Shown here: piece by piece, positions 1 to 64,000 of the stretch | How the letters are laid out: each line of letters starts with the position of its first letter | Numbering within the stretch: the first letter of the stretch is position 1 | NCBI RefSeq assembly: GCF_035975855.1 | Contig: NZ_CP109055.1 | Span: 6,944,001-7,008,000, forward strand | DNA from: Streptomyces sp. NBC_01304 | Lineage (GTDB): Bacteria; Actinomycetota; Actinomycetes; Streptomycetales; Streptomycetaceae | Length of the DNA: 64,000 nucleotides | Direction: 5' to 3' | Position numbers and translations under genes: made by a program | Notes under the pieces: generated by a model | Told to the model about the DNA's origin: nothing | The model's database searches: none | The model's input: the letters and a program-made list of their open reading frames with translations, nothing else

Positions 1-101
1 GGAGTTGCTCCCATCGCGACCGCGGCGGTGGCTCCGGCGGTGGCGGCGAGGAGGGTGCGTCTGGAAGGGCTGGTGGCGGTGCGGAGCCGGCGTTGCTGCA
101 C
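1..101 (-). CDS. Truncated Tat-type secreted protein (N-terminus only)
   Basis: Only the first 33 codons are in the window; the gene runs off the left edge. The GTG start at 101 has a GGAG 5 nt upstream. The peptide is a basic n-region, then SRRTLLA and an Ala-rich hydrophobic stretch, which is the layout of a twin-arginine signal peptide. The mature protein is absent, so its function cannot be named. Upstream lie two GAAACTT-type motifs (165-202) resembling operators of Streptomyces xylanolytic genes, which would suit a secreted polysaccharide-degrading enzyme; that link is inference. Confidence 0.6.
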   Translation of the reverse strand, partial: MQQRRLRTATSPSRRTLLAATAGATAAVAMGAT

Positions 102-164
102 TTTCGCTCCCAGGGCTGGAGTGAGTGGAACGGGGGCTGAGCCTGAGCACTGAACCTGACTGAA

Positions 165-202
165 GGAAACTTCCGAGGACATACGGATAGTCGGAAAGTT
201 TC
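165..202. promoter_or_regulatory. Paired GAAACTT-type operator candidates
   Basis: GGAAACTTCCG (165-175) and CGGAAAGTTTC (192-202) are inverted copies of one motif, centres about 27 bp apart and 65-90 bp upstream of the Tat-protein start. They resemble the CGAAACTTTCG-like palindromes described upstream of Streptomyces xylanase genes. Each copy deviates from that palindrome, so this is only a suggestion. Confidence 0.35.
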
Positions 203-356
203 TGCCAGTCAAGGGAGTTGGGGATTCAGGGGAACCCGTACGCCTACCCCTCCGTCCAACCGGCATGCTGCCGGAGAGTCTCCGCAGTGCGGTGTCGGCC
301 TCGCTGCTGGCTGCGAACGCTGACCTCCCTCTCCGCCGCACGCGGCCGGCAGCATG

Positions 357-396
357 CCGTCACCGGTGCGCCCCCCTCCGACAGCGCCGGTGACGG
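357..396 (-). terminator. Stem-loop after the sugar isomerase gene
   Basis: CCGTCACCGG (357-366) pairs perfectly with CCGGTGACGG (387-396) around a 20-nt loop, 25 nt beyond the minus-strand stop at 421. The rest of the 319-bp gap 102-420 holds a wider perfect 14-bp inverted repeat (261-274 with 346-359, core GGCATGCTGCC) and no credible gene. Confidence 0.5.
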
Positions 397-420
397 CTGT
401 ACTTTTGGGCGCGGCTCAGG

Positions 421-1221
421 TCAGGCCGACTCGTTCAGGAGCCGCGCCAGATGCTCCCGGCCTCCCGTCAGCAGGCCCGGCAGGGGCGCCGCCTCCGGGT
501 ACCACCGGGCCTCGTACTCCCAGCACAGCCACCCGTCCCAGCCGGCCCGGCTCAGCACCTCGACCAGCTCGGCCAGCGGCAGCACACCCTGGCCGAGGGC
601 GAGCGGCGTCGTGTCCTCGCCGGACGCGATGTCCTTGACCTGGACGTATCCGAGGTGCGGGGCCAGGGCCGCGTACGACTCGGCGGGCTGCTCGCCGCCC
701 AGCCATGTGTGCATCACGTCCCACAGGGCCCCGGCCTGCCGGTGCCCGACCTGGCCGAGGACGCGCATGGCCGCCGCACCCGTCCGGTGCGAGTCGTGGG
801 TCTCCAGCAGGATGCGGACCCCGAGGTCCGCGGCGATCTCCGCCGCCGCGCCGAGCCGTCGCGCGGCCGTGGCGTCGGCCTCCGCCTCGCTCTGCTCCTC
901 GCCGCCGCCGGGGAAGACGCGGATGTACGGCGCCCCCAGGTCGCGCGCGAGCTCGAGCAGCGCCCGGATCTCGACGAGTACCGGGCCGTCCTCGCCGGGC
1001 TCGGCCACGCGCGCGTACCCCGCGATGCCGAGGACCTCCACCCCGGCCGCCTTGAACTCGGCGGCCACATCGGCCCGTTCGGTGAGTCCGAGCCCGGTGT
1101 GCACCGGCTCCTCGGGATGGGCCCGCAGCTCCACGCCGTGGTAGCCGTGCGACGCGGCGAGCCACACCACGTCGGAGATCGGCAGTCCGGGCACACCGAG
1201 GGTGGAGAAGGCCAGCTTCAT
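421..1221 (-). CDS. Sugar phosphate isomerase/epimerase (AP-endonuclease-2-like TIM barrel)
   Basis: A 266-residue protein of the xylose-isomerase-like TIM-barrel superfamily, normal length for single-domain members. Visible family signatures are an early GYHGVELR strand, the acidic ETHDSH strand, the WDVMHTW metal-site strand and the YVQVKD strand near residue 190. Members isomerise, epimerise or dehydrate sugars using a divalent metal; the substrate cannot be told. ATG 1221 has GGAG 8 nt upstream. An eight-codon mini-ORF (MKLEPSP, stop overlapping this ATG) starts at 1241 and duplicates the ATGAAGCTGG of the true start. The gene reads toward the Tat-secreted gene, so a shared role in carbohydrate use is possible. 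Confidence 0.85.
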   Translation of the reverse strand: MKLAFSTLGVPGLPISDVVWLAASHGYHGVELRAHPEEPVHTGLGLTERADVAAEFKAAGVEVLGIAGYARVAEPGEDGPVLVEIRALLELARDLGAPYIRVFPGGGEEQSEAEADATAARRLGAAAEIAADLGVRILLETHDSHRTGAAAMRVLGQVGHRQAGALWDVMHTWLGGEQPAESYAALAPHLGYVQVKDIASGEDTTPLALGQGVLPLAELVEVLSRAGWDGWLCWEYEARWYPEAAPLPGLLTGGREHLARLLNESA

Positions 1222-1336
1222 GGCGAGGGCTCCAGCTTCATGGGGAAGGTCCGCAGGGAGTCGACCGGGGGATGAGGCGGACCCTAGGAAGCCCCGGCCA
1301 CCCCGTCAAGCAGGCGTTTCGCCGGGCGTTCGCGGT

Positions 1337-1861
1337 TCAAGCAGGAGTGTCGTGGAGCGCGAGCCGCCAGTCCTGCCCCACCACGTCCGCCCCGAAGAGC
1401 CGCTGGGGCTTCTCCGCCACCAGCACGAAGCCGTGCCGCTGATAGAGCGCACGGGCCGCCGCCAGCGCGTCCACCGTCCACAGCACGAGCTCCCGATAGC
1501 CCTGTCCGCGCGCGAAGTCGACGCAGGTACCCACCAGTTGGTCCCCGATGCCGTGCCCCCTGGCATCCGGCTCCACGAGGAGCAGCCGCAGCCGGGCGGT
1601 GCCGGGTGCGTCATCGCGTACGCACATGATCGAGCCGACCGGACGGCCGTCCAGCTCCGCGATCCACACGCGCTCCAGATACGGGTCGTGGTCCTGCGCG
1701 AAGTCGGCCACGATGCGGGCGATCAGACCCTCGTAGTCCGTGTTGTACCCCTGCTCGGTCGCGTACAGGGCGCCGTGGCGCTGGACGATCCAGCCCAGGT
1801 CGCCGGGGGCGGGGTCGCGGAGGCGGACGCCCGGGGGGCGGGCGGGGTCAGTCGAGGTCAT
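1337..1861 (-). CDS. GNAT-family N-acetyltransferase
   Basis: A 174-residue protein with the GNAT fold. The acetyl-CoA-binding motif A is clear: strand RLRLLLVEP followed by DARGHGIGDQLV (Arg/Gly-X-X-Gly-X-Gly/Ala type), then a C-terminal LYQRHGF motif B. Such enzymes transfer acetyl from acetyl-CoA to an amine; the acceptor is unknown. The start overlaps the end of the upstream Uma2 gene by 14 bp, so the two are probably co-transcribed and translationally coupled. No strong Shine-Dalgarno precedes ATG 1861, which fits coupling. A MarR-like N-terminal fusion seen in some relatives is absent here. Confidence 0.85.
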   Translation of the reverse strand: MTSTDPARPPGVRLRDPAPGDLGWIVQRHGALYATEQGYNTDYEGLIARIVADFAQDHDPYLERVWIAELDGRPVGSIMCVRDDAPGTARLRLLLVEPDARGHGIGDQLVGTCVDFARGQGYRELVLWTVDALAAARALYQRHGFVLVAEKPQRLFGADVVGQDWRLALHDTPA

Positions 1862-2423
1862 GGGAGCCGGGGAAGCTGTCGGTGTTGATGACGAGGTTCC
1901 GGTTCCCGCTGGTCGGCACGACCAAGTCCCGGCCGAAGGGCACTTCTTCGCGATCCCTGTACGTACGGTCGCGCTGTGGCTCGGTGTGCATGGTGCAGAG
2001 TGACGTCTCCGGGTCGATGGTCACGTAGACCGGGATGGCGCATTGCGCGTAGTGGCGGACCTTCTTCTCGAAGTCGCCGTCCCGGGTGCTCTGCGGGACG
2101 ACCTCCAGGATCGCGTCGACACTGTGCCACTCGAACCTTCCGCGCCGGTTGCGCCGGGCGGTCGGGGCGATCACGGTGAGGTCGGGGGAGTACCCGTACT
2201 CGGTGGATGGGAAGTCGACGATCACGTCGCCGAGAACGACGCCGCCTCCCTCAAGTCGCCGGTCGATCTGCGCGGCCACCGACAGGACGATGTCCGACTG
2301 TTGTACGGTCCGCGGCGTCATGAGGATCCGGCCGTCGGTGATCTCGACGCGATAGCCGCGGGGCAAGTTGGCGCCTTCCAGCACACCCCAGGCGCTGGGT
2401 ACGTCCATGGTCGTACTCGCCAT
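1848..2423 (-). CDS. Uma2-family (DUF820) restriction-endonuclease-like protein
   Basis: About 191 residues. The pattern GYRVEITDGRILMTP, then YSPDLTVIAP and a VDAILEVVPQST strand is that of Uma2/DUF820, with the PD-(D/E)XK core in the PDL...ILEV segment and a Lys in the following DGDFEKK. The family is very abundant in Streptomyces and its biological role is unsettled; nuclease activity is predicted from the fold. I chose ATG 2423 because GGAGG sits 4 nt upstream; an ATG nine codons earlier (2450) lacks a site. The 3' end overlaps the GNAT gene. Confidence 0.85.
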   Translation of the reverse strand: MASTTMDVPSAWGVLEGANLPRGYRVEITDGRILMTPRTVQQSDIVLSVAAQIDRRLEGGGVVLGDVIVDFPSTEYGYSPDLTVIAPTARRNRRGRFEWHSVDAILEVVPQSTRDGDFEKKVRHYAQCAIPVYVTIDPETSLCTMHTEPQRDRTYRDREEVPFGRDLVVPTSGNRNLVINTDSFPGSHDLD

Positions 2424-2507
2424 GACACCTCCGTAAGCCGGTATGACCAAAACGATAGCCGGGGGTGCACGGTCACTACCGGCCCCACGGCCCCGGCGAA
2501 CCCCGGA

Positions 2508-3548
2508 CTACCGACGCGGCGCCCCCGTGGACCCCCGCACCACCAGCTCCCCCCGCACCGTCCCCAACTCGCCCCCCGGCGCCTTCTCCCGCCCCATCGC
2601 GATCCGCCCCGCCCTGGCCCCCGCCGCATACAGCGGAAGCCGCACCGTGGTCAGTGCCGGGACCGCGTCCACGGAGAACGGCAGGTCGTCGAAGCCGGCC
2701 ACCGACACGTCCTCCGGAATCCGCAGCCCCGCCTCCCGCAGCGCCGCGCACGCGCCAAGCGCGACCGTGTCGTTGGCCGCGACGATCGCGGTCAAGTCGG
2801 GGTCCAGGCGCAGGAGTTCACGGGCCGCCTCGTACCCGGTGCCGCGGTCGTAGGGCCCGTGCAGGACCGGCCCGAGGGCCACCCCCGCCGCCTCGATGGC
2901 GTCCTTGTGCCCTTCGAGACGGTGCCGGGTGGTGGTGCGCTCTTCGGGGCCCGCGATGTAGCCGATGCGCTGGTGGCCGAGGGTGAGCAGGTGCTCGGTG
3001 AGCTCGCGGCCGCCGCCGCGGTTGTCGAAGGTCAGGGCGATCGCGTCGGTGTCGGGCGCGGGTGGTCGCCCGCACAGCACGACGCGCGTGCCCGAGTCGG
3101 TCAGGCGCTGCAACTTCGCGGTGAGCGCGGCCGCGTGCCCGGCGTCCTCGATCGCACCGCCGGTGATGACGACGGCGGCGGCGCGCTGACGCTGGAGCAG
3201 GGTGAGGTAGGTGAGTTCGCGGTCCGGGGAGCCCCCCGTGTTGCAGACCACCGCCAGCCGCTCGCCGCCCGCGCGCCCGCCCGGACCCCCGATCTCGGAC
3301 TGCACCGCACCGGCCATGATCCCGAAGAAGGGGTCGGCGATGTCGTTGACGAGGATGCCGACCAGGTCCGAGGTGGCGGCGGCGAGCGAGCTCGCGGGCC
3401 CGTTCAGTACGTAGTCCAGCTCGTCGACGGCTTTCAGGACGCGCTCGCGGGTCGCCGCGGCCACCGGGTAATTGCCGTTCAGTACGCGGGAAACGGTGGC
3501 GGGAGAGACCTGGGCGCGGGCCGCCACGTCCGCCAGGGTCACGGTCAT
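2508..3548 (-). CDS. LacI-family transcriptional regulator
   Basis: 346 residues. The N-terminal helix-turn-helix (LADVAARAQVSPATVSRVLN) is the textbook LacI DNA-binding motif including the hinge region, followed by a periplasmic-binding-protein-like sensor with the usual VGILVNDIADPFFG opening and GFDDLPFSVDAVPALTTVR near the end. ATG 3548 has GGAGG about 7 nt upstream. It is transcribed divergently from the 3702-7078 operon, and a LacI-type palindrome lies between them (3665-3680), so it very likely represses that operon and perhaps itself. The inducer is presumably a sugar or an oxidised sugar from the pathway; that is inference. Confidence 0.92.
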   Translation of the reverse strand: MTVTLADVAARAQVSPATVSRVLNGNYPVAAATRERVLKAVDELDYVLNGPASSLAAATSDLVGILVNDIADPFFGIMAGAVQSEIGGPGGRAGGERLAVVCNTGGSPDRELTYLTLLQRQRAAAVVITGGAIEDAGHAAALTAKLQRLTDSGTRVVLCGRPPAPDTDAIALTFDNRGGGRELTEHLLTLGHQRIGYIAGPEERTTTRHRLEGHKDAIEAAGVALGPVLHGPYDRGTGYEAARELLRLDPDLTAIVAANDTVALGACAALREAGLRIPEDVSVAGFDDLPFSVDAVPALTTVRLPLYAAGARAGRIAMGREKAPGGELGTVRGELVVRGSTGAPRR

Positions 3549-3664
3549 CTCGTTGCCTCCGGGGTGCGCATGAGTGCTCAGAGCGGGCCGCCGCGGGTGC
3601 TTTGCCGGCACTTGGCCCGGGCCCCTTGTGAGGGGGTTGTCAGGCAGGCTAGCTTTTACCTGGA

Positions 3665-3680
3665 TAGAAAGCGCTTACTA
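3665..3680. promoter_or_regulatory. LacI-family operator
   Basis: TAGAAAGC-GCTTACTA is a palindrome with 7 of 8 matching positions per arm and the central CGCG/GCGC-type core typical of LacI/GalR sites. It lies 22-37 bp upstream of the GTG start at 3702 and between the divergent regulator and its putative target operon. Confidence 0.75.
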
Positions 3681-3701
3681 AGGGCGTACGGAGGGACTTT
3701 C

Positions 3702-4847
3702 GTGACACGCAAGACGGTGCGCATCGCCATGAACGGTGTGACGGGGCGCATGGGCCACCGCCAACACCTCGTCCGCTCGATCCTCGCGCTGCGCGAGCAG
3801 GGCGGCCTCGACCTCGGGGACGGCACGGTCCTGTGGCCGGAGCCGGTCCTCATTGGCCGCCGCGAGCACGCGCTGCGCGCGCTCGCCGAGGCGCACGGTC
3901 TGGAGCACTGGACGACGGACCTCGACGCGGTCCTCGCGGACGACTCGATCGACATCTACTTCGACGCGCAGGTCACCTCCGCCCGCGAGGAAGCCGTGAA
4001 GCGGGCGATCGCGGCGGGCAAGCACGTCTACATCGAGAAGCCCAGCGCCACTTCGCTGGACGGCGCCCTCGAACTGGCCCGCCTCGCACAGGCCGCGGGG
4101 ATCAAGCACGGCGTCGTACAGGACAAGATCTTCCTGCCGGGCCTGCTCAAGCTGAAGCGCCTCATCGACGGCGGCTTCTTCGGGCGGATCCTGTCCGTGC
4201 GCGGGGAGTTCGGCTACTGGGTCTTCGAGGGCGACTGGCAGGACGCGCAGCGCCCCTCGTGGAACTACCGGGCCGAGGACGGCGGCGGCATCGTCGTGGA
4301 CATGTTCCCGCACTGGGAGTACGTGCTCCACGAGCTCTTCGGCCGGGTGAAGTCGGTGACCGCCCTGGCCGCGACCCACATCCCGCAGCGCTGGGACGAG
4401 CAGTCGAAGCCCTATGACGCGACCGCCGACGACGCCGCGTACGGCATCTTCGAGCTGGAGGGCGGCGCGATCGCCCAGATCAACTCGTCCTGGGCGGTCC
4501 GCGTGAACCGCGACGAGCTGGTCGAGTTCCAGGTGGACGGCACGGAGGGCTCGGCGGTCGCGGGCCTGCGCAACTGCCGCGCCCAGCACCGCTCGGCGAC
4601 CCCCAAGCCGGTCTGGAACCCGGACATCCCGGCGACGGAGCCCTTCCGCGACCAGTGGCAGGAGGTCCCCGACAACGGCGACTTCGACAACGGCTTCAAG
4701 GTCCAGTGGGAACTGTTCCTGCGCCACGTGGTGCTCGACGAGCCCTACCACTGGGACCTGTTCGCGGGGGCGCGCGGGGTGCAGCTGGCGGAGTTGGGGC
4801 TGCGGTCTTCCACGGAGGGGCGGCGGTTCGAGGTGCCGGAGTTGTGA
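3702..4847 (+). CDS. Gfo/Idh/MocA-family oxidoreductase
   Basis: 381 residues. An N-terminal Rossmann fold (VRIAMNGVTGRMGH) is followed by the EKPSA motif around residue 115 that carries the family Lys, and a C-terminal alpha/beta domain with ADDAAYGIFELEGGAI. These enzymes use NAD(P) to oxidise or reduce a sugar hydroxyl or keto group. GTG 3702 is preceded by GGAGGGA at good spacing. It opens an operon with the DUF993 protein and a TIM-barrel isomerase, under a LacI operator. Oxidation to a 3-keto or inosose-type intermediate that the later enzymes rearrange or cleave is plausible, but the substrate is not visible. Confidence 0.9.
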   Translation: MTRKTVRIAMNGVTGRMGHRQHLVRSILALREQGGLDLGDGTVLWPEPVLIGRREHALRALAEAHGLEHWTTDLDAVLADDSIDIYFDAQVTSAREEAVKRAIAAGKHVYIEKPSATSLDGALELARLAQAAGIKHGVVQDKIFLPGLLKLKRLIDGGFFGRILSVRGEFGYWVFEGDWQDAQRPSWNYRAEDGGGIVVDMFPHWEYVLHELFGRVKSVTALAATHIPQRWDEQSKPYDATADDAAYGIFELEGGAIAQINSSWAVRVNRDELVEFQVDGTEGSAVAGLRNCRAQHRSATPKPVWNPDIPATEPFRDQWQEVPDNGDFDNGFKVQWELFLRHVVLDEPYHWDLFAGARGVQLAELGLRSSTEGRRFEVPEL

Positions 4848-4906
4848 GTCGTCCATTCCGTCCTGGGGCCGCTGCTCTCTTTCCATCCCGTCCTGGGTTC
4901 GCATTC

Positions 4907-5026
4907 TCAGCCTGTCCGGCGTTTGAGGACGAGCGCGACTCGGGGGTCTGGGGGCGGAGCCCCCAGTACCTCAGCCGACACCAAGCGGCGCAGCCTTTCG
5001 GGAAGGGACGGGTAGGGGACAAATCC
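4907..5026 (+). repeat. Dispersed intergenic repeat, copy 1
   Basis: Begins with CCTGTCCGGCGTTTGAGGAC, continues through an 8-bp stem CTGGGGGC-GGA-GCCCCCAG (4948-4966) and ends in GGGAAGGGACGGGTAGGGG. It fills the 225-bp gap inside the operon, so it may attenuate transcription between the first and second genes. Other copies are listed separately. Confidence 0.8.
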
Positions 5027-5072
5027 CACCCACCACGTACCCGCACCCGGCGACGCACCCCGGAGGTGCCCT

Positions 5073-6230
5073 GTGATCCAACTCCCTGACGCCAAGGGCG
5101 AACTCCACACCTACGCCCCGCGTACGGAGCCGCTCCAAGCCCACCCTGATGGAAGCCCCCTGACCTCCCGTACGGTCTTCTCGGCCGCCCACGTGGTGGC
5201 GGACCCCTTCGCCGACATATCCCCCGACGACCCGGCAGGGATCGACTGGGACGCCACCCTGGCCTTCCGCCACCACCTGTGGTCGCACGGCCTGGGAGTG
5301 GCCGAGGCGATGGACACCGCACAGCGCGGCATGGGCCTGGACTGGGCCGGTGCTGCCGAACTGATCCGGCGCTCCGCGGCAGAGGCCAAGGCGGTCGGCG
5401 GCCTGATCGCCTGCGGAGTGGGCACCGACCAACTGACGCTTCCCCCGGCCTCCTTGAGCCAGGTGCTGGAGGCGTACGAGGACCAGCTGACCGTGGTCGA
5501 GGACAGCGGCGCCCAGGCCATCCTGATGGCGTCCCGCGCCCTGGCCGCCGTGGCCCGCGGCCCCGAGGACTACCTCGACCTGTACGGCCACCTGCTGCGC
5601 CAGGCCTCCGCGCCGGTGATCCTGCACTGGCTGGGCCCGATGTTCGATCCCGCCCTGGAGGGCTACTGGGGCTCCACCGACCTGGACGCGGCGACCGAGA
5701 CCTTCCTGGAGGTCATCGCCGCGCACCCCGACAAGGTCGACGGCATCAAGGTCTCCCTCCTGGACGCCGACCGCGAGATCGCCCTGCGTCGCCGGCTGCC
5801 CCAGGGCGTGCGCTGCTACACGGGCGACGACTTCAACTACCCCGAACTGATCGCGGGCGACGACCACGGTTTCAGCCACGCCCTGCTCGGCATCTTCGAC
5901 CCGCTGGGCCCCCTCGCGGCCGAGGCGGTACGGGTCCTCGACACCGGCGACGTGGAGAAGTTCCGCGAACTCCTCGATCCCACCGTCGAGTTGTCCCGCC
6001 ACCTCTTCCAGCCCCCGACCCGCTACTACAAGACGGGCGTGGTCTTCCTGGCCTGGCTGGCGGGCCATCAGTCCCACTTCACGATGGTGGGCGGCCTGCA
6101 GTCGGCCCGCTCGCTGCCGCACTTCGCGCGCGCCTATGAACTGGCCGACGGCCTCGGCCTGTTCCCGGACCCGGCGCTGGCGGAGGCCCGCATGAAGTCC
6201 CTGCTGAACGTGTACGGAGTGACCCCATGA
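5073..6230 (+). CDS. DUF993-family protein (dihydrodipicolinate-synthase-like fold)
   Basis: 385 residues, single domain. It reads as a TIM-barrel lyase: LIACGVGTDQL, ILHWLGPMFDP and VDGIKVSLLDADREI are internal strands; the last carries a Lys where aldolase/DHDPS-like enzymes hold the Schiff-base Lys. I recognise it as DUF993, a family of mainly actinobacterial proteins usually beside Gfo/Idh oxidoreductases and TIM-barrel isomerases. The reaction is not established to my knowledge; cleavage or dehydration of an oxidised sugar acid is inference. GTG 5073 has GGAGGTG upstream. Its stop overlaps the next gene (ATGA), indicating coupling. Confidence 0.85.
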   Translation: MIQLPDAKGELHTYAPRTEPLQAHPDGSPLTSRTVFSAAHVVADPFADISPDDPAGIDWDATLAFRHHLWSHGLGVAEAMDTAQRGMGLDWAGAAELIRRSAAEAKAVGGLIACGVGTDQLTLPPASLSQVLEAYEDQLTVVEDSGAQAILMASRALAAVARGPEDYLDLYGHLLRQASAPVILHWLGPMFDPALEGYWGSTDLDAATETFLEVIAAHPDKVDGIKVSLLDADREIALRRRLPQGVRCYTGDDFNYPELIAGDDHGFSHALLGIFDPLGPLAAEAVRVLDTGDVEKFRELLDPTVELSRHLFQPPTRYYKTGVVFLAWLAGHQSHFTMVGGLQSARSLPHFARAYELADGLGLFPDPALAEARMKSLLNVYGVTP

Positions 6231-7078
6231 CGGAGCTGTCCCGCATCGAGGGCGACCTGTCCCGCTTCTCGATCAACCAGATGACGGTGAAGCAACTGCT
6301 CCTGCCCGAGCTGGTGGACGCCTGCCTGGAGCTGGGCATCCCCGGCATCGGCCTGTGGCGCGAGCCGGTCCAGGAGTACGGCGTGGTGTCCGCCGCCAAA
6401 CTCCTGCGCGACATGGGCATCACGGTGACCACCCTGTGCCGCGGCGGGTTCTTCACGGCCATCGACCCGCACGCGCGCGTGGCCGCCATCGACGACAACA
6501 AGGCGGCCATCGACGAGGCGGCGACCCTGGGCACCGACACCCTGGTCCTGGTGTCGGGGGGCCTCCCGGAGGGCAGCCGCGACCTGTCCGGCGCCCGCGA
6601 GCGGGTCGGCGACGCCTTGGCCGAACTGGCCCCGTACGCGGCCGAGCGGGGCGTGCGCCTGGCCATCGAGCCCCTCCACCCGATGTTCGCGGCCGACCGC
6701 TGCGTGATCTCCACCCTGGCCCAGGCCCTCGACCTGGCGGACCGCTTCCCCGCCTCCCAGGTGGGCGTCTGCGTGGACTCGTACCACGTGTGGTGGGACG
6801 ACCAGGCCCCCACCCAGATCGTCCGCGCCGCCGACGCGGGGCGTCTGCACGCGTTCCAACTCGCCGACTGGGTGACCCCGTTGCCCGAGGGCGTCCTTAC
6901 CGGGCGCGGCCAGCTCGGCGACGGTGCGATCGACATGAGGGAGTGGCGCGGGTACGTGGATCAGCAGGGTTACACGGGGCCCATCGAGGTCGAGCTCTTC
7001 AACGAGGCGTTGTGGGCGCGGGACGGGCGCGAGGTCCTGCGGGAGACGGCGGAGCGCTTCGTGGCACACGCCTGCTGA
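6227..7078 (+). CDS. Sugar phosphate isomerase/epimerase (TIM barrel)
   Basis: 283 residues of the same superfamily as the 421-1221 gene, but only distantly similar. The metal-site strands are visible: LAIEPLHPMF, GVCVDSYHVWW, HAFQLADWV and a C-terminal PIEVELFNE. It is the last gene of the LacI-controlled operon; the ATGA overlap with DUF993 implies stoichiometric expression. The Glu/Asp/His/Glu metal set appears complete, so it should be an active metal-dependent isomerase, epimerase or dehydratase. The substrate is unknown. Confidence 0.88.
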   Translation: MTELSRIEGDLSRFSINQMTVKQLLLPELVDACLELGIPGIGLWREPVQEYGVVSAAKLLRDMGITVTTLCRGGFFTAIDPHARVAAIDDNKAAIDEAATLGTDTLVLVSGGLPEGSRDLSGARERVGDALAELAPYAAERGVRLAIEPLHPMFAADRCVISTLAQALDLADRFPASQVGVCVDSYHVWWDDQAPTQIVRAADAGRLHAFQLADWVTPLPEGVLTGRGQLGDGAIDMREWRGYVDQQGYTGPIEVELFNEALWARDGREVLRETAERFVAHAC

Positions 7079-7093
7079 TTTCTCCCCGAAATC

Positions 7094-7194
7094 CCTCAAA
7101 CGCCGGACGGGCTGATTTATCAGCCCGTCCGGCGTTTGAGGACAGTCTTTTGAAGCCGGCGGCAGCCTTACGGGAAGGGGCGGGGTGGGGACTA
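7094..7194 (+). repeat. Dispersed repeat, copy 2, with perfect 22-bp stem (bidirectional terminator)
   Basis: A perfect inverted repeat (7094-7115 with 7120-7141, 4-nt loop TTTA) built from the CAAACGCCGGACGGGCTG core and its complement is followed by the tail ...GGGAAGGGGCGGGGTGGGG. It sits between convergent genes and reaches into the stop codon of the DUF937 gene at 7192. It should form a strong hairpin in either transcript. Confidence 0.85.
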
Positions 7195-7746
7195 CTTCTT
7201 TCCGCCACCCAAAATGCTGCCCAGGATCGCGCCCAGATCCAGCCCACCCGACTCGCCGGAGGCGGGCGCGGGCGCCGCGCCGGGTGCCGGGGCCGGAGCC
7301 CCCGCCTGAGCCGCGCCCGGGTTCTTAGCGCGCTTGTTCATCGCCGCGATGATCACCGGGATCAGCATCGCGATACCCGCCGCGATCTTCTCCGCGGGCA
7401 GCCCCGTCTTCTTGGCCACCGCTTCGGCGACCGGCTTGCTCATCTTCGCGAGCATGCCGGACATCATGGTGCCGCCGAGCATCCCGCCCAGGCCGCCGCC
7501 GAGCGCGGCCACACCCTGCAGCGGGGCATCGGCAGCGCCTGCGAAGGCCTGCTTGACCTCGTCGACGTCTTCGGGCGCGCCCGAAGCCTTCTCCTGGATG
7601 CCGGTGCTGAGCGCCGCGACGGTGTCGCCCACGAAGCCGCGAGCGGTCTCCGGGGTCGCGTCGGGGCCCAGGAGACCGGCGATCTCCTGGAGCTTGTCGT
7701 CGTTGAGCTCGTCCAGCACGTCCTGCTCGAGGGAATTCTCGCTCAT
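7192..7746 (-). CDS. DUF937 domain-containing protein
   Basis: 184 residues. The N-terminal two thirds match the DUF937 pattern: a helical SLEQDVLDELNDDKLQEIAGLLG start, a Gly/Met-rich middle (GGGLGGMLGG) and a hydrophobic KIAAGIAMLIPVIIAAM helix. The C-terminus is an Ala/Pro linker followed by LGAILGSILGGGKK, a Gly-rich tail seen in many actinobacterial members. Function is unknown; no signal peptide is visible, so it is presumably cytoplasmic. The start lacks a strong ribosome site. It is convergent with the sugar operon, separated by a large hairpin. Confidence 0.85.
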   Translation of the reverse strand: MSENSLEQDVLDELNDDKLQEIAGLLGPDATPETARGFVGDTVAALSTGIQEKASGAPEDVDEVKQAFAGAADAPLQGVAALGGGLGGMLGGTMMSGMLAKMSKPVAEAVAKKTGLPAEKIAAGIAMLIPVIIAAMNKRAKNPGAAQAGAPAPAPGAAPAPASGESGGLDLGAILGSILGGGKK

Positions 7747-7961
7747 GCCTGAAACGCTACGACCACCCGGCTATGTCGGCATTTCGGAGGCCCCCAGCAA
7801 GCTGCTGAAAATTACTCGGCGGAGTCGTACAACCCTTGCCGGGTGACGTGGGTCGTACTTGGCATCAGGACCGCCGGAGGGGGATCTGGGGGGATCGGGG
7901 GGTTCTGACACGGAGGGGGAAACCGAGGGGGTTCGGCCGACGGGCCGGGCCCCCTCGAAGT

Positions 7962-8017
7962 TTGTCCACAGCTTCACAGTCGTGCGTCCTCAGCCGCAGG
8001 CGACCGAGTTGTCCACA
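7962..8017 (+). promoter_or_regulatory. Two DnaA boxes upstream of recD2
   Basis: Two identical TTGTCCACA nonamers (7962-7970 and 8009-8017), the preferred DnaA-box sequence in Streptomyces, lie in the same orientation 47 bp apart and 41-96 bp before the helicase ATG. The remainder of the 311-bp gap 7747-8057 shows no gene. A DnaA role in regulating recD2 or titrating DnaA is inference. Confidence 0.6.
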
Positions 8018-8057
8018 GGCCGCCCGCGCTGTCGGACCCGGGCGATAGCGTCGGATC

Positions 8058-10313
8058 ATGTCGAACCCGACTGCGACCAATCAGGGGACCAACCCGGCCG
8101 TCCCCCAGCCGCGCCTCGCGGTGCTAGAGGGAGTCCTCGAGCGCATCACGTACGCCAACGAGGAGAACGGCTACACGGTCGCCCGAGTGGACACCGGAAG
8201 AGGCGCCGGCGACCTGCTCACCGTGGTCGGCTCGCTGCTCGGCGCCCAGGTGGGGGAGTCCCTGCGGATGGAGGGCCGCTGGGGCTCGCATGCGCAGTAC
8301 GGCAAGCAGTTCACCGTGGAGAACTACACGACGGTCCTGCCCGCCACCGTCCAAGGCATCCGCCGCTATCTGGGATCAGGCCTGGTCAAAGGCATCGGGC
8401 CGGTCTTCGCCGACCGGATCACGCAGCACTTCGGCCTGGACACCCTCGACATCATCGAGCAGGAGCCGAAGCGCCTCATCGAGGTCCCCGGTCTCGGCCC
8501 CAAGCGGACCAAGAAGATCGCCGACGCCTGGGAGGAGCAGAAGGCGATCAAGGAGGTCATGCTCTTCCTGCAGTCGGTGGAGGTGTCGACCTCCATCGCC
8601 GTACGCACCTACAAGAAGTACGGCGACGCCTCGATCTCGATAGTGAAGAACGAGCCGTACCGCCTGGCCGCCGACGTCTGGGGCATCGGCTTCCTCACCG
8701 CCGACCGCATCGCCCAGTCCGTCGGCATCCCGCACGACAGCCCGGAGCGCGTGAAGGCCGGCCTGCAGTACGCGCTGTCGCAGTCCACCGACCAGGGCCA
8801 CTGCTTCCTGCCCGAGGAGCAGCTGATCGCGGACTCCGTGAAGCTGCTGCAGGTCGACACCGGCCTGGTCATCGACTGCCTGGCCGAGCTCGCCACCGAG
8901 GAGGAGGGCGTCGTGCGCGAGCAGGTGCCCGGACCCGACGGAGGCGAGCCGGTCACCGCCGTCTACCTGGTGCCCTTCCACCGCGCCGAGCTCTCCCTCT
9001 CCGCACAGCTGCTGCGCCTCCTGCGCACCGCCGACGACCGCATGCCCGCCTTCCGGGACGTGGCCTGGGACAAGGCCCTCGCGTGGCTGAAGACCCGTAC
9101 CGGCGCCGAGCTCGCCCCCGAGCAGGAGCAGGCGGTCCGCCTCGCCCTCACCCGGAAGGTCGCCGTCCTCACCGGCGGGCCCGGCTGCGGCAAGTCCTTC
9201 ACGGTCCGCTCGATCGTCGAGCTGGCCCGCGCCAAGCACGCCAAGGTCGTCCTCGCCGCCCCCACGGGGCGGGCCGCCAAGCGCCTGGCCGAGCTCACCG
9301 GAGCCGATGCGTCCACCGTGCACCGCCTCCTGGAACTCAAGCCCGGCGGCGACGCGGCGTACGACCGGGACCGCCCCCTGGACGCCGACCTGGTGGTGGT
9401 GGACGAGGCCTCCATGCTGGATCTGCTTCTGGCCAACAAGCTGGTGAAGGCCGTGGCTCCCGGCGCCCACCTGCTCCTGGTCGGGGACGTCGACCAGCTG
9501 CCCAGCGTCGGCGCCGGAGAGGTGCTGCGGGACCTGCTCGCCGAGGGCAGCCCCGTCCCCGCCGTGCGGCTGACCCGGATCTTCCGCCAGGCACAGCAGT
9601 CGGGCGTCGTCACCAACGCCCACCGCATCAACTCCGGGCAGCATCCGCTCACTCAGGGCCTGGGGGACTTCTTCCTGTTCATCGAGGACGAGAACGAAGA
9701 GGCGGGGCGGCTCACCGTGGACGTGGCCGCCCGTCGGATTCCGGCCAAATTCGGGCTCGACCCCCGGCGCGACATCCAGGTGCTCGCCCCCATGCACCGC
9801 GGCCCGGCCGGCGCCGGCACGCTCAACGGCCTGCTGCAGCAGGCGATCACCCCCGCCTGCCCCGACCTGCCCGAGAAGAGATTCGGCGGCCGCACCTTCC
9901 GCGTCGGCGACAAGGTCACCCAGATCCGGAACAACTACGACAAGGGGAAGAACGGCGTCTTCAACGGCACGGTGGGCGTCGTCACCGCGCTGAACCTCGA
10001 CGACCAGCGGCTGACCGTACTGACGGACGAGGACGAGGAGGTGCCGTACGACTTCGACGAACTGGACGAGCTGGCGCACGCGTACGCGGTCACCATCCAC
10101 CGCTCGCAGGGCAGCGAGTACCCGGCCGTCGTGATCCCGGTCACCACCGGAGCCTGGATGATGCTCCAACGGAACTTGCTCTACACGGCGGTTACCCGCG
10201 CCAAGAAGCTGGTCGTCCTCGTCGGCTCGCGCAAGGCTGTAGGGCAGGCGGTGCGCACGGTTTCCGCGGGCAGACGCTGTACGGCCCTTGACCACAGGCT
10301 CCGTCACAACTGA
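8058..10313 (+). CDS. recD2: RecD2-type SF1B DNA helicase
   Basis: 751 residues, the usual RecD2/YrrC length. The N-terminus holds an OB-like region and tandem helix-hairpin-helix motifs (VPGLGPKRTKKIADAW around 150; LAADVWGIGFLTADRIAQ around 215) that distinguish RecD2 from RecBCD-type RecD. The helicase core has Walker A GGPGCGKSF (about 375), Walker B VVDEASML, GDVDQLPSVG, and the C-terminal YAVTIHRSQGSEYP plus LLYTAVTRAKK motifs. It should be a 5'-3' DNA helicase acting in repair or replication-fork maintenance without RecB/RecC partners. DnaA boxes sit in its upstream region. The ATG has only a weak ribosome site. Confidence 0.93.
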   Translation: MSNPTATNQGTNPAVPQPRLAVLEGVLERITYANEENGYTVARVDTGRGAGDLLTVVGSLLGAQVGESLRMEGRWGSHAQYGKQFTVENYTTVLPATVQGIRRYLGSGLVKGIGPVFADRITQHFGLDTLDIIEQEPKRLIEVPGLGPKRTKKIADAWEEQKAIKEVMLFLQSVEVSTSIAVRTYKKYGDASISIVKNEPYRLAADVWGIGFLTADRIAQSVGIPHDSPERVKAGLQYALSQSTDQGHCFLPEEQLIADSVKLLQVDTGLVIDCLAELATEEEGVVREQVPGPDGGEPVTAVYLVPFHRAELSLSAQLLRLLRTADDRMPAFRDVAWDKALAWLKTRTGAELAPEQEQAVRLALTRKVAVLTGGPGCGKSFTVRSIVELARAKHAKVVLAAPTGRAAKRLAELTGADASTVHRLLELKPGGDAAYDRDRPLDADLVVVDEASMLDLLLANKLVKAVAPGAHLLLVGDVDQLPSVGAGEVLRDLLAEGSPVPAVRLTRIFRQAQQSGVVTNAHRINSGQHPLTQGLGDFFLFIEDENEEAGRLTVDVAARRIPAKFGLDPRRDIQVLAPMHRGPAGAGTLNGLLQQAITPACPDLPEKRFGGRTFRVGDKVTQIRNNYDKGKNGVFNGTVGVVTALNLDDQRLTVLTDEDEEVPYDFDELDELAHAYAVTIHRSQGSEYPAVVIPVTTGAWMMLQRNLLYTAVTRAKKLVVLVGSRKAVGQAVRTVSAGRRCTALDHRLRHN

Positions 10314-10320
10314 CGATTCG

Positions 10321-10367
10321 CCTGCGTGATCGTTGATCGATCATCCCGGTGGTAAACATCACGCAGG
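10321..10367. promoter_or_regulatory. Inverted repeats between recD2 and citrate synthase
   Basis: CCTGCGTGAT (10321-10330) is exactly complementary to ATCACGCAGG (10358-10367), and a 10-bp palindrome TGATCGATCA (10334-10343) lies within. It may end recD2 transcription or be an operator for the citrate synthase promoter; the loop has no T-run, so I cannot decide. Confidence 0.4.
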
Positions 10368-10536
10368 CCTTCCGGAACCGGGGCGAACGGGGCAGGATGA
10401 GCAGGCTGACGGCACTGAGTGCCGTCAATAGGCCCAATGGTCGACCCCGAGTGCACTCTGCTGGGCCAAGTGGGGGATGGTAGAGAACAGTCAGGGCACC
10501 TCGAAGAAGAGGCACTACGTCGGTGAGGGACGAGAC

Positions 10537-11835
10537 GTGAGCGAGCACAACGACAACGCGGTTGTACTGCGGTACGGCGATGACGAATTCACCTACCCGG
10601 TGATCGACAGCACCGTCGGCGACAAGGGCTTCGACATCGGGAAGCTCCGTACCAACACCGGACTGGTGACCCTCGACAGCGGATATGGCAACACCGCCGC
10701 CTATAAATCCGCCGTCACCTATCTCGATGGCGAGAAGGGCATCCTCCGCTACCGCGGCTACCCGATCGAGCAGCTGGCCGAGCGCTCCACCTTCGTCGAG
10801 GTGGCGTACCTGCTGATCAACGGCGAGCTGCCGACGGTCGACGAGCTCGCGACGTTCCGCAACGAGATCACCCAGCACACGCTGCTGCACGAGGACGTCA
10901 AGCGCTTCTACGACGGCTTCCCGCGTGACGCGCACCCGATGGCGATGCTGTCCTCCGTGGTCAGCGCCCTGTCGACGTTCTACCAGGACAGCCACAACCC
11001 GTTCGACGAGAAGCAGCGCCACCTCTCGACGATCCGGCTGCTCGCGAAGCTTCCGACGATCGCCGCGTACGCGTACAAGAAGTCGATCGGCCACCCGGTG
11101 GTCTACCCGAGCAACAGCCTCGGGTACGTCGAGAACTTCCTGCGCATGACCTTCTCGGTGCCGGCCGCCGAGTACGAGCTGGACCCGGTCGTCGTCTCGG
11201 CGCTGGACAAGCTGCTGATCCTGCACGCCGACCACGAGCAGAACTGTTCGACCTCGACCGTGCGTCTGGTCGGCTCCTCGCAGGCCAACATGTTCGCGTC
11301 GATCTCCGCCGGCATCTCCGCGCTCTGGGGCCCGCTGCACGGCGGCGCCAACCAGTCGGTGCTCGAGATGCTCGAGGGCATCCGCGACTCGGGCAACGAC
11401 GTGGACACCTTCATCCGCAAGGTGAAGAACAAGGAGGACGGCGTACGCCTGATGGGCTTCGGCCACCGGGTGTACAAGAACTTCGACCCGCGCGCGCAGA
11501 TCATCAAGGCCGCCGCGCACGACGTTCTCTCCGCCCTCGGCAAGTCCGACGAGCTGCTCGACATCGCGCTCAAGCTGGAGGAGCACGCGCTGAACGACGA
11601 CTACTTCGTCGAGCGCAAGCTCTACCCCAACGTGGACTTCTACACGGGCCTCATCTACCGCGCGATGGGCTTCCCGACCGAGATGTTCACCGTGCTCTTC
11701 GCGCTCGGCCGGCTGCCCGGCTGGATCGCCCAGTGGCACGAGATGATCAAGGAGCCGGGTTCCCGCATCGGCCGCCCGCGCCAGATCTACACGGGCGTCG
11801 TCGAGCGCGACTTCGTGCCGGTCGAGGCTCGCTAG
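10537..11835 (+). CDS. gltA: Citrate synthase
   Basis: 432 residues. It condenses oxaloacetate and acetyl-CoA to citrate, the entry to the TCA cycle. All active-site elements are present: HADHEQNCSTSTVR, the catalytic His loop GPLHGGANQSVLEML, GFGHRVYKNFDPRA and the catalytic Asp in PNVDFYTGL. The sequence is the long hexameric (type II) form. An in-frame ATG occurs at 10477, but GTG 10537 is preferred: GAGGGA lies about 6 nt upstream and the family usually begins just before the VVLRYGDDEFTYPVIDSTVG strand. The gene stands alone. Confidence 0.95.
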   Translation: MSEHNDNAVVLRYGDDEFTYPVIDSTVGDKGFDIGKLRTNTGLVTLDSGYGNTAAYKSAVTYLDGEKGILRYRGYPIEQLAERSTFVEVAYLLINGELPTVDELATFRNEITQHTLLHEDVKRFYDGFPRDAHPMAMLSSVVSALSTFYQDSHNPFDEKQRHLSTIRLLAKLPTIAAYAYKKSIGHPVVYPSNSLGYVENFLRMTFSVPAAEYELDPVVVSALDKLLILHADHEQNCSTSTVRLVGSSQANMFASISAGISALWGPLHGGANQSVLEMLEGIRDSGNDVDTFIRKVKNKEDGVRLMGFGHRVYKNFDPRAQIIKAAAHDVLSALGKSDELLDIALKLEEHALNDDYFVERKLYPNVDFYTGLIYRAMGFPTEMFTVLFALGRLPGWIAQWHEMIKEPGSRIGRPRQIYTGVVERDFVPVEAR

Positions 11836-11845
11836 CGCCTTCCGG

Positions 11846-11917
11846 CGTGGGGCGGGGTAAGGGTTTTTTCCTGGGGCTCCGCCCCAGACCCCGGTCCTCA
11901 AACGCCGGACGGCTCAG
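11846..11917 (-). repeat. Dispersed repeat, copy 3 (reverse orientation)
   Basis: Starting 11 nt after the citrate synthase stop: a G-rich GGGGCGGGGTAAGGG segment, a stem CTGGGGC-TCC-GCCCCAG, then CCTCAAACGCCGGACGGCTC. This is the core of the dispersed family on the opposite strand, followed by minus-strand genes, so it again occupies a convergent junction. Confidence 0.7.
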
Positions 11918-12234
11918 ATACAGAGAAGCGCCCCGCTGCCAGTCCCCCCACGGGCCGGCAATACGGGGCGCTTCCCTTTGTCCCGGTGCGGATTCCCCCC
12001 ACGGGATCCGGCCGGGCGTCTGCGGGTAGTGCACCTGAGGTGTTGCTTCGGGTCTTGCTGTACAGGTCCTGCTGCGTGTCTGCCGGGACGCGCATATACG
12101 GGAGGGCCGCTCAAAGCTCCCCGGTATACGTGCCCCGGCCAACGCGGTTCGAGGACATCCCCCAAGACGTCCTCAAATGTCTGGAACGCCCCCCAAGGCG
12201 TCCCAGCCATCGCACTCTTAGACCCGCGAGCCAT
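11914..12234 (-). CDS. Possible small hypothetical protein (weak)
   Basis: The 527-bp gap between citrate synthase and copA holds one minus-strand frame of 106 codons beginning MARGSKSAMAGTPWGAF. Its first 40 residues look protein-like (aromatic and acidic residues interspersed), but the rest is Arg/Pro/Gly-rich and runs into the dispersed repeat. No Shine-Dalgarno precedes either candidate ATG (12234, 12210), and third-position G+C is lower than in neighbours. I do not recognise the family. Segment 12235-12362 is noticeably A/T-richer than its surroundings and may be promoter sequence or a remnant. Confidence 0.25.
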   Translation of the reverse strand: MARGSKSAMAGTPWGAFQTFEDVLGDVLEPRWPGHVYRGALSGPPVYARPGRHAAGPVQQDPKQHLRCTTRRRPAGSRGGNPHRDKGKRPVLPARGGTGSGALLCI

Positions 12235-12362
12235 GCAAATGGTTACGTTCGGATCTCTGTGATCTACGTCTCTTGCATTTGTCCTCTACGTGCGCAAGGG
12301 CCCCGAATTGATGAACGAGGCCCAAGCGTAAGGGAGTTGTGGGGACGATGTGAAGGTCTCTC

Positions 12363-14675
12363 TTACCTGAAAGTTCGCAGTCGGAGACTGTTGGTCACGA
12401 CAAACACCGATGAAAAGGCCATAGCGGCACCGGCGATCATCGGATTGAGGAGCCCGGCGGCGGCCAGCGGCAGCGCGGCGACGTTGTAGCCGAACGCCCA
12501 GCAGAGATTTCCCTTGATCGTGGCCAGCGTCCGCCGGGCCAATCGGATCGCATCGGCGGCGACCCGGAGGTCGCCGCGGACCAGCGTCAGGTCCCCGGCC
12601 TCGATCGCCGCGTCCGTGCCGGTCCCCATGGCCAGGCCCAGATCGGCGGTGGCAAGGGCGGCCGCGTCGTTCACGCCGTCCCCGACCATCGCGACGACCC
12701 GCCCCTCGGTGCGCAGCCGCTCCACCACCGCGACCTTGTCCTGCGGCAGCGCCTCCGCGTGCACATCGGCGGCGTCGATGCCGACCTCGGCCGCCACCGC
12801 CTCGGCCACCGCCCGGTTGTCGCCGGTGAGCAGCACCGGCCGCAGCCCGAGCGCCCGCAGCTCGCGCACCGCCTGCGCGCTGGTCTCCTTCACCGCGTCG
12901 GCGACCGTGAGCACACCCCGCGCGGCCCCGTCCCAGGCGACCACCACGGCCGTACGTCCCTGGGCTTCGGCCGCCTCCTTGGCGTGGCCGAGCGCGGCGG
13001 GCAGCTCGATGCCCGCCTCGGTGAGCAGCCGCTCCCGTCCGACGAGCACCGCGTGCCCGGCCACCGTGCCGCGCACGCCGAGCCCCGCGACATTCACGAA
13101 GTCCGAGACACCTTCGAAGTGATCGACGCCCGTGGAGCCCTGGGCGGTACCGTCCACCGCCGCCAGGCGCTCCGCGGCCCCCTCGGTGACCGCCCGGGCC
13201 ACGGGGTGCTCAGAGGCGTGTTCCAGGGCCCCGGCGAGGCGCAGGAGTCGGTGCTCCTGGACGCCTTCGGCGACGTACACCTCATGAAGTCGCATCACTC
13301 CGGAGGTGACGGTCCCGGTCTTGTCCAAAACCACAGTGTCCACGCGCCGCGTCGACTCCAGGACCTCCGGTCCCTTGATCAGGATGCCGAGTTGGGCGCC
13401 GCGCCCGGTGCCGACCATGAGCGCGGTGGGCGTGGCCAGGCCGAGGGCGCAGGGGCAGGCGATGATCAGGACGGCGACCGCGGCGGTGAAGGCGGCGGTC
13501 GGGCCCGAGCCGTTGCCGAGCCAGAAGCCGAGGGTGGCGAGGGCGAGGCCGATCACGACCGGGACGAACACGGCGGAGATCTTGTCGGCGAGCCGCTGCA
13601 CCTGCGCCTTGCCGGTCTGCGCGTCCTCGACGAGCTTGGCGATGCGGGCCAGTCGGGTGTCGGCGCCGACCCGGGTCGCGGCCACCACGAGGCGGCCCGA
13701 GGTGTTCAGGCAGCCGCCGGTGACCGTGTCCCCCGCGCCGACGTCGACCGGTACGGACTCGCCGGTGAGCATCGAGGCGTCGACGGCGGACCGGCCCTCA
13801 AGGACGGTCCCGTCGGTCGCGATCTTCTCGCCGGGGCGCACGACGAAGTGGTCGCCGACCGCCAAGGTGCCGATGGGAACGCGCACTTCCGTGCCCGAGC
13901 GAAGCACCGCGACGTCCTTGGCGCCCAGATCGAGCAGCGCCCGCAGCGCCGCGCCGGCCTTCCGCTTGGAGCGGGCCTCCAGGTAACGGCCGAGCAGGAT
14001 GAAGCTGATGACCCCGGCCGCGACCTCCAGATAGATCGTCGAGGAGCCCTCGGTACGCGAGACGGTGAGGTCGAAGCCGTGCCGCATCCCGGGCATCCCC
14101 GCGTCCCCGAAGAACAGCGCCCACAGCGACCACCCGAAGGCCGCGAGCGTGCCGACCGAGACGAGGGTGTCCATGGTGGCGGCGGCATGGCGCGCATTGG
14201 TCCAGGCGGCGCGGTGGAAGGGCAGCCCGCCCCAGACGACGACCGGGGCGGCGAGGGTGAGCGAGAGCCACTGCCAGTTGTCGAACTGCAGGGCCGGGAC
14301 CATCGCCATCAGGACGACGGGCAGCGCGAGCAGCGCCGACACGGTCAGGCGCTGCCGCAGCGCGTCGGCCTCCAGGTCGGTGGTGTCCGGCAGGGGAGGG
14401 GCCGCACCCGTGGCCTCGGGCGGCGCCGGCACGATCTCCTCGGCCGTGTACCCCAGTTTCTCGACCGTCCCGATCAGGTCCGCGACCTCGACCCCGGCGG
14501 CGTACGACACCTTCGCCTTCTCGGTGGCGAGATTGACCGAAGCGGTCACGCCCTCCAGGCGGTTGAGCTTCTTCTCGATGCGGGCCGAGCAGGAGGCGCA
14601 GGTCATCCCGCCGATGGAGAGCTCGACCTCGGAACTGTCCACGGTCGGTATGGGTGGAGTCGCCGTAGGGGGCAT
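12363..14675 (-). CDS. copA: Copper-translocating P1B-type ATPase
   Basis: 770 residues. An N-terminal heavy-metal-associated domain with GGMTCASCSARIEKK is followed by transmembrane helices, the CPC metal-binding helix (CPCALGLATPTALM), the phosphorylation site DKTGTVTSG, and the hinge GDGVNDAAALATADLGLAMG. The CPC motif and single HMA domain mark a Cu(I) exporter of the plasma membrane. ATG 14675 has GGAAG 6 nt upstream. It follows copZ with a hairpin between (14699-14730), and both should be driven from the CsoR-type promoter near 15165. Excess cytoplasmic copper delivered by CopZ would be its substrate. Confidence 0.95.
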   Translation of the reverse strand: MPPTATPPIPTVDSSEVELSIGGMTCASCSARIEKKLNRLEGVTASVNLATEKAKVSYAAGVEVADLIGTVEKLGYTAEEIVPAPPEATGAAPPLPDTTDLEADALRQRLTVSALLALPVVLMAMVPALQFDNWQWLSLTLAAPVVVWGGLPFHRAAWTNARHAAATMDTLVSVGTLAAFGWSLWALFFGDAGMPGMRHGFDLTVSRTEGSSTIYLEVAAGVISFILLGRYLEARSKRKAGAALRALLDLGAKDVAVLRSGTEVRVPIGTLAVGDHFVVRPGEKIATDGTVLEGRSAVDASMLTGESVPVDVGAGDTVTGGCLNTSGRLVVAATRVGADTRLARIAKLVEDAQTGKAQVQRLADKISAVFVPVVIGLALATLGFWLGNGSGPTAAFTAAVAVLIIACPCALGLATPTALMVGTGRGAQLGILIKGPEVLESTRRVDTVVLDKTGTVTSGVMRLHEVYVAEGVQEHRLLRLAGALEHASEHPVARAVTEGAAERLAAVDGTAQGSTGVDHFEGVSDFVNVAGLGVRGTVAGHAVLVGRERLLTEAGIELPAALGHAKEAAEAQGRTAVVVAWDGAARGVLTVADAVKETSAQAVRELRALGLRPVLLTGDNRAVAEAVAAEVGIDAADVHAEALPQDKVAVVERLRTEGRVVAMVGDGVNDAAALATADLGLAMGTGTDAAIEAGDLTLVRGDLRVAADAIRLARRTLATIKGNLCWAFGYNVAALPLAAAGLLNPMIAGAAMAFSSVFVVTNSLRLRTFR

Positions 14676-14698
14676 GGGGTCTTCCTGAGAACGGAACG

Positions 14699-14730
14699 GG
14701 GGATGCGGCGCCGGCAGGCGCCGCATCCCC
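14699..14730 (-). terminator. Strong hairpin between copZ and copA
   Basis: GGGGATGCGGCGCC (14699-14712) and GGCGCCGCATCCCC (14717-14730) form a perfect 14-bp stem with a 4-nt loop, 17 nt after the copZ stop and 24 nt before the copA start. It has no U-tract. It could partly terminate transcription or block 3' decay, so that chaperone mRNA exceeds pump mRNA. Confidence 0.6.
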
Positions 14731-14747
14731 GGATGCGGAAGTGGTGC

Positions 14748-15059
14748 TCAGGCGCGGCCGGTGAGCTCGTAGCCCGCCTCGTCCACGGCGGCGCGCACGG
14801 CCTCGTCGTCGAGCTCGGCCTCGGAGATCACGGTGACCTGGCCGGTGGAGGCGACGGCCTTCACCGAGGTCACGCCGGCGATCTCGGAGATCTCGCTCGA
14901 CACGGCACCCTCGCAGTGACCGCAGGTCATCCCGGTGACCTGGTACACCGTGGTCACGGCGCCCGCCTTCGCCTCGGCCTTGTCGCTGTGGCAGGAGCCG
15001 GTCGGGGAGCAGCAGGAGCCGGTGGTCTCGGCCTGGGGGAGCTCGGTCTGGGCGGTCAT
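14748..15059 (-). CDS. copZ: CopZ-like copper chaperone with Cys-rich N-terminus
   Basis: 103 residues. The C-terminal about 68 residues are a heavy-metal-associated fold with GMTCGHCEGAV, the Cu(I)-binding CxxC loop. Ahead of it is an extension, GSCCSPTGSCHSD, containing three Cys and one His, beyond the minimal CopZ; it could add a second metal site. ATG 15059 has AGGAGA 6 nt upstream. The protein should hand Cu(I) to the downstream ATPase. The promoter and operator lie about 95-120 bp upstream, within the end of the PrsW gene. Confidence 0.9.
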   Translation of the reverse strand: MTAQTELPQAETTGSCCSPTGSCHSDKAEAKAGAVTTVYQVTGMTCGHCEGAVSSEISEIAGVTSVKAVASTGQVTVISEAELDDEAVRAAVDEAGYELTGRA

Positions 15060-15150
15060 GTCGTTCTCCTGTCGAGGGCGTACGTAGACAGTCTGATGAA
15101 GACGTGGCATGAGGGGAAAACCGGGGCGTCCGGTGCTCCCTCATGGACCT

Positions 15151-15180
15151 ACCGTATACCCCTAGGGGGTACGTTTCCAA
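15151..15180 (-). promoter_or_regulatory. copZA promoter with CsoR-type operator in the spacer
   Basis: On the minus strand, TTGGAA (15180-15175) and TACGGT (15156-15151) form -35 and -10 boxes with an 18-bp spacer. The spacer contains TACCCCCTAGGGGTA, a G/C-tract palindrome around a TA centre as in known CsoR sites. Binding here would block RNA polymerase until Cu(I) releases the repressor. No csoR gene is in the window. Confidence 0.75.
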
Positions 15181-16082
15181 GTGGGGTCGCGATGGGCGAG
15201 CGAGCGCGCCCAGGCGAGGCCGATCAGCGAGACCAGGACCATGCCCCCCACCGAGAAGAGCGTGAAGAGGTGCTTCTGCTGGTCAGTGGGCTGCGGCAGA
15301 TATCCCTGGGCGAAGAGCGAGCGGTCCAGATCGCTGGTCGTGAGCATCGCGACGAGCCAGAGCGCGATGCCGTGCGTCGAGTCCCACAGCGCGTGCAGCA
15401 GCGAGACGCCGAGATACGTCCCGATCACCGGCCCCGCGAACCTGAACCGGCCGTCCGGCCGCCGGAAGGACAGCAGTACGGCGCCCGAGATCGCCGTCCA
15501 CAGCCCGTGCCCGAAGGGCGCGAGCACCCCGCGCAGCATCTCCGTCTGCAGCAGCGAACGCAGATCGATGCCCTGCATGGTCACCGCGGCGTTGAAGGCG
15601 TACCCCGCGCTCTCGAACGCGGCGAACCCGAAGCCGACGGACGCGCCGAGCACCACACCCGCGCGCAGCCCGCGGATCTGCGGATAGCGGCGCAGGACCC
15701 ACATCAGCGCGGCCAGCTTCACGGCCTCCTCGATCAGGCCGACGCCGACGTACAGCCAGAGCGAGGGATGCAGCAGGTAGTACTCCATCACCGAGGCGCC
15801 GAGCACCCCGAGGATCCCGCCGACCAGGAAGCAGCCGAGGATCATGCCGATGCTCAGGGTCTGGCTCCCCGCCCCCTGTGGATCGCTCCCGTGCCGTTCG
15901 TACGCCCACAGCACGAAGACGGCCGGCACCAGGAAGCTGCCGAGCAGGATGAGGGTCGGCAGCAGGGTGGTGTTCTTGGTGACGTACGTGATGACCGCGG
16001 TCAGCAGCCACAGGGCGAGGCCGCCCCACAGGCAGCGTCTCCACAGGCCGGGCGAGATCTGCAGGGGTGCGGGCGAGCTCAC
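15162..16082 (-). CDS. PrsW-family intramembrane metalloprotease
   Basis: 306 residues with about eight hydrophobic segments. The family's putative zinc-site motifs appear in order within membrane helices: LIEEAVK (about residue 118), GFAAFESAGY (about 150), GHGLW (about 195) and LLHALWDSTHG (about 235). PrsW relatives cleave anti-sigma factors in membranes; the target here is unknown. The GTG start at 16082 has GGGAGG about 9 nt upstream. Its last codons overlap the copZA -35 box and operator, so its 3' end is under dual constraint. It is divergent from the antiporter gene across an 79-bp shared promoter region. Confidence 0.85.
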   Translation of the reverse strand: MSSPAPLQISPGLWRRCLWGGLALWLLTAVITYVTKNTTLLPTLILLGSFLVPAVFVLWAYERHGSDPQGAGSQTLSIGMILGCFLVGGILGVLGASVMEYYLLHPSLWLYVGVGLIEEAVKLAALMWVLRRYPQIRGLRAGVVLGASVGFGFAAFESAGYAFNAAVTMQGIDLRSLLQTEMLRGVLAPFGHGLWTAISGAVLLSFRRPDGRFRFAGPVIGTYLGVSLLHALWDSTHGIALWLVAMLTTSDLDRSLFAQGYLPQPTDQQKHLFTLFSVGGMVLVSLIGLAWARSLAHRDPTWKRTP

Positions 16083-16161
16083 GGCAGGGGCCTCCCGAAG
16101 CGGCGATGGGGGGTGCGGTCAATTGGGCGGAATTGTCCGGAGCTTATGGTAGACAGCCGTT

Positions 16162-17376
16162 ATGTCGCAGTCCGGGACGCTGATCCTGATCATGTCCATC
16201 GCGGTGATCGCCCCGCTGCTCGCCTATGGCATCGGCCGTTGGCTGCCGGTGCCGCTCGTCATCTTCGAGATCCTGCTCGGCATCGCCATCGGTCCCGACG
16301 TCCTCGGCTGGGCCCACCGCGACCAGGTCATCGACGCCCTCTCCCAACTGGGCCTGGCCATGCTGATCTTCCTGGCCGGGTACGAGATCCAGTTCGACAA
16401 GGTCCGCGGCGACACCCTGCGCCGCTCGGTCTGGGCCTGGCTGATCGCGCTCGCCCTGGGGCTTGGCATCGGCACGCTGCTCGCGGGCGGCGCGTACACC
16501 AAGGGCGTCTACATCGGCGTGGCCCTCACCAGCACCGCCCTCGGCACCGTGCTGCCCGTGCTGCGGGACGCGGGCGACCTGTCATCCCGCTTCGGGTCGG
16601 TGATGATGGCGTTCGGCGCGGTGGGCGAGTTCGGGCCGATCATCGCCATGGCGCTGCTCCTGAGCGGCCGTTCGCCGGGCAAGTCCACGGTCCTGCTCGC
16701 GCTCTTCGCGCTGCTGACCGCGGCGGCCGTGTTCTGGGCGCTGCGTCCGCGCCCGCCCTGGTTCTCGAACGTCATCGCCAAGACCCTGCACAGCAGCGCC
16801 CAGTTCGCGGTCCGCTTCGTGGTGCTCCTGCTCGCCCTGATGCTGGGCGCCTCGCAGTGGCTCGGCCTGGACGTGCTGCTAGGCGCGTTCGCGGCCGGCA
16901 TGATCACGCGCCTTGTGCTGCAAGGCGCGGCGCCGGACAGTGCGGACGAGGTCCTCGCGAAGATCGAGGCGATGGGCTTCGGCTTCCTGGTCCCGCTGTT
17001 CTTCGTCGTCACGGGGATCGAGTTCGACCTGAAGTCGCTGCTTGAGGGTGGCCGGGCGCTGCTGCTGGTGCCGGTGTTCCTGCTGCTGTTCGTCGTCGTA
17101 CGCGGGCTTCCGGTGTGGTTCCTGGCACCCCGTGACCTGGGCGTACGGGATCGCCGGGCGCTCACGTTGTACGCGTCCACGGCGTTGCCGCTGGTTGTCG
17201 CGATCACCACGATCGGGCTTGACGACGGGGCGTTGAAGTCGAGCGAGGCCGCTGCGTTGGTGGGGGCGGCGATGGTTTCGGTGCTGGTGTTTCCGCTGCT
17301 GGCCTTGAAGTTGCGGACGGCGGTGGGGGAGCGGGCTCGGCCTTCGGGGGCGGTGCGGAGTGAGGAGTCGTGGTGA
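16162..17376 (+). CDS. CPA2-type cation:proton antiporter
   Basis: 404 residues, twelve or so hydrophobic helices with the Na+/H+-exchanger pattern (LLAYGIGRWLPVPLVIFEILLGIAIGP, then LSQLGLAMLIFLAGYEI and a conserved GAVGEFGPI helix). It lacks the cytosolic nucleotide-binding (TrkA-N) domain of full KefB/KefC proteins, so it is the short form. It should exchange Na+ or K+ for H+ across the membrane. Its C-terminus is followed directly by the long inverted repeat at 17378. Confidence 0.88.
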   Translation: MSQSGTLILIMSIAVIAPLLAYGIGRWLPVPLVIFEILLGIAIGPDVLGWAHRDQVIDALSQLGLAMLIFLAGYEIQFDKVRGDTLRRSVWAWLIALALGLGIGTLLAGGAYTKGVYIGVALTSTALGTVLPVLRDAGDLSSRFGSVMMAFGAVGEFGPIIAMALLLSGRSPGKSTVLLALFALLTAAAVFWALRPRPPWFSNVIAKTLHSSAQFAVRFVVLLLALMLGASQWLGLDVLLGAFAAGMITRLVLQGAAPDSADEVLAKIEAMGFGFLVPLFFVVTGIEFDLKSLLEGGRALLLVPVFLLLFVVVRGLPVWFLAPRDLGVRDRRALTLYASTALPLVVAITTIGLDDGALKSSEAAALVGAAMVSVLVFPLLALKLRTAVGERARPSGAVRSEESW

Positions 17377-17377
17377 G

Positions 17378-17510
17378 TTTTTCCCCTCCCCGCCCCTTCC
17401 CGAAATTCTGCGAAGCCTTCCGCCCTCCGGGCGGTGTCCTCAAACGCCGGACGGGCTGACTTTGTCAGGCCGTCCGCAGGACTTTCGGGAAGGGGCGGGG
17501 AGGGGAAAAA
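17378..17510. repeat. Dispersed repeat, copy 4: composite with 28-bp perfect arms
   Basis: The outer arms 17378-17405 and 17483-17510 are perfect 28-bp inverted repeats made of the TTCCCCTCCCCGCCCCTTCC tail and its complement. Between them lie CCTCAAACGCCGGACGGGCTG and a diverged return copy GGCCGTCCGCAGGAC. The 133-bp element fills the junction of two convergent genes and is likely a bidirectional terminator. Confidence 0.85.
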
Positions 17511-17515
17511 AGGCC

Positions 17516-18061
17516 TCAGCCCAGGACGGCAGTCACCTCGCGGCGGGCCGCATCCGACAACAGCGGGGCCCAGCCCGTGAACAGCTCAAGAAGTCCCGCC
17601 CCGTTCCGCTCGCGGAAGGACGCGTTCACCTTGGCCAGGTCGAGCTCATTGGCCACCGTCAGCTCCGCGAAGTCCCGCCGCTGCTGCAGCGAAGGCGTGA
17701 ACGACTCACCCGTGAAGCGGTCCCGGAAGGTCACCGTGGACGCGTCCTCGGCCGCGAGCGAGGGATAGGACGCCTTGCGGTCACAGCTGGCGTAGAAGTA
17801 CACGAGCTCCTCCACCTCCGTACCCACCGCGGCGGACAGCCGGTCGCGCTCGGAGAGTTCGAGGAGGACCAGCGGCAACCCGTCCGTGCCGTAGAAGGCG
17901 TGGCACAGGCCCGCGGTCGCCAGGACAGGTCGTGCGCCCCACTCGACGAGCAGCGCCTCGACGCGCTGCAGATGCGTCAGGAGCGTACCGCCGGAGTGCT
18001 TGGTGGTCTCGGCGCCGTACTCCTTGAGCAGGGATGTCGCGGGGGTGTCGTGGTCGGTCAT
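17516..18061 (-). CDS. DUF6817-type (HD-like) protein
   Basis: 181 residues. The spaced pattern HSGGTLLTHLQRVE ... WGARPVLATAGLCHAFYGTDG ... ELVYFYASCDR resembles an all-helical HD-like fold that I associate with DUF6817; several His residues could bind metal but catalytic Asp partners are not obvious. Function unknown. ATG 18061 has GGAGG only 2 nt upstream, so the true start may be elsewhere, although earlier in-frame sequence looks non-coding. Cytoplasmic, no signal peptide. The next minus-strand gene upstream starts 262 bp away. Confidence 0.7.
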   Translation of the reverse strand: MTDHDTPATSLLKEYGAETTKHSGGTLLTHLQRVEALLVEWGARPVLATAGLCHAFYGTDGLPLVLLELSERDRLSAAVGTEVEELVYFYASCDRKASYPSLAAEDASTVTFRDRFTGESFTPSLQQRRDFAELTVANELDLAKVNASFRERNGAGLLELFTGWAPLLSDAARREVTAVLG

Positions 18062-18125
18062 GCCTCCATCATGCAGAGGTCCCCGCGCAGGGCGTGCGCG
18101 GGGACCGGGATATGGACGGCAAGGC

Positions 18126-18323
18126 TCATTCCTTGCGGCCCCGGTTGCCGGGCCGTCGGGCGACCCAGGCTCGAATGGTGTCCGCGAACCAGTACGGCTT
18201 GCCACCCTCGACGAGGTCCGGGGGAGGGAGCAGCCCGTGCTTGCGGTAGGAGCGCACCGTGTCCGGCTGGACCTTGATGTGTGCGGCGATCTCCTTGTAC
18301 GACCAGAGCCGTCGGTCGGTCAT
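18126..18323 (-). CDS. Small helix-turn-helix protein (AlpA/MerR-like)
   Basis: 65 residues. LWSYKEIAAHIKVQPDTVRSYRKHGLLPPPD is a winged-helix/excisionase-type DNA-binding motif, followed by GGKPYWFADTIRAWVARRPG, the arrangement of AlpA/Xis-like or single-domain MerR-like regulators common in actinobacteria. ATG 18323 has GGAGGTG about 6 nt upstream, so this short gene is well supported. With no integrase nearby, it is more likely a chromosomal regulator than a phage excisionase. Its targets are not evident. Confidence 0.8.
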   Translation of the reverse strand: MTDRRLWSYKEIAAHIKVQPDTVRSYRKHGLLPPPDLVEGGKPYWFADTIRAWVARRPGNRGRKE

Positions 18324-18733
18324 GAATGGCACCTCCCTGTACGCGCCGCGGCGGCGGCCGGGGGGCCGTCGGGGGAGCCGGGACGCGTGCGCTAGCTGGT
18401 GATCACTCAGCCTGTGCCCGGATGAACGAAGCGGTCGTACATGAGGGACCCCTTGTCGATCACCTGTTGCGGGGAACCCGCGTGAGCGTGACGTGTGTGA
18501 CGGGAGGGGGACGATGGTTACGAATCCGGCACGTGGGGGTGGGCGGGATGGGGGTGTTGTCACGGGCCTGCGGCGAAGCCGCTGATGGGCACAGCGCCCC
18601 GGACCCCGCTCCTCAAACGCCGGAGGGGCCGATGTTGCCCGGACACACCGCGGGCCGGACCCGCTGCGTCGGGCCCGGCTCACGGTGACCCCCGCTACTC
18701 CCGCTCAGGAGAGCCAGGTCCCCCACCTTGCCG
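18324..18733. other. 410-bp intergenic stretch with degenerate repeat copy 5
   Basis: No convincing gene on either strand. At 18609-18632 is CTCCTCAAACGCCGGAGGGG, a shortened reverse-orientation copy of the dispersed repeat. The left part should hold the promoter of the small HTH gene, and 18640-18733 lies downstream of the AraC regulator. Confidence 0.6.
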
Positions 18734-19714
18734 TCAGGCCAGCCTGCCGGTCTTGGAAAAACGCGCACCTCGGCCGGGCGGCAGCACCAGGCTGGTCGCC
18801 TCGCCCGCGAGCCGGTCGGGGCCGGGCGGGCCGCCCCCGGGAGCGGATCCGGCGCCGCGGGCCGTCGCGAACTCGCCGGGCGTGCACCCCGTCATGGCCC
18901 GGAACTCGCCACTGAGGTGCGACTGGTCGTAGAAGCCGCAGGACGCCGCGGTCTCCGCCTGGCTGCACCCCGCCGACAGCATCCGCCGGGCCCGCTGCAG
19001 GCGCAGGACCCGGGCGGCCGCCTTGGGGCTCAGCCCGATCTGCTCCCGGAACCGGGTCTCCAACTGCCTTGTGCTCCAGCCCACTTCGTCCGCGAGCCGG
19101 TGCACGGGCAGCGCCCCGCTGGTGCGGACCAGCTCCGCCCAGGCGTGCGCCGTACGCGCCGAGCAGGGCGTGCCGGCCTCGGCCCAGCGGATCAGCACCT
19201 CGTCCAGGAGGGCGAAGCGCGCGGCCCAGCCCGGCAGCGCGGCAAGGGCCCCCGCGAGATCCTCGACGGTGCCCCAGCCCGCCCGCCCCTGCCGCTTGCC
19301 GAGGCGGGGCGGCAGCGCTTCGCGCGGATCGGCGACCTGGTCGGCCAGTTCGTGCTGGGCGACGCCGAACAGGGTGAAGGCGTACCAGGGGGCGATCAGC
19401 ACCTCGATGCCGGCGAGCCGCCCGTCGTGCTCACCGAGCACCGGCCCCGTGTGCAGCCCCGACACCGAGGACATCCGCGTCACACTGGGCCGCCCCGCCC
19501 GGTGCAGGCGCACCGCGTGCTCGAACCCGAGCAGCAGCGTCACCGCCCCGACCGGCGCCTCCAGGCGGCTCCGCGGCCGGCCCAGGTTCAGCCGGAACCC
19601 CCGGTAGCCGATGACTCCGGGCCGCAGTCGTGGATGCGGCACACCGAGCGCCCGCTCCCAGGTTCCGGCCGGGCAGCGCTGGGCGGGCGCTCCTAGTCGG
19701 CCTACGCCCCGCAT
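18734..19714 (-). CDS. AraC-family transcriptional regulator
   Basis: 326 residues. The C-terminal third has both AraC helix-turn-helices: VHRLADEVGWSTRQLETRFREQIGLSPKAAARVLRLQRA and AETAASCGFYDQSHLSGEFRAMTGCTPGEF. The N-terminal about 200 residues are a cupin-like sensor of the kind often labelled DUF6597. ATG 19714 overlaps the end of the inositol-type isomerase by 13 bp, so the two are one transcript. That makes it a candidate regulator of inositol genes, though overlap alone does not prove it. Confidence 0.85.
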   Translation of the reverse strand: MRGVGRLGAPAQRCPAGTWERALGVPHPRLRPGVIGYRGFRLNLGRPRSRLEAPVGAVTLLLGFEHAVRLHRAGRPSVTRMSSVSGLHTGPVLGEHDGRLAGIEVLIAPWYAFTLFGVAQHELADQVADPREALPPRLGKRQGRAGWGTVEDLAGALAALPGWAARFALLDEVLIRWAEAGTPCSARTAHAWAELVRTSGALPVHRLADEVGWSTRQLETRFREQIGLSPKAAARVLRLQRARRMLSAGCSQAETAASCGFYDQSHLSGEFRAMTGCTPGEFATARGAGSAPGGGPPGPDRLAGEATSLVLPPGRGARFSKTGRLA

Positions 19715-20607
19715 GAGCGCAGGAATTGTCGGGTCCGGCGGGCGATGGGCCCCGGCCGGTCGGGCTCGCACGGGTACATGTCCTGCTCCACGATGGCGAA
19801 GAGGTCGACCCCGAGGCCCTGCGCCGCCGCGAGCACCGGCTCCAGGGCGGGCTCCCCGGACGGCGGTTCGCACATCACGCCGCGGGCCACGGCAGGCCCG
19901 AACGGTACTTCCTCCGCCCGCACTTGGGCCAGCACTTGAGGGTCCACCTGCTTGAGGTGCAGATAGCCGATGCGCTCGCCGTACGTCTCGATCAGCTTGA
20001 CGCTGTCGCCCCCGCAGTACGCGTAGTGCCCGGTGTCCAGGCACAGCGACACCAGGTCGGGGTCGGTGGCGTCGAGGAAGCGGGTGACGTTCTCCTCGGT
20101 GTCGATGTGGGTGTCGGCGTGCGGATGGACGACGATCCGCAGGCCGTACCGCTCCCGTACCTCACTCCCCAACCGTTCGATCTGCACGGCCAGTTGACGC
20201 CACTGGGCGGCGGTGAGCTCGCTGTCCTCCAGGACCTTGCCGGTCTTGTCGTCGCGCCAGAACGAGGGGATGACGACCAGGTGCTCCGCGCCCGTCGCCT
20301 GCGTCAGCGCCGCCACCCGCGCCACCTGCTCCCAGGTCGCGTCCCACACCTCGGGTCCGTGGTGCAGCCCGGTGAAGACGGTGCCCGCCGAGACCTGCAG
20401 CGCGCGTCGGCGGAGCTCGTCGCCGAGCACGGCCGGGTCGCCGGGCAGATAGCCGTACGGTCCCAGCTCGATCCACGCGTACCCGGCGTCCGCGACCTCG
20501 TCCAGGAAGCGCCGCCAGGGCACTTGCTGCGGGTCGTCCGGGAACCAGACACCCCAGGAATCGGGTGCCGAGCCGATGCGGATACGCGACAAACGCGACA
20601 ACGTCAT
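19702..20607 (-). CDS. Inosose dehydratase/isomerase-like TIM-barrel protein (IolE/IolH type)
   Basis: 301 residues. The opening IGSAPDSWGVWFPDDPQQ closely follows the IGxAPxxWG(V/N) signature of IolE-type enzymes, and metal-site strands VVHPHADTHIDTEE, SLCLDTGHYAYCGG and YLHLKQVDP are intact. IolE dehydrates scyllo-inosose to the trihydroxycyclohexanedione that IolD hydrolyses; the family also contains inosose isomerases, so the exact reaction is inferred from the signature and neighbours. AGGAGG lies 9 nt before ATG 20607. It is divergent from iolC-mmsA, so the two arms are probably co-regulated. Confidence 0.85.
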   Translation of the reverse strand: MTLSRLSRIRIGSAPDSWGVWFPDDPQQVPWRRFLDEVADAGYAWIELGPYGYLPGDPAVLGDELRRRALQVSAGTVFTGLHHGPEVWDATWEQVARVAALTQATGAEHLVVIPSFWRDDKTGKVLEDSELTAAQWRQLAVQIERLGSEVRERYGLRIVVHPHADTHIDTEENVTRFLDATDPDLVSLCLDTGHYAYCGGDSVKLIETYGERIGYLHLKQVDPQVLAQVRAEEVPFGPAVARGVMCEPPSGEPALEPVLAAAQGLGVDLFAIVEQDMYPCEPDRPGPIARRTRQFLRSCGA

Positions 20608-20661
20608 GGCGGTCAGCCTCCTTGCGCCGGGAGTTGAGTGTCAAGGCATCGGCCGGGTGTG

Positions 20662-20677
20662 GTCCTGATGTAAGGAC
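20662..20677. promoter_or_regulatory. Operator candidate in the divergent inositol promoter
   Basis: GTCCTGATGTAAGGAC has perfect 5-bp arms (GTCCT/AGGAC) and lies midway in the 131-bp region between the iolE-like gene and iolC. Such placement suits a repressor controlling both arms. The minus-strand TGTCCTTACA matches most, not all, of the C. glutamicum IolR motif as I remember it. Confidence 0.4.
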
Positions 20678-20738
20678 AACCTGTAGAAAGGGAGGGCAGG
20701 CTTTCGGTGCAGGCTTCCGCACGACCGAAGGGGCGTGG

Positions 20739-21737
20739 ATGGATCCGCAAGAGGCTCCGCATGAGGTTCCGTACGACGTCATCACGATGGGCCGGATCGG
20801 GGTCGACCTCTACCCGCTGCAGACCGGGGTCCCCCTCGCCCGGGTCGAGACGTTCGGCAAGTTCCTGGGCGGCTCCCCCTCGAATGTCGCGGTCGCCGCG
20901 GCCCGCCTCGGCCGCCGCACCGCCCTGATCACCCGCACCGGCAAGGACGCGTTCGGCGACTATCTGCACGAGGCGCTGCGCGAGTTCGGCGTCGACGACC
21001 GCTGGGTCGGCGGGGTCGAGGGGCTGCCGACGCCGGTGACGTTCTGCGAGGTGTTCCCGCCGGACGACTTCCCGCTGTACTTCTACCGGCAGCCGAAGGC
21101 ACCGGACCTGGAGATCTACGCCGCCGAGCTGGACCTCGACGCGACGTCGGCGGCGCGGGTGTTCTGGGTGACGGGGACGGGCCTGAGCGAGGAGCCGAGC
21201 CGGAGCGCCACGCTCGCCGCCCTTGAGCATCGCGCGAAGTCGGGCACGACCGTGTTCGACCTGGACTGGCGGCCCATGTTTTGGAAGGACACGGCCTGGA
21301 AGCAAGGGACTGACGCTGCCCAGGCGCGTACGTACTACGCCCAGGCCCTCGCCCACGCGACCGTCGCCGTCGGCAATCTCGACGAGGTCGAGGTCGCCAC
21401 CGGCGAGCGCGAACCCCACGCCGCGGCAAGGAAGTTGCTGGCATCCGGCGTCGAGCTCGCCGTCGTCAAGCAGGGCCCCAGGGGCGTGCTCGCCGTCAGC
21501 AGCGCGGGCGAGAGCGCCGAAGTGCCGCCCGTCCCGGTCGAGGTGGTCAACGGCCTCGGCGCCGGGGACGCCTTCGGCGGGGCCCTCTGCCACGGACTGC
21601 TCGAAGGCTGGGAACTGGAGCGGATCATGCGGTACGCGAATGCCGCGGGCGCGATCGTCGCCTCACGCCTCGCCTGCTCGGCCGCGATGCCGTACCCGCA
21701 CGAGGTCGAGGCGGTCCTGAAGGGCGGCCGGGTGTGA
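20739..21737 (+). CDS. iolC: 5-dehydro-2-deoxygluconokinase
   Basis: 332 residues, PfkB/ribokinase family. N-terminal GKFLGGSPSNVAVAAARLG is the substrate-binding Gly-Gly motif; C-terminal VNGLGAGDAFGGALCHG is the PfkB signature with the catalytic Asp. It phosphorylates 5-dehydro-2-deoxy-D-gluconate in the myo-inositol pathway; the assignment rests on family plus its iolB/iolD neighbours. ATG 20739 has AAGGGG nearby. Its stop overlaps the next gene (GTGA), showing tight coupling to the aldolase. Confidence 0.92.
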   Translation: MDPQEAPHEVPYDVITMGRIGVDLYPLQTGVPLARVETFGKFLGGSPSNVAVAAARLGRRTALITRTGKDAFGDYLHEALREFGVDDRWVGGVEGLPTPVTFCEVFPPDDFPLYFYRQPKAPDLEIYAAELDLDATSAARVFWVTGTGLSEEPSRSATLAALEHRAKSGTTVFDLDWRPMFWKDTAWKQGTDAAQARTYYAQALAHATVAVGNLDEVEVATGEREPHAAARKLLASGVELAVVKQGPRGVLAVSSAGESAEVPPVPVEVVNGLGAGDAFGGALCHGLLEGWELERIMRYANAAGAIVASRLACSAAMPYPHEVEAVLKGGRV

Positions 21738-22882
21738 GCCTGCCGAGAAGCGGCCCCGGCATCAGCCCCGCCGACCGAGAGCCCGTGCCGAGATTCCCTC
21801 CCCCAAGCTCTCGGCTTCGCTCGAGCGGGGAGGTGCCCCGCTCCCCGCGACGCCCGGCACGCCCTCTCGACGCACCGGCCGAAAGCCCAAGTACGTCCGG
21901 TCCGTCGACGGGGCCTTCCGGCCGGCACGCCGAGAGCACGCACCGACTGCAGACACCAGCTGCTCCGCAGCGGGCGCAGGGCCCGCCCTCCGGGCGGACG
22001 ACGGGAATCTCGGCACAGGCCCTCGCCCGCACCCGCGCCCGCCACCCCGAGGCCATCGCCGAGGCAGCGGCGCGGCGCACCCGGCGGCGCGCGCTGATCG
22101 GGGAGAGCGGGCGGCTGATGATCGTCGCGGCCGACCATCCGGCGCGCGGCTCACTCGCGGTCGGGGGACGGCAGTTCGCCATGGCCAACCGCCTCGACCT
22201 GCTGGAACGGCTGTGCCTGGCGCTGTCCCGCCCCGGCGTCGACGGGGTCCTCGCCACCGCCGACATCCTCGAAGACCTCCTGCTGCTCGGGGTGCTCGAC
22301 GACAAGGTCGTCATGGGCTCCATGAACCGGGGCGGCCTCGCGGGCGCCGCCTTCGAGCTGGACGACCGCTTCACCGGCTACCGGCCGCGCGACCTGGCGC
22401 GGCTCGGCTTCGACGCGGGCAAGCTGTTGCTGCGCATCGACTACGACGACCCGGCGTCGCTCGACACCCTGGAGGCCGGCGCCCGGGCCGTGGGCGAGAT
22501 GGCGGAGCGCCGACTGCCCGTCTTCGTCGAGCCGTTCCTGTCCCACCGGGTGGAGGGGCGGCTCCGCAACGACCTGAGCCCGGCCGCCGTGACCACGGCC
22601 ATCGCCGTCGCCTCGGGGCTCGCCGGCACCTCGGCGTACACCTGGCTGAAGGTCCCCGTCACGGACGACCCCGACGACATGGCACGGGTGATGGAGACGT
22701 CCACCCTGCCCGCGGTGCTGCTCGGCGGCGACACCCACGGGGACGAGGAAGGGGCGTACGAGCGCTGGCGCAAGGCGCTGCAACTTCCCACGGTCCAAGG
22801 GCTCGTCGTCGGGCGTTCGCTGCTCTATCCGGCGGATGATGATGTGGCCGCGGCGGTCGACACCGCGGTCGGGCTGCTCTAG
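21734..22882 (+). CDS. Cgl0159-family (beta/alpha)8 aldolase with an inserted element near its N-terminus
   Basis: 382 residues, about 80 longer than expected. From residue about 95 it follows the Cgl0159-type TIM barrel (GRLMIVAADHPARG, KLLLRIDYDD, YTWLKVPVTDDPDDM, VVGRSLLYP) that in actinobacterial inositol operons is taken to replace IolJ, cleaving 2-deoxy-5-keto-gluconate-6-phosphate; that role is inference. GTG 21734 overlaps the iolC stop, so the start is secure. Residues about 18-94 are low-complexity Pro/Arg/Ser sequence encoded by a 232-bp element with terminal inverted repeats (21785-22016). The frame stays open, so the protein may still be made with a disordered insert. Confidence 0.88.
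   Translation: MSLPRSGPGISPADREPVPRFPPPSSRLRSSGEVPRSPRRPARPLDAPAESPSTSGPSTGPSGRHAESTHRLQTPAAPQRAQGPPSGRTTGISAQALARTRARHPEAIAEAAARRTRRRALIGESGRLMIVAADHPARGSLAVGGRQFAMANRLDLLERLCLALSRPGVDGVLATADILEDLLLLGVLDDKVVMGSMNRGGLAGAAFELDDRFTGYRPRDLARLGFDAGKLLLRIDYDDPASLDTLEAGARAVGEMAERRLPVFVEPFLSHRVEGRLRNDLSPAAVTTAIAVASGLAGTSAYTWLKVPVTDDPDDMARVMETSTLPAVLLGGDTHGDEEGAYERWRKALQLPTVQGLVVGRSLLYPADDDVAAAVDTAVGLL
21785..22016. mobile_element. 232-bp palindromic element inserted in the aldolase gene
   Basis: GTGCCGAGATTCCC (21785-21798) and GGGAATCTCGGCAC (22003-22016) are perfect 14-bp terminal inverted repeats. Inside is CAAGCTCTCGGCTTCGCTCG flanked by TCCCCC/GGGGAGG arms, a hairpin I recognise as a frequent Streptomyces repeat. 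There is no transposase, so it would be a non-autonomous, MITE-like element. No other copy is evident in the window. Confidence 0.7.
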
Positions 22883-22903
22883 CGACACGGCTACGGAGGC
22901 GTG

Positions 22904-23716
22904 ATGTACGTACCGGCAGGCAGTGCGGCGCAAGGGCCGTACGCAGTGGACATCGGCCCCAAACGGGCGGCCCTGTCCCATACGAGTCTGCGTGTGATCG
23001 AACTCGAGCCCGGCGGTTCACACTTCCTCAGCACGGAAGATCGTGAATGGATCGTGCTTCCGCTGGGCGGGGGCTGTACGGTGCACGCGGCCGGGGAGAT
23101 CATCGAACTCCAAGGCAGGGCAAGCGTGTTCGGCGATGTCACCGACTTCGCCTACGTCCCGCGCGATGCCCACGCCCAGATCGCCTCCGGCGCGGGAGGC
23201 CGCTTCGCCCTGGCAGGAGCGAGGTGCGAGCGCAGACTCCCCGCCCGCTACGGCCCCGCGCCGGAGGTTCCCGTCGAGCGCCGGGGAAGCGGCAACTGCG
23301 CCCGCGAGGTACGCAACTTCGGGGCCGCCGGGGTCTTCGAGTGCGACCGGCTCATCGCCGTCGAGGTGGTCACGCCCGGCGGCAACTGGTCCTCGTACCC
23401 GCCGCACAAGCACGACGCGTACGAGCCCGGGGCCGAGGCCGAGCTGGAGGAGATCTACTACTTCGAGATCGACTCGGGCCCGGGCGGCCGGCCCGGCTTC
23501 GGCTATCAGCGGGTCTCGCCCTCGCGCGAAGGCGGCACGGACGTGCTGGCCGAAGTCCGCAGCGGGGACGCGGTGTTGGTGCCGGACGGCTGGCACGGCC
23601 CTTCGATCGCGCAGCCCGGCCACGACATGTACTACCTGAATGTGATGGCGGGCCCGGGGGAGGAGCGGGAGTGGCGGATCCGGTTCCACCCCGACCATGC
23701 GGAGGGATACCGATGA
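22904..23716 (+). CDS. iolB: 5-deoxy-glucuronate isomerase
   Basis: 270 residues, bicupin. Metal-binding pattern YPPHKHDAYEP (His-His) with EEIYYFEI and a later DGWHGPS His matches IolB. It isomerises 5-deoxy-D-glucuronate to 5-dehydro-2-deoxy-gluconate, between IolD and IolC. I chose ATG 22904 (GGAGG 4 nt upstream) over GTG 22901, which is too close. Its stop overlaps the iolD ATG, so the two are coupled. The opening YVPAGSAAQGPYAVDIGP is typical of IolB. Confidence 0.92.
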   Translation: MYVPAGSAAQGPYAVDIGPKRAALSHTSLRVIELEPGGSHFLSTEDREWIVLPLGGGCTVHAAGEIIELQGRASVFGDVTDFAYVPRDAHAQIASGAGGRFALAGARCERRLPARYGPAPEVPVERRGSGNCAREVRNFGAAGVFECDRLIAVEVVTPGGNWSSYPPHKHDAYEPGAEAELEEIYYFEIDSGPGGRPGFGYQRVSPSREGGTDVLAEVRSGDAVLVPDGWHGPSIAQPGHDMYYLNVMAGPGEEREWRIRFHPDHAEGYR

Positions 23717-25650
23717 GCACGTCCGGAAGCACGTCCGGAAGCACATCCGGTACGAGCCGGCTGACCGTCGCACAGGCGCTGGTGCGGTTTCTGGCCGCCC
23801 AGTACACCGAGCGGTCCGGCATCCGGCAGCGGTTGATCACCGGCACCTGGGGGATCTTCGGCCATGGAAACGTGGCCGGGATCGGGCAGGCGCTGGTCGA
23901 GTACGCGGACGACATGCCCTTCCACCAGGGCCGCAACGAGCAGGCCATGGTGCACGCGGCGGTCGGCTACGCCCGGCAGTCGGGGCGGCTCTGCGCGCAA
24001 GCGGTCACCACGTCCATCGGGCCCGGCGCCACCAACCTCGTCACCGGGGCCGCGCTCGCCACCATCAACCACATCCCCGTACTGCTCCTGCCCGGCGATG
24101 TGTTCGCGTCCCGGCCCGCCGACCCCGTACTCCAACAGCTCGAAGTGCCGTACGCGGGCGACGTATCCGTCAACGACTGTCTGCGCCCGGTGTCGAAGTA
24201 CTTCGACCGGATCACCCGCCCCGAGGCCCTGATCCCGGCCGCGCTGCAGGCGATGCGGGTGCTTGCCGATCCGGCGGAGACGGGGGCGGTGACGCTTGCG
24301 CTGCCGCAGGACGTGCAGGCGGAGGCGTGGGAGTGGCCGGAGGAGTTCTTCCGGGAGCGGGTCTGGCGGGTGGCCGAGCAGATGCCGGAGCAGCGGGACC
24401 TGTACGACGCCGTACGCGCGGTCCGCGCGGCCGGTCGCCCCCTGATCATCGCGGGCGGGGGAGTGCACCACAGCCGGGCCGAGCACGTCCTTGGCCTGCT
24501 CGCCGAGCAGACCGGCATCCCCGTCGCCTCCACGCAGGCGGGCAAGGGATCCCTGGTCCACGACCACTCGCAGGACGTCGGCGGGATCGGACACACGGGG
24601 ACCGCCACCGCCAACCAACTCGCCCGCACCGCCGACCTGGTGATCGGGGTCGGCACCCGCTACACCGACTTCACCACTGCCTCCGGCACGCTCTTCGATA
24701 ATCCGGACGTGCGGTTCGTGAACCTCAACATCGCCGGGTTCGACGCCCACAAGATGGGCGGCATCTCGCTGGTGGGGGACGCGCGGGTCGGGCTGCAGCA
24801 GCTCTGGGACAAGCTGCGCGAGCACGTCGTCGACACGGAGATCATCCCCGCCCACCGCGTGGACCCCGCCTACGAAATGGACTACCGCGAGGCCAAGGCC
24901 CGCTGGGAGGACCTGGTCAGCCAGGCCTACGCGGTCCCGGACGAGAAGATGCCCCCCACTCAGGCCCAAGTCCTGGGTCTGCTCGATGAGTTGGTCACCG
25001 GCGACGACATCCTCATCAACGCCGCCGGATCCCTCCCCGGCGACCTCCACAAACTCTGGCGTACGCGCTCCCGCGACCAGTACCACGTCGAGTACGGCTA
25101 CTCCTGCATGGGCTACGAGATCCCGGCCGCGATCGGCGTGAAGCTCGCGGCGCCCGACCGGCCCGTGTGGGCGCTGGTCGGCGACGGTACGTATCTGATC
25201 ATGCCCACCGAAATCGTCACCGCCGTCCAGGAGGGCATCGCGATCAAGGTGGTGATCCTGCAGAACCACGGGTACGCCTCCATCGGCGGCCTCTCCGAGG
25301 CGGTCGGCGGTGAGCGGTTCGGGACGGCGTACCGCTTCCGGGCCGGCGACGGGACGTACACCGGCGACCCGCTGCCCGTGGATCTCGCGGCCAACGCCGA
25401 GAGTCTCGGCATGCGGGTCCTGCGCGCCGGCACCGTGCGTGACCTGCGAGAAGCCCTGAAGGAGGCGCGGGCCTCGGACGTTCCCACATGTGTCTACGTG
25501 GAGACCGAAACGGCAGACACAGTGTCGGGCGTGCCGCCTGCGCAGGCGTGGTGGGATGTTCCGGTGGCCGAGACCGCGAGCCGTCCCTCCGCGGTCGAGG
25601 CCCGCGAGGAGTACGACCGGCAGGCCAGAGCACGCCGCCGCCACCTGTGA
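23713..25650 (+). CDS. iolD: 3D-(3,5/4)-trihydroxycyclohexane-1,2-dione acylhydrolase
   Basis: 645 residues, thiamine-diphosphate enzyme family. The TPP pyrimidine domain shows GTWGIFGHGNVAGIGQAL, and the C-terminal GDGTYLIMPTEIVTAVQ...NHGYASIGG is the ThDP/Mg site. It opens the ring of the cyclohexanedione to 5-deoxy-glucuronate. ATG 23713 overlaps the iolB stop and follows GGAGG. The N-terminus begins with three 12-bp repeats coding (STSG)n, a flexible tail not expected in the family and probably a recent slippage product. Confidence 0.93.
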   Translation: MSTSGSTSGSTSGTSRLTVAQALVRFLAAQYTERSGIRQRLITGTWGIFGHGNVAGIGQALVEYADDMPFHQGRNEQAMVHAAVGYARQSGRLCAQAVTTSIGPGATNLVTGAALATINHIPVLLLPGDVFASRPADPVLQQLEVPYAGDVSVNDCLRPVSKYFDRITRPEALIPAALQAMRVLADPAETGAVTLALPQDVQAEAWEWPEEFFRERVWRVAEQMPEQRDLYDAVRAVRAAGRPLIIAGGGVHHSRAEHVLGLLAEQTGIPVASTQAGKGSLVHDHSQDVGGIGHTGTATANQLARTADLVIGVGTRYTDFTTASGTLFDNPDVRFVNLNIAGFDAHKMGGISLVGDARVGLQQLWDKLREHVVDTEIIPAHRVDPAYEMDYREAKARWEDLVSQAYAVPDEKMPPTQAQVLGLLDELVTGDDILINAAGSLPGDLHKLWRTRSRDQYHVEYGYSCMGYEIPAAIGVKLAAPDRPVWALVGDGTYLIMPTEIVTAVQEGIAIKVVILQNHGYASIGGLSEAVGGERFGTAYRFRAGDGTYTGDPLPVDLAANAESLGMRVLRAGTVRDLREALKEARASDVPTCVYVETETADTVSGVPPAQAWWDVPVAETASRPSAVEAREEYDRQARARRRHL

Positions 25651-25698
25651 AGGCTGCCACCTCTGAAAAACGTGAAGGACGCGAAGGAGCTGTACGTC

Positions 25699-27201
<1,503 letters not shown>

Positions 27202-27219
27202 CGGCGGCAAGGAAGTTAG

Positions 27220-27281
27220 GTGGGGGGAAACGGGCAATCGGTGTCTTGGTTTGCACCGGTCTGGCTGCCCGTTTTCCCCCA
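27220..27281. terminator. Bidirectional hairpin after mmsA
   Basis: GTGGGGGGAAACGGGCA (27220-27236) pairs with TGCCCGTTTTCCCCCAC (27265-27281), 16 of 17 positions, with a 28-nt loop. It lies between convergent genes. It differs from the dispersed repeat family. Confidence 0.75.
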
Positions 27282-27310
27282 CTTGACGTTCCGGGGCGAC
27301 CTCGGCGCCG

Positions 27311-28183
27311 CTAGCTGACGATGTCCTTGCGGGCGAAGCCTCGGAAGGCCAGGGCGAAGAGGATCAGGGCGTACGTCAGCGAGACCGACGCGCCCTGGAT
27401 CATTCCGCCCCACTCCATCTTGGGCTGCAGCGCGTCGATCCACGCGAACTGCCAGTGCGCGGGCAGCACGTTGCGCATGTCGCCCAGCGCCGTGACCGCG
27501 TCCAGTACGTTCCCGACGATCGTCAGGCCGACCGCCCCGCCGACCGCTCCCAGCGGTGCGTCCGTCTTCGTCGACAGCCAGAACGCGAGCCCGGCCGTCA
27601 CCAGCTGGGAGACGAAGACGTACCCGACGACGATCAGTAGCCGGACCACCGATTCGCCGGCCGGAAGGCCGCCCCCTGTCGGCAGTTGGAGCGGTCCCCA
27701 GCCGTATGCCGCCGTGCCCACGACCAGCGCGATCAGCGGCATCAGGACCATCGCGGCCGCGCTGAAACCGAGCGCCACCGCCAGCTTGCTCCAGAGGAGC
27801 CGGGAGCGCGGCACGGGCGCGGCGAGCAAGTACCGCAGCGACGACCAACTGGCCTCCGACGCCACCGTGTCCCCGCAGAAGAGGGCCACCGGGACGACGA
27901 GCAGGAACCCGGCCGAGACGAACAGACACGTCGCCGCGAAGTTCGCCCCGGAGTCCGTGGCGACCTGCATCAGCGTCGCGCCCCGGTTGGGGTTGGCGTC
28001 CGGCGCCCCGCCCGCGATCGCGAAGGCGGCCACCAGGATCAGCGGCAGCGCCCCGAGGACGGCCGCCATCACCAGCGTCCGGCGCCGCTTCAACTGGCGC
28101 ATGGCCTCCACCCGCAGGGGCAGGGTCCGGCCGGGACGGTAGCCGGGCGCGGCATCGGCGGGCTTGGTCAGCGTGGCGCTCAT
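27311..28183 (-). CDS. ABC-2-type transporter permease
   Basis: 290 residues with six hydrophobic segments, the first at about residue 36 (TLVMAAVLGALPLILVAAF) and a conserved ASEASWSSLRYLLAAPVPR loop typical of ABC-2 permeases. It ends with FALAFRGFARKDIVS on the cytoplasmic side. The ATG overlaps the stop of the upstream gene (ATGA), so it is co-translated with the hydrolase-ATPase fusion, its obvious ATPase partner. Substrate unknown; ABC-2 systems usually export lipids, drugs or polysaccharides. Confidence 0.9.
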   Translation of the reverse strand: MSATLTKPADAAPGYRPGRTLPLRVEAMRQLKRRRTLVMAAVLGALPLILVAAFAIAGGAPDANPNRGATLMQVATDSGANFAATCLFVSAGFLLVVPVALFCGDTVASEASWSSLRYLLAAPVPRSRLLWSKLAVALGFSAAAMVLMPLIALVVGTAAYGWGPLQLPTGGGLPAGESVVRLLIVVGYVFVSQLVTAGLAFWLSTKTDAPLGAVGGAVGLTIVGNVLDAVTALGDMRNVLPAHWQFAWIDALQPKMEWGGMIQGASVSLTYALILFALAFRGFARKDIVS

Positions 28184-30876
28184 GCGGTGCCTCCGATCAG
28201 GTTCAGGAAGGCGTCCTCCAGGCGGCGGTGCGGGCCGACCGAGGTGACCGGCACCTCCAACCGGACGAGTTCCGCGAGGAGTTGGGGAACCGAGGCGTCA
28301 TCGAGCCGGATGAGTACGCCGCCGTCCGTGGGCTCGGCGGAGGCCACGCCCTCCAGGGCGGCGACCTTCTCCACCGTCACCACGTCGAGCGGCACCTCGG
28401 TGCCGACCAGGAGCGTCTCGCCGGACCCGACGATCTCGGCGACCGGGCCGGCCTGGACGAGCTTGCCCCGGTGCATCACCACGAGGTGGGTGCAGGACTG
28501 CTCGACCTCGGCGAGGAGGTGGCTGGACACGATCACCGTGCGTCCGGCGGCCGCGTACCGGATCATCACCTCGCGCATCTCGCGGATCTGCGGCGGGTCC
28601 AGGCCGTTCGTCGGCTCGTCGAGGATCAGGAGGTCCGGCAGGCCGAGCATGGCCTGCGCGATGGCGAGCCGCTGCCGCATGCCCTGCGAGTACGTGCGCA
28701 CCGCGCGGGCGAGCGCGTCGCCGAGTCCGGCGATCTCCAGCGCCTCGTCGAAGTGCGCGTCCTCGGCGGGCCGGCCGGTCGCGGCCCAGTACAGCTCCAG
28801 GTTGTCGCGCCCGCTGAGGTGCGGCAGGAACCCGGCGCCCTCGACGAAGGCGCCGACCCGGGAGAGGACGGGGGCGCCGGGGCGGATGGCGTGCCCGAAG
28901 ACGCGGATCTCACCGGCGTCCGGCGTGATGAGGCCCATCAGCATGCGGAGTGTGGTGGTCTTGCCCGCGCCGTTCGGGCCGAGCAGGCCGAGGACCTGGC
29001 CCTTCTCGACCCGGAAGGACAGGTCGCGGACGGCGTACCGGTCGGAGCCCTTGGCGTACTTCTTGCTCAAGTCCGCGATCTGGAGCGGCACTTCGGCGAG
29101 CTCGCGGTCCGCGGGCGGTGCGCTGGTGCGACGGCGTGCGGTGTAGAGCAGCCCCGCCGCGATGGCGAGTCCGGCCAGCGGCAGCATCCACACCCAGGCG
29201 GGCAGCGCGGCCGCGCCGGTCTTCACGCCGGGCGCCGTGGGCACGCCCAGATCGCCCTTGAGGCTCACGGTGTACGTCGCCGGGTCGGCCGGCGAGGCGT
29301 ACCCGAGGTCCGTCGAGGCCAGCGCGAGCCGCAGCCGGTGTCCGGACTGCACCTCGTGGTCGATGGCCGGCAGCGTGATCCGGACGTCCTTGCCGTCCTT
29401 GGCGCCGGTGACGCGGATCGGAGAGACCAGCTGGGAGGGCAGCACCTGCTGCTTGCCGTCAGGACCGACGTCATACACCTTCCCGAAGAGCACCGCGTCG
29501 TCCCGGGACGACTTCACGTGCACGGTCACCGTCGGCGACCCGGTGATCGTCAGATCGCTCGTCATCGGCGCGGAGTCGAAGTGGGCGAACTGCCCCGGGA
29601 AGTCGACCGAGAGGCCGCCGATCCCGAGCGAGGAAAGTTGCTCCAGGCCGCCGCTGATTCCGGGCACGTTCGAGATCGAGGGCGGGTTGGCCCCGGCCGG
29701 GTTGTCGATCGTCTGCGTCGCCTTGGCCTGCGCCTTGCCGCCGCGGCCAAGCGGGATGTTGCGCTGCCCGCTGTCGAGCCCCGGGTACTCGCCGTCCGTC
29801 GCGCCGCGCAGCTGCGCCCGGCCGTCGGTGGAGTCGACTCCTCCGGTACGGGTGACGCGGAAGGCGGGCCCGGTGTCGGCGGAGGTGTCCTCCTTGAGAT
29901 AGCGGTCGAACCACTTGCCGATCCGGGCCTCGACGCGGCCGGCCTCGCGATCGCCGCCGTCGTGCCCGCCCGCGATCCAGTCCACCGCCACCGGTGCGCC
30001 GTTGTCCCCGATGGTCTTGGCCATCGCGTCGGCCTGGCCGAGCGGGAAGAGCGAGTCGGTCTGCCCCTGCACGATCAGGCTCGGCACCTTGATCTTGTCG
30101 CCGACGGCGACCGGACTGCGCTCTTCGAGGAGTTTCCGGGCGGCCTCGTCCGGCTTCCCGGCGACCGCGACCCGCTCGTACATCTCGCAAAGGCGGGGCT
30201 CGAACTTCTTGCAGCCGCCGCCCGTGGACACGAAGGCGCCGGCCCACAGCTTCTTGAAGACCCCGTCCGGGAACAGGGCGTCCGCCAGATTCCAGTACGT
30301 GATCTGCGGGGCGAGCGCGTCGACCCGCTTGTCGTACCCGGCGGCCAGCAGCGACACCGCCCCGCCGTACGAGGCGCCGGTCATGCCCACGCGCGGGTCG
30401 CCGGCCTTGTCGAGCTGGACCTCGGGCCGCTCGGCCAGCCAGTCGATCATCTTGCTGACGTCGGCGACCTCGGCCTTCGGGTCGTTCAGCCCGATCTTCC
30501 CGCCGGACTTCCCGAAGCCCCGCGCCGACCAGGTCAGCACCGCGTACCCGTCCCGCGCGAGGTCCTCGGCCTGCCCCTTCACGTCCTTCTTGCTGCCGCC
30601 GAAGCCGTGCCCGATGAGGACGGCGGGGCGCTTGCTGTCGGCCGACCCGGCCGTGAAGTAGGAGGTGTCGATCCGGACGCCGCCGCCCATGTCCATGACC
30701 TGGTCGGCCTGGCGCACGGCGGGCTTGTCGTCGGCCGCGAGGGCGGTCCAGGTCCCGGCCCCGGCCAGCACGGCGACGGCGGCCGCGATCGCGAGCAGCC
30801 GCCGACGGGACCTCGGCCAGGGTTTCCCGGCCTTCAGCCAGGGTTTCCCGGTCTTTCCGGACGTAGGGCGAGTCAT
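28180..30876 (-). CDS. Fusion of exported-type alpha/beta hydrolase (CocE/XPP-like) with an ABC ATPase
   Basis: 898 residues in one frame. Residues 27-47 form an N-terminal membrane anchor. Residues about 60-330 are an alpha/beta hydrolase of the CocE/X-prolyl dipeptidyl-peptidase type with Ser169 in GASYGG, Asp274 in GQTDSLF and His305 in GGHDGG. About 340-545 is the beta-rich C-terminal domain of that family. A second membrane segment at 558-578 is followed by an ABC ATPase (about 598-898) with GPNGAGKTTTL, YSQGMRQR, LLILDEPTNGLD and a VSSH switch. The predicted layout puts the hydrolase outside and the ATPase inside. The start is ATG 30876; an ATG ten codons earlier is possible. Neither has a good ribosome site. 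Confidence 0.88.
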   Translation of the reverse strand: MTRPTSGKTGKPWLKAGKPWPRSRRRLLAIAAAVAVLAGAGTWTALAADDKPAVRQADQVMDMGGGVRIDTSYFTAGSADSKRPAVLIGHGFGGSKKDVKGQAEDLARDGYAVLTWSARGFGKSGGKIGLNDPKAEVADVSKMIDWLAERPEVQLDKAGDPRVGMTGASYGGAVSLLAAGYDKRVDALAPQITYWNLADALFPDGVFKKLWAGAFVSTGGGCKKFEPRLCEMYERVAVAGKPDEAARKLLEERSPVAVGDKIKVPSLIVQGQTDSLFPLGQADAMAKTIGDNGAPVAVDWIAGGHDGGDREAGRVEARIGKWFDRYLKEDTSADTGPAFRVTRTGGVDSTDGRAQLRGATDGEYPGLDSGQRNIPLGRGGKAQAKATQTIDNPAGANPPSISNVPGISGGLEQLSSLGIGGLSVDFPGQFAHFDSAPMTSDLTITGSPTVTVHVKSSRDDAVLFGKVYDVGPDGKQQVLPSQLVSPIRVTGAKDGKDVRITLPAIDHEVQSGHRLRLALASTDLGYASPADPATYTVSLKGDLGVPTAPGVKTGAAALPAWVWMLPLAGLAIAAGLLYTARRRTSAPPADRELAEVPLQIADLSKKYAKGSDRYAVRDLSFRVEKGQVLGLLGPNGAGKTTTLRMLMGLITPDAGEIRVFGHAIRPGAPVLSRVGAFVEGAGFLPHLSGRDNLELYWAATGRPAEDAHFDEALEIAGLGDALARAVRTYSQGMRQRLAIAQAMLGLPDLLILDEPTNGLDPPQIREMREVMIRYAAAGRTVIVSSHLLAEVEQSCTHLVVMHRGKLVQAGPVAEIVGSGETLLVGTEVPLDVVTVEKVAALEGVASAEPTDGGVLIRLDDASVPQLLAELVRLEVPVTSVGPHRRLEDAFLNLIGGTA

Positions 30877-30994
30877 ACGATCAACCGTACGGGCGTGAAC
30901 TGACATCCGAGGCACCCGCCAGGCGGAACCCGGGCACCTCCCTGGGGCGTAAACTCCGCGCCCCGCATACCGCGTCCGTGGTACGAACCCGGTC

Positions 30995-31408
30995 ATGGAA
31001 ATCCGACGCGCGACCGGTCCGGCGGAGCTCGTCGCCGCCTCACCCCTCTTCGACCACCCCGCCCGCCCCGAGTGGGCCGAGGCCTTCCTGCGCGCATCCG
31101 GCCACCACCTCTTCCTCGCGTACGAGGGCGAACTCCCGATCGGCTTCATCACCGGCATCGAGATGCTCCACCCCGACAAGGGCGTCGAGATGTGCCTGTA
31201 CGAGCTCGGGGTCGCGGAGCCGTACCGGCGGCGCGGGATCGCCCGGGCCCTGATCGAACGCCTCGCGGCCCTCGCGCGCGAGCGGGGCTGCTACGACATG
31301 TGGGTCGGCGTGGACACGGACAACGAGCCGGCCCTCGCGGCGTACCGCTCGACGGGCGGGAAGGACGACGGGACCTTCGCGATGATCACCTGGGAGTTCC
31401 CGCGATAG
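30995..31408 (+). CDS. AAC(3)-I-like GNAT acetyltransferase
   Basis: 137 residues. The motif CLYELGVAEPYRRRGIARALI is the acetyl-CoA-binding motif A in a form close to aminoglycoside 3-N-acetyltransferase type I, and YDMWVGVDTDNEPALAAYRSTGG is motif B. Chromosomal Streptomyces relatives are common and many are not resistance enzymes, so substrate is left open. The ATG lacks a clear ribosome site; the gene is divergent from the hydrolase-ABC fusion across a short promoter region. Confidence 0.8.
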   Translation: MEIRRATGPAELVAASPLFDHPARPEWAEAFLRASGHHLFLAYEGELPIGFITGIEMLHPDKGVEMCLYELGVAEPYRRRGIARALIERLAALARERGCYDMWVGVDTDNEPALAAYRSTGGKDDGTFAMITWEFPR

Positions 31409-31480
31409 AGGGTGACGGGCAGGACCGACCCGTTCGGCCGAGCCCGGGTGACCTCCCCGTCAAGCCGCAGTTGACCGGGC

Positions 31481-33175
31481 ATGGTGTTCACTCCCGCCCG
31501 CGCCCCCGGCACCTTCGTCGACCTGCTCACCGCACGGAGCGGGGCCGATGAACGCCACGCGCGCGTGCGGCGCATCGCGCTTTGTCTCGGGCCCGCACTC
31601 GTGGTCCTCTTCGCCGGATTCCAGCGCCGCTGGATGTCGGACGACGGACACATCTACGTCCGCACGGTCCGGCAGATCCTCGCGGGCAACGGGCCCGTCT
31701 TCAATCCGGGCGAGCGCGCCGAGGCCTCCACCGGCACCCTCTGGCAGTGGCTGCTCGTCCTCGCCGGACTGCCGGGCCTCGACGTCGCCACCGCCGCCAT
31801 GTACGGCGGGCTGCTCCTGACCGCCGCCGGCTTCGCCCTCGCCGCGCTCGCGGGCATGCGCCTGTACGGCACCTGTGCCGCCCTGCCGCTCGGCGCGCTC
31901 GTCCTCCTCGCGCTGCCGCCCGTCTGGGACTTCGCCACCTCCGGCCTTGAGACGGGCCTCGCCACCTGCTGGCTCGCGGGCGCCTGGCTCCTCCTCGTCG
32001 CGCGCCCCGCCTCCCCGTGGACCTGCCTGGTCCTGGGCCTCGGCCCGCTGGTGCGGCCCGACTTGGGGCTCGTCTCCGCCGTCTTCCTGGCCGCGCAGTG
32101 GCTCGTGGTCCGCCCGACCTGGCGCCGCGCGGGCGCCGGTCTCGCGATCGCGCTCGCCCTTCCGTTCGCGTACGAGATCTTCAGGGCCGGCTACTACGGC
32201 CATCTGATCCCCCTCCCCGGCGTCACCAAGGAGGCCTCGCAGAGCCTGTGGGGGCGCGGCCTCGGCTACCTCGGCGACTTCGCGCACCCCTATCTGCTGT
32301 GGCTGCCCGCGCTGTTCATCGTCGCCGCCGTGCTGCCGGGACCGGGCCGCGAGCGCCGCCCGGTGCCGCTGGTGCCCGCGCTCGCGCCCGTCGTGGCGGG
32401 GGCGCTGTGCTGGGTGTACGTCATCAAGGTCGGCGGCGACTTCATGCACGGCCGGATGTTCCTGCCGGGGCTCCTGCTGATGCTGCTCCCCGTGTTCGTC
32501 GTGCCCGCCACGCGCGCGTGCCTGCTCGCCGGTGCGGCTGTCGGCCTCTGGGCGGTGGTGTGCGCGGGCTGGCTGCGGATTCCGTACGAGGGCGGCCTCG
32601 GGCCCGCCGGGATCGCCGACGAGCGCGGGGTGTACGTCAAGCAGAACGCGTCCGCCCACCCGCTGCACCACACCTTCGCCGGCGCCGACTGGCACGCCCA
32701 GTACCGGCAGTTGGCCACCCACGCCGAGCCCCCGGCGCTCCTCCTCGGCCGCACCAGGCTCGCCGCGAACGCCCCGACCGTGACCGGCGTGTACAGCGTC
32801 CTCGGCCTGAACGGCACCGCCGTCCCGCTGGACGGCGCCGCCCTCGACCCGATCGGCCTCGCGTATCCGCTGGCCGCTCACTCGCAGCAGGTCGCCGGGG
32901 GCCGGGTCGGCCACGACAAGCAGCTCCCCGCCGAATGGATCATCGCCGACCGCGGGGCGGGCGAACTCCCGCCCCGCGTCGACCCGTTGCGCGTGGCGGC
33001 CGCCCGCCGCGCCCTGAACTGCGGGCCCCTCGCCGAACTCCGCACAGCCACCACGGCCCCGCTCACCGCGGACCGCTTCCTGCGCAATCTGACCGGGGCG
33101 TGGGAACGTACGGCCTTCCGCTTCCCGATCGACGCGGCGGAAGCGGAACGGGAGTTGTGCGGCCGTCGCCAGTAG
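31481..33175 (+). CDS. GT-C membrane glycosyltransferase, AftB-like
   Basis: 564 residues with about ten membrane helices in the first 390 and a soluble C-terminal domain. Near residue 50, RRWMSDDGHIYVRTVRQILAG and NPGERAEASTGTLWQWLL match the DD-containing loop and following motif of mycobacterial AftB, the terminal arabinofuranosyltransferase. Streptomyces has no mycolyl-arabinogalactan, so the acceptor must be another envelope glycan; donor would be a polyprenyl-phosphate sugar. It ends exactly where the convergent VWA gene ends (33175/33176), with no terminator space. Confidence 0.75.
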   Translation: MVFTPARAPGTFVDLLTARSGADERHARVRRIALCLGPALVVLFAGFQRRWMSDDGHIYVRTVRQILAGNGPVFNPGERAEASTGTLWQWLLVLAGLPGLDVATAAMYGGLLLTAAGFALAALAGMRLYGTCAALPLGALVLLALPPVWDFATSGLETGLATCWLAGAWLLLVARPASPWTCLVLGLGPLVRPDLGLVSAVFLAAQWLVVRPTWRRAGAGLAIALALPFAYEIFRAGYYGHLIPLPGVTKEASQSLWGRGLGYLGDFAHPYLLWLPALFIVAAVLPGPGRERRPVPLVPALAPVVAGALCWVYVIKVGGDFMHGRMFLPGLLLMLLPVFVVPATRACLLAGAAVGLWAVVCAGWLRIPYEGGLGPAGIADERGVYVKQNASAHPLHHTFAGADWHAQYRQLATHAEPPALLLGRTRLAANAPTVTGVYSVLGLNGTAVPLDGAALDPIGLAYPLAAHSQQVAGGRVGHDKQLPAEWIIADRGAGELPPRVDPLRVAAARRALNCGPLAELRTATTAPLTADRFLRNLTGAWERTAFRFPIDAAEAERELCGRRQ

Positions 33176-34873
33176 CTAGTAGCGGTCGCCCCTGAGGTCG
33201 CTGGCCTGCTGTATCGCGGTCGCCAGCTGCTGCAGGGCGCTGTCCTCGGAGTTGCTCGCCAATTCCTTGGCCTTCGCTGCCAGTTCAGGTAGCGCCATGG
33301 TCCCCGGCAGGCTGCTGTAACGCTTCCCGCCGTAGCCTCCATAACCCTGGTCGTAAGGCGTCGCGCTGTACGTCGTCGTGTCCCCGGCAGGCTCAGGCTC
33401 GGCGCACCGGGTCTCGCTCTCGCACGGGCTGTACGTCGACTCCACCCGCAGCGCGTCCGCGAAGTACGCCGCCACCGCGGCCACCTGGAAGCGCTTGTCG
33501 GCGCCGCCCCACAGGGAGCCCTCCAGGCCGCCGGTCTCGATCTGCTGCGAAGTCTCGTGCGGGGTGCGGGTGTTCGGGTCCAGCCAGCGGACGTTCGCCG
33601 TGGCGACGTGGCCGCCGCCGTTGCCCTTCAGCCGTACCGCGTACAGCGCGGTCACCGTGTGGCCGGGCCCGACCTCCCCGCCGTCCACGCGGTCGTCGCG
33701 GAAGTCCTCGTCGGCGACCTGCCGGTTGTCGTACCCGATCAGCTTGAACTCCTGGACCGTCTGCGGGTCGAAGGCCACCTGCGCCTTGGCGTCCCGGGCG
33801 CGCAGCTCGATGTGCGCGGGCAGGTCCTGGCAGAACACCTTGCGGGCCTCCTTGATGTCGGAGACGTACGTGGTGTGCCCGTCGCCCTTGTCGGCGAGCT
33901 GCTCCATCAGCGCGTCGCCGTACTCGCTGCCGACCCCCACGCCGAACAGCGTGATGCCGTGCTCCTTGCGGGCGCCGGAGATCCGTTCCAGGATCTCGTC
34001 TGCACTGGTCGAGCCGGTGTTGGCGAGGGCGTCGGAGAGCAGCACGACACGGTTGGTGGCGCCGCTCCTGCGACCCTCGACGGCAGTGTCGTAGCCGGTG
34101 CGGATACCCGCGTCGAGGTTGGTGGAGTCGGTGGGCTGCAGTCCGCCGATGACGTCGTGGATCCGGCCGCGGTGGTCGCCGAGGCGGGTCATCGGCAGCA
34201 CTTCCTCGGCCTCGTCGCTGAAGGTGACGATCGCGATCGAGTCGTCGCCGCGCAGCTGGTCGGTCATGAGGTCCAGGGACTGCTTGACCAGGTCGAGGCG
34301 GCCAGGTTCGGCCATGGACCCGGAGATGTCGATGACGAACGTGAGGGCGGCGGGCGGGCGTTCGCCCTGGGACTCGGCGGCCTTGGTGGCGAGGCCGACG
34401 CGCAGCAGCGACCAGCCGTCGTCGTCGCGCGGGGTGCCCGCGCCGTCCATGGTCACGGAGAAGCCGTTGCCCTTGGGACGTGGATAGTCCTGCCGGAAGC
34501 TGTTGATGAACTCCTCGGGCCGCACCGTGGCCGGATCGGGCAGCCGCCCCTCGGCCAGGGTGCGCCGGGCGAAGCCGTAGGAGGCGGTGTCGACGTCGAG
34601 GGCGAAGGTGGAGAGGTAGTCCGGCGGGGGCACGAACTCCTTCGACCCGTCGGACCGTTCGCCCTGCTCGCCGTCGGCGGGGCCGCCGGATTGCTGTGGC
34701 ACGCCGGGCAGCGGCCCGCCGCCGTTCTGCCCGCTGCCGCCGCGGCTCTTGTCCTGGGACGAGGTCGCGTGGTCCCCGCTGCCGCTGCACCCGGTGAGGA
34801 GGAGGCCCGCAGCGCAGGTCAGGGCCAACAGGCCCCTGCGTATCCCCCCGGATCGTGTCCCGTACTGCGCCAT
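33176..34873 (-). CDS. VWA-domain lipoprotein (YfbK-like)
   Basis: 565 residues. A lipobox signal (LLALTCAAGLLLTGCSG) gives a lipid-anchored exported protein, followed by a Ser/Gly-rich linker. The VWF N-terminal domain (FALDVDTASYGFARRTLAEG) leads to a VWA domain with a complete MIDAS: DISGSMAEPG, DSTNLDAG and SDALANTG. The C-terminal DUF3520-like region follows. Such proteins bind ligands through a metal at the outer face of the membrane; partners are unknown. ATG 34873 has a G-rich ribosome site somewhat distant. It shares no terminator with the convergent glycosyltransferase. Confidence 0.88.
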   Translation of the reverse strand: MAQYGTRSGGIRRGLLALTCAAGLLLTGCSGSGDHATSSQDKSRGGSGQNGGGPLPGVPQQSGGPADGEQGERSDGSKEFVPPPDYLSTFALDVDTASYGFARRTLAEGRLPDPATVRPEEFINSFRQDYPRPKGNGFSVTMDGAGTPRDDDGWSLLRVGLATKAAESQGERPPAALTFVIDISGSMAEPGRLDLVKQSLDLMTDQLRGDDSIAIVTFSDEAEEVLPMTRLGDHRGRIHDVIGGLQPTDSTNLDAGIRTGYDTAVEGRRSGATNRVVLLSDALANTGSTSADEILERISGARKEHGITLFGVGVGSEYGDALMEQLADKGDGHTTYVSDIKEARKVFCQDLPAHIELRARDAKAQVAFDPQTVQEFKLIGYDNRQVADEDFRDDRVDGGEVGPGHTVTALYAVRLKGNGGGHVATANVRWLDPNTRTPHETSQQIETGGLEGSLWGGADKRFQVAAVAAYFADALRVESTYSPCESETRCAEPEPAGDTTTYSATPYDQGYGGYGGKRYSSLPGTMALPELAAKAKELASNSEDSALQQLATAIQQASDLRGDRY

Positions 34874-35002
34874 GCTGCTGCCGCCCCTCAGTCGCGTCGC
34901 GATTGCTTGTGACTGTGACGTGCGAGGTGGCCGAACGGATGGCACGAGGGGGTTGCGGAAAGATTTCGATTCCCGCAGCCCTTGGTGTGAGCGGGAGTTG
35001 GG

Positions 35003-35623
35003 TCAGCCCTTGCCGGGCCGCGGGCCCGCTCCGTACAGCAGCGTGTCGAGTACGCGGGTGGCGAGGGCGTCGGGGTCCTTCGCGTCGTCCTTCGCGCCAT
35101 CCTTCGAGTCTTCCTTCGCGCCGGGGGTCTCGTGCAGGGCCTCGCCGATCAGGGCGTAGTACACGCGGCGCACCCAGTCGAGGTCGGCGTCCGCGGCGAG
35201 CAGGCCGCCCTCCCTTGCGCGGGCGAGCAGTTCGAGGCAGTCCGCCGCCACTTCGTCCCAGGCCGCGGCGGCCGCGCTGCCCGGCTCGGCCGGCTGGCCG
35301 AGCGCGAAGCTCCAGGCGCCCTTCACGCGCAGCACGTTGGCGGTGATCCGGTGCAGGGCGACCAGCGGGGGAGCGGTGCCCGGGCGGCCGTCCTCGATGG
35401 CCTGCCGCAGCTGCCGTACGGCGGAGTCCGCGAGCGCGTCGACCAGCGCCTGCCGGTTGGCGAACCGGCGGTGCACGGTCGTGCGGGCCACCCCCGCGGC
35501 CTCGGCGATCTGCTCCATCGACGCGGCGGGGTCGGCGGCGAGGACACGCTCGGCCGCTTCGAGGATGACGCGGACGCTGCGCTCCGCGTCGGCACGGAGG
35601 GGGCGGGTGGTGGGTGCAGGCAT
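35003..35623 (-). CDS. TetR-family transcriptional regulator
   Basis: 206 residues. N-terminal helix-turn-helix MEQIAEAAGVARTTVHRRFANRQALVDAL is a standard TetR motif, followed by an all-helical ligand domain with an odd acidic KEDSKDGAKDDAKDPD run near residue 185. I use ATG 35623; an in-frame ATG at 35659 abuts the operator and is less likely, but neither has a ribosome site, so a leaderless start is possible. Divergent from the SDR gene, with a perfect palindrome between them, so autoregulation and control of the SDR gene are expected. Confidence 0.88.
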   Translation of the reverse strand: MPAPTTRPLRADAERSVRVILEAAERVLAADPAASMEQIAEAAGVARTTVHRRFANRQALVDALADSAVRQLRQAIEDGRPGTAPPLVALHRITANVLRVKGAWSFALGQPAEPGSAAAAAWDEVAADCLELLARAREGGLLAADADLDWVRRVYYALIGEALHETPGAKEDSKDGAKDDAKDPDALATRVLDTLLYGAGPRPGKG

Positions 35624-35659
35624 GCGGCAACGATACGCGGCCGCTGCAGCTCGTGGCAT

Positions 35660-35703
35660 AACTGCAACATTGATGTTGCAGTTAACTGAAAAACCGCTAC
35701 TCT
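35660..35703 (+). promoter_or_regulatory. TetR operator and SDR promoter
   Basis: AACTGCAACAT (35660-35670) and ATGTTGCAGTT (35673-35683) are perfect 11-bp arms around TG. For the SDR gene, TTGCAG (35676-35681) and TACTCT (35698-35703) make -35 and -10 boxes with a 16-bp spacer, so the operator covers the -35 box: a direct repression layout. Confidence 0.85.
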
Positions 35704-35742
35704 CATGTCACTGCTTCTTGAAGTTCCTGGGAGGGAAAGACC

Positions 35743-36561
35743 ATGAACAGCACTGCGCTCATCACCGGCGCGTCCTCGGGCCTCGGCGCCGAGTTCGCCG
35801 TCCAACTGGCTGCATCCGGGCACGACTTGGTGTTGGTGGCCCGTTCGGAAGGACGCCTGCACGCACTGGCCGACCGGCTGCGCGCCGAGCACAAGGTGGC
35901 CGCGCACGTCCTGGTGCAGGACCTGGCGGAGCCGGACGCGGCCCGGCGGATCGAGGCCGAGCTGGCGGCGCGTGACCTGCGCGTGGATCTGCTGGTGAAC
36001 AACGCCGGATTCGGCACCTGCGGACGCTTCGAGGACATCGACCCCGGCCGGGACCACGACCAGCTGATGGTCAACGTGGTCGCCCTGGTCGACCTGACCC
36101 ACGCACTGCTGCCGGGCATGCTGGCGCGGGGCGGGGGTGCGGTGCTCAACGTCGGCTCGACGGCGGGGTTCCAGCCCGGTCCCTACTTCGCGGTCTACTC
36201 GGCGGCGAAGGCGTTCGTCCTCAACTTCTCGCTGGCGTTGCGGCAGGAGTGCCGGGGGCGCGGGATCAAGGTCCTCACCTTGTGCCCGGGCCCGGTGGAG
36301 ACCGGGTTCTTCGAGGCGATCGGGACGCGGGATGCGGCGGTGACGGGGTCGTTCTCGGGCCCGGAGCCGGTGGTTCGGGCGGCCTTGCGCGCCCTGGCGA
36401 AGGACAAGGCGTACGTCACGCCGGGGTTGAGCAATGCGCTGGGCGCCCACCTGACGCCGCGGCGTCCGCGCACGCTGGTCGCGGCGATCGCCGAGCGGGT
36501 GACGCGCAAGGTGGCTTCTTCCCCCACCCCGCCCCTTCCCGAAAGACTGCCGTCGGCCTAA
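35743..36561 (+). CDS. SDR-family NAD(P)-dependent oxidoreductase with repeat-coded C-terminus
   Basis: 272 residues, classical short-chain dehydrogenase/reductase. TGASSGLGAEF (cofactor binding), NNAGFGT, NVGSTAGF and YSAAKAF (catalytic Ser-Tyr-Lys) are all present; it resembles the ketoacyl-reductase-like DltE group. Substrate unknown. It is probably repressed by the divergent TetR protein. The last 13 residues (SPTPPLPERLPSA) are encoded by the dispersed intergenic repeat, so the original C-terminus was likely altered when the repeat invaded the gene end. Confidence 0.9.
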   Translation: MNSTALITGASSGLGAEFAVQLAASGHDLVLVARSEGRLHALADRLRAEHKVAAHVLVQDLAEPDAARRIEAELAARDLRVDLLVNNAGFGTCGRFEDIDPGRDHDQLMVNVVALVDLTHALLPGMLARGGGAVLNVGSTAGFQPGPYFAVYSAAKAFVLNFSLALRQECRGRGIKVLTLCPGPVETGFFEAIGTRDAAVTGSFSGPEPVVRAALRALAKDKAYVTPGLSNALGAHLTPRRPRTLVAAIAERVTRKVASSPTPPLPERLPSA

Positions 36562-36684
36562 ATCAGCTCGGCCGCGGTAGATCAGCCCGTCCGGCGTTTG
36601 AGGACAGAGGCCGGAGGCCGATTCGGGGGCCAGGGGCGCAGCCCCAAGCTGTCCGCAGGACTTTCGGGAAGGGGCGGGGTGGGG
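36522..36684. repeat. Dispersed repeat, copy 6: composite, overlapping the SDR 3' end
   Basis: The outer arms CCCCACCCCGCCCCTTCCCG... (36522-36545) and its complement (36661-36684) flank CAGCCCGTCCGGCGTTTGAG and a stem GGGGC-GCA-GCCCC. The left arm lies inside the SDR coding region. It occupies a convergent junction with the acyl-CoA dehydrogenase gene. Confidence 0.85.
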
Positions 36685-36692
36685 AAAGGGAA

Positions 36693-37910
36693 TCAGCGGA
36701 TCTGACGCCCGGAGATGGCCCGAGCGATCACCAGCCGCTGAATCTCACTCGTCCCCTCGAAGATCGTGTAGATCTTGGCATCCCGATACATCCGCTCCAC
36801 AGGATGCTCCCGGCTGTACCCCGCACCCCCAAGCACCTGAATCGCCTTCTCCGAAGCGGCAACGGCAAGTTCCCCCGCCCGAAGCTTCGACATCGACCCC
36901 TGCCCCGCGTCGAAGACCTTGTCGTTCCGAGCCATCCACGACGCCTGCCAGATCAGCAGCCGCACCGCCTCGATCTCGGTCCGGAGGTCGGCCAGGGCGA
37001 ACGCGATCGCCTGGTTCTCGATGATGGGCCGGCCGAACGCCTCACGCTCCCCGGCGTACTCGAGGGCGTACTCGTACGCGGCCCGTGCGATCCCGAGCGC
37101 CTGCGCACCCACGGTCGGCCGGCTCACCTCGAACGTGGCCATGGCGGCCTGCCCCCTGGCGCCACCCGCCGAGCCCTCCCGGGCCCGGGCCAGCCGGGCA
37201 TCCAACCGCTCCTTGCCGCCGAGCAGACAGTGCCCCGGCACCCGCACGTCGTCCAGGAACACATCCGCCGTATGGGAGGCCCGAAGCCCCAACTTCTTTA
37301 TCTTCTTGGCACCTTCGAGCCCGCGCGTGCCGGGCGGCACGATGAAGGCCGCCTGCCCGCGCGCGCCGAGCGAGGGTTCCACCGAGGCCACGACCACGTG
37401 CACATTCGCTATGCCGCCGTTGGTGATCCACGCCTTCTGTCCGGCCAGGACCCACTCGTCGCGCGCCTCGTCGTACCGCGCCCGCGTCCGCATCGCCGAC
37501 ACGTCCGAGCCGGCCTGCGGCTCCGACACGCAGAACGCCGCCACCTTCGGGTCGTCCTCGTCCCCGAAACACTGCGGCACCCACTCGGCCAACTGGTCCG
37601 GAGTGCCCGCCGAGAAGATCCCGGCCACCGCCAGGGACGTGCCGAACAGGGCCATGCCGATCCCGGCGTCGCCCCAGAAAAGCTCCTCGTTGGCTATCTG
37701 CAACGACAGCCCGCTGGGGTCGCCGAAGAGGTCGGCCAGGGACTCGAATCCGTAGAGCCCGATCTTCGCGGCCTCCTGGATCACCGGCCAGGGGGTCTCC
37801 TCGCGCTCGTCCCACTCGGCCGCCGCGGGGCGGACGACGGAGGCGGCGAAGCCGTGGACCCAGTCCCGCAAGTCCCGTTGTTCTTCTGTCAGATCCAGGG
37901 AGAAGGGCAT
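36693..37910 (-). CDS. Acyl-CoA dehydrogenase
   Basis: 405 residues, standard ACAD length. FAD-site strands AFCVSEPQAGSDVSAM and WVLAGQKAWITNGG are intact, as is the C-terminal YTIFEGTSEIQRLVIAR containing the catalytic Glu region. It would oxidise an acyl-CoA to the 2-enoyl-CoA, passing electrons to ETF. GGGAG lies 9 nt before ATG 37910. It starts 13 nt after the SCP2-protein stop, so the two form one operon controlled from the CTTAC-N6-GTAAG operator region. Chain-length preference cannot be read. Confidence 0.93.
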   Translation of the reverse strand: MPFSLDLTEEQRDLRDWVHGFAASVVRPAAAEWDEREETPWPVIQEAAKIGLYGFESLADLFGDPSGLSLQIANEELFWGDAGIGMALFGTSLAVAGIFSAGTPDQLAEWVPQCFGDEDDPKVAAFCVSEPQAGSDVSAMRTRARYDEARDEWVLAGQKAWITNGGIANVHVVVASVEPSLGARGQAAFIVPPGTRGLEGAKKIKKLGLRASHTADVFLDDVRVPGHCLLGGKERLDARLARAREGSAGGARGQAAMATFEVSRPTVGAQALGIARAAYEYALEYAGEREAFGRPIIENQAIAFALADLRTEIEAVRLLIWQASWMARNDKVFDAGQGSMSKLRAGELAVAASEKAIQVLGGAGYSREHPVERMYRDAKIYTIFEGTSEIQRLVIARAISGRQIR

Positions 37911-37923
37911 CGTGCGAACTCCC

Positions 37924-38409
37924 TCACGCCTTCGGGATGTCGAAGTAGCGCGTCAGCCCGGACGCGAGCGCCACATCGCCCGCGATCTTGAGCTTGCGCA
38001 TCATGAACAGGGTGACCGGGCTGGCGTTGCCGGAGACCAGCTTCAGGAACTCCGCGTCGTCCATCATCAGCGTCACGCGCGGCTCCGCGTTCGAGCGGCC
38101 GGCGGTCACCGTGCAGGTGCCCTCGTCGATCGACGTCTCGTACACCGTCTCGGTCAGTCCGTTGATCTTCCAGCGGACCAGGGCCTTGACCGAGCCCGCC
38201 GCGTCGGGCTTGAACTGCCGCTCCATGCGGCCGAAGACCTCCTGCAGGACGCGGTCGCGCAGTGCGCCGTCCTGGGCGATCTCGTTGATCTCCTTCTTCG
38301 ACAGGCCCTTCACGATGCGTGCGAACTCCTCGGGGGAGATGCTCGCGAAGTCCAGATCGGCCAGGTTGTCGACGTTCTCCACGTTGCTCTCCTTGTCGCG
38401 GTCCGCCAT
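37924..38409 (-). CDS. SCP2 sterol-carrier-like protein
   Basis: 161 residues. The second half (VKALVRWKINGLTETVYETSIDEG ... EPRVTLMMDDAEFLKLVSGNASPVTLFMMRKLKIAGD) is the SCP2 lipid-binding fold; the KIAGD ending is characteristic. The first 60 residues are a helical acidic extension (FARIVKGLSKKEINEIAQDG). It may present hydrophobic acyl or sterol substrates to the co-transcribed acyl-CoA dehydrogenase; that is inference. GGGAGGG lies 6 nt before the ATG. Confidence 0.9.
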   Translation of the reverse strand: MADRDKESNVENVDNLADLDFASISPEEFARIVKGLSKKEINEIAQDGALRDRVLQEVFGRMERQFKPDAAGSVKALVRWKINGLTETVYETSIDEGTCTVTAGRSNAEPRVTLMMDDAEFLKLVSGNASPVTLFMMRKLKIAGDVALASGLTRYFDIPKA

Positions 38410-38429
38410 GGAAGCCCTCCCTGATCGTC

Positions 38430-38503
38430 CTTACTCGCGAGTAAGCTTACTCGTAAGTCAGAAAATTGCCAGACCCATTGATTTCTGCTTACGCATCGGT
38501 AAG
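38430..38503. promoter_or_regulatory. Three CTTAC...GTAAG operators in the lipid-gene divergent promoter
   Basis: CTTACTCGCGAGTAAG (38430-38445, perfect 16-bp palindrome), CTTACTCGTAAG (38446-38457, adjoining) and CTTACGCATCGGTAAG (38488-38503). Two have CTTAC-N6-GTAAG geometry, as does a site at 42334. This is TetR-like; the binding protein is not next to the sites. Confidence 0.8.
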
Positions 38504-38575
38504 TTGACGTCTGCGTAAAGAAGTTCGGAGCACGGCACGGCACACCAGTGAACGTCGACCACGGAGCCGCGACCC

Positions 38576-40492
38576 ATGGGCGTACGCAAGGACTTGAAGA
38601 AGGCGAAGCAGCACAGCGACCTGGCGGCGCGCGTGCACACCGAGCTCGTCCGGGAGGACGGCGTCGTGCGCGAGGTGCGCACCGAACGCCTCGCCGCGGA
38701 GCCCGGTTCCGGCTCCATCGCCGACATCCCCTTCACCAACGCCGCCGAGGACCCCACCGCGGTCGTCCTGCGCCGCAAGGAAGCCGGCAAGTGGCGCCCG
38801 GTGTCCGCGGCGTCCTTCGCCCGTGAAGTCACCGCCGCCGCAAAGGGGTTGATCGCCGCGGGCCTGGAGCCGGGCGGCCGGGTCGCCCTGATGTCGCGCA
38901 CCCGCTACGAGTGGGCGGTCCTCGACTTCGCCATCTGGGCGGCCGGTGGTCAGACCGTCCCCGTCTACGCGACCTCCTCGGCCGAACAGATCGAGTGGAT
39001 CGTCCAGGACTCCGGCGCCCGCTTCCTGATCGCCGAGACCGCCGAGAACGTGGCGACGGTGCAGAGCGCGGCCGAACGGCTGCCAGAGCCGCCCCGGGTC
39101 TGGGAACTCGACTCGGGCGCGATGTTCGAACTCGCCACCATCGGGCGGGAGATACCCGACGACGAGGTGGCCAAGCGGCGGGCCACGCTCACCCCCGACA
39201 CCATCGCGACCGTCTGCTACACCTCCGGGACGACCGGCAAGCCCAAGGGCTGCGTCCTCACCCACGGCAATCTGCACGCCGAGGCTGCGAACACCGTCGA
39301 CCTGCTGCACCCCATCTTCAAGGAGGTCACGGGCCAGGTCGCCTCGACCCTCCTCTTCCTGCCGCTCGCCCACATCCTGGGCCGCACCATCCAGATCGCC
39401 TGCATGCTCGCGCGCATCGAACTGGGCCACTGCCCGAGCATCAAGCCCGACGAACTCCGCCCCGAACTGCGCACGCTCAGGCCGACGTTCATCGTCGGGG
39501 TGCCGTACCTCTTCGAGAAGATCCACGACACCGGCCGTGCGACGGCGGAGAAGCTGGGACGCGGCGCGTCCTTCGAGCGGGCCGACCGGATCGGGGTGCG
39601 CTTCGGGGAGGCGTACCTCAACAAGTTCCTGGAGACCGGCAAGGGCCCCTCGCTCGGCCTCTATCTCGCCTGGGCGCTCTACGACCTGCTCGTCTACCGC
39701 CGCGTCCGCAAGGAGATCGGCGGCAGGCTGCGCTACGCGATCAGCGGCGGCTCGCCCCTGGACCACCGTCTCAACCTCTTCTTCTACGCCGCCGGAATCA
39801 TCATCTACGAGGGCTACGGCCTGACCGAGACCTCCGCGGCCGCCACCATCACGCCCCCGCTCAAGCCCCGCCCGGGCACTGTCGGCCTTCCCGTGCCCGG
39901 CACCGCGGTCCGCATCGCCGACGACGGCGAGGTGCTCATCAAGGGCGGCATCGTCTTCCGCTCGTACTGGAACAACCCCGAGGCCACCCAAGAGGCCCTG
40001 GACGACGGCTGGTTCGCGACCGGTGACCTCGGCGAGCTCGACGACGACGGCTATCTCAGGATCACCGGCCGCAAGAAGGACATCCTCGTCACCAGCGGCG
40101 GCAAGAACGTCTCGCCCGCGATCCTGGAGGACCGGCTGCGCAGCCGCCCGCCGGTCGGACAGTGCATCGTCGTCGGCGACAACCGCTCCTACATCGCCGC
40201 CGTGATCACCCTGGAGCCGGACGCCGTCGAGCACTGGCTGTCCGTACGCAAGATGCCCAAGGACACCCCGATGGCCGAGGTCGCCGCCGACCCGCGGATG
40301 ATCGCCGCCGTCCAGAAGGCCGTGGACTACGCCAACGAGGCGGTCTCGCGCGCCGAGTCGATCCGCAAATTCACCCTCGTCGAGGGCGAGTTCACGGAGG
40401 ACAACGGGCTGCTCACGCCCTCCCTGAAGATCAAGCGGCATGCGGTCGCGGCGGCGTACGCGGAGGAGATCGAGGAGCTCTACCGTGGCTGA
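38576..40492 (+). CDS. Long-chain acyl-CoA ligase (AMP-forming)
   Basis: 638 residues, ANL superfamily. The P-loop YTSGTTGKPKGCVLTH (about residue 220), GYGLTETSA and DGWFATGDLGELDDDGYLRITGRKKD are intact, and the length suits the FadD15-like long-chain group. It activates fatty acids to acyl-AMP then acyl-CoA, supplying substrate for the divergent acyl-CoA dehydrogenase operon. Its stop overlaps the next gene's GTG, so the ligase and the GMC oxidoreductase are coupled. A GGAG lies about 10 nt upstream of ATG 38576. Three operator-like palindromes precede it. Confidence 0.93.
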   Translation: MGVRKDLKKAKQHSDLAARVHTELVREDGVVREVRTERLAAEPGSGSIADIPFTNAAEDPTAVVLRRKEAGKWRPVSAASFAREVTAAAKGLIAAGLEPGGRVALMSRTRYEWAVLDFAIWAAGGQTVPVYATSSAEQIEWIVQDSGARFLIAETAENVATVQSAAERLPEPPRVWELDSGAMFELATIGREIPDDEVAKRRATLTPDTIATVCYTSGTTGKPKGCVLTHGNLHAEAANTVDLLHPIFKEVTGQVASTLLFLPLAHILGRTIQIACMLARIELGHCPSIKPDELRPELRTLRPTFIVGVPYLFEKIHDTGRATAEKLGRGASFERADRIGVRFGEAYLNKFLETGKGPSLGLYLAWALYDLLVYRRVRKEIGGRLRYAISGGSPLDHRLNLFFYAAGIIIYEGYGLTETSAAATITPPLKPRPGTVGLPVPGTAVRIADDGEVLIKGGIVFRSYWNNPEATQEALDDGWFATGDLGELDDDGYLRITGRKKDILVTSGGKNVSPAILEDRLRSRPPVGQCIVVGDNRSYIAAVITLEPDAVEHWLSVRKMPKDTPMAEVAADPRMIAAVQKAVDYANEAVSRAESIRKFTLVEGEFTEDNGLLTPSLKIKRHAVAAAYAEEIEELYRG

Positions 40493-42245
40493 TCCGGCCG
40501 CGTACGACTATGACGTCATCGTCGTAGGGTCCGGATTCGGCGGCTCGGCGGCGGCGTTACGGCTGACCGAGAAGGGCTATCGGGTCGGGATCCTGGAGGC
40601 GGGCCGCCGCTTCAACCGCGAGGAACTGCCCACCAGTTCGATGAAGCTGCGGGACTACCTGTGGGCGCCGCGACTCGGTCTGTACGGCATCCAGCGCATC
40701 CACCTCCTTCGCAATGTCATGGTCCTCGCGGGCGCCGGCGTCGGCGGCGGCTCGCTCAACTACGCCAACACCCTGTACGTCCCACCACCCGCCTTCTTCC
40801 AGGACGAGCAGTGGGCGGACATCACCGACTGGCAGACCGAGCTCGCCCCCTATTACGACCAGGCCCGGCGGATGCTCGGCGTGCGCCGCAACCCCACCAC
40901 CACGGAGGCCGACGAACACCTGCGCGCGGTCGCCGACACCATGGGAGTGGGCGACACCTTCCAACTCACCCCGGTCGGCGTGTTCTTCGGTGACGGCGAG
41001 GACGCGGAAGGCACGACGAAGGCGGCCCCCGGGCAGGAGGCCGCCGACCCCTACTTCGGCGGGGCGGGTCCGGCCCGCACGGCCTGTGTGGAGTGCGGCT
41101 CGTGCATGACCGGCTGCCGGTTCGGCGCCAAGAACACCCTCACGGAGAACTACCTCCACCTCGCCGAGCGGGCGGGCGCGGTGATCCACCCCCTCACCAC
41201 CGTCACGGCGGTCAACGAAGTAATGCCGTCAGGCACACGCGAGGACGAGGCGGGTGCCTTCGAGGTGGAGGCCGTCCCGACCGGTCGCCGGCGTCGCGGC
41301 CGCAAGGTGCTGCGCGCCCGGCACGTGGTGCTCGCGGCGGGAACGTACGGCACCCAGACCCTGCTCCACGGAATGCGGGACCGCGGACTGCTCCCGCGTC
41401 TCTCCGACCGCCTCGGCGAACTGACCCGCACCAACTCCGAAGCGCTGGTGGGGGCGTTGACGTTCCCGCGCCGCTACCGCAAGGCGCGCGGGGCGGACGC
41501 GGGGGAGCCCGACTTCACCCGGGGCGTCGCCATCACCTCATCCATCCACCCCACCCCCACCACCCACATCGAGAACGTCCGCTACGGCAAGGGCTCGAAC
41601 CTCATGGCCCTGATCTGCGTCCCGCAGTACGCCCAGAACCTGCCCAAGCCGATCGCCGCGGCCCTCGCCTTCGCCCGGCACCCGCTCCTGGTGGCCCGCA
41701 CGGCGACGACGTACCGCTGGTCGGAGCGGACCATCATCGGCCTGGTCATGCAGACCCTCGACAACTCGCTCACGACCCGCCTCGGCCGACGGGGACGGCT
41801 GACCGCCGAACAGGGCCACGGCGCCCCCAACCCCGTGCACATCCCGGAGGGCTGGACGGCGGCCGGCCTCCTCGCCGAACGCATCGGCGGCTTCGCGGGC
41901 ACCAACCTCGGCGAACTCGTCGGCAGACCGCTGACCGCGCACTTCCTGGGCGGCTGCCCGATCGGGGAGTCTGCGGAGGCAGGGGTGATCGATCCGTACC
42001 ACCGGCTGTACGGGTATCCCGGCATCTCGGTGGTGGACGGGTCGGCGGTCTCCGCGAACCTGGGCGTGAACCCGTCCCTGACCATCACCGCCCAGGCGGA
42101 GCGGGCGATGTCGCTGTGGCCGAACAAGGGGGAGACGGACCCGCGGCCGTCGCAGGGTGCGGCCTATGCGCAGGTCAGGCCGGTCCCGCCGGTGCGGCCC
42201 GCCGTGCCGTCCACCGCGTACGGGGCCCTTCGCCTGCCGAAATGA
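40485..42245 (+). CDS. GMC-type FAD oxidoreductase, cholesterol-oxidase-like
   Basis: 586 residues. The dinucleotide fold VIVVGSGFGGSAAALRL is followed by GAGVGGGSLNYANTLY, the CVECGSCMTGCRFGAKNTL segment typical of this subgroup, and the GMC C-terminal HFLGGCPIG ... SVVDGSAVSANLGVNPSLTITAQAERAM. Relatives include cholesterol oxidases, but there is no export signal, and sterol use is not certain. The GTG at 40485 has GAGGAG 7 nt upstream and overlaps the ligase stop. Its place between an acyl-CoA ligase and, opposite, an SCP2 protein favours a lipid or sterol alcohol substrate. Confidence 0.88.
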   Translation: MADPAAYDYDVIVVGSGFGGSAAALRLTEKGYRVGILEAGRRFNREELPTSSMKLRDYLWAPRLGLYGIQRIHLLRNVMVLAGAGVGGGSLNYANTLYVPPPAFFQDEQWADITDWQTELAPYYDQARRMLGVRRNPTTTEADEHLRAVADTMGVGDTFQLTPVGVFFGDGEDAEGTTKAAPGQEAADPYFGGAGPARTACVECGSCMTGCRFGAKNTLTENYLHLAERAGAVIHPLTTVTAVNEVMPSGTREDEAGAFEVEAVPTGRRRRGRKVLRARHVVLAAGTYGTQTLLHGMRDRGLLPRLSDRLGELTRTNSEALVGALTFPRRYRKARGADAGEPDFTRGVAITSSIHPTPTTHIENVRYGKGSNLMALICVPQYAQNLPKPIAAALAFARHPLLVARTATTYRWSERTIIGLVMQTLDNSLTTRLGRRGRLTAEQGHGAPNPVHIPEGWTAAGLLAERIGGFAGTNLGELVGRPLTAHFLGGCPIGESAEAGVIDPYHRLYGYPGISVVDGSAVSANLGVNPSLTITAQAERAMSLWPNKGETDPRPSQGAAYAQVRPVPPVRPAVPSTAYGALRLPK

Positions 42246-42333
42246 CCCTGTGGCAGGCCTTTGGTCACGGCCAGTCGGGCCCTTCGCCGTGCTTTCCCCG
42301 GGTCCAGGTGGCCAACACTGGGCATTGAGCGAA

Positions 42334-42349
42334 CTTACGGTTCCGTAAG
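42334..42349. promoter_or_regulatory. CTTAC-N6-GTAAG operator upstream of nitronate monooxygenase
   Basis: CTTACGGTTCCGTAAG is a near-perfect palindrome (arms 9 bp, AACTTACGG/CCGTAAGTT, around TT), 28-43 bp before the ATG at 42377. It matches the half-sites and spacing found at 38430 and 38488, which implies one shared regulator. Confidence 0.8.
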
Positions 42350-42376
42350 TTACGGATGCGAGCGATGAGGTAGAGC

Positions 42377-44020
42377 ATGCCGATGGCCACGGCGAACAGG
42401 GCGCTTCCCCAGGTGATCCAGGGCGGAATGGGCGTCGGCGTCTCCGGCTGGCAGCTCGCCCGCGCGGTGTCCCGCACCGGCCAGCTCGGCGTGGTCTCCG
42501 GCACGGCCCTCGACGCGGTCCTCGCGCGGCGGCTGCAGGTGGGGGACCCGGGCGGCGACGTGCGGCGCGCGCTCGCCGCGTTCCCCGTGCCGGAGTTGGC
42601 GGCCGCGGTTCTCGAACGCTTCTACGTTCCCGGGGGCGTCGCCGCATCGGAGCGCTTCCGGACCGAGCCCAAGCTCCGGGTGGAGAAGGGCGAGGCGGCC
42701 GAACTGCTCACCGTGCTCGGCAACTTCGTAGAGGTGTGGCTCGCGAAGGAAGGCCACGACGGGCTGGTCGGCATCAACTATCTCGAAAAGATCCAACTGG
42801 GCGTCGCACCCGGGATGTTCGGGGCGATACTCGCCGGAGTGGACTGCGTACTGGTCGGCGCGGGAGTGCCGGGGCACATCCCGGATCTGGCGACGCGCCT
42901 TGCCCGGATGGAGCCGGTGACCGTACGGATCACGGTCGACGGCGACGAGGAGGCGTACGCGTACGACTTCGATCCGCGTGCCGTGCTGGGCGCGGTGGCT
43001 CGTCCGGAAGGCGAGGGGTGCGGGGGCGGCGACGGTCATTCCTGCCAGTGCGGCGGAGATGGCGGCGGCGAGGCGAAGCCGCGCGGGGTGCGGCGCGTGC
43101 AGTCCGTGGAGATCAGGTCCCGGCCGCCCGAGGCTGCGGGAACTGCCGTTCCTGCCGGCCTGGTTGATGGTTTGGCTCGCCCGGACGTACTCGCGATCGT
43201 GTCCCTCCCCGTGCTCGCCTCCTACCTGGCCCGCTCCGAGGCGACCCGCCCCGACGGCTTCGTCATCGAGACGCACGGCGCGGGCGGCCACAGCGCGCCG
43301 CCCCGCGGGGCCATGAAGCTCGACTCGGACGGCGATCCCGTCTACGGCCCGCGTGACTTCCCGGACCTGGCGAAGATGGCCGCGCTCGGCATCCCGTTCT
43401 GGCTGGCCGGCGGCACCGCCCACCCCACGCGGCTCGCCGCGGCGCGGGCGGCGGGGGCGGCCGGGGTGCAGGTCGGCAGCGTCTTCGCGCTCTGCGAGGA
43501 CTCGGGCATGGAGGCCTCACTGCGCGGCTCCCTGAAGGAGCGGGCCCGCGCCGGGACGCTCCGGGTGCGCAACGACCCGGCCGCGTCGCCGACGAGCTTC
43601 CCCTTCAAGGTGGCCGAACTCCCGGGAACGCTCTCGGAGTCCGACGTCCGCGCGTCCCGGCGCCGGGTCTGCGACCTGGGCTATCTCCGTACGCCGTACC
43701 GGACCGAGAAGGGCGCGATCGGCTACCGCTGCTCGGCCGAGCCGGAGGCGGCGTACGTCCGCAAGGGCGGGACCGCAACGGACACCGAGGGCCGGGTCTG
43801 CCTCTGCAACGGCCTGCTGGCAACGATCGGCCTGGGCCAGAAGCGCCCGGGCGGCACGGTGGAACCGCCGGTCCTCACGCTGGGCCAAGACCTGGACTTC
43901 TTGGGCGAGTTGAGCCCCGAGGGTGAGGCGTACGGGGCGTTCGACGTGGTGGAGTGGCTGCTTTCCAGCTCGTCCGTCTCCACCAGCCCGTCCGTCTCCA
44001 CCAGCCCGTCCGGCGTTTGA
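42377..44020 (+). CDS. Nitronate monooxygenase family protein with an internal insert
   Basis: 547 residues, some 60 or more longer than usual. The FMN TIM barrel is clear: VIQGGMGVGVSGWQLARAV at the N-terminus, GPFWLAGG-type PFWLAGGTAHP, and GAAGVQVGSVFALC. The substrate is a nitronate or related compound; some relatives act on lipid metabolites. Residues about 208-266 are a foreign-looking Gly/Cys-rich segment (177 bp, in frame) flanked by near-identical 13-bp direct repeats. The last 15 residues (SVSTSPSVSTSPSGV) come from tandem 18-bp units leading into the dispersed repeat. A CTTAC-N6-GTAAG operator lies upstream, tying it to the lipid genes. Confidence 0.85.
   Translation: MPMATANRALPQVIQGGMGVGVSGWQLARAVSRTGQLGVVSGTALDAVLARRLQVGDPGGDVRRALAAFPVPELAAAVLERFYVPGGVAASERFRTEPKLRVEKGEAAELLTVLGNFVEVWLAKEGHDGLVGINYLEKIQLGVAPGMFGAILAGVDCVLVGAGVPGHIPDLATRLARMEPVTVRITVDGDEEAYAYDFDPRAVLGAVARPEGEGCGGGDGHSCQCGGDGGGEAKPRGVRRVQSVEIRSRPPEAAGTAVPAGLVDGLARPDVLAIVSLPVLASYLARSEATRPDGFVIETHGAGGHSAPPRGAMKLDSDGDPVYGPRDFPDLAKMAALGIPFWLAGGTAHPTRLAAARAAGAAGVQVGSVFALCEDSGMEASLRGSLKERARAGTLRVRNDPAASPTSFPFKVAELPGTLSESDVRASRRRVCDLGYLRTPYRTEKGAIGYRCSAEPEAAYVRKGGTATDTEGRVCLCNGLLATIGLGQKRPGGTVEPPVLTLGQDLDFLGELSPEGEAYGAFDVVEWLLSSSSVSTSPSVSTSPSGV
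42996..43185. repeat. 177-bp in-frame insert flanked by 13-bp direct repeats
   Basis: TGGCTCGTCCGGA (42996-43008) and TGGCTCGCCCGGA (43173-43185) bound the segment; 177 bp separates them, exactly 59 codons. The inserted sequence has no counterpart in the family's expected fold. Read on the minus strand it resembles an Ala-rich export signal (RLRLAAAISAALAG), suggesting a fragment of another gene. Confidence 0.55.
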
Positions 44021-44074
44021 GGACAGTCTTTTGAAGCCGGCGGCAGCCTTAAGGGAAGGGGCGGGGTGGGGAAA
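43965..44074 (+). repeat. Dispersed repeat, copy 7, with tandem-amplified left edge
   Basis: Three 18-bp units (43965, 43983, 44001), the first two of the form CCAGC(T/C)CGTCCGTCTCCA, lead into CCAGCCCGTCCGGCGTTTGA, GAAGCCGGCGGCAGCCTTAA and GGGAAGGGGCGGGGTGGGG. The units encode the end of the nitronate monooxygenase. The element sits at a convergent junction with the sortase gene. Confidence 0.85.
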
Positions 44075-44079
44075 ACTCC

Positions 44080-44895
44080 CTAACCCCGCACCCCACTGAG
44101 CCGCGCATACACCACGGTGTTGGCCAAATACCCACCCGCGGCCCGCGAATACGCCCCACCACACGTGATCACCCGAAGCTCGGGCCGAGACGAGTTGCCA
44201 TAAACCTGAGCATCCGGAAACGCACTGCCCTCATGCAGGGCAACGCTCTCCACCGTGAACAACGCCGTACGCCCGTCCTCCCGATCGACCTCGATCACAT
44301 CACCCCGCCCGAGCGCCCCCAGCTTGTAGAAGACGGCCGGCCCGGTCGCGGAGTCCAGATGGCCCACGGTCACGGCCGTGCCGGTCGACCCGGGCGCCAC
44401 CCCGCGCTCGTACCACCCCGCCAGATACGGATCGCTGGCCGGCGGCACATCGAGCGACCCGTCCGGCGCGAGGCCGAGACCGATCAGCGGCGCCTCCACA
44501 TGGATCGCGGGGATCCGGATCCGCAGCGGCCGCGACGCGGGCAGCGCGGGATGCGCCTCGCCGTGCACGGCGGCCCGGGCCTTCGCCGTGGCCGGGCGGG
44601 GCGGCGGTTCCGGGGCGCGGGCTCCCTCGGCCATCAGCCAGGATCCGACCAGCACACCGAGCGCGGTGAGCCCGGCCAACGGCACCTGGACGCGGTGGCC
44701 GCGCCAGCCACGGCGCCGACGGTCCACAAGGCGACTTCGCGATCGGGGCACGGGCTGACCTCCGGGCGTACTCGGCAACGTACGAGGACGAATGGGCGAC
44801 GTACGGAGAAGGACGTCGTGAAAGGAACCGTCGTGAAAGGAACCTCCGCCCCGGCCCCGGCGCGAGCCAGGAGACCGGAGCGGAGCCGTACTCAC
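44080..44895 (-). CDS. Class F sortase
   Basis: 271 residues from the GTG at 44895; the true start may be later. An N-terminal basic tail and one membrane helix (VPLAGLTALGVLVGSWLM) precede the sortase domain, with TVGHLDSATGPAVFYKLGAL (catalytic His), RVITCGG (catalytic Cys) and a final LANTVVYARL. Class F enzymes are widespread in actinobacteria and few substrates are known. The stop of the upstream secreted-protein gene is 4 nt before this start, so the two form an operon. Confidence 0.85.
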   Translation of the reverse strand: MSTAPLRSPGSRRGRGGGSFHDGSFHDVLLRTSPIRPRTLPSTPGGQPVPRSRSRLVDRRRRGWRGHRVQVPLAGLTALGVLVGSWLMAEGARAPEPPPRPATAKARAAVHGEAHPALPASRPLRIRIPAIHVEAPLIGLGLAPDGSLDVPPASDPYLAGWYERGVAPGSTGTAVTVGHLDSATGPAVFYKLGALGRGDVIEVDREDGRTALFTVESVALHEGSAFPDAQVYGNSSRPELRVITCGGAYSRAAGGYLANTVVYARLSGVRG

Positions 44896-44899
44896 CGGC

Positions 44900-45442
44900 T
44901 CACACGGGAGGCAGCGTCCGCCGGCTGCGGCGCCGACGCATCAGCCACGTACCGCCGACCCCGGTGACCACCGCGAGCGCGGCGCCCGCGGCGATCTGCC
45001 CGGCGGTGTCCCCGTGCGCACCGCCGCCGAGACCACCGCGCGCCAGGCCCCTGGGCACGGAGGTGGAGGTGGGCCGCGGTGTGGGCGAGGCCGTGGACCC
45101 GGAGACGGTGACCTGGGCCGCACCGGCCGAGGCACCGCCGGAGCAGACCACGGCCACGGTGTGTGTCCCTGGACTGACGCCGGTCCATGAGGCGCTCTGG
45201 CTGGAGCTGCCGCCCGCGAGGTCGACCTGCTTGCCCTGGGCGAAGTTCGCGCTGCCGTTGCTCATCAGCGCGGCCTTGCCCCCGCTCGGGCATGCGGTGG
45301 TGGAGACCATCACGGTCGTCCCGGTGACGCTGACACTGATGCCGCCACCCGCAGCGGTCGCGGGACCTGCGGCCAGGGCGAGCGGTACCGCGACGGCGGC
45401 GACGACCAGACCGGAGCGCGGGGATATTCGGATAGTGCGCAT
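44900..45442 (-). CDS. Secreted or membrane-anchored protein paired with sortase F
   Basis: 180 residues. A signal peptide (ISPRSGLVVAAVAVPLALAAGPATA) is followed by a small beta-rich domain with two Cys (TTACPSGG, VAVVCSGG), which could form a disulfide, then a Pro/Ser/Thr-rich stalk and a C-terminal membrane helix ending RRRRSRR. There is no LPxTG-like motif before the helix. ATG 45442 has GGAGG 8 nt upstream. The tight pairing suggests it is a partner or substrate of the sortase with a non-standard signal, or simply membrane-bound. Confidence 0.8.
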   Translation of the reverse strand: MRTIRISPRSGLVVAAVAVPLALAAGPATAAGGGISVSVTGTTVMVSTTACPSGGKAALMSNGSANFAQGKQVDLAGGSSSQSASWTGVSPGTHTVAVVCSGGASAGAAQVTVSGSTASPTPRPTSTSVPRGLARGGLGGGAHGDTAGQIAAGAALAVVTGVGGTWLMRRRRSRRTLPPV

Positions 45443-45606
45443 GAGCATGCCCTCCACCGAAGCCCGGGTGGCGGCGCTTCCGAAGAGCCGCCAGAGGTGG
45501 GGGAGGCCCGTGCTCCGTGCCATCGAGCCAATGCCGTCAGCGAGGACCGCGCATGCGGAGGGCGCCGCGCGGTCCTCGTGCGGGTGACTTGCTCAGCCGG
45601 ATGGCC

Positions 45607-46032
45607 TTACGCCCGGCCGGACTCCGGGGTGTCGCCGGGCTCCGGCGTGTCGAACGTGTAAGGCGCGGAGATGACCTCCATGCCGTGCCCGCCCGGATCG
45701 AGGAAGTAGACGCCTCGTCCGCCGTGGTTGTGGTTGATCTCGCCGGGCTGCTTGAAGTGCGGGTCCGCCCAGTACTCGATCCCGGCTTCCTTGATCCGGG
45801 CGAAGACGCCGTCGAACTCGTCCTCGGTCACGAGGAAGGCGTAGTGCTGGGAGGCGAGGGGATGCTCGGCGGGCAGGGACACGTAGTCCAGGGTGACGCC
45901 GTTGGCGGTGGAGACGGGGACGAACGGTCCCCAAGGGGTACCGACCTCGAGGTCCAGGATGCGGGCCAGGAATTCGGCCGAGGCCCGGTTGTCACGGGCG
46001 AAGACGATCGTGTGGTTCAACTCGACTGACAC
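45607..46032 (-). CDS. VOC-family (glyoxalase/dioxygenase-fold) protein
   Basis: 141 residues. Paired beta-alpha-beta modules are visible: ELNHTIVFARDNRASAEFLARILDLEV and HYAFLVTEDEFDGVFARI, ending YFLDPGGHGMEVISAPY, with metal-ligand-like His and Glu. The reaction is undetermined. I chose GTG 46032 (GGAGG 8 nt upstream), which gives the usual MSVELNHTI opening. Divergent from the peptidase gene across a 400-bp region that contains a dispersed repeat. Confidence 0.85.
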   Translation of the reverse strand: MSVELNHTIVFARDNRASAEFLARILDLEVGTPWGPFVPVSTANGVTLDYVSLPAEHPLASQHYAFLVTEDEFDGVFARIKEAGIEYWADPHFKQPGEINHNHGGRGVYFLDPGGHGMEVISAPYTFDTPEPGDTPESGRA

Positions 46033-46432
46033 GGTGGGAATGCCTCCATAAGGCACTCACGGGCTACCTCCACGCCTCACCCGGCCGGTGACCGACGCGC
46101 GATGCCGTCCGGGGATCTTACGTTCGGCCGCCGACGCGCTCAAGGGAGATATTCCAGCCATCGCATTTGAGCCCACCCGGCACCTTCTCGACCCGCCCGG
46201 CACCTTCTCGACCCGCGCGGCATTCCTTCAGCCCGTCCGGCGTTTGAGGACAGTCTTTGAAGTCGGCGGCAGCCTCTCGGGAAGGGGCGGGGCGGGGAGA
46301 AAGAAGCAGCCCGCCCACGGACACCCCGCCGCCCCGGATAGCCCACTCGGCCCCCCACCAGGATGCGACGTCATGCCCCGCATGGTCGATTGGGCCCCAA
46401 TGACGGAGTGGTGAGGGACAGGGGCTGAACTC
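46033..46432. other. 400-bp divergent intergenic region with tandem units and repeat copy 8
   Basis: CCCGGCACCTTCTCGACCCG occurs twice in tandem (46176-46195, 46196-46215), followed by a diverged third unit that merges into CAGCCCGTCCGGCGTTTGAG and the GGGAAGGGGCGGGGCGGGG tail (46228-46300). This is the only copy of the repeat in a divergent region. Promoters of both flanking genes must lie on either side of it. No gene is evident. Confidence 0.7.
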
Positions 46433-47788
46433 ATGGATCTGGAAGCCAAGGTCGACGGCCTGATGGACGGCCTCAAGGCGGACCTGGAGAAGGTGGCGAG
46501 GATCCCCTCGATCGCGTTCCCCGGCTTCCCGAAGGAGCCCGTGGAGGAATGCCACGACCTGGTGGTCCAGCTCCTCCAGGACGCCGGCGTCCAGAACATC
46601 GAGCGCATCGACCTCCCGGACACCTCCCCGGTGATCTACGGCGAGATCCCCCCGCCGGACCCCTCCGCCCCGACCGTCCTCCTCTACAGCCACTACGACG
46701 TCCAGCCTGCCGGCGACGAATCCCTGTGGCTCTCCCCGCCGTTCGAGCCGACCCCCGTCGAGGGTGGTCTGCGGGCCCGCGGCATCGCCGACGACAAGGC
46801 CAACCTCATCGCCCACCTCGGCATGCTGCGGGTGTACGAGGGCCGCCCCCCGGTCGGCATCAAGGTCGTCATGGAGGGCCAGGAGGAGTACGGCAGCCCC
46901 TTCGACGACTACCCGCCGACCGACCCCGACCGCTTCGCCTGCGACGCCATGGTCATCGCCGACCTCGGCAACCTCCGTCCCGGCACCCCCACCCTCACCA
47001 CCGGGCTGCGCGGCGCCTGCGAGGTGATGGTCGAGGTCCGCACGCTCGAAGAGCCCCGGCACAGCGGCGAGTTCGGCGGGGCCGCGCCCGACGCGCTGCT
47101 CGTCCTGCTCAAGGCCCTGGCCACGCTGCACGACGAGCACGGCGATGTGGCCGTGGCCGGGCTGCGCAGGGAGCCGTGGAGCGGGGCCGGCTACACGGAC
47201 GACGAGTTCCGCTCCCTCGCCGGCATCGAGGGCGACCTGCCGCTGATCGGCTCCGGCGGTCTCGGCGAACGCCTGTGGAGCGGGCCCGCCATCACCGTCA
47301 TCGGCCTGGACGCGCCCAGCGTCGAACATGCCGCATCGGCCGTGGTGCCGTACGCCCGGGCGAAATTGAATCTGCGCTTCCACCCGCTGCAGGACCCCAA
47401 GGAGGCCCGCGAGAAGCTCGTCGAGCATCTGCGCGCGCAGACTCCGTACGGCATCCCGCTCACCGTCACCCCCGGCGACACCGGCCCCGGCTACGAGGCG
47501 CAGACCGGCGGACCCGCGTACGAGGCGGCCCGTACGGCGCTCAAGGAAGCCTGGGGCACCGACGCCCAGTACGTCGCGACCGGTGGCTCGATCCCCCTGG
47601 TCAACGGCCTCGCGCAGGCCGCCCCCGGCGCGGAGGTGCTGCTCTTCGGCGCCCAGGACAGCATGTGCAACCTGCACGCCCCGAACGAACGGGTCCTGTT
47701 CAGCGAGGTACGCAACACGGTCGTGGCGATGGCCGCGTTCGTACGCGAATACGCCGCAGACTTCCGCGCGACGGGAGCCGGACAGTGA
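46433..47788 (+). CDS. M20-family metallopeptidase (dipeptidase-like)
   Basis: 451 residues. Zinc-site motifs are complete: YSHYDVQPAG, GIADDKANL, the catalytic Glu in MEGQEEYGS and a distal SMCNLHAPNER. A dimerisation domain interrupts the fold as usual for M20. It should hydrolyse a dipeptide or N-acyl/carboxy-terminal amide in the cytoplasm. Its stop overlaps the transporter start (GTGA), so peptide import followed by hydrolysis is the natural reading. ATG 46433 has an A/G-rich site about 10 nt upstream. Confidence 0.9.
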   Translation: MDLEAKVDGLMDGLKADLEKVARIPSIAFPGFPKEPVEECHDLVVQLLQDAGVQNIERIDLPDTSPVIYGEIPPPDPSAPTVLLYSHYDVQPAGDESLWLSPPFEPTPVEGGLRARGIADDKANLIAHLGMLRVYEGRPPVGIKVVMEGQEEYGSPFDDYPPTDPDRFACDAMVIADLGNLRPGTPTLTTGLRGACEVMVEVRTLEEPRHSGEFGGAAPDALLVLLKALATLHDEHGDVAVAGLRREPWSGAGYTDDEFRSLAGIEGDLPLIGSGGLGERLWSGPAITVIGLDAPSVEHAASAVVPYARAKLNLRFHPLQDPKEAREKLVEHLRAQTPYGIPLTVTPGDTGPGYEAQTGGPAYEAARTALKEAWGTDAQYVATGGSIPLVNGLAQAAPGAEVLLFGAQDSMCNLHAPNERVLFSEVRNTVVAMAAFVREYAADFRATGAGQ

Positions 47789-49374
47789 GCGACGCGGGAG
47801 ACACCAGAGACACGGGAGACACCAGAGACACGGGAGACACCGAAGGCATCGGCGGCACCACGACCGCCACCGAGGAGCCGGAAGCCCCGCAGAAGAAGGG
47901 CTTCACCTTCCCCAGCGCCCTGACGATCCTCGCGATCGTCACGGTCGCCGTCTGGCTCCTGGCCTTCCTCATCCCCTCCGGCCAGTACAACCGCAACGCC
48001 GACGGCGCCCCCGTCGAGGGCACGTACCACCGCGTTCCGTCCGGCCAGAGCTTCGTCGACAAGCTCAACGACCTCTTCCTCTCGCCGGTCAACGGCCTCT
48101 ACGGCGTGCAGGACACCAAGACCGGCCAGGTCGGCCCGTCGATGACGGGCGAGCTGTACGGCAGCGCGGGCGTCTTCCTCTTCGTGCTCGCCATCGGCGC
48201 CTTCATCACCGTCGTCTTCGCCACCGGCGCCCTCGACCGCGGCATCGCCCGCCTCGCCCACAAGCTGCGCGACCGCGGCGCTCTGCTCATCGCGGGCGTG
48301 ATGCTGGTGTTCTCGGTCCTCGGCACCGTCGAGGGCTTCGCCGAGGAGACGCTCGGCTTCTACGGCCTGCTTGTCCCGATGATGCTCGCGCTCGGCTACG
48401 ACCGAATGGTCGCGGTCGGCGCCTCCATCCTCGGCGCGGGCGTCGGCGTGCTCTGCTCCACGGTCAACCCCTTCGCGACCGGAGTGGCCTCCTCCGCCGC
48501 CGACATCTCGCTGGGCGACGGCATCGTGCTGCGCTTCTTCATGTGGGCGGTCCTCACGGCCGTCACCATCCTGTACGTCATCCGCTATGCGAAGCGCGTA
48601 CAGAAGAACCCCGACCACTCGATCTGCGGATTCCTGCCCGGCGACCGCGAGCAGACGGCGACCGACGCGGGCGAGGCGCCCGAGCTGACGCGGCTGCACA
48701 AGGGCGTGCTCATCATGGTGGGCCTGGTCTTCGCCTTCATGATCTTCTCGGTGGTGCCCTGGTCGAGCGCCCTCACCGGCAAGGCGGACGCCAAGCCGTA
48801 CGGCTTCGAACTCGACTGGTCCTTCGCGCAGTTGTCGGCGCTGTTCCTGTGCGCGGCCGTGCTCGTCGGCCTGGTGGCCCGCATGGGCGAGGCGAAGCTC
48901 AGCTCCACGATCATTCAGGGTGCGGGCGACTTCATCTCGCCGGCGCTCGTCATCATGCTGGCCCGCGGCGTCACGGTCATCATGAACAACTCGAAGATCA
49001 CCGACACCGTGCTCCACTCCATCGAAGGCGTGGTCAAGGGCACTTCATCGGCGCTCTTCGGCATCATCGTCTTCCTGGTGAACCTGCCCCTCGCCTTCCT
49101 CATCCCCTCCACCTCCGGCCACGCGACCCTCGCCATGCCGATCCTCGCGCCGCTCGCCGACTTCGCGGGCGTCTCGCGCGCGATGGTCGTCACGGCCTGG
49201 GAGGCGGCGAGCGGCTGGATGAACCTCTGGGTACCGACGACGGCCGTGACCATCGGTGGTGTGGCCCTCGCCAAGGTCGGCTACGACAAGTACCTGCGGT
49301 TCGTCTGGCCGTTGCTGGCGATTCTGTTCGTGCTGATCTGCGGGTTCGTGGCGTTCGGCGCGGCGTTCACCTAG
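47785..49374 (+). CDS. YfcC-family membrane transporter
   Basis: 529 residues. About twelve helices, with ILAIVTVAVWLLAFLIPSGQY near the start, GTVEGFAEETLGFYG, STVNPFATGVASSAA and FLIPSTSGHATLAMPILAP, the hallmarks of the YfcC group in the AbgT/ion-transporter superfamily. These carry amino acids, dipeptides or dicarboxylates. The GTG overlaps the peptidase stop; GGAG is 7 nt upstream. The N-terminus begins with 2.3 copies of an 18-bp unit coding (DTRDTG)n, a variable acidic tail. Cargo is probably the peptidase substrate. Confidence 0.88.
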   Translation: MSDAGDTRDTGDTRDTGDTEGIGGTTTATEEPEAPQKKGFTFPSALTILAIVTVAVWLLAFLIPSGQYNRNADGAPVEGTYHRVPSGQSFVDKLNDLFLSPVNGLYGVQDTKTGQVGPSMTGELYGSAGVFLFVLAIGAFITVVFATGALDRGIARLAHKLRDRGALLIAGVMLVFSVLGTVEGFAEETLGFYGLLVPMMLALGYDRMVAVGASILGAGVGVLCSTVNPFATGVASSAADISLGDGIVLRFFMWAVLTAVTILYVIRYAKRVQKNPDHSICGFLPGDREQTATDAGEAPELTRLHKGVLIMVGLVFAFMIFSVVPWSSALTGKADAKPYGFELDWSFAQLSALFLCAAVLVGLVARMGEAKLSSTIIQGAGDFISPALVIMLARGVTVIMNNSKITDTVLHSIEGVVKGTSSALFGIIVFLVNLPLAFLIPSTSGHATLAMPILAPLADFAGVSRAMVVTAWEAASGWMNLWVPTTAVTIGGVALAKVGYDKYLRFVWPLLAILFVLICGFVAFGAAFT

Positions 49375-49407
49375 AGGTTCATGGCGTACGTCCGGCGGCT
49401 TGGATGC

Positions 49408-49863
49408 CTAGACGTTCATGCCGTACGTCAAGAACACCGACTTCTCCCCGTGCCGGTCGTAGACGGCCCGCGCCCGGTAGTTGTTCTCGGCCGTACGCCA
49501 ACGAACCGAGCTCCAGCCCTCGTCACGGGCGGCTTGCTTCAGCGCCTCGAAGAGTGCGTCGACCACGCCGCCGCCCCGGTGCGCGGGGTCCACGAACAGG
49601 TCGTCGAGGAAGCCGCGCGTCCCCATCAGCGGCGAGTCCTCCGGCCGGTAGTGGGCGAGCCCGACGGGCGTGCCGTCCGCGTCCCGGGCGATGAGGCACT
49701 TGGTCGGCCGCGCGGGGTCGTGGATCCAGGACCAGGCCTGCTCGTACTCGGCGTCGCCCAGCTCGACCGCGTAGAACTCGGCGTATCCCGCGAAGAGTTC
49801 ACGCCACTTGGCGTGGTCCTCGGGGCGGGCGGGGGAGACGGTGACGGCGTTGGAGTCGATCAT
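49408..49863 (-). CDS. GNAT-family N-acetyltransferase
   Basis: 151 residues. Motif A reads FLDDLFVDPAHRGGGVVDALFEAL and motif B WRTAENNYRARAVYDRHGEKS, typical GNAT. The acceptor is unknown. ATG 49863 is taken; another ATG seven codons earlier (49884) is equally lacking a ribosome site. Its 3' end sequence GTTCATGCCGTACGTC recurs 37 bp beyond the stop with one mismatch. A 14-bp palindrome lies in the shared promoter with the MFS gene. Confidence 0.85.
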   Translation of the reverse strand: MIDSNAVTVSPARPEDHAKWRELFAGYAEFYAVELGDAEYEQAWSWIHDPARPTKCLIARDADGTPVGLAHYRPEDSPLMGTRGFLDDLFVDPAHRGGGVVDALFEALKQAARDEGWSSVRWRTAENNYRARAVYDRHGEKSVFLTYGMNV

Positions 49864-49907
49864 GACCGGGAGGCTAGCCGCCATTTCGCACTAGCGTCAA
49901 CTAAATT

Positions 49908-49921
49908 ATGCACTAGTGCAT
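49908..49921. promoter_or_regulatory. Palindromic operator between GNAT and MFS genes
   Basis: ATGCACTAGTGCAT is a perfect 14-bp palindrome in an A/T-rich stretch. A half-related GCACTAGCG is 21 bp away (49889-49897). It lies 25-45 bp upstream of the acetyltransferase start and 63 bp before the MFS start, so it could control both. Confidence 0.6.
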
Positions 49922-49983
49922 TAGCGATACTGGCGCCGGAATATGGCTCGTCACCTTCTCCGCGTCGCTGTAGCCTCCGCGCC

Positions 49984-51201
49984 GTGAACTTCGCCGCGTA
50001 TCGAAAGGTGTTCGCCACACCGGGGCTGCGGTCCCTGATGGTGGTCGGGCTGCTGGCCAAGATGCCGGGGCTCGGCATCCCCGCGGTCGTCGTCCTCCAT
50101 GTCTCGGGCAACCTCGGGCTCGGCTTCGGGCTCGGCGGTCTGGTCACCGCCGCCTGGACGGTGGGCGCGGGCATCGGGTCGCCGCTCGAGGGCCGGGCGA
50201 TGGACAAGTGGGGGCTGCGGCCACTGATTGCGGCGGTCGTCCTGGTCCAGGGCGCGTTCTGGGGCGCGGGTCCGTTCCTGCCCTACCCGGCCCTGCTCTG
50301 CGCGTCCTTCGCCGCGGGCCTGGTGACGCTCCCCGCCTTCACCATCATCCGGATCGCGCTGGCCGTCATGGTCCCGCAGGACATCCGGCACACCGCCTAC
50401 GTCGCCGACTCACTCACCACGGACCTCGCCTACATGGCCGGTCCTTCACTGGGCGTACTCCTGGCCTCCCAGGCCTCACCGGCCACGGCGTTCTTCGTCA
50501 TGGGAGGCCTGCTCGTCCTGTCCGCCGTGGCCTACGCGGTCCTCAACCCGCCGGTCCGCGGAGCGAGTTCGCAGGACCCGACATCGAGCGGCGTACGGCT
50601 ACGGGACTGGATGACCCCGCAGATGCTGGGCGTGCTGGTGGCGACAGCCGGCATCTGCCTGGCCGTGGTCGGCCTGGAGGTGGCGGCCATCGGAACCCTC
50701 CAGGACAGGGGCGAGATCCAGTGGACCTGGGTGTTCCTGATCGGCTGCGGCGCGGCTTCGATCGCGGGCGGACTCGTCTATGGTGCGATGCCCCGCCCGC
50801 CCTCGGTCCTCCTGATCACCATCCTCCTCGGCCTCCTCCTGATCCCGGTCGGCCTCGCCCCCGACTGGGTCTGGCTCTGCGTCCTCGTCCTGCCCGCCAA
50901 CGCGATGTGCGCGCCCGCCCTCTCCGGTACGGCGGACCTGGTCAGCCGCCTCGCCCCGGAAGGAAGCCGCGGTGCCGCCATGGGCACCTACGCCAGCGCC
51001 CTCCTGATCGGCAGCGCAGCCGGCTCCCCCCTCGCGGGAGCGTCCCTGGACCTGTCGGGCCCGTTCCTGGCGTTCGCCTCGGTGGGGGCGGCGTGTGCGG
51101 TGGCGGGTGGGGTCGCGTGGGTGGGGGAGGGGCGGTGGGGCGGGACTCCCGCGGTCGCCGCCGACGAACCCGGTGGCGTACGGGGAATTCCCACTCCGTA
51201 G
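49984..51201 (+). CDS. MFS transporter
   Basis: 405 residues, about twelve helices. The N-half holds the GRAMDKWGLRPLIAA loop (an MFS motif-A equivalent); the C-half opens after a cytoplasmic loop at about 195-215. Such short actinobacterial MFS proteins usually export drugs or metabolites; cargo unknown. The GTG start at 49984 has no clear ribosome site. Divergent from the acetyltransferase, which could modify the same compound the pump exports. The final 30 residues are Gly-rich and soluble. Confidence 0.82.
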   Translation: MNFAAYRKVFATPGLRSLMVVGLLAKMPGLGIPAVVVLHVSGNLGLGFGLGGLVTAAWTVGAGIGSPLEGRAMDKWGLRPLIAAVVLVQGAFWGAGPFLPYPALLCASFAAGLVTLPAFTIIRIALAVMVPQDIRHTAYVADSLTTDLAYMAGPSLGVLLASQASPATAFFVMGGLLVLSAVAYAVLNPPVRGASSQDPTSSGVRLRDWMTPQMLGVLVATAGICLAVVGLEVAAIGTLQDRGEIQWTWVFLIGCGAASIAGGLVYGAMPRPPSVLLITILLGLLLIPVGLAPDWVWLCVLVLPANAMCAPALSGTADLVSRLAPEGSRGAAMGTYASALLIGSAAGSPLAGASLDLSGPFLAFASVGAACAVAGGVAWVGEGRWGGTPAVAADEPGGVRGIPTP

Positions 51202-51279
51202 CAGACGTAAGGGACTTGGGCCCTGCAGGACGGCGGCCTGCAGGGCCTACAGAAACTGGTCGTCCAGGCCTTCGTGCGA

Positions 51280-52914
51280 TCAGGGCAGGGCGCGTCCTGG
51301 CTCCGGCACCGCGGCGGCCCCCAACTCCTGTGCCGTGACCGCGGTGTCATCGGCGATGAGGTGAGCGAGGAGGATGGCCGTCGCCCGCTTGCTGAGGGCG
51401 CGGGCCACGGTGACGAGGCGGCCGTGCTCTTCGGCGGGCAAGGACAGCGCGACGGCCGACGCCCGGCCGGGCATGCCGAGCGAGTAGGCGACGCACACTT
51501 CCTTGCTCGAGTACTCGAGGAGGTCGAACTGCGCGGCGTGAGGTCCGTGTCCATCGAGCTCCTCGACCAGGTCGCGGGGGTCGGTGATGGTTCGCTCGGT
51601 GAGCTGGATCGAGGGGTAGCGCGCCAGGTGCTCCATGCGGGTGTTGAAGTCGAGTTGGGCGAGGAGGCACTTGCCGACCGCGCTGGCGTGGCCGGTGTCG
51701 GTGAAGGGTGCCCACTCCTCGACCGGGGGAGCGGTGTGGCTGTACGCGGCATCGAGGATATGGATCTCCCCGTCGGTGTAACTGCTGAGGTAGATCGCGG
51801 CGCCGAGTTCGTCGCGCAGCTCGGCCAGCGCTCTCTGGAGCAGGCCGGGGTCCCGGTGCGTGGTCATCCTCATCACCGCACCGGCGTGGTGAGCACCGCC
51901 GACAGTGGTGATGAGGCCCTGGTCCCGCAGCCAGTCCAGCAAACGGATGGTGGTGTTCATCGACATGCGTGCCCGCTGCGCGAGGGCGTGGGTGTCGATG
52001 CCGTCCGCGCTGTTGATGAGGTGCAGCAGATCCCTGGCCTGCTGCGCCGCCTGCCATGCGCGGGGTGGCGTGGTGAGCTCCGGGCGGTTGCGCCCCATGT
52101 CGTTGAGGACGGCCGACCGCAGCGCGTTCGCCGACCACCACGGCTCTTGCGACGTTGCCGGGGAGCCATCGTTCGGGATGCCGGGGCCGATCTGCATGTC
52201 GCGGTCACCGGGGAGCCAGAGCGTTGAGGCGTGCCGTCGCAGACCGGCGGAACTGCGTTGATCGTCTGTGTGATTCGGGGGTGGCACCATGCGTTCGTGG
52301 CGGGCCTCCCTTACCAGGGGCGGCAGCGGAGGGGCCGGCACGGGGACCAGTTGCGGGGGACCGACCGCCGTGCCGGGCTCGGGCGCGCGCTCCGAAGGCA
52401 CCTCTTGCGAGGCCGGCAGGTCCTCGCTGACGCCGAGCAGGCGGCGGGCCTCGTCGAAGTATTCGACGTCCTCGACCGGCGGAGCCTCCGCTTCCGTGGT
52501 GGGGCGCCGGTGGGCGAGCGAACGCAGCAGCCGGGCCGCGTCTCCGTGCCCCAGCCGTGCAGACTCGGCGATCAGGAACCATGCGTCATGGGTCCAGTCC
52601 TGGCCGGCCCGCAGAGCCACAACGGCCAATCGGAACAGTGCTCCTGGGTGGCCGGACGCAGCGGCGTCCCCCAACCAGTCGGCCGCCTGCTGCAGTTCAC
52701 CGCGTGCCAGTGCGCGCGAGCCCAGCCGGTACAGCGAGTTCGCCTGCTGCCGCACCGAGCGATCCGGCTCCACGCGCTCGGCCGGGCCGCCGAAGTCACC
52801 GTCGGCGCGGCACCAGTAGTCCGGCGGTCCCGCCAACCTGCCCATCAGTTCCAGGAGTCCGGCAGGGAGAGGTGGTGCCTGGCCGCTGTCACTGCCCTCG
52901 TTGAAGTGGCTCAC
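51280..52914 (-). CDS. Sel1-like repeat / IclR-type regulator fusion
   Basis: 544 residues. Residues about 55-135 contain Sel1-like helical repeats (LYRLGSRALARGELQQAADWLGDAAASGHPGAL and a second unit). A Pro/Glu-rich linker follows to about 275. Residues about 285-345 are a winged helix (IDTHALAQRARMSMNTTIRLLDWLRDQGLITTVG), and about 355-535 an IclR effector domain (TGHASAVGKCLLAQLD, KEVCVAYSLGMPG). IclR regulators normally lack such an N-terminus. GTG 52914 overlaps the sigma-factor stop (GTGA), so it is coupled to the sigma gene. It may bind sigma, or sense a metabolite and tune the sigma regulon; both are inference. Confidence 0.85.
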   Translation of the reverse strand: MSHFNEGSDSGQAPPLPAGLLELMGRLAGPPDYWCRADGDFGGPAERVEPDRSVRQQANSLYRLGSRALARGELQQAADWLGDAAASGHPGALFRLAVVALRAGQDWTHDAWFLIAESARLGHGDAARLLRSLAHRRPTTEAEAPPVEDVEYFDEARRLLGVSEDLPASQEVPSERAPEPGTAVGPPQLVPVPAPPLPPLVREARHERMVPPPNHTDDQRSSAGLRRHASTLWLPGDRDMQIGPGIPNDGSPATSQEPWWSANALRSAVLNDMGRNRPELTTPPRAWQAAQQARDLLHLINSADGIDTHALAQRARMSMNTTIRLLDWLRDQGLITTVGGAHHAGAVMRMTTHRDPGLLQRALAELRDELGAAIYLSSYTDGEIHILDAAYSHTAPPVEEWAPFTDTGHASAVGKCLLAQLDFNTRMEHLARYPSIQLTERTITDPRDLVEELDGHGPHAAQFDLLEYSSKEVCVAYSLGMPGRASAVALSLPAEEHGRLVTVARALSKRATAILLAHLIADDTAVTAQELGAAAVPEPGRALP

Positions 52915-53525
52915 ACCCGTCCCCCGTCCTTCTTCACGCATCGGTTCTTGCTCCGGTGCTGGTCTCTGATGAACTTCGCCAGCGCCTGCCGGAGAGCGAC
53001 CACCGCCTTGTGCCGGTCCCGATGGATCTGGTCGGCGCGCATCCCGAGGACAGTGGCGATCTCGAGGTCGGTCATCCCGCGGCTCTGCAGGTCCACCACC
53101 TGTCGGCGTTGGCTGGGTGGCATCGCCTCGATCGCCGGCCACACCAGGTCCTCCAGGACGTCGACGCTGTGCACCGGTGAGTCGTCGTCGCGTTGTTCCG
53201 GCAGGATCGCCTGCAGATCATTTCCGACCAAGTCCAGCCGTCGATGCGTACGCAGACGGTCCCGGGCGAGGTTCCATGCGGCTGTTGCCAGATACGCCCG
53301 AACGTTGACATCGTCGTCCAGCTCACCGGCTTGGAGACGTCGTGCCACGCTGAGGAAGGCTTCCTGCGCTATGTCCTGGCAGGCGTGGAGCGACAGCGTT
53401 CTGCCTGTCCTCCTTCGCAACGACCGGGGCATGTAGTTCATGAACGGCTCGTAATAGTCGAGCAGTTGCTGCCCCGGGCCGCTGTCCACGGCGAAGCTCT
53501 CTGAACGCGCCTCACCGCCTACCAC
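52911..53525 (-). CDS. ECF-type RNA polymerase sigma factor
   Basis: 204 residues. Region 2 is visible at about 25-95 (LLDYYEPFMNYMPRSLRRRTG ... CQDIAQEAFLSVARRL ... VRAYLATAAWNLARDRLR) and region 4 at about 135-190 (AIEAMPPSQRRQVVDLQSRGMTDLEIATVLGMRADQIHRDRHKAVVALRQAL). No anti-sigma factor of the usual zinc type is adjacent. GTG 53525 follows AGGAGGGG. The gene overlaps the small protein before it by 15 bp and the Sel1-IclR gene after it, so three products are made together. Target promoters are unknown. Confidence 0.85.
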   Translation of the reverse strand: MVGGEARSESFAVDSGPGQQLLDYYEPFMNYMPRSLRRRTGRTLSLHACQDIAQEAFLSVARRLQAGELDDDVNVRAYLATAAWNLARDRLRTHRRLDLVGNDLQAILPEQRDDDSPVHSVDVLEDLVWPAIEAMPPSQRRQVVDLQSRGMTDLEIATVLGMRADQIHRDRHKAVVALRQALAKFIRDQHRSKNRCVKKDGGRV

Positions 53526-53784
53526 GGAACCCCTCCTTCGCACGGGTGCAGACGACGCACCTGGCAGGCCCCGGCCCGACGTGAACGGTGATCGCGACGT
53601 CCTGAGTGCCAAAGACGTCCACCCGTACGCCCGGTTCTGTCTGCCCGACGGCAGGAGCCCGTGTCGCCGGCCCCCTCCCGGTCCGCTGCCGTTCCGGACG
53701 GCCGGAAAGCAGGGCGGCAAGCACGGGAGCCAGACCGCTCACCACGACCGAGGCAAACCCGGCCCAATCGAAGGACGCCGTCAT
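53512..53784 (-). CDS. Small membrane-associated protein preceding the sigma factor
   Basis: 90 residues. A hydrophobic segment at about 10-28 (FASVVVSGLAPVLAALLSG) is followed by an Arg/Pro-rich linker and a short beta-like stretch (VRVDVFGTQDVAITVHVG), ending near a CVVC pair. I do not recognise a family. ATG 53784 has GGAG about 10 nt upstream. Overlap with the sigma start argues it is real and functionally linked; a membrane anchor or an anti-sigma-like role for such a peptide is possible but unproven. Confidence 0.6.
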   Translation of the reverse strand: MTASFDWAGFASVVVSGLAPVLAALLSGRPERQRTGRGPATRAPAVGQTEPGVRVDVFGTQDVAITVHVGPGPARCVVCTRAKEGFRGRR

Positions 53785-54280
53785 GTGAGTTGATCTCCAT
53801 CCATTCCGAAAGGACGCGCATCACGCTTCACCCTCCCGACGGCCCACCACGCCCTGTTCTCCCTCCGGGATCACAAGCAACCTGGAAAAGACAGCTACGG
53901 ATGCGGATGCGATCGGAAGTGCGCGAGGGCTGGAAGGTGTGGTTCCAAGGGGAGCTCCGGTGTGTGCTCCAGGGCAGGCAGGGCCTTGGGAGGCACCTGG
54001 TGTCTCGTGCCTGATGCCTGATGCCTGATGTCTGGTGCCTGGCTGGGCATGCTTGCTCTGATCCAGGCCTCGCGCAGCGCGGCAACCGCGGTGCGGGCCT
54101 TCGCGGGAGCCATCCTCATCGTGTCGGCGGCGAGTTGGCGCACCCGGATGGATCTCACCCGAACCCGATCCAAATATTTCGCGGTTCGGAGGTCTGCGAA
54201 TGTCGAGAACGTGCCACCGGCTCCGTCCCAGGGACATCAGCGGCCACCACCGGCCGCACGACGAAGAAGGAGAAGCCAGC
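53785..54280. other. 496-bp divergent intergenic region with heptamer repeats
   Basis: It contains five 7-bp tandem units of the form TGCCTGR (54008-54042) and promoters for both directions. Minus-strand open frames here are repetitive and lack ribosome sites, so I do not call a gene. The heptamers translate to repetitive peptides in every frame, consistent with non-coding slippage sequence. Confidence 0.55.
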
Positions 54281-54721
54281 ATGGCGATTCAGCGGATGGA
54301 CAACGTCGGCATCGTCGTCGAGGACATGGAGGCCGCCATCGCGTTCTTCGTGGAACTCGGTATGGAGCTGGAGGGCAGGGCGGAGGTCAAGGGCCTCGTC
54401 GCCGACCAGTGCACCGGGCTCGACGGCGTCCACTGCGACATCGCGATGCTCCGCACCCCGGACGGACACAGCCGGCTCGAACTGTCGAAGTACCGCACCC
54501 CCGCGGCAATCAGCACCGAGCCGCGCAACAAGCCGCACAACATCCTGGGCACGCACCGCGTCATGTTCGCCGTCGACGGCCTCGAAGACACCGTCGCCCG
54601 CCTGCGCCCGCACGGCGCCGAAGTCATCGGCGAGATCGCCCGGTTCGAGGACAGCTATCTGCTCTGCTACGTCCGCGGCCCGGAGGGCATCATCGTCGGG
54701 CTGGCCGAGCAACTGAGCTGA
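54281..54721 (+). CDS. VOC-family (glyoxalase-like) protein
   Basis: 146 residues. Two beta-alpha modules: MDNVGIVVEDMEAAIAFFVELGMELEGRA and HRVMFAVDGLEDTVARLRPHGAEVIG, with DVHCDIAMLRTPDGHSRLEL in between and YVRGPEGIIVGLAEQL at the end. This is the common VOC metalloprotein layout; substrate unknown (isomerase, lyase, antibiotic-binding or dioxygenase types exist). ATG 54281 has AAGGAGA 8 nt upstream. No operon partner. Confidence 0.88.
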   Translation: MAIQRMDNVGIVVEDMEAAIAFFVELGMELEGRAEVKGLVADQCTGLDGVHCDIAMLRTPDGHSRLELSKYRTPAAISTEPRNKPHNILGTHRVMFAVDGLEDTVARLRPHGAEVIGEIARFEDSYLLCYVRGPEGIIVGLAEQLS

Positions 54722-54899
54722 GGGGGAGGATCCGACCGATTCTCGGCCCGACCACATCTCCAGCCGCGACAAGCCGCGGAAGCCGGCGCCCGGCCAGCCG
54801 GGTCCACCACTTACGCACCCACTACCGCTGCCCCGCTACGTTGCCCTGACCAGCAAGAGGGCCCTCCTGGGCGGAGGGCCGAAGCGGGCTGGGCTGAAG

Positions 54900-54972
54900 C
54901 GCCCCCGGCAGGACTCGAACCTGCGGCCAAGCGCTTAGAAGGCGCCTGCTCTATCCACTGAGCTACGGGGGC
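54900..54972 (-). tRNA. tRNA-Arg (anticodon UCU)
   Basis: A 73-nt cloverleaf on the minus strand: acceptor GCCCCCG / CGGGGGC, D-arm GCTC...GAGC, anticodon stem with loop CTTCTAA (anticodon TCT), T-arm GCAGG-TTCGAGT-CCTGC and discriminator G. CCA is not encoded. UCU reads AGA/AGG, rare in this genome. The flanks 54722-54899 and 54973-55292 hold no gene I can support; the latter must contain the dynA promoter. Confidence 0.95.
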
Positions 54973-55292
54973 CGGGTGGTGGCCGGTGGCCTGGAGCCCG
55001 GGTGTGGGGCAGATCCGTGACCTTGCCGGGGACAAGGATAGGGCTCCCGGGTCCTTGTCCCTGTTGCTTCGCCTGCGCGGCACCATGTGGAGGTTCAGTG
55101 AAGCGGTCCTGATAATCGCAGGCAGGTACGAATCTCGCAGCGCTTTTGGCGTCTGACGCCCCGGGTGTTGTGCACTCGTTATGCCTGCGCCCCAGTCGTC
55201 CCCTCTGTCTCAAGTGTCCGGTAGGAGTCCGATCGGCGCGCAGAAGGGGGCATATCCTTCAGAAAGTCGGCAAAATTGGGCATTCTTCGCAT

Positions 55293-56909
55293 GTGGTGAC
55301 CTTGGACGTACGGCCTCAGCTGCTCGACGCACTCTCCGCCCTGCGCGACCGTGTCGCCGCCGCGCGCTTTCCGCTTCCCTTGGTGGGCGCACCGCGTGCG
55401 CGGGCCAACCGGGACGAGCTGCTCGCGCAGCTCGACGACTATTTGGTGCCCCGGCTGCGGCAGCCCGAAGCGCCGCTCCTCGTGGTGATCGGGGGGTCGA
55501 CCGGGGCGGGCAAGTCGACGCTGGTCAACTCGCTGGTGGGGCGGCAGGTCAGTGAGGCGGGGGTGCTGCGGCCGACGACGCGCACGCCGGTGCTCGTGTG
55601 CAACCCGGATGATCATCATTGGTTCGCGGGGCATCGGGTGCTGCCCGATCTCACCCGGGAATGGGTGCCTCAGGAGGAGGCGCAGGAGGGCGGCGGGGGA
55701 CGCCGGCGGGACAAACCGGTCAAGGGTGCGGAGCGGGTGCTGCGGATCGAGACCGCGGCCACGCTGCCGCGCGGACTGGCCCTCCTGGACGCGCCCGACA
55801 TCGATTCGCTGCTCGCCGACAACCGCGTACTGGCGGCGGAGTTGATCTGTGCTGCCGATGTGTGGGTGATGGTGACGACCGCTGCGAGATACGCCGACGC
55901 GGTTCCGTGGCATCTGCTGCGGACCGCCAAGGAGTACAACGCGACGCTCGTGACCGTCCTCGACCGTGTGCCGCACCAGGTCGTGGCCGATGTGTCGCGG
56001 CAGTACGGGGCGCTGCTCGCCAAGGCGGGGCTCGGCGAGGTGCCGCGCTTCACCATTCCCGAGCTGCCCGAATCGGCAGGGGGAGGTGGGCTGCTGCCCG
56101 CCACCGCCGTCGCACCGCTGCGCGCCTGGCTCAATCACCGGGTGCAGGATCCCGCCGCGCGCGTGCACGCGATGAGCCGTACGGCCACCGGAATCATCGA
56201 CTCGCTGAAGGGTCGGATGTCCGAGCTCGCGGGTGCCGTCGCCGCTCAGCACGCGGCCTCGCTGCGGCTGACCGCCGCCGTCGAGGAAGCGTACGAAAGC
56301 GAGCACGCGCGCGTACGCGGCCGTCTTCAGGCCGGCGCCGTGCTGGCCGGTGGTGCGCTCAGCCACTGGCGGAGCTATCCGCTGGACTGCACCTCGGGGG
56401 AGCTGCTCGACGCGGTCGTGGAGAGCCTCGGCGCGCTGCTGCTGTGCTCCGTCTGCGCGGCCGACCAGCGCGTCGACGAATCCTGGCGGCGCGAACCCGC
56501 GGCGGGCGCGCCGGGCCTCGCCGAGCGGGAGTCCGACGCGGAGGGCGCCGAGCACCGGATCGGCCTTGCCGTACGCAGGTGGCGCCGCGTGCTCGAGGAG
56601 TACGCGGAGGAACAGGTACGGGGCATGGAGGACCCGCCGGACGCCGAGGCGGTGGCCGCGCTGCTTGCCACGGCCCTGCTCGGCGGGCGGCGGGCACGTT
56701 CGGCCGGGGAGCTGCTCGCCGAACGGATCGGCGCCCACGGGGCGTTGAAGCTCCGCGACCGCGGGGGGCGACTGCTCACCTCGTACGTCGAAAAGGTCCT
56801 GCGGGCCGAACGCGACCGCAGGCTCGCACCGCTCGACGCCCTCGACGTCCATCCGGAACCGCAGGCCGAACTCATCGCCGCGCTGTCCGTACTGCAGAAG
56901 GAGAGGTGA
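55293..56909 (+). CDS. dynA: Dynamin-like GTPase, DynA-type
   Basis: 538 residues. GTPase domain: G1 [18 protein letters not shown]3 DAPDID and switch-region RPTTRTP; the remainder is helical without a clear membrane segment. Tandem dynamin-like genes of this kind are required for stable FtsZ rings during Streptomyces sporulation septation (DynA/DynB). I assign dynA to the partner lacking membrane helices. Starts GTG 55293 or 55296; neither has a ribosome site, so a leaderless transcript is possible. The stop overlaps dynB. Confidence 0.8.
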
Positions 56910-58999
56910 CCGCGGTGACTGCCGTCACTGACCACGCCGGCGGGCAGGAGCCCACCGAGCACGCGAGCACAGTCGACGAGGAGGGCAAGGAGAACGCGCG
57001 CGTAGTCGACGATGAGCTCCACGCGCGCGTGCCGGGAGAGGAGGACGGCCAGAGTGAGGCCGCGGACGTCGACCGCGCGGAGGCCGGGCGCAGCTGGGAC
57101 GACGGGCTCATCGCCCGGCGGGTGAGCGACGCCGATGAACAAGGCGCGGCGGTACGCGAGCCGGCGGCGCGCGAGACGCAGGCCAAGGACTCGGCAGGGC
57201 CCGACGTCGGGGCGTACGCGCGGGTGGGGGTGGAGAACGCGGGCGTGGATGCCGTGGCGGCGTACGAGAACGTCGATGGGCCCGCAGGCACCGACGAGTA
57301 CGCGCGCGTGGAGGCGTACCGGCCGCACAACTCGCGACCCCAGCAGGCCACGACGACCTACGAACCGCCGCTGCGGGCCCGGCTCGACGCGCTGCGTGAG
57401 CTCGTCGGGCTGTCCCGCACCCGGCTCGACGGCGGGACGCTCGCCGAGGCCGGGCGGGTTCTCGACCAGGCCGCGGCACGGCGCGGGCTCTCCGACCGGC
57501 ACACGGTCGTCGCGCTCGCCGGGGCGACGGGCAGCGGGAAGTCGACGCTGTTCAATGCCCTTGCGGGGGTGGCGATTTCGGACACCGGGGTGCGGCGGCC
57601 GACCACCGCGGCCCCGCTGGCCTGCAGCTGGTCCGACGGAGCGGCGCCGCTGCTCGACCGGCTCGGCATTCCCGGGAGGCTGCGCCGAAGGCCGCTGCAG
57701 GGTCCGGAGCGCAATGAGCAGCTGCAGGGCCTGGTGCTGATCGACCTGCCCGACCACGACTCGGCGGCGGTCGAGCACCGTGAGCACGTGGATCGCATGC
57801 TCACCCTGGTGGACGCCGTGATCTGGGTCGTGGACCCGGAGAAGTACGCCGATGCCGTCCTCCACGAGCGGTATCTGCGGCCCATGGCCGGGCATGCCGA
57901 AGTCACCTTCGTGGTGCTCAACCAGACCGACCGGCTGCCCGGTGACGCCGCCGATCTGGTGCTCGACGATCTGCGTCGCCTCCTCGACGAGGACGGCATC
58001 GCCCTCGGGGAGCACGGCGAGCCGGGTGCGACCGTGCGAGCGCTGTCCGCGCTCACCGGGGAAGGGGTGGGCGAACTGCGCGAGGCGCTGGGCCAGTTCG
58101 TGGCCGAGCGCGGCGCGGCGGCCCGCCGGATCTCCGCCGACCTGGACGCCGCGGCCGCCCATCTGCGTACCGTCTACGCGGCCGGGCAGCGGGTCGGGCT
58201 CAGCGAGCGGGCCCGCGAGGAGTTCGCCGACCGGCTCGCCGAGGCGGTGGGTGCCACGGCCGCCGGGCAGGCGGCGGAGCGCGCCTGGCTGCGAGGCGCG
58301 GGCAAGGCGTGCGGGACGCCGTGGCTGCGGCTGTGGCGCTGGTACGAGGCCCAGCGTTCGCCCGGAGTGGCGAGGGCGGCCACCTCGTCGCCGCTCGACG
58401 AGGAGGCCACGGCCCGGCAGCGGGTCGAGCAGGCCGTACGCACCGTCGGCCGGGAGGCCGCGGCCGGGCTGCCGGTCCCCTGGGCGCAAGCCGTACGGGA
58501 CGCGGCGGCGCGCGGCGGTGAAGGGCTGCCCGAGGCGCTGGACGAGCTGGCGGTGACCGTCGGGGCGCCCGTGCGGCGCCCGCCGCGGCCCGGCTGGTGG
58601 CCGGCGGCGGTGCTGGCGCAGGCGGTCATGACGCTGCTCCAAGTGGTGGGTGGCATTTGGCTGTTGGGCCAGGTCATCGGCGTCTTCGAGCCCAATCTCG
58701 GGACGCCGGTGCTGCTCATGATCGCGGGGATCGTGGGCGGGCCGTGCGTGGAGTGGGCCTGTCGGATGGCGGCGCGGGGGCCGGCGCGGCGGTACGGGCT
58801 CGAGGCCGAGCGGAGACTGCGGGACGCGGCGGGCGGGTGCGGGCGGGCCCGGGTGCTCGATCCGGTGGCCGCCGAGCTGCTGCGGTACCGCGAAGTGCGT
58901 GAGCAGTACGTGAAGGTGACGGGGCTGGCGGGGTCGGTGGGCGGTGCGGGGGTGATGGGGTCCGCGAGGGTGACGGCGTTGTCCACAACCGGCCGGTAG
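56906..58999 (+). CDS. dynB: Membrane-anchored dynamin-like GTPase, DynB-type
   Basis: 697 residues. An acidic disordered N-terminus of about 150 residues with recurring ARV triplets (NARVVD, HARVPG, YARVGV, YARVEA) precedes the GTPase domain ([17 protein letters not shown]3 [15 protein letters not shown]). Near the C-terminus two hydrophobic helices (about 560-615) anchor it. This matches the membrane-bound DynB partner that recruits DynA to division septa. GTG 56906 overlaps the dynA stop; a GTG three codons on is an alternative. A TTGTCCACA nonamer, the DnaA-box sequence, lies at its 3' end (58979-58987). Confidence 0.8.
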
Positions 59000-59213
59000 C
59001 CCACAGCCTTGAGCGGGCTCGTTCCCACGGGTGTTCTCTGAGACCGCGGCGGTCGCCGGCCGGTCTCCGTCGCAGCCGTGCGGGACGGGCCCGCACGTGT
59101 GTCCGCGGGTGGCGTGTGCGCCTGCCTGTGGACTCAAGGCATCCGAGGCAATCCGGCAATCCGAAGGATCCGCGGGGTCCATGGGATTCGTGGGATTCAT
59201 GGGAGGGGACGCG

Positions 59214-59789
59214 ATGAACGACACGCTGGTCACGGTGGTGGGGAATGTGGCGACGGCGCCGGTGTTCCGGGAGGCGGCGAGTGGGCCGATGGCACGCTTC
59301 CGACTCGCGGTGACACCACGTCACTACGACCGCAACACACAGGAGTGGAAGAACGGCCAGACCAACTTCTTCACGGTCTGGTGCTGGCGCGGGCTCGCCG
59401 TGAATGTGGGGGCGTCCGTGTCGCTGGGCGACCCGGTGGTGGTGCAGGGGCGGTTGAAGGTGCGGACGGAGGACCGGGGCGGTCAGCACTGGACCTCGGC
59501 GGACATCGAGGCGCTCTCGATGGGACACGATCTGGCGCGCGGTACGTCGGCCTTCCGGCGGGCGAAGTGGGGTGGGGACGCCTCTCTGGCGGAGCGTCAG
59601 GAGCAGGTGACGCGTTCGGCGATGGAGTCCGAAGGGCTGCCGGAGCCCCAGTTCGAACGGCCGCCGCGCGGGGGTGAGGAAGAGCCTCCCGAAGGGGGCC
59701 TCGAGCAGGGGGACGCACCGGAGTCGATGCCGGAACCCACACCGGAGGCGGTGCCGGATTCGGTGCGTGAGCCCGAGCCGGCGTTCTGA
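59214..59789 (+). CDS. ssbB: Single-stranded DNA-binding protein, SsbB-type
   Basis: 191 residues. An OB-fold core (MNDTLVTVVGNVATAPVFREAASGPMARFRLAVTPR, FFTVWCWRGLAVNVGASVSLGDPVVVQGRLKV) is followed by an acidic Pro/Glu tail that ends PEPAF, not the DDDIPF-type tip of housekeeping SSB, so it is probably the developmental paralogue. SsbB is reported to act in sporulation chromosome segregation, which fits the dynAB neighbours. ATG 59214 follows GGAGGGG. Just before it lie 9-bp repeats (ATGGGATTC, 59181-59207) and a 214-bp gap without other genes. Confidence 0.85.
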   Translation: MNDTLVTVVGNVATAPVFREAASGPMARFRLAVTPRHYDRNTQEWKNGQTNFFTVWCWRGLAVNVGASVSLGDPVVVQGRLKVRTEDRGGQHWTSADIEALSMGHDLARGTSAFRRAKWGGDASLAERQEQVTRSAMESEGLPEPQFERPPRGGEEEPPEGGLEQGDAPESMPEPTPEAVPDSVREPEPAF

Positions 59790-59870
59790 CCGACATGCGC
59801 CATATCGCCGAAAAGCAACGGCAGTTGTCCGGGGATTTGTCGATACGGGCAGGTCAGTCGCGTTACCGGC

Positions 59871-59932
59871 GATAACAATTCCGAGTCGGAACGGTTATCC
59901 GATGGCATGACCGGGGTTCGTGGTGCACCACG
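59871..59932 (+). promoter_or_regulatory. Two palindromes upstream of the thioester surface protein
   Basis: GATAACAATTCCGA (59871-59884) and TCGGAACGGTTATC (59886-59899) are 14-bp arms with two mismatches around a single G. Next, CGTGGTGCACCACG (59919-59932) is a perfect palindrome. They sit 95-155 bp before the GTG at 60027 and are likely operator sites for developmental or stress control. Confidence 0.55.
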
Positions 59933-60026
59933 TCCCTAGGATGCCGGGCGTAACTCAAGAGGTTGGCGGGATCGAAACCCCCCATGTGCACCCCATGTGT
60001 ATGCGTCCCGCCCGGAGGGGAATTCA

Positions 60027-61436
60027 GTGTCTTCAGTGTGTCCTTCGTTCTCTGTTCGTCATCGGGTCGTTGCCCGCCTAGCCGTCACGGCACTGGTGTC
60101 GGGCATCGTCGCGGTCGGCGCGATAGCCGGCGCTGGTTCGGCCGCCGCCGATGAGGCCCCGCAGCAGCAGGGTGGCGCGACCGCCACGCTGGGCGGGCTG
60201 AAGACGTACGACGAGGCGGTCATCCGCAAGGACGGCGCCGAGCAGCACATCCCCGCAGGCCTCTTCGAGATGGCCGTGGATGACGGCGGCACCCTGCAGA
60301 CGTACTGCATAGACATCCACAACCCGACGCAGAAGGACGCGAAGTACCAGGAGACCCCCTGGAGCGCGACCTCGCTGAACAGCAACAAGCAGGCGGGCAA
60401 GATCCGTTGGATCCTGCAGCACTCCTACCCGCAGGTGAACGACCTCGCCGCGCTCGCGAAGAAGGCCGGGGCCGGCAGCCTGAGTGAGAAGACCGCCGCC
60501 GCGGGCACCCAGGTGGCCATCTGGCGCTACTCGGACGGCGCGGCCGTGGAAGCGGTCGACCCGCAGGCCGAGAAGCTCGCCGACTACCTAGAGAAGAGCG
60601 CCGAGAACCTGGCGGAGCCGAAGCCCTCGCTGACCCTCGACCCGCCCGCGGTCTCCGGTCACGCGGGCGAGAAGCTCGGCCCGGTCACCGTGCACACCGA
60701 TGCGGACGGCGTGACCGTCGCCCCGCCCGTGGATCCCGCGGTGCGCGGTGTGAAGGTCGTCGGCAAGGACGGCAAGCCGGTCACCTCGGCGAAGGACGGC
60801 AGCCGGCTGTACTTCGACATTCCCAAGGACGCGGCGGACGGCTCGGCCGCGCTGACCGTCCAGGGCTCCACCACCGTGCCGGTCGGTCGGGCCTTCGTCT
60901 CCGAGACCAAGAGCCAGACGCAGATCCTCGCGGGCTCCAGCCAGTCCACCGTGTCCGCCACCGCGACCGCCAACTGGGCCAAGAAGGGCGCGATACCCGC
61001 GCTGTCCGCGCAGAAGAACTGCGCCAAGGGCGGTGTGGACATCACGGCGGGCAACGAGGGCGACGAGGCGTTCACCTTCGAGCTGATGGGCCTCAAGCAC
61101 ACCATCGAGGCCGGCAAGTCGAAGACGGTCACCATCCCGCTCCAGGAGGACCAGGCCTACGACTTCACCATCACGGGGCCGAACGGCTTCGAGAAGAGGT
61201 TCAAGGGCGTCTTCGACTGCAAGACGGCGGGTGCCGCGGGCGGCGACTCCGGCGAGCCGTCGGCAGCGCCCAGTCCGGCCTCGGCCGGCGGCACGGGCAC
61301 GGACGGCCCGGACCTCGCCGAGACGGGCAGCTCCAACGCGACGCCGATGATCGCGGGCATAGCGGTCGTGCTGGTCGTGGTCGGTGGCGCGGCGGTGTTC
61401 CTGCTCCGCAAGAAGAAGAACGAGGCCGGGGAGTAG
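60027..61436 (+). CDS. Cys-Gln thioester-domain surface protein with LAETG anchor
   Basis: 469 residues. A signal peptide ends near residue 41. The thioester domain (about 50-190) has Cys94 in TYCIDIHNP and Gln162 in GTQVAIWRYSDG, the pair that forms an internal thioester able to bond covalently to a surface ligand. Further beta domains follow. The C-terminus has an Ala/Pro/Ser spacer, LAETG at 430-434, a hydrophobic helix and RKKK, a sorting signal of the LAxTG type used by class E sortases. The GTG at 60027 has GGAGGGG 6 nt upstream. Likely an adhesin of the hyphal or spore surface. Confidence 0.9.
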   Translation: MSSVCPSFSVRHRVVARLAVTALVSGIVAVGAIAGAGSAAADEAPQQQGGATATLGGLKTYDEAVIRKDGAEQHIPAGLFEMAVDDGGTLQTYCIDIHNPTQKDAKYQETPWSATSLNSNKQAGKIRWILQHSYPQVNDLAALAKKAGAGSLSEKTAAAGTQVAIWRYSDGAAVEAVDPQAEKLADYLEKSAENLAEPKPSLTLDPPAVSGHAGEKLGPVTVHTDADGVTVAPPVDPAVRGVKVVGKDGKPVTSAKDGSRLYFDIPKDAADGSAALTVQGSTTVPVGRAFVSETKSQTQILAGSSQSTVSATATANWAKKGAIPALSAQKNCAKGGVDITAGNEGDEAFTFELMGLKHTIEAGKSKTVTIPLQEDQAYDFTITGPNGFEKRFKGVFDCKTAGAAGGDSGEPSAAPSPASAGGTGTDGPDLAETGSSNATPMIAGIAVVLVVVGGAAVFLLRKKKNEAGE

Positions 61437-61458
61437 CCACTCCTCACAGGTGATCGAT

Positions 61459-61490
61459 CCGGCCCCGGCGCTTCTGGCGACCGGGGCCGG
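61459..61490 (+). terminator. Hairpin after the surface-protein gene
   Basis: CCGGCCCCGG (61459-61468) and CCGGGGCCGG (61481-61490) form a perfect 10-bp stem with a 12-nt loop, 22 nt beyond the stop. Confidence 0.8.
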
Positions 61491-61698
61491 TCCCGTTGTG
61501 GGCGCGGGGGTGAGGGTGTCCGGCTCGGGGGGCGGTGTGGCACGGGTGGCGCGGTGACGAGATGTGACGAGAGGAACACTCGCCGTCGCTACCCGTGTCC
61601 AGGTAATGGGCCCGTCACCTAACCGGTTTCCCCCACGCTATGGACGACTGGCAAGATGGGGTGTATCTGCCCACTTCCAGCTTGCCGGACGGTTTCTC

Positions 61699-63363
<1,665 letters not shown>

Positions 63364-63374
63364 GGTCGACTTCC

Positions 63375-63800
63375 ATGACGAGGCACATCTACTCCTGCCC
63401 CCTGCGCTGGTCGGACATGGACGCCTTCGGGCACGTCAACAACGTCGTCTTCCTGCGGTACTTGGAAGAGGCGCGCATTGACTTCATGTTCCGGCTCGCG
63501 CCGGGTGACGGGTCGCCGTCGTTCTCCGGCGGCTCCGTCGTCGCACGGCACGAGATCGACTACGTACGGCCGCTGGTGCACCGGCACGAGCCCGTCACCG
63601 TCGAGTCGTGGGTGACGAAGATAGGCGCGGCCTCGCTCACCATCGCGTACGAGATCAAGGATCCCGAGCAGGTGTACGTGCGGGCCTCGACGGTCGTCGT
63701 GCCCTTCAACCTGGAGGCCCAGCGGCCTCGGCGGATCACCGCCGAGGAGAAGCTGTACCTCCAGGAGTACCTCGATGGGCCGGAGGCGCTCGCCGCATGA
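63375..63800 (+). CDS. Acyl-CoA thioesterase (4HBT hotdog family)
   Basis: 141 residues. The opening RWSDMDAFGHVNNVVFLRYLEEARIDFM is the 4-hydroxybenzoyl-CoA thioesterase signature with the catalytic-type Asp and the HVNN motif; SWVTKIGAASLTIAYEI follows. It hydrolyses an acyl-CoA or acyl-thioester; the substrate is unknown. ATG 63375 is 11 nt after ettA ends, so it is likely co-transcribed. The stop overlaps the next gene. Confidence 0.88.
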   Translation: MTRHIYSCPLRWSDMDAFGHVNNVVFLRYLEEARIDFMFRLAPGDGSPSFSGGSVVARHEIDYVRPLVHRHEPVTVESWVTKIGAASLTIAYEIKDPEQVYVRASTVVVPFNLEAQRPRRITAEEKLYLQEYLDGPEALAA

Positions 63801-64000
63801 CGGCGCTCACGCAGCCGGTGCGCTTCGCCGACGTCGGGGAGGCGGCGGACCTCGCCGCCTTCCTGGCCCGGCTGATCCACTACGACAAGGCCGCGGCCGT
63901 GCGCCTGCAGGCCGGGGGCGGCGCGCTCGCGGTCTTCGGGCGGCCCGCGTCGTTCGAGGTCCTCGCGATCCGCACGGCGCGGCTCGCGCAGCAGCAAGAG
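63797..64000 (+). CDS. Truncated hypothetical protein (right edge)
   Basis: Sixty-eight codons from the ATG that overlaps the thioesterase stop to the window end. The visible part (MTALTQPVRFADVGEAADLA... VRLQAGGGALAVFGRPASFEVLAIR) reads as a well-behaved alpha/beta coding sequence. I do not recognise it; the overlap implies coupling to the thioesterase. Confidence 0.7.
   Translation, partial: MTALTQPVRFADVGEAADLAAFLARLIHYDKAAAVRLQAGGGALAVFGRPASFEVLAIRTARLAQQQE

Follow-up and report, generated by a model that had tools for sequence, protein, structure and literature searches.

The operon described here is built around an ECF sigma factor coupled to a Sel1-like domain. The IclR-type C-terminus of the partner protein is dispensable and exchangeable, and the sigma factor and the Sel1-like domain form the defining couple. 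We give about even weight to the reading that this operon is a self-contained ECF sigma module which controls its own transcription and brings along its own Sel1-like regulator, to which an exchangeable sensor is attached, in this case of the IclR type.

The operon and its products

Three minus-strand genes overlap in series within the window (the whole stretch of 64,000 nucleotides that was analyzed), encoding a small protein (P0003), the sigma factor and the Sel1-IclR protein (P0001) (Table 1). This confirms the end-to-start coupling reported in a preliminary description. By eye, each gene has a plausible ribosome site. A glyoxalase-family gene is located upstream of the operon and a convergent MFS gene downstream. 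A scan for T-run terminators found none after the operon, where a strong inverted repeat is located.

Table 1. Features of the operon, with positions in the window.
Feature	Position	Strand	Basis
Small protein gene, 90 aa	53512..53784	-	sequence and AlphaFold; no Pfam/NCBIfam match
Small protein (P0003): predicted helix 7-27, then basic stretch and predicted beta-hairpin 51-58/64-71			AlphaFold, mean pLDDT 58.6, low confidence
ECF sigma factor gene, 204 aa, GTG start	52911..53525	-	Pfam, NCBIfam, overlap with small gene
Sel1/TPR-like, linker, IclR protein gene (P0001), GTG start	51280..52914	-	sequence, Pfam, predicted structure
Sel1/TPR-like helical repeats, P0001 residues 51-132, constant part	52516..52761	-	AlphaFold block, pLDDT 88-97
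Low-confidence linker, residues about 160-264	52120..52434	-	mostly pLDDT <50
Winged helix of IclR type, residues 284-343	51883..52062	-	predicted structure; weak by sequence
IclR effector (ligand-type) domain, residues 345-532	51316..51879	-	Pfam and predicted structure
Strong inverted repeat after operon, possible terminator without T-run	51218..51247	.	
ECF-type promoter GGGAGA-N16-CGTC before small gene	53838..53863	-	recurs at the same place in relatives
Weak hairpin in 5' leader, position conserved	53816..53826	-	5 pairs, z -1.02 in window

The sigma factor contains the sigma2 and sigma4 regions without sigma3, as in the ECF type. Sigma70_r2 scores above the Pfam cut-off and the NCBIfam sigma70-ECF model, covering residues 20-182, above its own. 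The protein may already carry a group number in the 2021 ECF reclassification. Neither P0001 nor P0003 contains a recognized anti-sigma domain in Pfam or NCBIfam, and none was detected among four neighbouring ORFs, in agreement with the original statement that the sigma factor has no recognizable anti-sigma partner.

The small gene overlaps the sigma gene in all 32 junctions read, mostly via CCGTGGTAG or CCGTGGTGA, so that its end holds the sigma start. Recurrence of this GTGGTAG/GTGGTGA overlap supports the GTG start of the sigma gene in the window. The count leaves out L128, whose sigma factor reads in two frames, and has no entry for L047, with its interrupted small gene, or for L130 and L113. 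The junction between the sigma and Sel1 genes is of the 4-nt GTGA/ATGA type in 21/32. An overlap is given for 31 of these 32. These values use the earliest possible start in each case, however, whereas annotation starts later for L048 and L134-L137; the L219 value comes from an incorrect reading frame (50 nt separate the annotated genes), and the L220 genes abut. Elsewhere, another sigma gene (L134:1-1510, minus strand) overlaps the gene of a protein annotated as SsgA family, near a module member on the same plasmid.

P0001 contains the IclR_C effector domain. Its IclR helix-turn-helix reaches 10.6 of 22 bits by sequence, while a winged helix is present in the predicted model; some relatives, P0130 among them, have a PF09339 entry. 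The N-terminal part of P0001 has no Pfam Sel1 match at E<1. Three of 12 relatives match Sel1, with a best E of 0.048, under any cut-off, and TPR models match relatives with a best E of 1.6e-5. The AlphaFold model has helix pairs in this part, which the structure search barely covered. The Sel1 assignment is therefore weak by sequence.

Neither Pfam nor NCBIfam yields a match for P0003. In 31 of 34 systems (all but L130, L047 and L113, the last with a candidate found by eye) the sigma gene is preceded by a clear small ORF, and the small protein belongs to the conserved unit. A hydropathy of 1.6 is reached by 15 of 31 relatives, and membrane anchoring is likely in some members only, which narrows the earlier suggestion that this protein may anchor or inhibit. 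In L047 the small ORF stops early, a natural interruption. The predicted layout of P0003 resembles that of EACC1, but membership was rejected by profile comparison (hhalign probability 2.4%), and the EACC1 Pfam model matches neither P0003 nor 9 relatives.

Promoter and leader

The preliminary description omitted the ECF-type promoter before the small gene, and thus autoregulation. The promoter lies at the same distance in relatives, with leaders of about 52-64 nt. Exact GGGAGA is present in 22 of 32 upstream regions, variants in four and other types in six; within this set, the start codons of L136 and L049 are placed 6 and 3 nt late. The six other-type promoters belong with divergent sigma factors and consist of TTAAG or TTAAT with CGTA, CTATG or CGTC, or of GGAAAG followed by CCGTA. 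The pattern also holds in three added plasmid loci, L219 and L220 with GTTAAG...CCTATG and L221 with GGAAAT...CCGTAG. On a 34-row sigma tree the three promoter types need 3 changes, compared with a mean of 8.5 after shuffling (none of 200 shuffles as low). The GGAAA type corresponds to one sigma clade (99/94); the TTAA type does not form a single clade. A later scan, which used promoter patterns fixed on the earlier loci, gave 14 loci, four of them judged duplicates by identical leaders (L225, L227, L228, L238). Among the 10 new loci, an expected type was found in 7 of the 8 that bear a sigma gene.

Co-segregation of promoter and sigma factor is partly expected from common descent, since gene and promoter are inherited together, and clustering alone would be expected on that basis. 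The weight rests on -35 and -10 elements that are rigid within a sigma subgroup and different between subgroups. An ECF-type promoter that is rigid and yet varies with the sigma subgroup indicates that the sigma factor very probably drives its own operon, which would make the operon autoregulated.

Across the genome itself, the promoter pattern gives 38 matches and its reversed form 25. This is no clear enrichment, and the pattern thus identifies no regulon outside the operon. Among 30 promoter-match loci that were fetched, eight sites lie outside called ORFs, the operon included; one other is located 144 nt before a called gene.

In most leaders from 32 loci, a short repeat with hairpin character lies about +8 to +13 past the -10 element; its sequence differs between loci. 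Folded singly, they have a mean z of -1.5, with 20 of 32 below -1. RNAalifold found no pair on an alignment of 31 leaders and the stem in the window is weak; a conserved leader hairpin was thus set aside as a lead.

Distribution and exchange of the C-terminal domain

Full-length relatives are found in 15 of 392 Streptomyces genomes (E<=1e-50), and the N-terminal domain in 16 of 392, with 22 matches (E<=1e-9). In 18 of these 22, the Sel1-like domain directly follows a related sigma gene. The other four, counted against the module, comprise two matches in G251, one additional copy in G102 and a remnant found in G004. The later scan adds an upstream sigma gene in 8 of 10 new loci, the two without one again counted against the module. 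The three-gene arrangement, which was to be sought across actinobacteria, was found in Streptomyces only: the module is present in 17 of 293 genomes of the order and in one of 9 genera. The window, at 6,944,001-7,008,000 of contig 1 in G000, belongs to a Streptomyces-like genome; protein relatives are named Streptomyces among the best 120 of 194 matches (7990 candidates scored).

The module shows a patchy spread and is often on plasmids. A plasmid search gave 49 matching records, 15 of which cover at least 80%, all at less than 60% identity. No phage record matched, and a phage origin was rejected on this ground. Lone IclR relatives are common in Streptomyces and lack this sigma factor in the short stretches fetched. 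Three of them (L062, L064 and L066), related to the IclR part only, lie beside ABC genes that we take to be EhuABCD-like. L105 and L116 in G251 encode a 167-aa Sel1-only protein without a sigma factor, followed by what is presumably a methyltransferase-like gene.

Among the 18 sigma-paired N-terminal matches, 12 carry an IclR domain and six do not. The IclR-less partner of L050 (a plasmid of [Kitasatospora] papulosa), L123 and L124 is about 242-244 aa long and ends after the Sel1-like domain and linker, and no IclR match is present in the fetched stretches of these loci. Their sigma factors form one clade (98/99) beside those of the IclR-bearing L046 and L127, so that loss of IclR in this clade is the simple reading. 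Other members have different C-termini. That of L114 is HSP90-like (NCBIfam E 3.3e-12, 45.7 bits, far below the model cut-off of 455), and that of L113 is kinase-like (30.0 bits against a cut-off of 31.7). The C-terminus of L233 contains a GLGGQGKTRL stretch, which we take to resemble a P-loop (sub-threshold in Pfam), and no family could be assigned for L115, L219, L220 and L240. Since the nested IclR-less clade keeps the small gene, the sigma gene, the Sel1-like domain and the promoter, and other members have different C-termini, the Sel1-like domain is the constant partner. The claim of a sigma factor coupled to a ligand-sensing, DNA-binding scaffold thus holds for the type of the C-terminus in this operon and for the conserved association, but the IclR part is optional.

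The Sel1-like domain of the non-IclR members L113, L114, L115 and L233 contains a P-loop-like insert between its last helices (for example PTGSGKT or APMGGGKT; sub-threshold in Pfam). Within the frame of the kinase-like Sel1 partner (G395), or running across it, L113:5797-6000 carries repeats of ~28-32 nt spaced ~60 nt apart that look like a short CRISPR array. The IclR part of L131 reads in two frames, a natural interruption like that of the L128 sigma factor.

A second Sel1-like family shows a parallel arrangement. The plasmid locus L136 contains a second operon with a short hydrophobic ORF, another ECF sigma gene and a different Sel1-like protein. Relatives of this protein occur in 13 of 41 genomes, and 15 of 18 loci, including one in the genome studied here (L199), have a related sigma gene immediately before it. 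The exceptions are L202, L217 and L218, the last with its sigma gene only as broken pieces further off. A hydrophobic short ORF is present in 7 of the 18 loci, and fusions to IclR are present in L213 (which coincides with L061), L060 and L078/L125. Homology between the two Sel1-like families was rejected (hhalign probability 1.5%), while their sigma factors are related (95.7%). Pairing of an ECF sigma factor with a Sel1-like protein, and addition of IclR, therefore seem to have arisen at least twice. On a broader view, to which we assign slightly less than even probability, Streptomyces would possess modular sigma cassettes with a small protein, an ECF sigma factor that serves its own promoter, a constant Sel1-like regulator and plug-in sensors (IclR ligand domain, HSP90-like ATPase, kinase-like and others), spread on plasmids and chromosome ends, with a second Sel1-like family, unrelated in sequence, independently paired with its own ECF sigma factor and also having gained IclR.

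Proposed function and relation to known systems

In the mechanism that we propose, the sigma factor would transcribe its own operon from the GGGAGA-N16-CGTC promoter, the step most strongly indicated, and the overlapping genes would yield the small protein, the sigma factor and its dedicated partner. The Sel1/TPR-like N-terminal domain of the partner would be the constant, sigma-facing part, and is probably the direct partner of the sigma factor. The partner would most likely be a soluble anti-sigma factor, holding the sigma factor until the C-terminal domain receives a signal. Anti-sigma genes usually sit directly after an autoregulated sigma gene, as the partner gene does here, hence this preference; if the two proteins bind, inhibition appears somewhat more plausible than activation. 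The exchangeable input would be the C-terminal domain, in this operon a winged helix followed by a ligand domain of the IclR type, for which a small-molecule signal is fairly likely. The small protein may, more speculatively, hold the complex at the membrane or adjust its activity there.

The Sel1-like protein could instead be a co-activator of a sigma factor that is weak alone, the ligand-bound partner recruiting or stabilizing the sigma-polymerase complex, with the winged helix as a DNA tether in IclR members. We consider this unlikely, although region sigma2.2 gives it some ground. At the position that we aligned with the DAED motif, as presented in part of PMC8999054, the first acid is missing in all 33 aligned sigma factors, which read ACQD (14/33) or ACED (6/33) or otherwise, with Cys second in 25 and Asp fourth in 31. 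The same part of that source describes EcfP, in which the sigma factor, lacking DAED, is inactive until modified. The missing first acid and frequent second Cys would also fit a sigma factor that needs help, and the winged helix of the predicted model would suit a tether. However, Asp is kept at the fourth position, and DAED-type variation occurs in active sigma factors. In addition, the promoter is unchanged in members without IclR, and a DNA tether provided by IclR can therefore not be essential.

The anti-sigma reading must also be weighed against a polymorphic conflict-type module of plasmids and chromosome ends, with a constant core of small protein, sigma factor and Sel1-like domain and with swapped sensor or effector C-termini, that would guard against invaders or competing replicons. 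Exchange of C-termini, the patchy distribution and the full-length plasmid matches are in keeping with such a role. So are the copies of a telomere-side subgroup that adjoin a helicase gene on two linear plasmids, L219 (S. venezuelae NRRL B-65442) and L220, and the mirrored copies at both chromosome ends in G277 and G433. The EACC1/EACC2 systems, as far as covered in parts of PMC7159879 and PMC8195603, share this logic. However, no nuclease, peptidase or toxin domain is present in the genes of the window, PADLOC gave weak, partial matches only, on which assignment as a defence system was rejected, and neither the EACC1 profile nor any phage record supports the idea, which we regard as rather improbable.

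Regulators of the IclR family typically act on promoters close to the gene that encodes them, and many loci have palindromic or repeated boxes upstream of the -35 element. Ordinary control, with the IclR protein as classical repressor of the operon promoter, the Sel1-like repeats oligomerizing and the sigma factor without a protein partner, is nevertheless very unlikely, given that the IclR-less L050, L123 and L124 keep the same box and promoter, that one box type is found with different recognition helices, and that the Sel1-like domain is the one never lost beside the sigma factor. IclR as the reader of the box is thus unsupported, and binding of the operon's own promoter by the modelled winged helix appears doubtful.

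Many ECF sigma factors have no known regulator. The module offers a conserved candidate sigma partner and a readable promoter in each subgroup. Natural IclR-less members separate the sensor from the sigma partner, and the S. venezuelae plasmid carries a member with a different C-terminal type. If the Sel1-like domain controls the sigma factor, sensors could be swapped to give new switches, and IclR members would represent direct small-molecule control of a sigma factor.

Judged from titles and the beginnings of abstracts, none of the papers found in literature searches describes the arrangement, and no IclR or Sel1 partner is named in PMC8999054, section 3 up to 3.4 and tables. The ECF-type promoter before the small gene and the dispensability of IclR are new here. 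Canonical ECF sigma/anti-sigma operons share the ECF sigma factor, the autoregulatory-looking ECF promoter and the overlapping partner gene directly downstream; in contrast, the partner here combines a Sel1/TPR-like domain with IclR or another domain in place of an anti-sigma domain, and an extra small gene comes first. ECF42, in the part of PMC8999054 concerned, also links an ECF sigma factor with a TPR-type protein-interaction module, but there the repeats are fused to the sigma factor, whereas here they form a separate, coupled protein that also bears the sensor. Among the groups under transcriptional regulation in the same source, ECF203 and others resemble the module as Streptomyces ECF sigma factors without an anti-sigma factor and with a conserved DNA-binding-type regulator nearby (TetR for ECF203); the module differs in that its DNA-binding-type domain can be absent and, where present, is joined to a constant Sel1-like domain. 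Two-gene EACC1 systems, according to part of PMC7159879, have a small single-helix protein with beta elements, a constant core and variable C-termini, and an ECF sigma factor and a TPR protein occur near EACC2 in the portions of PMC7159879 and PMC8195603 that deal with it; unlike these systems, the module has no caspase, and its small protein fails the EACC1 homology test. Finally, the predicted winged helix and effector domain fold is that of IclR regulators such as T. maritima IclR (1mkm), TtgV and PcaR, but here it is fused behind Sel1-like repeats and a long linker, within a sigma factor operon.
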